From a virus: a DNA stretch of 25,817 bases. Both the position numbers and the translations under genes were made by a program. The notes under the pieces were generated by a model. It had not been told where the DNA came from. It saw nothing but the letters and a program-made list of their open reading frames with translations, and searched no databases. Below, piece by piece: positions 1 through 25,817 of the stretch. The first letter of the stretch is position 1. Every line of letters starts with the position of its first letter. The DNA lies in IMG/VR virus record IMGVR_UViG_3300017991_000371, positions 1-25,817 of that record. One strand, written 5' to 3'.

Positions 1-108
1 AGAAGGCATACGTTGAATGATGTCGTTTGGGATGGCGATATGATGCATGGAATTTTAAGAGAAGAGCCGGAAAAAGCCGAGGAATATAACTTTTTGGATT
101 ATAGGTAG
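1..108 (+). CDS. 3' end of an upstream gene (packaging region, possibly terminase)
   Basis: The frame beginning at base 1 is open for 35 codons and ends at TAG 106-108. The tail is acidic and rich in charged residues (…EEPEKAEEYNFLDYR). It lies just upstream of a small gene and the portal gene, where podoviruses of this type usually have the terminase large subunit. No nuclease motif is visible in this short piece, so the terminase identity comes from position only. The stop is followed closely by a purine-rich ribosome-binding site for the next gene, which fits one operon. Confidence 0.6.
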   Translation, partial: RRHTLNDVVWDGDMMHGILREEPEKAEEYNFLDYR

Positions 109-117
109 GGGGAAGAT

Positions 118-372
118 ATGGCTGGAGCGCTTGGACTTGGAGGATTTAGTAATCTGACCGGTATAGGAGTCGGTTCTATTGGAAGAATGCTGGGGGAGAT
201 TTTAACGCGGAAAGGAACGACGCTTCCTCTTTTGAAGCCGGTGGCTCCTCCTAGAAGCGGAACCGCCATCAGATCGAGCGATCCTTTCGATTTTTTCGGT
301 ACTTTGTTCACTAATCCTGCCACTTCCGGGCTGAATCCTATAACGAATTTCAATAAAACGCCTCTTTACTGA
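118..372 (+). CDS. Small hypothetical protein between packaging gene and portal
   Basis: This gene encodes 84 aa. A GGGGGAAG ribosome-binding site lies about 3-6 bases before ATG 118, and the TGA at 370-372 shares a base with the portal ATG at 372, so the two are probably translationally coupled. The N-terminal third is glycine-rich (GALGLGGFSNLTGIGVG), and the rest is rich in Pro, Thr and Phe with no charged helix. Small uncharacterised genes are common between terminase and portal in podoviruses. I do not recognise the family and infer no function. The tight coupling and absence of a competing frame make it a credible gene. Confidence 0.65.
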   Translation: MAGALGLGGFSNLTGIGVGSIGRMLGEILTRKGTTLPLLKPVAPPRSGTAIRSSDPFDFFGTLFTNPATSGLNPITNFNKTPLY

Positions 373-2045
373 TGGATATATCCGTTGAAGACTTAAGAAG
401 CCAGCATCAGGCTCTTCTTTCCGAGCGTGAGAAGATCATGCCTGTTTGGAGAATGATGGCGGATAATTTTCTTCCGCTTAAGCGCGTATTGCTGGATGGC
501 GATTATAAGCCCGAGGACGTTTATACTCGTATGGGAGAAGTCAACCTGAACATAGTGGACGCGACGTCTATTAAATCCATGCGTATCCTGGCGGCCGGGA
601 TGCAGAGCGGATTGACTAGTCCTTCCAAGATATGGTTTCGTCTTGGTCTTTCTGATTTCAATCTTGCGAATAAATCCAATGTGAAGAAATGGCTTGAGGA
701 AGCCGAGCGGATGATATTCGACGTCATGGCCCGCAGCGATTTCTACAATAGCACTTATAGATGCTACTTGGAGAGCGCCACATTCGGAACTACGGTATTG
801 CTTATTCTAAATGAAGGCGATAAAGGAATCAGGACTATTTGTCTTCCTATAGGCAGCTATGCGCTTGCCTCGAATGCCAAGAATGAAATCGATACTCTTT
901 ATCGAAAGTTCTATATGACCGCTCGACAGATCGTGGATAAGTTCGGCGAGGAAAACGTTTCCATTTCTATTATGAACGCTTACCGAAGCTCTGGCGGCAA
1001 AGATAAATGGTTTCCGATTATCCATGCGATTCTACCGAATGAACGCTATGATTCGTCCAAGGATGATGCCGCGAGCATGGCGTATTCAAGTTTTTATTTC
1101 GAGGAAGCCTCTGATAATCATGACGAGAAACTTCTTTCCAAGGGAGGATTCCATGAAAAGCCTTTTATAGCGGCCAGATGGGACGTGACCGGAGACAGCG
1201 TATACGGAGAATCTCCAGGCATGGATGTGGTTTTTTTCGCTAAAGGTCTGCAAGCCATGAAGGCTACCGTCTATAAGGCGGAACAGAAGAACGCGGATCC
1301 GGCCATGAATGTTCCTCCCGGCATGAAGAACGCTTCGACTTCTCCCGGAGTAAGAAACTATCAATCGAATCCTAACGAAAAGATAACGGCCACTACCGAT
1401 ATACGTCCCAATACGCAGGGAGCGTTGCTTCTTATTCAGGATGACAGGACGCAAGTTACCGAAGGGTTATTCAACGATATTTTTCGAGCTTTGATGCTTT
1501 CCACTTCGAATAAAATGACGGCTTACGAAGTGATGGAAAGGATAGCCGAAGGATTACGGCTTCTTGGTCCTGTATCTGAAAGAAAGCAATTCGAATTTCT
1601 TGATCCTATCATAGATAGAGTATTCGCTATCATTCTTCGAAACGGTATGATTTCTCTTCCTCCTGTGGAATTGGAAGGGAAGCGGCTAAACGTGGAGTAT
1701 ATTTCTCCTTTGGCTCAGGCTCAGAAAGCTGTTGGAACGCAGGGAATCAACAAAATAATTCAATTGATCCAGTCGATTTACCAAACCAAGCCTGAGGTTA
1801 TCGATACGGTGAACTGGGATGAGCTGATTCTCGTATATGCGGATTTAATCGGTGTTTCTCCAAGGATAATCAATGATAACGATAGGATTCAAATGATAAG
1901 GGAGATTCGTATGTCTATGGAGGCGGCCGCTTTGGAGCAGGAACAGCGGAATCAGGAGGTTGATAATTTAAAGAAGATGTCTGAAACGAAAGTGACCGAG
2001 AATGAAAACGCCATCCAATCGGCTGCTTCCTACGAGGCGGAATGA
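372..2045 (+). CDS. Portal (head-to-tail connecting) protein
   Basis: This 557-aa protein matches the podovirus head-tail connector family in length and layout. That family forms the dodecameric ring at the unique capsid vertex, through which DNA is packaged and ejected and to which the tail attaches. Features include an N-terminal helical segment, a middle region with the SGLTSPSKIWFRLGL stretch typical of this family, a 'WDVTGDSVYGESPGMDVV' block that I associate with podoviral portals, and a C-terminal helical segment ending in Glu/Gln/Lys-rich coiled coil (about residues 500-557). The start overlaps the TGA of the upstream gene. Its stop overlaps the next ATG (ATGA), showing operon packing. 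Order and family resemble the portal of the BPP-1 group. The subfamily assignment is inferred. Confidence 0.93.
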   Translation: MDISVEDLRSQHQALLSEREKIMPVWRMMADNFLPLKRVLLDGDYKPEDVYTRMGEVNLNIVDATSIKSMRILAAGMQSGLTSPSKIWFRLGLSDFNLANKSNVKKWLEEAERMIFDVMARSDFYNSTYRCYLESATFGTTVLLILNEGDKGIRTICLPIGSYALASNAKNEIDTLYRKFYMTARQIVDKFGEENVSISIMNAYRSSGGKDKWFPIIHAILPNERYDSSKDDAASMAYSSFYFEEASDNHDEKLLSKGGFHEKPFIAARWDVTGDSVYGESPGMDVVFFAKGLQAMKATVYKAEQKNADPAMNVPPGMKNASTSPGVRNYQSNPNEKITATTDIRPNTQGALLLIQDDRTQVTEGLFNDIFRALMLSTSNKMTAYEVMERIAEGLRLLGPVSERKQFEFLDPIIDRVFAIILRNGMISLPPVELEGKRLNVEYISPLAQAQKAVGTQGINKIIQLIQSIYQTKPEVIDTVNWDELILVYADLIGVSPRIINDNDRIQMIREIRMSMEAAALEQEQRNQEVDNLKKMSETKVTENENAIQSAASYEAE

Positions 2046-2332
2046 CGTTTCAATTCGATGAAGGGGATACTGTAAATCAAGATAATGAAAAGCGTCTAGA
2101 ACGGGAACGAACCGAATTACGGGAACTGCTATCGACTAAAGGAGGCCGTAGATTCATTTGGAGGATTTTCGAAGAAGGCTATTTGTTCGTTACGACTTTC
2201 ACTAAAAATAGCCAAACTTTTTTCAACGAGGGTAAACGGGATTTAGCTTTAAGCAAGTTTAACGAAGTTCTTGACGTTGACCCTTTTATTTTCGCTAAAA
2301 TGGTTAAGGAATTTAGGAATAACGATGAGTGA
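2042..2332 (+). CDS. Bbp19-like small virion-region protein
   Basis: This 96-aa protein lies between portal and scaffold, where BPP-1-like phages carry Bbp19-type proteins. The motif series fits that family as I know it: 'ELLSTKGGRRFIWRIFEE' followed by 'NSQTFFNEGKRDLAL' and a C-terminal helix. Its role is not well established. Position suggests an assembly or packaging accessory. ATG 2042 overlaps the portal stop by 4 bases (ATGA), so it is likely translated by re-initiation. Its own end overlaps the scaffold start by 8 bases. The N terminus (about 1-35) is strongly charged and probably helical. Confidence 0.75.
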   Translation: MTFQFDEGDTVNQDNEKRLERERTELRELLSTKGGRRFIWRIFEEGYLFVTTFTKNSQTFFNEGKRDLALSKFNEVLDVDPFIFAKMVKEFRNNDE

Positions 2333-2969
2333 AGAAGAAAACGCGACTGCCGGTACAAGCGACACTGAACCGGTGAAGACGGATATTACTGAAATAATAG
2401 GCTCTGAATTAATCGAGAAGTCTGACGTCGAGGCAAAGGAATCCGGAAACGATTCTAATTCAAAAACGCCGATGAATGAAAAGGCTATCGTGGAAGCGGA
2501 CTTCGAGTTCGCTGTCGAGGAAGGCGTGGAGATCGACGCTGACTCCTTGGCGGGTCTTAAGAATTTCTCGATAGAACATAATCTATCCAAGGATTCGGCG
2601 CAGGCTCTTCTGGATCATTTGATTTCGGCTAGATCCAAAGCTATGGAAGCTCAGAAGGCCGCCAACGAAAAAGCGATAGCCGAGGCCGTGAAGAAGATTA
2701 AAGCCGACCCTGACATCGGGGGATCCAAGTACGATGAAATTCAATCGGCCGCGGATAGAATCACTCTGAAATACGGTGGCTCCGACTTTCAGAAAGCGGT
2801 CTCGGACGGAGGATTGAAATATGAACCTATGTTTCTTAGGTTTATAAGAAATCTAAATTCGAGTTTAACCGAAGACGAAGTGATCTCCACTTCCCAGACT
2901 AGAAAATCCGGTCCGAAAGAAAAGACCTTCGCGGAATACGCTAAAGAATTCATAAACAACGATACATGA
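2325..2969 (+). CDS. Scaffolding-type protein
   Basis: This gene encodes 214 aa from ATG 2325 (MSEEEN…). An in-frame TTG at 2271 exists, but starting there would bury the gene in its neighbour, and ATG 2325 has GGA-rich sequence upstream and the short overlap typical of this operon. The protein is acidic at the N terminus, with a central Lys/Ala/Glu coiled coil (about residues 95-130) and a basic C terminus. This is the usual build of phage scaffolds that organise coat subunits and then leave or are degraded. It sits immediately upstream of the coat gene. Residues 183-206 are copied almost exactly into the chimeric ORF at 4766-4945. Family recognition rests mostly on position and composition. 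Confidence 0.75.
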   Translation: MSEEENATAGTSDTEPVKTDITEIIGSELIEKSDVEAKESGNDSNSKTPMNEKAIVEADFEFAVEEGVEIDADSLAGLKNFSIEHNLSKDSAQALLDHLISARSKAMEAQKAANEKAIAEAVKKIKADPDIGGSKYDEIQSAADRITLKYGGSDFQKAVSDGGLKYEPMFLRFIRNLNSSLTEDEVISTSQTRKSGPKEKTFAEYAKEFINNDT

Positions 2970-2976
2970 GAAAAAT

Positions 2977-3996
2977 ATGACTCTTAAAAATATTAATTAT
3001 TTTTCCTTGGCGGATAAGACCAAGCTGGTCGCGCCTGACGGCACCGCCTTGAAGATAGCTCAGATACTGGAGAAATCCACTCCTTTTCTGGAAGACATGC
3101 CAACCATGGAGGGTAATCTTGCTACCGGACATATGGGCGCTCTTCAAACGGAACTTGCTTCTTCCACGTTCACCGATTATTACGAAGGAGTAATTCCGAC
3201 CAAAGGAAAAAATCAAATCATTACCTGGACGACTGCTCGCCAAAGATCATTGGCCGTCGTCGATGCCGATTTATTGAAATTGGATAATAACTCCGACATC
3301 GCTCTGATGAATCAATCCCTGTCGCATTTGATGGGAATGGGCCAGGATTGGGAAAGCAAATTGATATACGGCACTAAAGACGATAGTGGAAGGATATTAG
3401 GTCTTGCCGCCACCTACGATCATCTTTCCACCAGCGAGACCGATATAGGCAGCAACGTTATAGACGCCGGAGGAACCGGGTCGGATAACTCGTCTATTTG
3501 GTTGGCGTATTGGGGAATGAATAACGCTCATGGAATATATCCCAAGGGTTCGGTTGGAGGTATTGAGAAAATTGATTACAAAACGGAACTTGTAACCGCC
3601 CCGAATGGAGTCGGACAATACGAAGCCAGAAGGATACTATTCAAACATGACTGCGGACTAGCCATTCCCAATTGGAAGTCGATCGTTAGAATAGCCAATA
3701 TCGACGTGTCCGAATTGGCCGATGCGGGAGAATCCACTTATGATGGAGCGCCATTGGCCAATCTTTTGATCAGAGCATATAATCTATTCACTAGGTCGGT
3801 GAAGGCGATGGGCAAGCCGTATATCTATTGCAATAGAACCGTAAAGACCGCTTTGGATCTAATCGCGAACAACAAGCCGACTCTTGGGATAAATATGGTC
3901 AAGGATGTGCTTGGCGAACCTGTAACCACTTTTTGGGGTATTCCCATCCACACGGCGGAAATGATTTTGAACACGGAAGCGCGAGTGATAGCATAA
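2977..3996 (+). CDS. Major capsid protein
   Basis: This 339-aa coat protein resembles the Bbp17/Gp7-type major capsid family of BPP-1-like podoviruses, which has an HK97-type fold. Telling features are an N-terminal 'FLEDMPTMEGN' segment, the 'DWESKLIYG' block, the 'SSIWLAYWGMNNAHGIYPKG' block characteristic of this family, and a C-terminal 'FWGIPIH' strand near the end. It follows the scaffold gene by 7 bases and precedes the decoration gene by 12 bases. A terminator-like hairpin after the decoration gene would separate capsid-gene expression from the tail genes. Confidence 0.92.
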   Translation: MTLKNINYFSLADKTKLVAPDGTALKIAQILEKSTPFLEDMPTMEGNLATGHMGALQTELASSTFTDYYEGVIPTKGKNQIITWTTARQRSLAVVDADLLKLDNNSDIALMNQSLSHLMGMGQDWESKLIYGTKDDSGRILGLAATYDHLSTSETDIGSNVIDAGGTGSDNSSIWLAYWGMNNAHGIYPKGSVGGIEKIDYKTELVTAPNGVGQYEARRILFKHDCGLAIPNWKSIVRIANIDVSELADAGESTYDGAPLANLLIRAYNLFTRSVKAMGKPYIYCNRTVKTALDLIANNKPTLGINMVKDVLGEPVTTFWGIPIHTAEMILNTEARVIA

Positions 3997-4008
3997 GGAG
4001 GATAAGAC

Positions 4009-4434
4009 ATGACTATAATGGATAAGGAGACTAAATTCTGCAACGACCAGGATTTAGCTGGAGAAAGCACTGATTCAAACGTTTATTCAGAAAACGATCT
4101 GAGAGTCGGTCCCGGCGATTTCGGTAAAGGCGAAGGAATTTTACTGGACGTGGTCGTTACGGAGGATTTTACGAATATCGTAAGTTTGCAGGCGGCTTTA
4201 GTGACTGATTCCGCGCTTCCGATAGATGATAGCTCGATAGTTCTTTATGAAACTCCCGCCATCGCGTTGGCGGATCTGGTTGCCGGATATAAATTCGCTT
4301 TAAAGGCTATTCCGCCTGGATGTCTGGAATATCTCGGCCTTAAATTCGTCCTGGCCGGCGGCACCGATCCGGATGCCGGAAAAATAGACGCCGGATTGAC
4401 TTTAGTGACTAACGATTGCGACCCCAGTTTCTGA
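4009..4434 (+). CDS. Bbp16-like capsid decoration/cement protein
   Basis: This 141-aa protein directly follows the coat gene and has an excellent AAGGAGG ribosome-binding site 7 bases before ATG 4009, suggesting high expression. The pattern matches Bbp16-type proteins: an N-terminal 'GPGDFGKGEGI' turn, a run of beta strands, 'LPIDDSS', then 'AIPPGCLEYLGLKFVLAGG' and 'DAGKIDAGLTL'. In BPP-1 this protein is a small beta-sandwich that cements the outside of the shell. No signal peptide or membrane segment is present. The capsid-stabilising role is taken from the family and from position. Confidence 0.78.
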   Translation: MTIMDKETKFCNDQDLAGESTDSNVYSENDLRVGPGDFGKGEGILLDVVVTEDFTNIVSLQAALVTDSALPIDDSSIVLYETPAIALADLVAGYKFALKAIPPGCLEYLGLKFVLAGGTDPDAGKIDAGLTLVTNDCDPSF

Positions 4435-4451
4435 TTAAGTTGATTATATGC

Positions 4452-4476
4452 GACGCTCTTTAAAAAGGGCGTCTTT
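4452..4476 (+). terminator. Terminator-like hairpin after capsid genes
   Basis: A 9-bp stem (4452-4460 with 4465-4473, one G-T pair) closes a TAAA loop and is followed by only three T residues. It lies just after the decoration gene. With the short T-run it is likely a leaky terminator that lowers transcription into the tail genes, a placement like that of the terminator after T7 gene 10. Confidence 0.65.
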
Positions 4477-4488
4477 AAACGGAGCATC

Positions 4489-4776
4489 ATGAAGAACATC
4501 AAATACCGCAAAGCGACGATTACTTTAAAGAAAAAACATTGGACCGGCTCGCGCCTACTTGAAAAAGGCGCGACCTTCAAGGATGATGAATGTTTCGAGG
4601 GGAAATACCAATTCGATACCGCTAAAGTCGTTTTCGACGACGAATCTCCAAAGCCGAGTCTGGATAAGGATGAAGGAAAAGACGAATCTCCAAAGCCGAG
4701 TCTGGATAAGGATGAAGGAAAAGACGAATCTCCAAAGCCGAACCGACGCAGGAAGGGTGTGAAAAATGAAAAGTAA
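4489..4776 (+). CDS. Hypothetical protein with 14-residue C-terminal repeats
   Basis: This gene encodes 95 aa, with an ACGGAG ribosome-binding site 4 bases before ATG 4489. The N-terminal 50 residues look like a small beta domain (KATITLKKKHWTGSRLLEKG). The remainder is a Lys/Glu/Asp/Pro linker made of two full copies and one partial copy of a 14-residue unit (DESPKPSLDKDEGK), encoded by a 42-bp tandem repeat. It ends in a basic tail (NRRRKGVKNEK). It lies between capsid and tail-tube genes, so a head-completion or decoration role is possible, but I do not recognise the family. Its last 34 bases are part of a 51-bp sequence repeated 183 bases downstream. Confidence 0.7.
   Translation: MKNIKYRKATITLKKKHWTGSRLLEKGATFKDDECFEGKYQFDTAKVVFDDESPKPSLDKDEGKDESPKPSLDKDEGKDESPKPNRRRKGVKNEK
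4639..4740 (+). repeat. 42-bp tandem repeat, 2.4 copies, inside a gene
   Basis: Units occupy 4639-4680 and 4681-4722, and a third 18-bp partial copy covers 4723-4740. The copies appear identical, and 42 is a multiple of three, so the coding frame is preserved and 14 residues are added per unit. The identity at synonymous sites points to recent slippage or unequal recombination. Confidence 0.95.
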
Positions 4777-4793
4777 TTATCCTGAATTCCGCA
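4743..4793 (+). repeat. 51-bp direct repeat, copy 1
   Basis: This sequence recurs exactly at 4926-4976. The first copy holds the end of the repeat-containing gene and the ATG of the chimeric ORF. The offset between copies is 183 bases, a multiple of three. The repeat brackets two segments copied from genes elsewhere in the window. Confidence 0.95.
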
Positions 4794-4945
4794 TTCCTTT
4801 CATTTATAATTCCGAAGATTCATATATCGTCGCTTTGCTTGATGGTGTTTATGAAGACGGAGTGATCTCAACTTCCCAGACTAGAAAATCCGGTCCGAAA
4901 GAAAAGATCTTCGCGGAATACGCTGCCGACGCAGGAAGGGTGTGA
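4766..4945 (+). CDS. 59-aa chimeric ORF built from tail-tube and scaffold gene pieces
   Basis: ATG 4766 opens 59 codons to TGA 4943-4945. After nine residues from the repeat (MKSNYPEFR), 20 residues match residues 73-92 of the tail tubular B protein, and then 24 residues match residues 183-206 of the scaffold with two changes. Both pieces keep their parental reading frame. At DNA level 4794-4852 matches 5830-5888 with one difference, and 4853-4924 matches 2871-2942 with three. A GGAAGG element lies about 10 bases before the ATG. Whether it is expressed is unknown. It may be a recombination scar rather than a functional gene, or an assembly error. Confidence 0.5.
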   Translation: MKSNYPEFRIPFIYNSEDSYIVALLDGVYEDGVISTSQTRKSGPKEKIFAEYAADAGRV

Positions 4946-4976
4946 AAAATGAAAAGTAATTATCCTGAATTCCGCA
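4926..4976 (+). repeat. 51-bp direct repeat, copy 2
   Basis: This is the second, exact copy of 4743-4793. It contains an ATG at 4949 that opens a 14-codon mini-ORF (4949-4993), whose TGA overlaps the tail tubular A start (ATGA). Without the 183-bp insertion the same mini-ORF would begin inside the end of the repeat-containing gene, which is probably the ancestral arrangement. Confidence 0.95.
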
Positions 4977-4993
4977 ATAAGGAAAAAACATGA
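4949..4993 (+). CDS. 14-aa mini-ORF coupled to tail tubular A
   Basis: This short frame encodes MKSNYPEFRNKEKT, and its TGA overlaps the next ATG by 4 bases. It may act as a translational coupler for tail tubular A, or may be chance. No protein function is suggested. The GGAAGG element of the repeat lies upstream of it, as it does for the chimeric ORF. Confidence 0.25.
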   Translation: MKSNYPEFRNKEKT

Positions 4994-5625
4994 CTACAGC
5001 GGAGGATATTTGCAATCTTGCCTTGGGATCGATTGGATTATCTCCGATAAGTTCTCTTTCCCAATCGACTCAAAACGCCAGAACATGCAATCTTTTCTAT
5101 GCTATCGTCAGAGATAGCTATTTGATTGAGCATGATTGGAGTTTTTGTGCCAAGATAATCGAGTTAACGGAAGAAACCACCGAAGTTGAAGGATATGATT
5201 GGGCTCGATATAAATTTTCGTATCCAGTCGATTGTCTTAAGGCTCGAAGAATAACCGACGGGGAATCGAATTATTCCTATCCATTCATTATTCGAGACGT
5301 TGAAATATCACTTGTCGAAACAAAGCTTATCTTCACGGGCATAGAGGAAGCTTTTCTTGAATATACTTTGGCGATGACCGACCCCGATTCGTTCGACCAG
5401 ACTTTTCTCATGGCTTTAAGTAAAAAAATCGCATTCGAGATTTCATGGCCGTTGACCAAAGACGCTAAAATACAGAAACAGGCTTTCGATCAATATTTAA
5501 TAGCGGATAATGCCGCGAAGCAAAAGGATGGCTCGGAACGACTTATAGAACCTTACCCATTGACTTGGGAGGAAGCTAGAACTGGAATTTGGCGGCAGCC
5601 GATTTGGAGACCATGGCCTATATAA
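4990..5625 (+). CDS. Tail tubular protein A (adaptor ring)
   Basis: This 211-aa protein belongs to the T7 gp11-like/tail tubular A family, which forms the adaptor ring joining portal to tail nozzle. The N terminus 'TTAEDICNLALGSIGLSPI' followed by 'ARTCNLFYAIVRDSYLIEHDWSF' is the family hallmark. It continues with 'YKFSYPVDCLKARRI' and a C-terminal helical region with 'MALSKKIAFEIS'. Length matches the family (about 190-220 aa). GGAAAAAA precedes ATG 4990. Its end overlaps the tail tubular B start by 13 bases. Confidence 0.9.
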   Translation: MTTAEDICNLALGSIGLSPISSLSQSTQNARTCNLFYAIVRDSYLIEHDWSFCAKIIELTEETTEVEGYDWARYKFSYPVDCLKARRITDGESNYSYPFIIRDVEISLVETKLIFTGIEEAFLEYTLAMTDPDSFDQTFLMALSKKIAFEISWPLTKDAKIQKQAFDQYLIADNAAKQKDGSERLIEPYPLTWEEARTGIWRQPIWRPWPI

Positions 5626-8558
5626 TTAAGAATTCCTTCCGCGGCGGGATAGTAGACGAAGCTTTATCCGCCAGGATAGATTTAGATAAATACGACCAAA
5701 GCTGTCGGGAAATGAAGAATTTCATTCTTCAGCCTCAAGGCGGGGTCTATCGTCGTCCTGGTCTTCGCTTCATATCGGAAATCGCTTTGGATGGAACTCC
5801 TACCGCTACGAACATCCAGCCTGTTCTTATCCCTTTCATTTATAATTCCGAAGATTCATATATCGTCGCTTTGCTTGATGGTGTTTATAAGATCTACGTT
5901 GATAACGCTTATCTCGATGAAGGCGAAAGCCCTTTTACGGCTTCGCAGGCTTTGACGGCTGATTACGCTCAATCCGCCGATACGCTTTATCTTGTCCAAC
6001 GGGAAGCGGAACCTTTCAAGATACTCAGAATCGCCGTCGATGATTTCAAGGAGACCATTTTAGGATTCGCCGGTAATTATCCGGCTCCTCCTATTCCCGG
6101 GGTTGTATTTTCCGGGACTACCGGTAGCGCGACAATAGAGTATGCCGTAACCGCTAATTCAGATAAGGGACAGGAATCGTTGCCGGTTTTCAAATCGATA
6201 ACGAACGGACAATCTCCTTTGCAATGGTCGGATGGCAGTAAATGCACGCTTTCATGGCCTGAATTCGGATCTGCATTCGACGGTACGACTCCTCTTTCCA
6301 TAACCGTTTATGAAACGGGAACTTTTTTGATTATGGTCGGTAACGCCGGGAAAGCGGCCTATTCCTCGAATGGATATGGATGGGTTCTGAGCGGAGATAC
6401 TCAATTCGGTGGAAGCATCATTTTCGATGTGGCGATAAAGCCTTCTTTGCCGGCTATTATCGTCGGACAAGGCGGGAAAGGTTCTGGAACTATCGATGGT
6501 TCGACATGGATAGCCATTCCGAATATGCAGTTCGGAACAAGCGATATTTACGGAATATCCTACTCTACTTTCAACAATGTATTTATCGCCGTGGGACAAT
6601 ACGGTAAAGCCTCTCGCTCCTATAATAACGGAGCCACTTGGACCGCTTTGACCACTGGGTTGGATCCTCTCAAATCAATTACCAGCGTAACCGCCGCCGT
6701 GCAGTTGATCGATGCGCGTTTCTTGGCCGTTACAGATTACGGATACGCCGCTTATTCGGACGATTACGGTACTACATGGATTCAAAGAGTCATACAAAGC
6801 GGTTTTAAAAGTTGGCGCGTCGAATATTTTCGTGATTTGCATCGATTCTACAGCGTCGGAGAAGGTTATGACCATATCTATTATTCCTCTGACTACGGGG
6901 ATACATGGGTAGCTATGGACAATCCGGCTCTTCTCGATGGGCATGTTATGTTCGGAATAGCGTACTCTTCCGCGCTGGATATAACAGTTGCCGTTGGAGA
7001 TAATGATGCCATAGTGTTTTCCGAAGATGGAGAGTTTTGGAAAAACGCCTCTCAAAAGGAAGGGCAATCGATCACTTATCACGACGTCGTTTGGTCGAAT
7101 GATTTGAGTATATTCATAGCTATAGGGACAGGCGGATATTTGAATATTTCTTCAGACGGCAAATTCTGGTTTGAATCGAAAGAAGCGGATTTCTATAGGA
7201 TATACAAGAAATCTCAAGGTATTTATGGATATATAGGAACGGCAAGAGGAGAACTGACATTTACCGATTATAATTACGATCCCGTAATTACGGAATCAAT
7301 TCCAGAAGCCTATAATCCTTTCGAAAACGAGAATCCTGGAGTCGTCGCTCTTTTCAAGCAAAGACTTTGGTTAGCCAATACCGCTTCCAAATCTCAAACC
7401 GTTTTCGCCAGCCGGGTAAGGGATTTCGAGAACATGAATTTCTCTCCGTTTATCAGACCGAATGACTCAATTGAAAACGTTATCTTTTCAAGTAGACCGG
7501 ATGGCGTTATGTGGCTTGTTCCATTCAATCAGGTTTTGAAGGTCGGCACGGTGGAACGAAGTTGGACTTTATCATCGGCGTCCGGCGGAGCGATTACTCC
7601 GACCGATATCGATATAAAACCTGTTCTTGATTGGGGCGCATCTAAAGTTAAGCCGATACTCTCCGGGAACTCGTTGATTTATGTCGAAAACAAAGGATCG
7701 AAACTTTTCGATATTTATGAAAGACAGGAATATCTAGGAGATACCGGAGATAATCTTTCCGTGAATGCATCGGATCTTTTCGAAGGATACGAGATCGTTT
7801 CTATGGCCTATCAGAGAACTCCCGATCCAATCATCTGGTGCGTAAGAAACGACGGCAAAGCGGTAGCTATGACCTATCTTAAGAATGAAGGTCTTTGGGC
7901 ATGGCATTTTCACGAGACCGATGGTTTGTTCAAAGACGTGATCGTAATTCCGGGAGATCCCTACGATAAGGTTTATTTTATAGTTCGTAGAATGGGCAGA
8001 TATTTTCTAGAGATGCTTGAAGATAAATGGGATGGTCAGGATATGTTGGCGGCTAAGTTTCTGGACAGCATGATTTCTAAAATAGATCCCATACCATTTA
8101 TGGTCGTCGATGGTCTCTCCCATTTGGAAGGGCAAACGGTCTATGCTTTCGCAGATACCGAAGTTGAAGGACCGTTCACGGTTTCCGGAGGAGAAATAAC
8201 GCTTCCGTCTCCTGTGAATACCGCTCATGTAGGATTGCCTTATACATCTGTTTTATCTCCTTTGAGTGTGGAGTTCGCGACTCAATTCAGGGGAATCAGC
8301 ATTGGAAGAATCAAGGGTATCGGTGAAATAAAGCTTCGTTTGAAAAGTTCCCGCGGCGGTAAAATAGGTCCTCGCATGGATTATTTAGATGATATCGAAA
8401 TGCCTGATTTTTTAATCCAATTCGGTTTTACCGGCGACGTTTCCATAACTCCGCCGAATTCATATGATAGCGATGCTTCTTTCTTCATCGTCCAAGACGA
8501 ACCTTTACCAATGACGATTCAAGCCATGTTCATAAACCTTAATATGGCGGATAGATAA
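5613..8558 (+). CDS. Tail tubular protein B (nozzle) with inserted Asp-box propeller
   Basis: This gene encodes 981 aa from ATG 5613, preceded by TTGGAGACC. A TTG at 5589 in the same frame is less likely because it has no spaced ribosome-binding site. The N-terminal part (MAYIIKNSFRGGIVDEALSA, 'CREMKNFILQPQGGVYRRPG') and the part after residue 570 ('ALFKQRLWLANT', 'FASRVRDFENM') are typical of T7 gp12-like nozzle proteins. Between about residues 230 and 555 lie seven Asp-box-like repeats ending in G-x-x-W or G-x-W, for example SDDYGTTW, SSDYGDTW, SEDGEFW and SSDGKFW. This is consistent with a seven-bladed propeller, often used for binding glycans. Removing it leaves about 655 aa, near the size of compact nozzle proteins. 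Residues 73-92 are copied at 4794-4852. The stop overlaps the next ATG (TAATG). Confidence 0.9.
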   Translation: MAYIIKNSFRGGIVDEALSARIDLDKYDQSCREMKNFILQPQGGVYRRPGLRFISEIALDGTPTATNIQPVLIPFIYNSEDSYIVALLDGVYKIYVDNAYLDEGESPFTASQALTADYAQSADTLYLVQREAEPFKILRIAVDDFKETILGFAGNYPAPPIPGVVFSGTTGSATIEYAVTANSDKGQESLPVFKSITNGQSPLQWSDGSKCTLSWPEFGSAFDGTTPLSITVYETGTFLIMVGNAGKAAYSSNGYGWVLSGDTQFGGSIIFDVAIKPSLPAIIVGQGGKGSGTIDGSTWIAIPNMQFGTSDIYGISYSTFNNVFIAVGQYGKASRSYNNGATWTALTTGLDPLKSITSVTAAVQLIDARFLAVTDYGYAAYSDDYGTTWIQRVIQSGFKSWRVEYFRDLHRFYSVGEGYDHIYYSSDYGDTWVAMDNPALLDGHVMFGIAYSSALDITVAVGDNDAIVFSEDGEFWKNASQKEGQSITYHDVVWSNDLSIFIAIGTGGYLNISSDGKFWFESKEADFYRIYKKSQGIYGYIGTARGELTFTDYNYDPVITESIPEAYNPFENENPGVVALFKQRLWLANTASKSQTVFASRVRDFENMNFSPFIRPNDSIENVIFSSRPDGVMWLVPFNQVLKVGTVERSWTLSSASGGAITPTDIDIKPVLDWGASKVKPILSGNSLIYVENKGSKLFDIYERQEYLGDTGDNLSVNASDLFEGYEIVSMAYQRTPDPIIWCVRNDGKAVAMTYLKNEGLWAWHFHETDGLFKDVIVIPGDPYDKVYFIVRRMGRYFLEMLEDKWDGQDMLAAKFLDSMISKIDPIPFMVVDGLSHLEGQTVYAFADTEVEGPFTVSGGEITLPSPVNTAHVGLPYTSVLSPLSVEFATQFRGISIGRIKGIGEIKLRLKSSRGGKIGPRMDYLDDIEMPDFLIQFGFTGDVSITPPNSYDSDASFFIVQDEPLPMTIQAMFINLNMADR

Positions 8559-9025
8559 TGCCTATACCAGTTGTAGCCGCCGTAGCGATAACTGCTTATA
8601 ACGCATATTCCTCTTATCGGCAGACGCAGATATCCAACGCTCAGAAACGCGCTCAGGCCAGAATCGCCGCCATGAACGCTGAAACAGCTGAAATGGAAGG
8701 TGATTTGGCTATTAAAGCTTCCATTCGTTTGGAAAGCGATAGCCGAAGACAAACCGAACAGCTTATAGGAATGCAGCTAGCGCAAATGTCGGCGACTGGA
8801 TTCGCTTCGGGAGAAGGATCGTTCGCGAATATAATCGAGATGTCGGCTGTTTTAGGGGAAATGGACGCCGCCTCCATTCTTTACGAAGGCCAGCTTGAAA
8901 AATTCAGAAGACAGAAAGAAGCCGAGAGTCTAAGAGCGGAAGCGGAATCTCTAATGGAAAGTCAACAAAATCCTCTCTTGTCTGGTTTAACAGGCGCACT
9001 TTCAACTGCCGCTGCTTTATTTTAG
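8558..9025 (+). CDS. T7 gp14-like internal virion protein
   Basis: This 155-aa protein has a hydrophobic Ala/Val-rich N-terminal segment (about residues 3-17, PIPVVAAVAITAYNAYSS). A long Ala/Glu/Gln helix follows, then the 'QMSATGFASGEGSFANIIEMSAVLGEMDA' region found in internal virion proteins of the T7 gp14 kind, and finally an Ala/Leu-rich C terminus (LSGLTGALSTAAALF). These proteins are ejected first and insert into the outer membrane to start the DNA conduit. The gene overlaps tail tubular B by one base and is followed 8 bases later by the next internal-protein gene, with AGAGGG as ribosome-binding site. Confidence 0.75.
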   Translation: MPIPVVAAVAITAYNAYSSYRQTQISNAQKRAQARIAAMNAETAEMEGDLAIKASIRLESDSRRQTEQLIGMQLAQMSATGFASGEGSFANIIEMSAVLGEMDAASILYEGQLEKFRRQKEAESLRAEAESLMESQQNPLLSGLTGALSTAAALF

Positions 9026-9033
9026 AGGGTATA

Positions 9034-10836
9034 ATGCCTACGATTCCAATAAGAACGACCGCTAAATCTGTTCAGGACATCAACCTTGGAAGAATTCAAT
9101 CCGCAGAAGTCCCCGGGGTGGGCGAGCAGCAGACTTTACGCCAGTTCGACGCTATTGTAAAAAGCGGCGCGGCTTTGGCCGATACTCTTTTATCGAGGCA
9201 GGAAACCAGAAAGAAAGAAGCTGACGATCTTATAATAAACGAGGCGAAATTAGCTTTCATAGCCGCCTCGAGAGAGAAAAGACTAGAGATCGAACAAACG
9301 CCTCCGAATCAGGCGAATGGGTTATTAGCGAAGTTCAAGCGAGATCAGACCAGCATATGGGACCAGGTAACGGCCGATTTAACTCCAGATCAAATAAAGA
9401 CATTCGAACCTATCGCTAGCCGGATAGCCGTTGAAGACAACATTCAGGTAGCTAGATTCGAGGCCAATGCTCATAATGTGCGTATAGATGAGAACTATAA
9501 GGCTTCTTCTTTAGCGGCTAAAACCAGGGCATTCGATTTTTTGACCGATAAAAAGGAATTCGATAGGAATATAGCCGAATCCATTCAATTGAACGATGCT
9601 TTGTTGGAGAGACAAGGAGTAGATGAAATAGGAAGACGGAATTTCGCTAAAAACAGCTTATCGAAATCGGTCGCGGAAGGGATCGTTCTTTTATCATCGA
9701 TCTCAGCGCCGAAAGCCGAGGCATGGTTCGATCAATCTTTGAAGGATGGAGAGCTGTCTACTCAGGATTCCATTCGGATAAAAAACGCTTTGGACAAAAG
9801 AAAATCTGCTAACGAGAAGAAAGACCGGCTTGTATGGGCGCAGAATAAAGGCGATGAGCTTATAGCGAAATATGGAGAGAAGAGAGCCGCTATTTTCAAG
9901 GACATTGAAGAAAATACTTCCGGAGAAGACGAAGTAGCTCTTAAAAAAGAGATGAATATTAGACTTAGTCAAATCGCTTCGCAACAGGCTGAAGATCAAC
10001 GAGCTTTTATACGGAATGGAAAGGCTATCGTGGATCAATCGACGAATGCGGTCGAGGCTAGGCGGAATATAACGGAACTTATGGGAAGCGAGAAAGCCAC
10101 TATAGATACCGCAGATAAGCTGGATCGTTATATTAAAAAAGTATTCGAGAAGAAAACGGCAAGATCAGAAACCAATCCGGCCGCTTTGGACGAGGTTTAT
10201 ACTCGAATAAATAAAACTCTGTCAGGAACTGCTTCTCCAACCGAAATAATCGATTCCGCATCCATGATCGAAGTCGAATATGCCGATAAGCTTTCAGCGG
10301 CCGATTTAAAAGCGGCCACGAAGTATTTGCGTGGAAATGGTTTTTTCGGAAGAACCACTTATAACGATCTTCTTCAATCATTCTCGGATATGAAGGAAAA
10401 ACCGGTTTCTGAAATCAGAATGAATAAAGAGGATATGAAGGAATTCGTAGCGTATCTGAATTATGCGCGTCCATTGCTTCCTCCCGATAAAACTCCTAGT
10501 TTGTTTACGATGCAGCAAATAAGCGCCGACTTCTTTATTCAAAATAAAAGCGAAGGGAAGACGTTCAGACCAGGAGAAAACTTTTTTGAAACAGGTTTCG
10601 ATGAATTTTCCAATGAGACTTATCAGGAAGCCGCCCGACGCGGAGAAGGGCTTGCATGGCTTCCAGACCTTAGCGGAGAAAAAGCGAAAACGGCAAGTAG
10701 GCTTATCGCAAAGGAAAACGTTTTACGAAAAGAACAAGGGAAATCTCTGATAATCGATAATGAGCGTAATCGAAGCATGATCTATAAACAACGGGTTATG
10801 AAGCTTAATTCCTGGGAGATTGGAAATGCCGATTAA
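9034..10836 (+). CDS. Internal virion/ejection protein (gp15 position)
   Basis: This 600-aa protein is almost entirely alpha-helical in character, with high Lys, Glu, Ala and Gln and few cysteines or glycines. The N-terminal 30 residues (TTAKSVQDINLGRIQSAEVPGVGEQQ) are of the type seen at the start of podoviral internal virion proteins. Helical stretches follow (about residues 55-110 and 240-330). No catalytic motif is visible, and I see no lysozyme or transglycosylase signature. Its position between the gp14-like protein and a giant protein matches T7 gp15, which lines the ejection channel. The end overlaps the next gene by 11 bases. Function is inferred mainly from gene order. Confidence 0.65.
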   Translation: MPTIPIRTTAKSVQDINLGRIQSAEVPGVGEQQTLRQFDAIVKSGAALADTLLSRQETRKKEADDLIINEAKLAFIAASREKRLEIEQTPPNQANGLLAKFKRDQTSIWDQVTADLTPDQIKTFEPIASRIAVEDNIQVARFEANAHNVRIDENYKASSLAAKTRAFDFLTDKKEFDRNIAESIQLNDALLERQGVDEIGRRNFAKNSLSKSVAEGIVLLSSISAPKAEAWFDQSLKDGELSTQDSIRIKNALDKRKSANEKKDRLVWAQNKGDELIAKYGEKRAAIFKDIEENTSGEDEVALKKEMNIRLSQIASQQAEDQRAFIRNGKAIVDQSTNAVEARRNITELMGSEKATIDTADKLDRYIKKVFEKKTARSETNPAALDEVYTRINKTLSGTASPTEIIDSASMIEVEYADKLSAADLKAATKYLRGNGFFGRTTYNDLLQSFSDMKEKPVSEIRMNKEDMKEFVAYLNYARPLLPPDKTPSLFTMQQISADFFIQNKSEGKTFRPGENFFETGFDEFSNETYQEAARRGEGLAWLPDLSGEKAKTASRLIAKENVLRKEQGKSLIIDNERNRSMIYKQRVMKLNSWEIGNAD

Positions 10837-13800
10837 CGCGGAATTCGAACTTGAAAACGGCGGCGCCGAAACAATTGGTTTCATTCCAGAGCCTAAGGAA
10901 TTATTCAGCGTCGAACGAGACGAAGCCGCTTTAAACATCAATGCTTCATTCAATAGAGATCCGGAACAGGAAGCGGAGATATTGGAGCTTTCTAAAAAAC
11001 TAGATTGGCCTGTCGATGTCGTTCGAGCTAAAAAGAAAGAAGCTTTGGAGGAGGTTCGCAAAAGTGACTTTCGATCTATAAACGAATCTATTCTTTTAGG
11101 TTTTATCGGGCGGTCTTCTGAAAACGCCGCTTTGGTCAAAGATGATATTATTCCGCTCAGAAACACCGCAGGCTTTTTAGATCGAATCGAAAAATACTCC
11201 TCCGATTTAATCAGCGATATTGAAAAAGCCTATCAATCTGGCGATATTAATCTTCAATTAGCTCCTCTTTATAATCGCAAATTCATTCAGCAGGAAACCG
11301 ACCCGGAACTTGACGAGGAAATAAAAAGACTTGAATCCGCTATTCTTCCTAGAGAAGAAGAACCGGATTTGTTGAAGGAAATCGCGACGGTTACAGCTGA
11401 GCAAATCCCTTTGGTTCTTTCCGCGGTCGGAAGCGGAGTCGCAAGAGTTCAGGAAGCCATTCCCGCGATAGGTGGAGCGACCATTGCGGCCGGCGTGGCG
11501 ACCGGCGGGACAGGAGCGATTCCATTCGCTATCGGCAGCGCGAAAGCTATTTTCGCTTTGGGCGTCATGGAGAAGATAGCCGGAATTGAAACTCCGATGG
11601 CCGCCAAGGAATTTTCCGAGTTCCGAGACGAAAACGGAGAGCCGCTCGACCCGGATGTATTGAAATACGCCGCTTTAACCGTCGGCTACTTGAACGGCAT
11701 AACGGAGCTAGTAACGGATGTCGCGACCATAGGATTGTTGAAGCGAACTCCTGGTTTCAAAAAGATTTTTTCTCTGGCTCCAAGGGAAGCGGTAAAGGAA
11801 GGTTTGCAGAGCAAGGTTTTCAGAACCGCTTTAAAAAGAATCGCCATATCAATTACCGGTTCGTCTCTCATCAATGGATTGGAGGAAGCTGTTCAGGAGC
11901 TGACCACGATTTTGGGCGGGGAGGCCGCGAAGAAAATATCTCCTGGAGAATTCGAAGATATCGATACTAATAAAGCGATCAAAAGAGTTCTTGAAGCGGG
12001 AAGACTTGGTTCTTTGGGGGGCTTAGGCTTCGGATTGATGACCGGTTCCGTTAGTCTTGGGACAGCGGCGGTTCAGAAAGGAGTTTTAATTAATCAGGCT
12101 CGGAATATTAAAAAACGCGCAAGTAGTTATTATGACGAGCAGGTTGAATTATCCGAAAAGCTTGATGAAACTAAAACCAAAAAACGTTCTTCCGACAAAA
12201 CTAAGGAATTTCTGGAAAACGGAGGATTGACCAAAGACGGCTTTATAGATGGAGATCAAGCTCTTGAATTCTATCAAACCGGCGATAACTCGGAAATATT
12301 CGCTAAACTTGGGATAACCGAGGAGGAAATTAAAAAAGCGGCTTTAAACGGAAAATCGATACCAATAAAGCTTTCGGAAATACAATCAGTTCTTTCCTTG
12401 GAGGAAAGTAGAAAATTCTTCAAAACAATTCGAGAATCCGCGGATAGTTTATCCCTTGATGAAACGGATACGATAGATATTCAAGAAGAATTGAAGAGAA
12501 TAGACGAAGCTTTAAAAACGATTGAAAAGGATCGAGATGAATTTTTAGTGGAGAAGTCCAGAATCGAAACGGAAGCCGAAAGCGTAGCCAGGATCAGGAA
12601 AATACCGCAATCGAAGATTTACGCGAAGGGCATAGCGGAGATTCTTGGGAATTTTTCCTTAAGAATGTCTATAGAAGGAGATCAATCTCCCGCCGCCACT
12701 CTTAAAAGAATACGAACGGAGGTTTCGACTTTCAAGGATTTAGCCGACGCGGAAAAATTCCTGAAGGAAAATGGATTGAAAAACTCGATTCCATTAGGCG
12801 TGACTCGAATCGTTTCGGAAGGTTTCATTATAAAGCTTTTCGAGGGGGCTAATCATTCCACGTTGATTCATGAAACAGGACATGTATTCTTGGGAGAGAT
12901 TGAATCAATCGTCTCTAATGGACATGCTTCCGAAAATTTGATCAATGATTACGATCTGATTAAAAAATGGCTTGGAGTTGTTCCGGAACAGGAAATAACC
13001 ATCGAGCAACAAGATAGATTCGCGCAAGCTTTCGAACTTTATGTACGGGAAGGGAAAGCCCCGAATAAGAATTTGATTCCGTTTTTCGAGCGATTTAAAA
13101 AATGGTTGACGACCATTTATAAAAAAATAAAGGGATCTGCGATAGATGTAGGATTGACTGACGAAGTACGTCTAGTTTTCGACCGTCTTCTTATGGTCGA
13201 AGAGCAAACCGAACGATTCGTTGAAGAAAATGAATTATTCATTTCGGATGCCGTTTTAGATTCCTTGAATTTGAAAGACGCGCAAAAACTTGAATTCCGT
13301 CGAAGATTATCCGGAGCGTCGAAAATAGCCAATCAGTCCATTCAATTGGATTTAGCGCGCGATTATAAAGCCAATATCAAGAAATGGACAGCCGAAGCGA
13401 AAATAAAGGTCGCTGGTAAAAGAGTGAACAATCTTTATGCTGACCTTGTTTCATCCAAACGAGGTTTCAATCTTGCCGCATCCTCTGAATTTCTGAGCGC
13501 GAAAGAATTGAATGAATTAGAGCTGAAGAAACCGGATACCTTTAGCGATGACGGGATAGACCCAAAAATAATAGCGGAAAGATTCGGTTATGCATCAGTT
13601 AAAGCGATGTTTACCGATTTGAGAACTCAGCCCTCTTTGAAAAGCGAAATCGAGAGAATCGATTCTCTTAGATATTTTCTTGATCATCCCGTTATGGGTC
13701 TTAACGAATCCGAGATCGAGTTTCAATTCGGAAAGCAAGTCGCCATTAGACTCAAAGCGAAGAATTCGCGTCTAGTGCGGAAAAATGGTCAGAACCCTTC

Positions 13801-16696
13801 TATTATCGCTATGGAATACGGTTATGAATCCATGGATGATATGATCAAGGAGCTTGAACGTCGTTCTTCGAGACAGGATCAGATTCTGGAAATTATCTCT
13901 CGAAAAGAAAAGGAACATTATCTGAACTTTACGGCGAATGATTTTTTTCTGAATGAAAAAAACAAGGGCTTGGAGCAATCGCTGGAAATGTTGGGAAGCT
14001 TTCTTAAGGCTAGAGCTGGAGTAGAGGTCGATATGCCTGCGAAGCAATACAGAAATATAGTGAATCAAAGTTTCGCTGCATTGACTGTCAGAAGAGCCTC
14101 GAATACGAATTGGCATTTATCAGATATGCGCCGAGCTTTACGGAATAGAGATAAGGAAATTAAAAAAGGTGATTTCCGGAAAGCTTTGAAATTTCATGAA
14201 CAGGCGAGACTGAGTTATGAATTCGCTCGAAAAAGCAACCAAATTAGAAAAGCTCAAGACAATCTACGAACGCTTGTAAAAAAAAGTCGTTCCAGTAAGG
14301 GTAAAATCGATTTTGACTACTGGAAGAATATCATAAGCCTTGGGAATAAATATGGCCTAGGAAAGGGCAAGGAACCTCAACAAATAGTATCTTTTCAAAA
14401 TCTGCTCAAGGCGCAGGCTTCTTTGCTTGATCCTGGAGTTGAGTTTAGATCCTGGATTGAAAACGATCCTCCGAAGAATTTTCTCGATCTACTTGTGAAT
14501 CAATTCGAAGAACTTGATATTCTATTCAAGGTATTGAATCATGTAGGTCGAAAAATCCGATCAGATGAAACGGTTTTGAGCGATATGAAGTTTTCCGAAT
14601 TAAAGGAAAAGTTAATTATCGCAGCCAGCGAGCTTAAAGACAAAGTCGATTGGACGAATATTCCACCGATGCAGAAAGTAGATAACGCGATCAAGGAGGG
14701 ATTCGCTTATTTAGATACCGCGTACAATATCGCTAGAACTTTAGACGATTACGTTCAATTACGAACCGGAAAGCCTGGACCCTGGGAGAAATCTTTTCCT
14801 CTTAACCTATTCAGAGCCAATTCGGAACAATTGCGCATTGGTCATGTTCTTGAGGAAAAACAGATAAACGCCTTCAGGCAATTGGCCCGTTCAGCCGCCA
14901 AATACCCCAATGTCATCACTGATACCGGTGTCGAAGTTCCCGAAAATATGAGGATCGCAAGACGAGGATGGACATTCGAGACTATTATCTCTTTGGCTTT
15001 GAATATGGGGAATCGAGCCAATATCGAAGCCGTTAAGGAAGGCTTCGGTTTATCCGAGTCGGACTTAAACAAATTTTGGAAGTATTTGACCGATAAGGAT
15101 TGGGACGCGATTATAGATTTGGCGAAAACGATTAATTTGTTTCAACCGAAATTATTCTCTACCGCTAGAAAAATTCAAGGATTCGAGCCTTCTAAAGTGG
15201 AAGGCGATCCATTTACGCTACCTTCCGGAAGAGTAATCGAAGGCTGGTATTATCCGCTACGGATGGATAGAACCTTGAATAAATTGGGGTCGAACGAAAA
15301 GGTACCAGGGGATATTTCCGCTGAGCAGAATTTCACGGATGTTCAAAACGCCGCTATCAACACGGGGGCTTTGATTGAAAGAAAAGGCTTCGGCCGGAAT
15401 CCGGTGAAATTGGATTTAAACGTTTTCTCTCAACATTTGAAATTCGTCGAACTTTATATATCTCATGCGGAAATAATAAAGGATTTGAGTCGTTTATTGA
15501 AGGATAACGATATTAGAAAAACTATTGATTTAAAAATAGGGCGTCCTTCATTAAATACTTTGGAGACAATTCTTTCATTCATAGCCAATGACGGAAATGA
15601 AAAGCTGACTATCGTGGATCGCTTCTCAGAAAAAATTCGCGGAGCGTCGGCCGCCAGCATTTTGACGGCGAGCGTAACGGTCCCATTGAAGCAGCCTTAT
15701 TCCATATTTCGCTTTACGCAAAGAGAAGGAAAGCGGACCTTTGTCAAAGGGACTTTCGATTTAATTCTGAAAACGATAAAATTCAATCCTATCACGATGA
15801 CCAAACTCGTTTTCGATTTGTCGCCTTATATGAAGGAAAGGAATCGTTTTATGGGATCAATGGATATTTCGATGCAGGAGGCGATACAACGCAAGCTTTT
15901 AGCACGCGATATCAAAGGCGTTACCTTGGAACACGTAAGAGCCGCGACGTGGATATTCATCAAAACATTCGACTTCATTACGGTAATGCCTTCTTGGTGG
16001 AGTGCGTATTTAAAAGGGCAGGAATTATATAAAGGGTCGAAAACTCAGATAGCGGAGGCTGTTTCTTATGCCGACGACGCTATTAGAACGACTCAGCCGT
16101 CTAGAGAAAAAATAGATTTGAGTCCGATGCAGCTCACGAAAAAAAGCGTAGGTAGAGCTTTGACTTTCTTCAGCACTTTCACCATATCGAACGAAGGTGA
16201 TTTTCGTTTATGGGGTAGGGCTTTTCGTCAAGGGAAAATCAGTCCATACAAATATGTGAAATTCTTAGCCGAAACCGCTCTCGTCCCGTCTTTATTAATG
16301 ACCACTATGCTTGGCGCATTGAAGGACGAATTTCCAGAATTGAGAGATTATATATTTGATTTGTTGATGTTTAGAGCGGGAGGATATCCAGGAGCGAGAG
16401 AAATAGCTTTCGGGGTCAAGAATAAAATTCAAGGGAAATCTTTTTTCTCGAAGATAGATACGCCTCTGTTTCTTCCTCTTAATTTGGGAGTTGAAGTTTT
16501 AGGAGGATTCTATATGGCTTTGGAAGATGATGATAAAGTCGATGACGCCATATGGGCCATGGCGCATTTATCAAGTTTCTTTCTACGTATTCCCGCTTCC
16601 AAATATGCGGAAAGAGCGGTGAAAGCGGTTAGAAATTACGATAGAGGATATCGAGATCCTCTTAGCCTTTTGGGACAAACGCCTTCGAAAAAATAA
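10826..16696 (+). CDS. Giant ejected polyvalent-type protein with zincin domain
   Basis: This gene encodes 1956 aa from ATG 10826, after a GGGAG element. TTG 10820 is the alternative start. Visible parts are: a Gly/Ala-rich hydrophobic region (about residues 190-255) and another (about 394-420), which look membrane-active; a coiled coil (about 425-470 and 545-585); and a metallopeptidase-like site HETGH at 682-686. About 50 residues later comes 'AQAFELYVREGKAP…FFERFKKWL', in which Glu737 would be the third zinc ligand. Long helical stretches follow, with a hydrophobic C-terminal segment near 1808-1832. HExxH plus this downstream block recurs in the large 'polyvalent' proteins of phages and conjugative elements (Iyer, Aravind and colleagues). 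It occupies the T7 gp16 slot, so it is probably injected with the DNA. What the protease cuts is unknown, and no transglycosylase motif was found. Confidence 0.75.
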   Translation: MPINAEFELENGGAETIGFIPEPKELFSVERDEAALNINASFNRDPEQEAEILELSKKLDWPVDVVRAKKKEALEEVRKSDFRSINESILLGFIGRSSENAALVKDDIIPLRNTAGFLDRIEKYSSDLISDIEKAYQSGDINLQLAPLYNRKFIQQETDPELDEEIKRLESAILPREEEPDLLKEIATVTAEQIPLVLSAVGSGVARVQEAIPAIGGATIAAGVATGGTGAIPFAIGSAKAIFALGVMEKIAGIETPMAAKEFSEFRDENGEPLDPDVLKYAALTVGYLNGITELVTDVATIGLLKRTPGFKKIFSLAPREAVKEGLQSKVFRTALKRIAISITGSSLINGLEEAVQELTTILGGEAAKKISPGEFEDIDTNKAIKRVLEAGRLGSLGGLGFGLMTGSVSLGTAAVQKGVLINQARNIKKRASSYYDEQVELSEKLDETKTKKRSSDKTKEFLENGGLTKDGFIDGDQALEFYQTGDNSEIFAKLGITEEEIKKAALNGKSIPIKLSEIQSVLSLEESRKFFKTIRESADSLSLDETDTIDIQEELKRIDEALKTIEKDRDEFLVEKSRIETEAESVARIRKIPQSKIYAKGIAEILGNFSLRMSIEGDQSPAATLKRIRTEVSTFKDLADAEKFLKENGLKNSIPLGVTRIVSEGFIIKLFEGANHSTLIHETGHVFLGEIESIVSNGHASENLINDYDLIKKWLGVVPEQEITIEQQDRFAQAFELYVREGKAPNKNLIPFFERFKKWLTTIYKKIKGSAIDVGLTDEVRLVFDRLLMVEEQTERFVEENELFISDAVLDSLNLKDAQKLEFRRRLSGASKIANQSIQLDLARDYKANIKKWTAEAKIKVAGKRVNNLYADLVSSKRGFNLAASSEFLSAKELNELELKKPDTFSDDGIDPKIIAERFGYASVKAMFTDLRTQPSLKSEIERIDSLRYFLDHPVMGLNESEIEFQFGKQVAIRLKAKNSRLVRKNGQNPSIIAMEYGYESMDDMIKELERRSSRQDQILEIISRKEKEHYLNFTANDFFLNEKNKGLEQSLEMLGSFLKARAGVEVDMPAKQYRNIVNQSFAALTVRRASNTNWHLSDMRRALRNRDKEIKKGDFRKALKFHEQARLSYEFARKSNQIRKAQDNLRTLVKKSRSSKGKIDFDYWKNIISLGNKYGLGKGKEPQQIVSFQNLLKAQASLLDPGVEFRSWIENDPPKNFLDLLVNQFEELDILFKVLNHVGRKIRSDETVLSDMKFSELKEKLIIAASELKDKVDWTNIPPMQKVDNAIKEGFAYLDTAYNIARTLDDYVQLRTGKPGPWEKSFPLNLFRANSEQLRIGHVLEEKQINAFRQLARSAAKYPNVITDTGVEVPENMRIARRGWTFETIISLALNMGNRANIEAVKEGFGLSESDLNKFWKYLTDKDWDAIIDLAKTINLFQPKLFSTARKIQGFEPSKVEGDPFTLPSGRVIEGWYYPLRMDRTLNKLGSNEKVPGDISAEQNFTDVQNAAINTGALIERKGFGRNPVKLDLNVFSQHLKFVELYISHAEIIKDLSRLLKDNDIRKTIDLKIGRPSLNTLETILSFIANDGNEKLTIVDRFSEKIRGASAASILTASVTVPLKQPYSIFRFTQREGKRTFVKGTFDLILKTIKFNPITMTKLVFDLSPYMKERNRFMGSMDISMQEAIQRKLLARDIKGVTLEHVRAATWIFIKTFDFITVMPSWWSAYLKGQELYKGSKTQIAEAVSYADDAIRTTQPSREKIDLSPMQLTKKSVGRALTFFSTFTISNEGDFRLWGRAFRQGKISPYKYVKFLAETALVPSLLMTTMLGALKDEFPELRDYIFDLLMFRAGGYPGAREIAFGVKNKIQGKSFFSKIDTPLFLPLNLGVEVLGGFYMALEDDDKVDDAIWAMAHLSSFFLRIPASKYAERAVKAVRNYDRGYRDPLSLLGQTPSKK

Positions 16697-16697
16697 A

Positions 16698-17072
16698 ATG
16701 GATGAAAAAAAATATTTTCAAATCCAAAAAGTAGAAGAAGATTTAAAGGAATTAAAAAACGGGCAGCAAGCGCAAGCTTTGATTCTTAGGGAAATGAAGG
16801 ATGTTCTTAAGGAAATCGGAACAACGATTAAGAATCTCTCGAAGATCAACGAGGGGCAGATACGCCATGACGCGGATATAAAAACTCTTAAGGAGGATTT
16901 CGAAAAATTCAAGCGTTTCATGGAAAACAGTTCCTGTTCCGAACATGCCGCTCAAATAAAAGCTTTGACTAAAGCGAGCGATTCGAAAAACAATTTCGCC
17001 GCGATTTTTTCAAGCGGCTTCCTTTTAGTTCTGATAACAGGACTTTTAACTTGGATGATAACCAAAGGATGA
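16698..17072 (+). CDS. Coiled-coil protein with C-terminal TM segment (XhlA-like)
   Basis: This 124-aa protein has charged heptad-like helices over residues 5-75, then a single hydrophobic segment at about 100-120 (FAAIFSSGFLLVLITGLLTWM) and a short positive tail (ITKG). The layout matches XhlA/haemolysin-type proteins that assist holins in phage lysis. Cytoplasmic coiled coil and a C-terminal membrane anchor are inferred. It starts one base after the stop of the giant gene and runs into the next gene. No endolysin is nearby, so a lysis role rests on architecture alone. A tail-associated membrane protein is an alternative. Confidence 0.55.
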   Translation: MDEKKYFQIQKVEEDLKELKNGQQAQALILREMKDVLKEIGTTIKNLSKINEGQIRHDADIKTLKEDFEKFKRFMENSSCSEHAAQIKALTKASDSKNNFAAIFSSGFLLVLITGLLTWMITKG

Positions 17073-17074
17073 AT

Positions 17075-17320
17075 ATGAGTCATGAATTTACCTCTATCGT
17101 TCCGGGAACCAAAAGTTTTGAGATTACTCCCGACGATGACAATGATTTGAGTCAGAACGCCAGAAGTCTTAGAGTGGATAGCGGTGGAAGTCTTAAGTTC
17201 ACCACGATAGGTGGAACCATCGATTCTTGGGAAGTTTCCGATAAAGAGACTATTCCCCTGCAGATAAAAAAAGTCTTCGCCACCGGAACCACGGCTGACG
17301 GCATTCATGTGATAGTATAA
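17075..17320 (+). CDS. Spike-base-like small protein (Rcc01079 type)
   Basis: This gene encodes 81 aa from ATG 17075, preceded by AAAGGA with 5-base spacing. Upstream in-frame ATG 17069 and TTG 17051 are less likely. The pattern resembles small phage proteins of the spike-base family described from gene transfer agents: 'SQNARSLRVDSGGSLKFTTIGGTI', then a strand series and 'PLQIKKVFATGTTADGIHVIV'. These are all-beta and sit at tail tips or as bases for fibres. It precedes an adhesin-like gene, overlapping it by one base (TAATG), which fits a base-plus-adhesin pair. Confidence 0.6.
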   Translation: MSHEFTSIVPGTKSFEITPDDDNDLSQNARSLRVDSGGSLKFTTIGGTIDSWEVSDKETIPLQIKKVFATGTTADGIHVIV

Positions 17321-18096
17321 TGACTCTTGGTTTAAGCATGGGAGCCTTGGCGCTCGGAGAAATAAGAAAGTCGGTTGGAGAAGAAATATATGTCCCCGGA
17401 ACTATATCCGGTTTAATAACCGGATTGGATATATCTGATATTTCCACGATAACGTTTTATCCTCCTCCCGATGATACAATAGCGCAGACGATGAATGAAA
17501 AATCGCCGTTGGCTCTACAATATACTACAAGCTCTTCGTCGTACGGTCCGGTATACGATTCCGTTCAAAAAACTCTTCAGTTCTATAGCGATAAAAGGCT
17601 GTCTGAAAATTACGCTACCGATAAAAGTTTATCTGGTCGGAAAAGCGTCACTATAGGAGGAGTGATAAGACCAACATCGCTAGGCGCTAATACTAATACT
17701 ATATTCGGAATCCACGACTCCGGATTCGAATCATTCTGTAGTCTCGGAGTAAATTATAATGGCGGGGATCCTAAATATAAATTTCATTATTCCGGAGATA
17801 TTTTCGACCTCGGATCAGTTCAGTTGGATAGAATAGATAGCGTCGTCGCCAGACATGAGAACATTTCTCCAGGAGTCAATGAATATTCGATCTGGGTAAA
17901 CGGAGTTAAAAGCGGTCCGTTGCCGGGGACAGCCACGGAATCTTTTCCCGCAGTGCAAACTATGCTTGCAGGAGTAGGGTTTAAATTGGCCTGGATGTAT
18001 TTTATAGGGTTTATGAAGCAGGTAGCCGTTTATAACAGAGCATTGAATGACTCCGAGGTTTCGAATCTGATAACGTTTCTCGACTCGAAAAAATAA
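17320..18096 (+). CDS. LamG/concanavalin-fold tail adhesin
   Basis: This 258-aa protein has a short N-terminal segment (MTLGLSMGALALGEIR) likely to dock to the virion. From about residue 70 a LamG-like jelly roll follows: 'FGIHDSG', 'SIWVNGVKSG', and the ending 'GFMKQVAVYNRALNDSEVSNLITFL', which is the classic C-terminal signature of LamG-type lectin domains. These bind sugars, so receptor binding is the probable role. The stop TAA 18094-18096 is preceded by six A residues and followed by a small hairpin. A -1 shift would add 17 residues and end at 18143, two bases before the next ATG. Confidence 0.75.
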   Translation: MTLGLSMGALALGEIRKSVGEEIYVPGTISGLITGLDISDISTITFYPPPDDTIAQTMNEKSPLALQYTTSSSSYGPVYDSVQKTLQFYSDKRLSENYATDKSLSGRKSVTIGGVIRPTSLGANTNTIFGIHDSGFESFCSLGVNYNGGDPKYKFHYSGDIFDLGSVQLDRIDSVVARHENISPGVNEYSIWVNGVKSGPLPGTATESFPAVQTMLAGVGFKLAWMYFIGFMKQVAVYNRALNDSEVSNLITFLDSKK

Positions 18097-18098
18097 AG

Positions 18099-18114
18099 GC
18101 CAAGCGGCTGGCCA
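18099..18114 (+). other. GC-rich hairpin just past the LamG stop codon
   Basis: GGCCA (18099-18103 region) pairs with TGGCC across a six-base loop. No T-run follows, so it is not a standard intrinsic terminator. It begins within a few bases of an AAAAAAT run that contains the stop codon, the spacing expected for a stimulator of -1 frameshifting. The function is not established. Confidence 0.4.
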
Positions 18115-18145
18115 TGGAAATGAAAACCGGAAAAAGAGAATAAAA

Positions 18146-18379
18146 ATGAATCTAATCACATGGGGAATCGAAACGCTTGAATACGCCGAGGAGATCATTT
18201 TGGGAATAAGTCTGATACTCGGCGCGGGCGGGGTTATGCTGGTAAAAGCCAGAAATCTCAAAAATGAGCTTCTGGACGTCATGCGTAAATCTGAAACCGA
18301 TAACGAACATTTCAAAAAGACGGCTTTCAATGAAGGTCTGGAAATAGCCGAAAAAATAATCAGAAAGAAGCTTCTTTAG
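18146..18379 (+). CDS. Small single-TM protein (holin candidate)
   Basis: This 77-aa protein has one hydrophobic segment at about residues 15-36 (AEEIILGISLILGAGGVMLVKA) followed by a charged, helical C-terminal half ending in KIIRKKLL. Small one-TM proteins at the end of late operons are often holins or holin regulators, but nothing specific confirms this. It is the last rightward gene. Its TAG (18377-18379) overlaps the end of the leftward gene, so the two operons converge with no spacer. Confidence 0.55.
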   Translation: MNLITWGIETLEYAEEIILGISLILGAGGVMLVKARNLKNELLDVMRKSETDNEHFKKTAFNEGLEIAEKIIRKKLL

Positions 18380-18669
18380 GTAGCCTCTATATCCAAAGGA
18401 TCAACGGTAATGATCGTGCTGATGTCGGCTCCTTGAGCCGGATCGCAGCCAAGAACAATAGGAGCATGATAATACTCATCAGGACTTAAAACCTTGGGTA
18501 CGACTCTATCAACCAATTCCTTGAGATATATTTCTAATAGGTCCATAACCATAGCTCTAACAAGGGCCTTCCTTCCATCTTCTTCTGGAAATTCTCTTGT
18601 CAGCGCTCTAATGGTAGCTCTGAATACTACGTTTCTTATTTGAGTCAGTCTATGGTCTGCTATTATCAT
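18376..18669 (-). CDS. Hypothetical protein, last gene of the leftward operon
   Basis: This 97-aa protein has a GAGGAG ribosome-binding site 8 bases before its ATG. The first 60 residues look helical (RNVVFRATIRALTREF, VRAMVMDLLEIYLKELVDRV). The end carries 'GCDPAQGADISTIITVDP', a short D-P-A-x-G-x-D-x-x-x-I-I pattern reminiscent of the first strand-turn of RNase H-fold proteins, though the protein is far too short for that fold. I do not recognise a family. The stop overlaps the convergent gene on the other strand by four bases. Confidence 0.6.
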   Translation of the reverse strand: MIIADHRLTQIRNVVFRATIRALTREFPEEDGRKALVRAMVMDLLEIYLKELVDRVVPKVLSPDEYYHAPIVLGCDPAQGADISTIITVDPLDIEAT

Positions 18670-18719
18670 GCTGCATTCTCCTCAAAGCCGAACAAAGAAT
18701 TTGAACTTCTGAATATTCG

Positions 18720-19121
18720 CTATGCGTTATTTTCGGCTCTGTTTTCATGCATCGACTCAAGCTCAATGGCATTCAGTTTATCGTGAATGAACGCCAGGAC
18801 CAATGCGGCATGAGCTACTTCCATTCTGGCGTAATCTAGGTTTTTCGCACCGGGTTCATATTTAGGATCTTCGAAAGCGCACAATTCGTCGTCAACCTCG
18901 GTTATCTCCTCCCGCAACGAATAATACAGCTCTCCAAAGTCCATTTGCCGCCAATCGTCCTTATAGCCAGCAGCTTGTTTTTTGGCGGCTTCAATAAATA
19001 CGTCCTTCATCAACTGCAATATGGACTGGACGCGCTCTTCTGAAATCGGCATCCAGTCGGCACCCATCTTTTTATCTTCGGAAATAATCCCCGTCTTCAC
19101 GTTTATATATTTCATATTCAT
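18720..19121 (-). CDS. Degenerate MazG-like protein (possible nucleotide pyrophosphohydrolase)
   Basis: This gene encodes 133 aa from the first ATG. An AGGG element 6 bases before the second ATG (19115) makes a 131-aa start plausible. Helical segments include 'SLREEITEVDDEL' and, about 30 residues later, 'YARMEVAHAALVLAFIHDKL'. This spacing and the EExxE motif recall MazG/NTP pyrophosphohydrolases, which in phages can adjust nucleotide or ppGpp pools. The expected second ExxD reads ExxH here, so activity is doubtful. The remainder shows no signal or membrane segment. Confidence 0.5.
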   Translation of the reverse strand: MNMKYINVKTGIISEDKKMGADWMPISEERVQSILQLMKDVFIEAAKKQAAGYKDDWRQMDFGELYYSLREEITEVDDELCAFEDPKYEPGAKNLDYARMEVAHAALVLAFIHDKLNAIELESMHENRAENNA

Positions 19122-19218
19122 CCCTAATTAAAATTTACCGAACAGTCACAGATTCATGTTAGAAGATACATCGGCCGTAAATTCCTCGGCCATACTTATT
19201 TGGGATAATCTACCAGGC

Positions 19219-19374
19219 TCAGGGGGCGTCATCGAGCCGCGTTATTTTCCCGCCGCTTTTCAGATATTCAATCACGGCTAATTCAACCTGCTCCCTGTTC
19301 GGGGGAGGATTTCGGTAGCGTCTTCTGATTTTTTTTAGCGGTTTGTGGAATCCTATGAACATGTAGTCGCTCAT
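19219..19374 (-). CDS. 51-aa small phage protein (GGKITRL type)
   Basis: ATG 19374 opens 51 codons to TGA 19219-19221. The sequence has a basic N-terminal half (HKPLKKIRRRYRNPPPN) and then 'REQVELAVIEYLKSGGKITRL', a helix-turn pattern I have seen at the end of many tiny phage early proteins. The start lies two bases after the stop of the coiled-coil gene, so it is in the operon. Function is unknown. A nucleic-acid-binding role is possible given the charge. The roughly 100 bases between it and the next gene hold only a 15-codon frame of no clear merit. Confidence 0.6.
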   Translation of the reverse strand: MSDYMFIGFHKPLKKIRRRYRNPPPNREQVELAVIEYLKSGGKITRLDDAP

Positions 19375-19376
19375 TT

Positions 19377-20576
19377 TCAATACCTGATAACGACATTTCT
19401 GATTTGATCCATCCTAATATGAAGAAGAAGCTTTTTGGCTATTTCATCGTTGAATTTCAATTCTTTCATATCTTCAAGAATTTCATCGTGAACTCGCTCG
19501 CGATTCGCCGCGTCCGCTTGGCGCAGTCGTTCTTCTTCGGCCTGCCGCTCTTGGTCGCGTTCAAGTCGAGCTTTTACTTCTCGTTCTACCCGGAGCAATC
19601 TTTCCTCTTCGGCTTTTTTCTTTTCTTCGGACTCTCTTAGCACGGCTTTTTCTATCGCCGATTTGACTAATCGCGTGCTTTCCCTATGAGCTTCGATAGC
19701 TTCAGACAGGTATTCATCGAAGTTCGCGGCGCTCAAAACGATACCGTCTAGATTCGAAAGAACGACCTTCAGAAACTCTGATGATGGATTATCGTCTAGA
19801 CATTCTCCGTGTTTCCTTATTGATTCAACGCTGTCGGACAATTTTTGACGCCGTCTATTGTCGGCCTTTTCCGCCGCTTCTTTTCTGATTCGCGCCTCGC
19901 GCTCCTCGCGCTCCCGCTTTTCTTTTTCAAGATTCTCCTGTTGTATTCGTTTCGCTTCATCCTCTTTATGATTCGCGATTATCAATGCCTGAGATAGCAT
20001 ATGGAGCAGCATCGCTCGATTATTTTCACCTTCTTCGCGAAATTCATGCAAATCATCTATCTCGATAGCTTTCAATTCCGAAATTAAGGTTTCGATCGTG
20101 CCGGAAGACATCGAATCTACTTTTCCATTCAATAGCCGTTCCTTGTAGCCTTCTATGACATTCAACTTTTCTTTTATTTTATCTTTTCTCTCCTGTTCCG
20201 CGTTTTCCCAATCGCGAGCAGGAGCCGTCATTTCTTCACGCAATTGCTTTAGCTCCTCAGACGCGCTGTTTTTGGAAGCGTTTATCATGTTTATTTCGTT
20301 CTGAGTTTCGCTAATCGTCTTCTTTTTAGCATCCACGAGAGCTTTGCCAGTCTTTTCCAGAGCGGCCTTAAATGTGCCGATAGATGCTCCCAGACTTTTG
20401 TATTTTTTACGATTAGCCAAAATCGATAAATCATCAGGCAATTCTTCTCTGACCTCGATCGCCTTGTTTCTTATCTTTTCGATGAGTTCACTCAAACCAT
20501 CCTTTGCCGCGTAAGCGGCTTCTAGTTTTTTCTGGTCGAACTCGACGATTTGAATAGCTTTAGTATTATTATCCAT
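19377..20576 (-). CDS. Coiled-coil protein of the recombination module
   Basis: This 399-aa protein has an AAGGAG site 4 bases before ATG. The first half is a helical domain with 'YKSLGASIGTFKAALEKTGKALVDAKKK' and then 'LKQLREEMTAPARDWENAEQERKDKI'. The second half is long Glu/Arg/Lys coiled coil (about residues 205-250 and 295-365, e.g. EKEKREREEREARIRKEA). The 'R-x-P-x-x-x-W-E-x-A-E' region is a recurring feature of proteins encoded next to phage annealing proteins. It begins 11 bases after that gene. The biochemical role is not known to me. A recombination mediator or structural partner is inferred from linkage. Confidence 0.6.
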   Translation of the reverse strand: MDNNTKAIQIVEFDQKKLEAAYAAKDGLSELIEKIRNKAIEVREELPDDLSILANRKKYKSLGASIGTFKAALEKTGKALVDAKKKTISETQNEINMINASKNSASEELKQLREEMTAPARDWENAEQERKDKIKEKLNVIEGYKERLLNGKVDSMSSGTIETLISELKAIEIDDLHEFREEGENNRAMLLHMLSQALIIANHKEDEAKRIQQENLEKEKREREEREARIRKEAAEKADNRRRQKLSDSVESIRKHGECLDDNPSSEFLKVVLSNLDGIVLSAANFDEYLSEAIEAHRESTRLVKSAIEKAVLRESEEKKKAEEERLLRVEREVKARLERDQERQAEEERLRQADAANRERVHDEILEDMKELKFNDEIAKKLLLHIRMDQIRNVVIRY

Positions 20577-20587
20577 GTTTCTCCTTA

Positions 20588-21769
20588 TTATCTCCTAAAT
20601 AAATCAAGGATTATTCGCGCCTTCTCGCCGCTGTCGTCTTTCAGCGCATCCTTTACCATTTTATCCGTCAACGTCCCGGCCGCGGCCAGCGGCCCATAAA
20701 TTCGCGCCCATTCCTCGCTTTCGTATATTTCCTTCAGCTCCTCGATCGATTCGACGAGTTCAGGATGGATAGCGGCTTCAATCTGGTCGGCGATCTGCTT
20801 CGCGTTTTCAGCGCTGTTATGCTGAATAGCCGAGTTTATCTCGTGTCCATCGAATTCGCCGGTTTTAATCAGCGCGTCTATGTATTGTTGCTTGGATCGA
20901 TCTTCGGTCAACTCCTTAAGCCTTATGACGTCTGGATGAAGCTTGACGTCCTCCTTTTTCGGTTCTCCCTCCTGCCTGCGAGGCGGAGCTTTGGATGCGT
21001 CGTCAAACCAATCCTCCGGCTTCGACATCTCGTCTTTTAGCGATTTGTAGATTTTGCCTAGATTGACGATGTCGATTTCAAGGCAGGCATCCACCTTGTG
21101 TCCGAGGCGTTTTTCAAGCTTCTCCTGGCTGACCCCCACTTCGCCGAATAGCTTAACCATATCCTTAACTCGATCGATCAAAGGCTTGTCGCTGCGGCCC
21201 GCGAGGGTCTTGTTGCATTGCTCAACTGCTTCCTCAATGACGTCTCCCGGAATAATCGCCAAAATGCAGGCTCTGAGCCGTCTGGCGGCTTTGTTAAGGA
21301 TCATCTCATCTATATCGCGAGGATCGGTCAATTTCGTATTGCCTTTTGCTCTAGAATATCTGATATGAGGTACTGAGAAAGTCGTTTGTCGCCTGGTATT
21401 CGTTTGAAAATCGATACAAAACGCCATGACTAAACTTTCTCCCGGCTTGCCATTTCTCTCCGGCTTTCTTTCCAGTTCGGTCACTCCGAAATCTATATTT
21501 CCCCAATTCTGAGCTATCGATTCAGCTAGTCTGATGCTTGGCCCTTCCACTTTCGTTCCGCCGCGCGGATAGCTATATATAGCCGCTTCAGCCAATCGCC
21601 GCCGCTTGCAGGCTTCAATTATATCGTTTCTAGCCTGAATCTGATTCCTTGGGAATTGTTTAGCCATAATCGTTTGAGCCTGCACCAGGGCCATAGCTCG
21701 ATTGCTCTCGACATTTCCGGCGAAAGCGAGACTCGGGGCGGTTCCCGCAGTCGTTTGAATTTCGTTCAT
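20588..21769 (-). CDS. Probable phage single-strand annealing protein
   Basis: This 393-aa protein has a strong AAGGAG site 6 bases before ATG. The N-terminal 200 residues carry the pattern of a phage recombination-protein family often linked to exonucleases: 'AMALVQAQTIMAKQFPRNQ', 'KRRRLAEAAIYSYPRGGTKV', 'SIRLAESIAQNWGNIDFG', 'DIDEMILNKAARRLRACILAIIPGDVIEEAVEQC'. The rest contains an acidic, variable linker and a helical C terminus (SIEELKEIYESEEWARI). Family members would bind ssDNA and anneal complementary strands. A PD-(D/E)XK exonuclease is encoded in the same block (24228-25226), supporting an exo/annealase pair. Confidence is moderate because no invariant catalytic residues exist to check. 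Confidence 0.55.
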   Translation of the reverse strand: MNEIQTTAGTAPSLAFAGNVESNRAMALVQAQTIMAKQFPRNQIQARNDIIEACKRRRLAEAAIYSYPRGGTKVEGPSIRLAESIAQNWGNIDFGVTELERKPERNGKPGESLVMAFCIDFQTNTRRQTTFSVPHIRYSRAKGNTKLTDPRDIDEMILNKAARRLRACILAIIPGDVIEEAVEQCNKTLAGRSDKPLIDRVKDMVKLFGEVGVSQEKLEKRLGHKVDACLEIDIVNLGKIYKSLKDEMSKPEDWFDDASKAPPRRQEGEPKKEDVKLHPDVIRLKELTEDRSKQQYIDALIKTGEFDGHEINSAIQHNSAENAKQIADQIEAAIHPELVESIEELKEIYESEEWARIYGPLAAAGTLTDKMVKDALKDDSGEKARIILDLFRR

Positions 21770-21806
21770 AATTTTCTCCTTTTAAAATATCTGAATCGAT
21801 ACGGTT

Positions 21807-21880
21807 AAGCCGCGCTCGGAATCGAACCGGGACCGGGGAGGGAATGGTTTATTTCACCCAAGCTCCAAGTTTACGCGGCT
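21807..21880 (-). other. tRNA-like element, probably degenerate
   Basis: On the minus strand 73 nt begin and end with a perfect 7-bp acceptor-like stem (21874-21880 with 21808-21814), plus one discriminator base. The 3' part has a canonical T-loop (TTCGATT) on a 5-bp stem with one C-A mismatch. Total length is right for a tRNA. The middle does not fold into normal D and anticodon arms: the best pairing is a 5-bp stem with an 8-base loop (AAATAAAC), or a longer bulged hairpin. No CCA is encoded. It may be a decayed tRNA, an attachment-site remnant, or a tRNA mimic in the leader of the annealing-protein mRNA. Confidence 0.5.
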
Positions 21881-21894
21881 AATTGACTAATCCA

Positions 21895-22077
21895 TTACGT
21901 TTTCTTTGATTTTAGATATTCCGATTTCACGAGTTTCACCTTCATTTTCATGTGTCGCTCGATAAATTCTTTCATAAGTTCCTGAATCTTAGGACCGCGA
22001 TTGCGTGGACCAACTATCGCATCGAACTTTTTCAATACTTCCGGGTCGACTGCTATCGTAGCGTTAATTTTAGGCAT
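21895..22077 (-). CDS. Ribbon-helix-helix regulator
   Basis: This 60-aa protein begins with a beta strand 'KINATIAVDPEVLKKFDAIVG', then 'RNRGPKIQELMKEFIERHM', the strand-helix-helix pattern of Arc/CopG-type dimeric DNA-binding proteins. The tail is basic. The ATG overlaps the end of the upstream gene by 8 bases, so translation is coupled. It lies downstream of an AT-rich palindromic promoter region (22290-22327), which could be its operator. Regulation of the leftward operon is inferred. Confidence 0.8.
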   Translation of the reverse strand: MPKINATIAVDPEVLKKFDAIVGPRNRGPKIQELMKEFIERHMKMKVKLVKSEYLKSKKT

Positions 22078-22270
22078 CCTTGTTTTCTGGATAAATTCTT
22101 TTAAAATGATGCTTCGATATTAAATCCCACTCTTCGGCATTCGTTACGTCGCAGGTTCTTACGGCGGTTACATGCATGCCGTAATTGCCCGTAACAACAA
22201 CGGACTCTCCGTGAAGCTTGTGCCTGATAATATCGCCTTCATTTAGATCATTTAATTGTTTTGGAGTCAT
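22070..22270 (-). CDS. Small beta-barrel-like hypothetical protein
   Basis: This 66-aa protein has a CAGGA element 6 bases before ATG. 'LNEGDIIRHKLHGESVVVTGNYGMHVTAVRTCDVTNAEEWDLI' suggests a five-strand SH3-like barrel, as found in many tiny phage early proteins. No catalytic residue is apparent. It is the first gene after the palindromic promoter and overlaps the ribbon-helix-helix gene by 8 bases, so the two are co-expressed. Function unknown. Confidence 0.65.
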   Translation of the reverse strand: MTPKQLNDLNEGDIIRHKLHGESVVVTGNYGMHVTAVRTCDVTNAEEWDLISKHHFKRIYPENKDA

Positions 22271-22289
22271 AGTTCATCCTGACTGATGT

Positions 22290-22327
22290 TATGTATACAT
22301 ATTTAAATATTTAAACAATATCGTCAA
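22290..22327 (-). promoter_or_regulatory. AT-rich promoter with two palindromes (candidate operator)
   Basis: On the minus strand TTGACG (22322-22327) is followed after 17 bases by AAATAT (22299-22304), a fair -35/-10 pair. Two perfect 12-bp palindromes overlap the -10 side: ATATTTAAATAT at 22299-22310 and TATGTATACATA at 22290-22301. The first genes downstream include a ribbon-helix-helix protein, so autoregulation is plausible. Confidence 0.5.
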
Positions 22328-22330
22328 GAG

Positions 22331-22519
22331 TTATTTTTCGTTTCTCAAAACCTTGACCCATTCCTGCAAAGTCCCCCTGGAAGGGAAGACCAGAGGCGAG
22401 ATAATCAGACTGCCGTCCGTCAGGTTGATATTCAAATCCCTATAATCATCCTCCTGTTCGTCCAGCCAGCGTTGAATTTGAAGTGCTATTTCTTCTAGTT
22501 TGACTTGTCTATTCATCAT
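22331..22519 (-). CDS. Hypothetical 62-aa protein
   Basis: The start ATGATG overlaps the stop of the upstream zincin-like gene. The sequence is a helix (KLEEIALQIQRWLDEQEDD), short strands (INLTDGSLIISPLVF) and a final helix. No motif is recognised. It is the last gene before the AT-rich promoter region, so the operon from 25701 may end here or read through. Confidence 0.6.
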   Translation of the reverse strand: MMNRQVKLEEIALQIQRWLDEQEDDYRDLNINLTDGSLIISPLVFPSRGTLQEWVKVLRNEK

Positions 22520-22922
22520 CGATATCTAATTTAGGCTGTCTGTTTTCTTTAGAGAGAAATGAATAAATTACATCTACGATCCAACCGCATAAATAAGCCT
22601 GCGGCTCGTCGTTGTAGAAGTCGGCATTGATACCTCTGCCTTGGCAAATCATCGAACTGATATGTAAAGCTTCGTGAGCTATTGCTCCGTGAGTAATATT
22701 TTGGAATTGGTTGTCGAAATTTAAAATCACGCAAAACCCCTGATGTCCATTCCAATTAGTCATTATCGAATGTCCATATATTTCCGGAGCTGAGAAATTA
22801 GGAATTTTTTCCTGTAGCTCATCCATATCGTTCGTCAGAATGATGATCAATTTTCCGCGATAAAGCGGAATATCGATTTCATGCAGCTTGAGATAAAAAT
22901 TCTCTTTTCTTTCTTTATTCAT
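22509..22922 (-). CDS. Small zincin-like protein (HEALH)
   Basis: This 137-aa protein has GAGGAGGAAG just before ATG. It shows a metallopeptidase-type motif H83-E84-A-L-H87 and, 19 residues later, E106 in 'NDEPQAYLCGWIVDVIY', the usual place for a third zinc ligand in this class of small phage zincins. The preceding strands (LIIILTND, GFCVILNF) fit a compact alpha/beta protease-like fold. No secretion signal is present, so it would act in the cytoplasm. Targets are unknown; related short proteins occur in early regions of many phages. Its overlap with both neighbours (8-11 bases) shows co-translation. Confidence 0.65.
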   Translation of the reverse strand: MNKERKENFYLKLHEIDIPLYRGKLIIILTNDMDELQEKIPNFSAPEIYGHSIMTNWNGHQGFCVILNFDNQFQNITHGAIAHEALHISSMICQGRGINADFYNDEPQAYLCGWIVDVIYSFLSKENRQPKLDIDDE

Positions 22923-23145
22923 CTTCCTCCTCCTCCTTCGCTTTCTTGATCCGCTCTTCCTGTACTTCAGGGTTCAGAGTGTTAGCGCCGCAATCTCCTT
23001 CGCCTTTGAATCCGTCGAATCTGCAATGAAACCCGCAAATGAGACCTTTTTCCTTGGCGTAGCCTCGTTCGAGAGATCCTTCGATGTAATAGGGGCAACC
23101 GTCGCAAATGCCGCCTATCGGCCATATCATTGTTTTATTTATCAT
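22915..23145 (-). CDS. Cysteine-rich probable metal-binding protein
   Basis: This 76-aa protein has cysteines at 14, 17, 37, 41 and 52 (C-D-G-C, C-G-F-H-C, D-C-G), a likely zinc or iron-sulfur binding arrangement, and an acidic-basic C-terminal tail (EERIKKAKEEEEDE). GAGGA precedes ATG with 6-base spacing. The ATG overlaps the stop of the methyltransferase C-terminal frame (ATGA), and its end overlaps the zincin-like gene by 8 bases. Function is unknown. Confidence 0.65.
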   Translation of the reverse strand: MINKTMIWPIGGICDGCPYYIEGSLERGYAKEKGLICGFHCRFDGFKGEGDCGANTLNPEVQEERIKKAKEEEEDE

Positions 23146-23681
23146 AAATAGTCCTCTAAAGATTGTTGAATATATTGTGGTTTTTTAATTTTCTTCAAAA
23201 GTACGCGAAAAGCTTTCTCCGCGGTCTGCGGAACGACGCCGTTTCCCAGAAGTCTCAGTCGGTCAATTCGATTCTCTCCCGGCTTGGCTCCTGAAAGTTG
23301 CGTCCATCCAACCGGGAGTCCCATAAGCTGTTCCACCCAATCAGGGTTAAGACGTTTTCCTTTCAACTCATCGGGAACTTTCCCGCATGTGTCGGGTGAG
23401 GAGATCTTTTGACCCCTCGGCGTAGGCCAGTTTTTGGAACCGACCTTCTCCGGCAAATTCATTATGTCCGGCCGTTTGATTCTCGAGGAGGAAACAACGC
23501 AATTAGGATTTTTATCATCAGATGCACGGGGACTAGGCCAATTAGATAATTCTCTGCTCTTCCCACTCGAATTGCTCTTGGCCCGGTCTTGCCGGCCAAC
23601 GGTCGTCTGCAAATCCATTCCGCCTTTTCCATGCATTCCCGGACCGTTGCAATTCTGAGCTTTCGGCGTCGGCCATGCCAA
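23142..23681 (-). CDS. C5 methyltransferase, C-terminal part in the second frame
   Basis: This frame (open back to ATG 24182, family-like from about 23681) encodes the rest of a cytosine-C5 methyltransferase. It has repeated 'NWPTP'/'NWPSP' segments typical of the variable recognition region in phage enzymes, then 'LNPDWVEQLMGLPVGWT', then 'DRLRLLGNGVVPQTAEKAF', the conserved motifs IX-X that close the catalytic domain. It ends at TGA overlapping the next ATG. It joins the N-terminal part only by a +1 shift (or one-base deletion), which could happen anywhere between about 23681 and 23545. It may instead be translated from an internal start. The N-terminal frame lacks these motifs. Confidence 0.8.
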   Translation of the reverse strand: MAWPTPKAQNCNGPGMHGKGGMDLQTTVGRQDRAKSNSSGKSRELSNWPSPRASDDKNPNCVVSSSRIKRPDIMNLPEKVGSKNWPTPRGQKISSPDTCGKVPDELKGKRLNPDWVEQLMGLPVGWTQLSGAKPGENRIDRLRLLGNGVVPQTAEKAFRVLLKKIKKPQYIQQSLEDYL

Positions 23682-24180
23682 GTATGAACAGCCGCTTTCT
23701 CTTATGAGGAGCGCCGACCTCAGCCGCCGAGAATAATCCAGCCTCAACCCTGAAACCCATTGTCTCCAAATCATCGAGGACTTCGGATGCGCCGAGGCTG
23801 ACATGTCCCTCCACATTCTCGAAAAATACCCCTTTTGGTTCGACTTCCTCGATGATTCGCTTGATATGCGGCCATAAATGCCGTTCATCCTCCTTTCCTT
23901 TTCGTTTCCCGACTTGACTGAACGGCTGACAGGGATATCCGGCAGTGATGAAGTCCACCTTTCCATGAAAGTCCTTTCCTTGCAAGGTTTTAAGATTAGT
24001 CCATATCGGAGCGGCGTCGATTTGTCCCGTCTCCATAAGATCGACCAATACTTGGCAGACGTAAAATTCGATCTCAGAGTAAAGGATGATTCGCAGATTT
24101 GGGATAACTCTTTTGATCCCGATGCCAAGCCCTTCATATCCGCTGCATAGGCTGATGCAAGTGATTTCGGTATTATCCAC
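23542..24180 (-). CDS. Cytosine-C5 DNA methyltransferase, N-terminal part
   Basis: This 212-aa frame from GTG 24180 has motif I (SLCSGYEGLG, residues 10-19), motif IV with the catalytic cysteine (PCQPFS, Cys84), motif VI (ENVEG, 121-125) and motif VIII (EVGAPHKRKR). It continues 'ADAESSELQRSG…DDRWPARPGQEQFEWEE', also usual for the family, then stops at TAA 23542-23544 before motifs IX-X. Those are found in the +1 frame downstream. A 15-codon frame (24184-24231) overlaps the exonuclease stop and ends just before the GTG, perhaps coupling translation. The enzyme would methylate phage DNA against host restriction. Either the gene is broken, or it is expressed by frameshifting or as two chains. 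Confidence 0.9.
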   Translation of the reverse strand: MDNTEITCISLCSGYEGLGIGIKRVIPNLRIILYSEIEFYVCQVLVDLMETGQIDAAPIWTNLKTLQGKDFHGKVDFITAGYPCQPFSQVGKRKGKEDERHLWPHIKRIIEEVEPKGVFFENVEGHVSLGASEVLDDLETMGFRVEAGLFSAAEVGAPHKRKRLFILGMADAESSELQRSGNAWKRRNGFADDRWPARPGQEQFEWEEQRII

Positions 24181-24183
24181 ATT

Positions 24184-24231
24184 TTATCTTTGCTTCCTCG
24201 TTAATGAATCTTCGCTTCTGACTTTTTTCAT
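24184..24231 (-). CDS. 15-aa mini-ORF between exonuclease and methyltransferase
   Basis: ATG overlaps the exonuclease TGA (ATGA), and TAA ends 4 bases before the methyltransferase GTG. It encodes MKKVRSEDSLTRKQR. It may pass ribosomes to the weak GTG start. No protein function is suggested, and chance is possible. Confidence 0.25.
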   Translation of the reverse strand: MKKVRSEDSLTRKQR

Positions 24232-25226
24232 AGCTCTCTCCATTCTCTCCCATATCTGTTGACAATCCTTTGCGGTACATAACCACGAATAGGCTTTCCA
24301 TCATCGATCCATTTCTGGATTATGGGTAAAGATTGACGATAGGGCACCTGTAACGATGACATTTCATAACGATGCAAAGCCCAGATATGGCTTATCCGCG
24401 GCTCTTCGCTTTCCTGAATCACGTAATATATGAGTTCATCGAACGGTTCGATTCCATTAACTTTGCACCAATTATTGAAACCTTCCTTATAGTGGATCGA
24501 TTGCAGGCCATAACCTTTCTTCCAGTTGCTGACGAATGCGCCGAAACTCTTACGGCCTTCGATTTCGTCTCCCGTGCACTTAAGATCGAAGACAATCGCT
24601 AACTTGCATCCATCTATTTCCCATACCCAAACCATGTCGAACTTTGCTCGGCAATGCGCTTCTCGTTCAGTCTCATAATCCCGTGTTTCCCAAAAATGTT
24701 CTACTTGAAACGAGACATCAACTCGCTTGCTCATCCACTCGTGCATGCTCATTGTGATTCCAGCCAGCTCGAACGGACGGTTTTTGAACCGTTCCAGCAT
24801 GATTTTGAGCTTTTCCCACCAAGGCTTTGGAATTGGCCGGCGGTAATCGTGGGCTTCGATTTGATCGAGTACATGAAACTTGCGTTCGTAGGTTTTACTC
24901 AAAGCTCCGCTTTTCGTGTAATGCTTTTGGTCCGCTCGAACATCCTCGATTGCTTGGCGTATGTTTTCGGTGTCCAATATCTCTATGACTCCTGCTGGAA
25001 AGCTTGAAATATTGCTCTTGAAATATTTATCCCAGAACCAGTCCAAGCCCCTCCCATAAGTCGCTTCCACCAGGTCCTCGAATATTTTCCCCATTTCCAT
25101 GAACTTCGTTGGTTTCCGCTCCATCGTCGCCCGGTCCGTGCAGATTTCCAGAGGATCGAGAGAAACAACGCAGTCGGCCAGCAGGAAGGAGCCGATGGCT
25201 TGCGAGTTGAAATAATCGTTCATCAT
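24228..25226 (-). CDS. PD-(D/E)XK exonuclease of the recombination module
   Basis: This gene encodes 332 aa. AAGGAGG sits one base before the first ATG and 4 before the second (25223), so the second is the likelier start. Motifs of the RecB/RecE/Cas4-like nuclease family are visible: G46-x-x-x-E50 in 'MGKIFEDLVEA', Asp197 in 'AKFDMVW', the D-x-K core (Asp214, Lys216) in 'IVFDLKC', and Q242-x-x-x-Y246 in 'LQSIHYKEG'. Such enzymes resect dsDNA ends to give ssDNA for the annealing protein, which is encoded further along the same strand. No helicase motifs are present. Substrate specificity is not deducible. Confidence 0.8.
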   Translation of the reverse strand: MMNDYFNSQAIGSFLLADCVVSLDPLEICTDRATMERKPTKFMEMGKIFEDLVEATYGRGLDWFWDKYFKSNISSFPAGVIEILDTENIRQAIEDVRADQKHYTKSGALSKTYERKFHVLDQIEAHDYRRPIPKPWWEKLKIMLERFKNRPFELAGITMSMHEWMSKRVDVSFQVEHFWETRDYETEREAHCRAKFDMVWVWEIDGCKLAIVFDLKCTGDEIEGRKSFGAFVSNWKKGYGLQSIHYKEGFNNWCKVNGIEPFDELIYYVIQESEEPRISHIWALHRYEMSSLQVPYRQSLPIIQKWIDDGKPIRGYVPQRIVNRYGREWREL

Positions 25227-25232
25227 GCCTCC

Positions 25233-25541
25233 TTAAATTGGAGCAACAAAGTACTCAGAACATGCGTGGTCATTGAGATCGATAGGAGTTTCTTCTTCCC
25301 AGTCCTTCATGCGGTACCAGCCGAGAACATAGTTTTGGGCAGGAATTGAATTCTGAAAAAGGCATGGTTCGACGACTGGCTTCTGTTTCAGCTTCATGGT
25401 TGGAAATTCGAACTCCTGACCACGCCAGATGCCAATTCTTACCGCAACTTTCTGTCGTTCGACGTCATAGTAAAGAACCGCGTAGCCGTCTCCGTAATTG
25501 AGACTTCCGTAGTTTTTGGTTAGATCAATCGTTACTTTCAT
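25233..25541 (-). CDS. Hypothetical 102-aa protein
   Basis: This is a beta-rich protein (VTIDLTKNYGSLNYGDGYAVLYYDVERQKVAVRIGIWRGQEFEF) with an acidic C-terminal half. AAGGAAAAG precedes ATG, and the start overlaps the end of the upstream small gene by 17 bases. It ends 6 bases before the exonuclease start. No family recognised. Its place ahead of the exonuclease suggests co-expression in the early operon. Confidence 0.6.
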   Translation of the reverse strand: MKVTIDLTKNYGSLNYGDGYAVLYYDVERQKVAVRIGIWRGQEFEFPTMKLKQKPVVEPCLFQNSIPAQNYVLGWYRMKDWEEETPIDLNDHACSEYFVAPI

Positions 25542-25701
25542 TTTTCTTTTCCTTATTCTTTATGAATGTTTTAAATTCCGCTCTCGCTCTCACGGCTTTC
25601 TCAACCTCGAAGCTTGCCTCATAGACCTTTGCTTTGGCATCTAGGTATTCCACCACTTCGCGAGACAATGAATATATTCTTCTTGTTTTCTTACGTGCCA
25701 C
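25525..25701 (-). CDS. Small ribbon-helix-helix-like protein, GTG start
   Basis: GTG 25701 is preceded by AGGAG with 5-base spacing and opens 58 codons, too short for a usual length cutoff. After a basic start (ARKKTRR) comes 'IYSLSREVVEYLDAKAKVYEASFEVEKAVRAR', a strand followed by two helices as in Arc-type regulators, and then a Lys-rich tail. It is the first gene after the promoter with inverted repeats at 25719-25763, so it probably regulates its own operon. Confidence 0.6.
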   Translation of the reverse strand: MARKKTRRIYSLSREVVEYLDAKAKVYEASFEVEKAVRARAEFKTFIKNKEKKNESND

Positions 25702-25718
25702 TGTTGCTCCTTTTTAAT

Positions 25719-25763
25719 TTTAGATATGTCCTAAATATTTCATTGACAATTATCTTTGTCAAT
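25719..25763 (-). promoter_or_regulatory. Early leftward promoter with inverted-repeat operators
   Basis: TTGACA (25757-25762) with 17-base spacing to AATATT (25734-25739) forms a good promoter for the leftward operon. The -35 lies inside a perfect 8-6-8 inverted repeat (25742-25749 with 25756-25763). A second inverted repeat, TTTAG/CTAAA (25719-25723 with 25731-25735), lies across the -10/start area. This is the typical layout of a repressed early promoter. Confidence 0.6.
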
Positions 25764-25775
25764 AAATTTCTTCAT

Positions 25776-25817
25776 AAAAAATTAAATAAAAAATTAAATA
25801 AAAAATTAAATAAAAAA
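25776..25817. repeat. 12-bp AT-only tandem repeat at the window end
   Basis: Unit AAAAAATTAAAT is present three times followed by six A residues, reaching the last base. It contains no G or C. It may be an unwinding element, an upstream promoter (UP-type) A-tract region, or simply the repeat at which the sequence assembly stopped. Confidence 0.9.

Follow-up and report, generated by a model that had tools for sequence, protein, structure and literature searches.

The window analysed here, a stretch of 25,817 bp, is a complete IMG/VR virus record and represents a partial genome. Its + strand carries a block of genes for a portal protein (PF12236), a gp5-like protein, a protease/scaffold protein (phrog_458), a GP7 MCP (PF20911), a Bbp16 cement protein (PF21190), a gp9-like protein, a tail tubular protein A-like protein (TTP-A; phrog_394) and a gp12-like tail protein (phrog_376). 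The order of these genes is shared with Escherichia phage phiV10, Enterobacter phage Tyrion and Salmonella phage epsilon15. The finding of PF12236, PF20911, PF21190, phrog_394 and phrog_376, arranged in this order, places the virus with the epsilon15/phiV10/BPP-1-like podoviruses, and its portal and capsid proteins have 35-40% identity to those of phiV10/Tyrion/epsilon15-type phages.

Other parts of the window have features of their own. The gp12-like tail protein (5589-8558) exceeds that of the relatives in length, and around residues 340-525 it gives weak matches to the F510_1955 glycosylhydrolase and Ycf48 families. On the - strand, a DNA C5-methyltransferase at 23142-24182 is spread over two frames, with its N-terminal half starting from GTG 24180 (PF00145) and its C-terminal half in the frame of a 346-codon ORF. 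This second frame is open throughout, and a frameshifted gene, a sequencing error and a programmed shift are candidate causes. Also on the - strand, 20588-21769 encodes a protein of phrog_3657 (unknown function) with at most 55% identity to hypothetical proteins of phages (Caldibacillus, Blautia and others). At 25774-25817 the contig closes with an array of 12-bp tandem units (ATAAAAAATTAA x 3.7), possibly the point where the assembly stopped.

The subject of this study is a mosaic insertion located in the slot between the gp9-like gene and the TTP-A gene (Table 1).

Table 1. Features of the mosaic insertion, its donor stretches and its neighbouring genes (positions in the window).
Feature	Position	Strand	Remarks
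gp9-like gene, upstream neighbour	4489..4776	+	95 aa
51-bp repeat, copy 1	4743..4793	+	last codons and stop of the gp9-like gene, SD-like AGGAAGG, ATG 4766, codons 1-9 of the chimeric ORF
Chimeric 59-codon ORF	4766..4945	+	starts within the gp9-like gene (11-bp overlap), stops 3 bp before ATG 4949
59-bp piece	4794..4852	+	source, gp12-like tail gene 5830-5888; one difference; native frame (IPFIYNSEDSYIVALLDGVY)
72-bp piece	4853..4924	+	source, 3' part of the protease/scaffold gene 2871-2942; three differences; native frame (EDGVISTSQTRKSGPKEKIFAEYA)
Single base G4925	4925	+	outside donor and 51-bp repeat; added base or gp9-end base
51-bp repeat, copy 2	4926..4976	+	restores SD-like sequence and ATG 4949 of a 14-codon ORF, MKSNYPEFRNKEKT
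TTP-A gene, phrog_394, downstream neighbour	4990..5625	+	intact
Protease/scaffold donor stretch	2871..2942	+	near the C-terminus, SEDxxVTG region; gene runs to 2969
gp12-like tail donor stretch	5830..5888	+	conserved N-terminal motif (RLIPFxFSTEQTYILEF in relatives); gene from ATG 5613 to 8558

The sequence and repeat search, with self-BLAST of the whole window, detected three dispersed repeats with E values from 6e-20 to 5e-27, far above chance, and the best remaining dispersed direct repeat was below significance (E 0.046). The two copies of the 51-bp direct repeat are 100% identical (E 5.6e-20), and their spacing is 183 bp. Self-BLAST aligned 4793-4857 with 5829-5892 of the tail gene at 97% identity with one gap (E 8.9e-24), the ungapped block being the 59-bp piece, and the 72-bp piece with its source in the protease/scaffold gene at 95.8% identity (E 4.9e-27). 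Of the 131 copied bases, 4 depart from the donor sequence, and no indel is present. The changes are 4795 T/5831 C, 4860 G/2878 A, 4870 A/2888 C and 4908 T/2926 C (copy/donor), half of them silent. Just upstream of the 51-bp repeat ends an exact tandem repeat of 42 bp x 2.5 (4639-4741, + strand), which lies in the gp9-like gene and codes for DESPKPSLDKDEGK units.

A sequence-only reading of this DNA had described the exact 51-bp repeat, the two donor pieces with one and three differences, the 183-bp total, the in-frame donor pieces, the 59-codon ORF and the intact neighbouring genes. The repeat search and self-BLAST bore out the repeat base for base and both donor pieces, and the remaining claims held as well. 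That reading correctly started the element at 4743 but extended it to 4989, whereas the repeat ends at 4976. Its piece lengths stand, but an unmatched G4925 sits between the 72-bp piece and copy 2. Its 'scaffold' donor is the gene of the phrog_458 protease family, and its 'tail-tube' donor is the gp12-like tail protein, TTP-A being the downstream neighbour. The 42-bp tandem repeat upstream does not figure in that reading. Comparison with relatives shows that both donor stretches are within alignable homologous parts of conserved proteins. Since the donors occupy conserved places of conserved genes, the mosaic was made from the donors and not the reverse.

The 51-bp repeat carries AGGAAGG ∼9 nt upstream of an ATG, followed by nine codons. 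With an SD-like sequence, a start codon and nine codons supplied in this way, the 59-codon ORF could be translated. As a result of the 183-bp length, the chimera stops just short of the next ATG, from which copy 2 opens the 14-codon ORF; the stop of the latter overlaps the TTP-A start, which has its own AAGGA. That the chimera is a newborn gene under selection, whose peptide (part of the protease/scaffold C-terminus and a tail piece) would act in virion assembly or against other phages, is suggested by the native frame of both pieces, by the translation start in the repeat and by the two silent changes among four. To put a number on the frame, we drew 59- and 72-bp pieces at random 50,000 times from the + strand genes of the window and placed them at the insertion site. 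Both pieces kept their native frame in 11% of the draws, and the ORF was open throughout in 22%. Because in-frame joining is expected by chance at this rate, the frame is no evidence of selection. Moreover, no homologue of the 59-codon ORF was found in the collections searched, and it matched no family. A gene-birth event, one of the origins put forward in the sequence-only reading, is possible, but we regard a newborn gene under selection as highly improbable.

As the evidence for the insertion is one metagenomic contig, an artefact has to be weighed: an amplification or library chimera, wrongly assembled strain variants, or the collapse of an array in which the 183-bp unit was tandemly repeated. 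A second copy of the mosaic was absent from all collections searched, and the same contig has the apparently frameshifted DNA methylase. Random ligation, however, would not yield two outer arms that come from one locus and overlap exactly by 51 bp, and the inner pieces carry the base changes described above without indels. An assembler with k above 51 would need reads bearing the junctions. The exact overlap of arms from a single locus, together with inner copies that differ from their donors, makes a simple artefact unlikely, and we agree with the earlier argument that the donor differences speak against a simple misassembly. A longer array of the 183-bp unit may still have been collapsed.

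The copied pieces have diverged from their donors (4/131), while the repeat copies have not diverged from each other (0/51). At 3% divergence, 1.6 differences would be expected in 51 bp and zero would occur in ∼20% of cases. The pieces and the repeat are compatible with a single age.

An exact direct repeat surrounds an insert that can be traced to templates elsewhere, as in templated insertions with a flanking duplication, the scars of staggered-break repair. When each of the three joints was written against both of its parents, the microhomology was 1, 0 and 0-1 bp. Random joins in the window share 1 bp or more in 44% of draws and 2 bp or more in 17%. Joints sharing 0-1 bp resemble end joining or homology-free switching rather than annealing at short homologies. 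Microhomology-mediated recombination or MMBIR, which needs ∼2 bp or more at the junctions, was rejected on these values. Annealing-protein (SSAP) recombination, proposed earlier on the basis of short homologies, requires homology common to the partners at the joints and is poorly supported by the joints seen here; no labelled match to an annealing recombinase was found among the window proteins searched in this partial genome. A transposable element, which would be expected to bring terminal inverted repeats or a transposase and to leave a short target duplication, was rejected because the insert is made up of two pieces of phage genes and the 51-bp repeat. A diversity-generating retroelement was likewise rejected, with 1 of 4 differences at a donor adenine and no reverse transcriptase match among the scanned window proteins.

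Template switching, another origin named in the sequence-only reading, predicts the identical anatomy. A polymerase would leave the locus after 4793, copy 59 nt from the tail gene, move on to copy 72 nt from the protease gene, and return 51 bp upstream of its exit. The shared orientation of all pieces is what switching along a single strand would give, and the donors lie at a distance of no more than ∼2 kb. But this course requires three switches at 0-1 bp homology, and DNA folding found no hairpins at the breakpoints that beat shuffled sequences. We consider template switching possible, though rather doubtful.

We argue instead, with a confidence that stands about halfway, for a complex insertion in an epsilon15-like podovirus that arose when DNA was joined illegitimately and independently of homology, through a staggered break, fill-in and fragment capture. 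In the slot before TTP-A, a break or a stalled fork would have left staggered ends ∼51 nt apart, and filling in both ends would have produced the 51-bp direct repeat. The 59- and 72-bp late-gene fragments, from the phage itself or from a co-infecting close relative, could then have been joined between the filled ends, with the 59-aa chimeric peptide as a possible by-product. Consistent with such joining, the three highly significant matches all fall in one 183-bp unit. A staggered break with fill-in and capture of two fragments is the simplest single event, and three template switches would lead to the same outcome. To our knowledge, a stagger of 51 nt is long relative to known nucleases, and no end-joining protein was identified in the partial genome. 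What is seen directly is the anatomy, the near lack of homology at the joints, the intact neighbours and the variation of the slot among relatives, whereas we infer the staggered break with fill-in, the order of events, the derived state of the insertion and its lack of function. Most likely, the mosaic is a real scar of repair or replication in a tolerant slot between virion genes, and this scar is probably functionless.

That the slot is tolerant is suggested by the relatives. It is filled by gp10 in phiV10, Tyrion and epsilon15, holds an HNH nuclease gene in Vibrio phage 1.185 and is empty in Pseudomonas phage HU1; across the fetched loci, the gap between gp9 and TTP-A ranges from a few tens of bp up to a whole gene. 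The insertion would be tolerated because the slot takes extra DNA and because the two 51-bp copies keep the gp9 end, the ribosome-binding site with its start codon and the TTP-A start. The window and 112 related loci made up our comparison set, with 113 non-redundant sources and 1.29 Mb in all. At a length of at least 40 bp and an identity of at least 90%, dispersed direct repeats occurred only in the window, in locus L102 and in a tandem array of L133.

For repeats of at least 25 bp, we counted the 67 sources having both flanking genes (the window and 66 loci), taking the slot from the cement gene to TTP-A. Besides the window, slot repeats were present in L009 (Tyrion), in L151/L156, counted as one inherited event, and in L076. 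All of them lie within gp9 and in frame, with spacings of 75, 201 and 204 bp, respectively, each a multiple of three. For short in-frame copies of at least 25 bp, the 66 loci gave 3 events in ∼34 kb of slot versus ∼7 in ∼790 kb elsewhere, an excess of about tenfold by count that is exploratory, was seen post hoc and rests on three events. It is conceivable, but very unlikely in our estimate, that the gp9/gp10 slot serves epsilon15-like phages as a nursery, capturing ectopically copied, in-frame scraps of late genes beside a duplicated translation start, and that the 59-aa ORF is a chimeric gene just born there.

In L156, the C-terminal segment AKEIAEKRK of gp9 is repeated mid-gene by an exact, in-frame copy of 30 bp (13296-13325 and 13497-13526). 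The gp9 gene of L076 contains an exact in-frame duplication of 37 bp (7623-7659 and 7827-7863; STNTGSQGGGA), its copies 204 bp apart. L077 has hairpin-like repeats among the capsid, cement, gp9 and following genes (6906-6940, 7411-7453 and 7847-7890), two of which match the third inversely; they are possibly a mobile intergenic element.

No close relative with or without the 183-bp unit was found among phages, viral contigs and bacterial and archaeal genomes, collections that may have left out near records; the best match among viral contigs had ∼40% protein identity. If the insertion is real, it is a clean, young case of a phage building new sequence from its own late-gene scraps without homology, at a site where related phages repeatedly have extra or duplicated sequence. 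It would also put to the test, in a concrete case, how small orphan ORFs come about between essential virion genes. An artefact, on the other hand, would be a caution against counting such ORFs in viral metagenomes.

The literature on template switching, gene birth, partial gene duplication and templated insertion in bacterial genomes yielded no direct precedent in phages. Several known systems come close. Template switching of the MMBIR/FoSTeS type also joins short nearby pieces serially, but its microhomology-driven form should leave microhomology at the joints, and those of the window have 0-1 bp. Phage genomes are known for mosaic joints made by Rad52-like and Red recombinases; in PMC2327257 and PMC3945230, these recombinases act on diverged but extended homologous sequences, whereas the joints of the window are without homology. 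In the Uetakevirus phages epsilon15 and phiV10, the likeness is the gene order around the site in the gp9-gp10-gp11 region, but their slot holds gp10 and that of the window holds the mosaic ORF and the 14-codon ORF. In E. coli topA mutants, tandem duplications arise de novo and independently of existing repeats, and the authors count adjacent single-strand breaks among the possible sources (PMC6954433); the duplications in the galK assay measure 2-19 bp, compared with 51 bp in the window. Similarly, in the paired-nick duplications of plants (Schiml et al. 2016, as cited in PMC6954433), which belong with tandem duplications carrying filler DNA at staggered breaks, the sequence between two breaks is duplicated directly, independently of repeats and with low-homology junctions. 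The window differs from the plant case, as cited there, in being from a phage, in having two ectopic coding fragments between the copies and in that its breaks are deduced from the product. The instance is new, while the type of rearrangement is already known.
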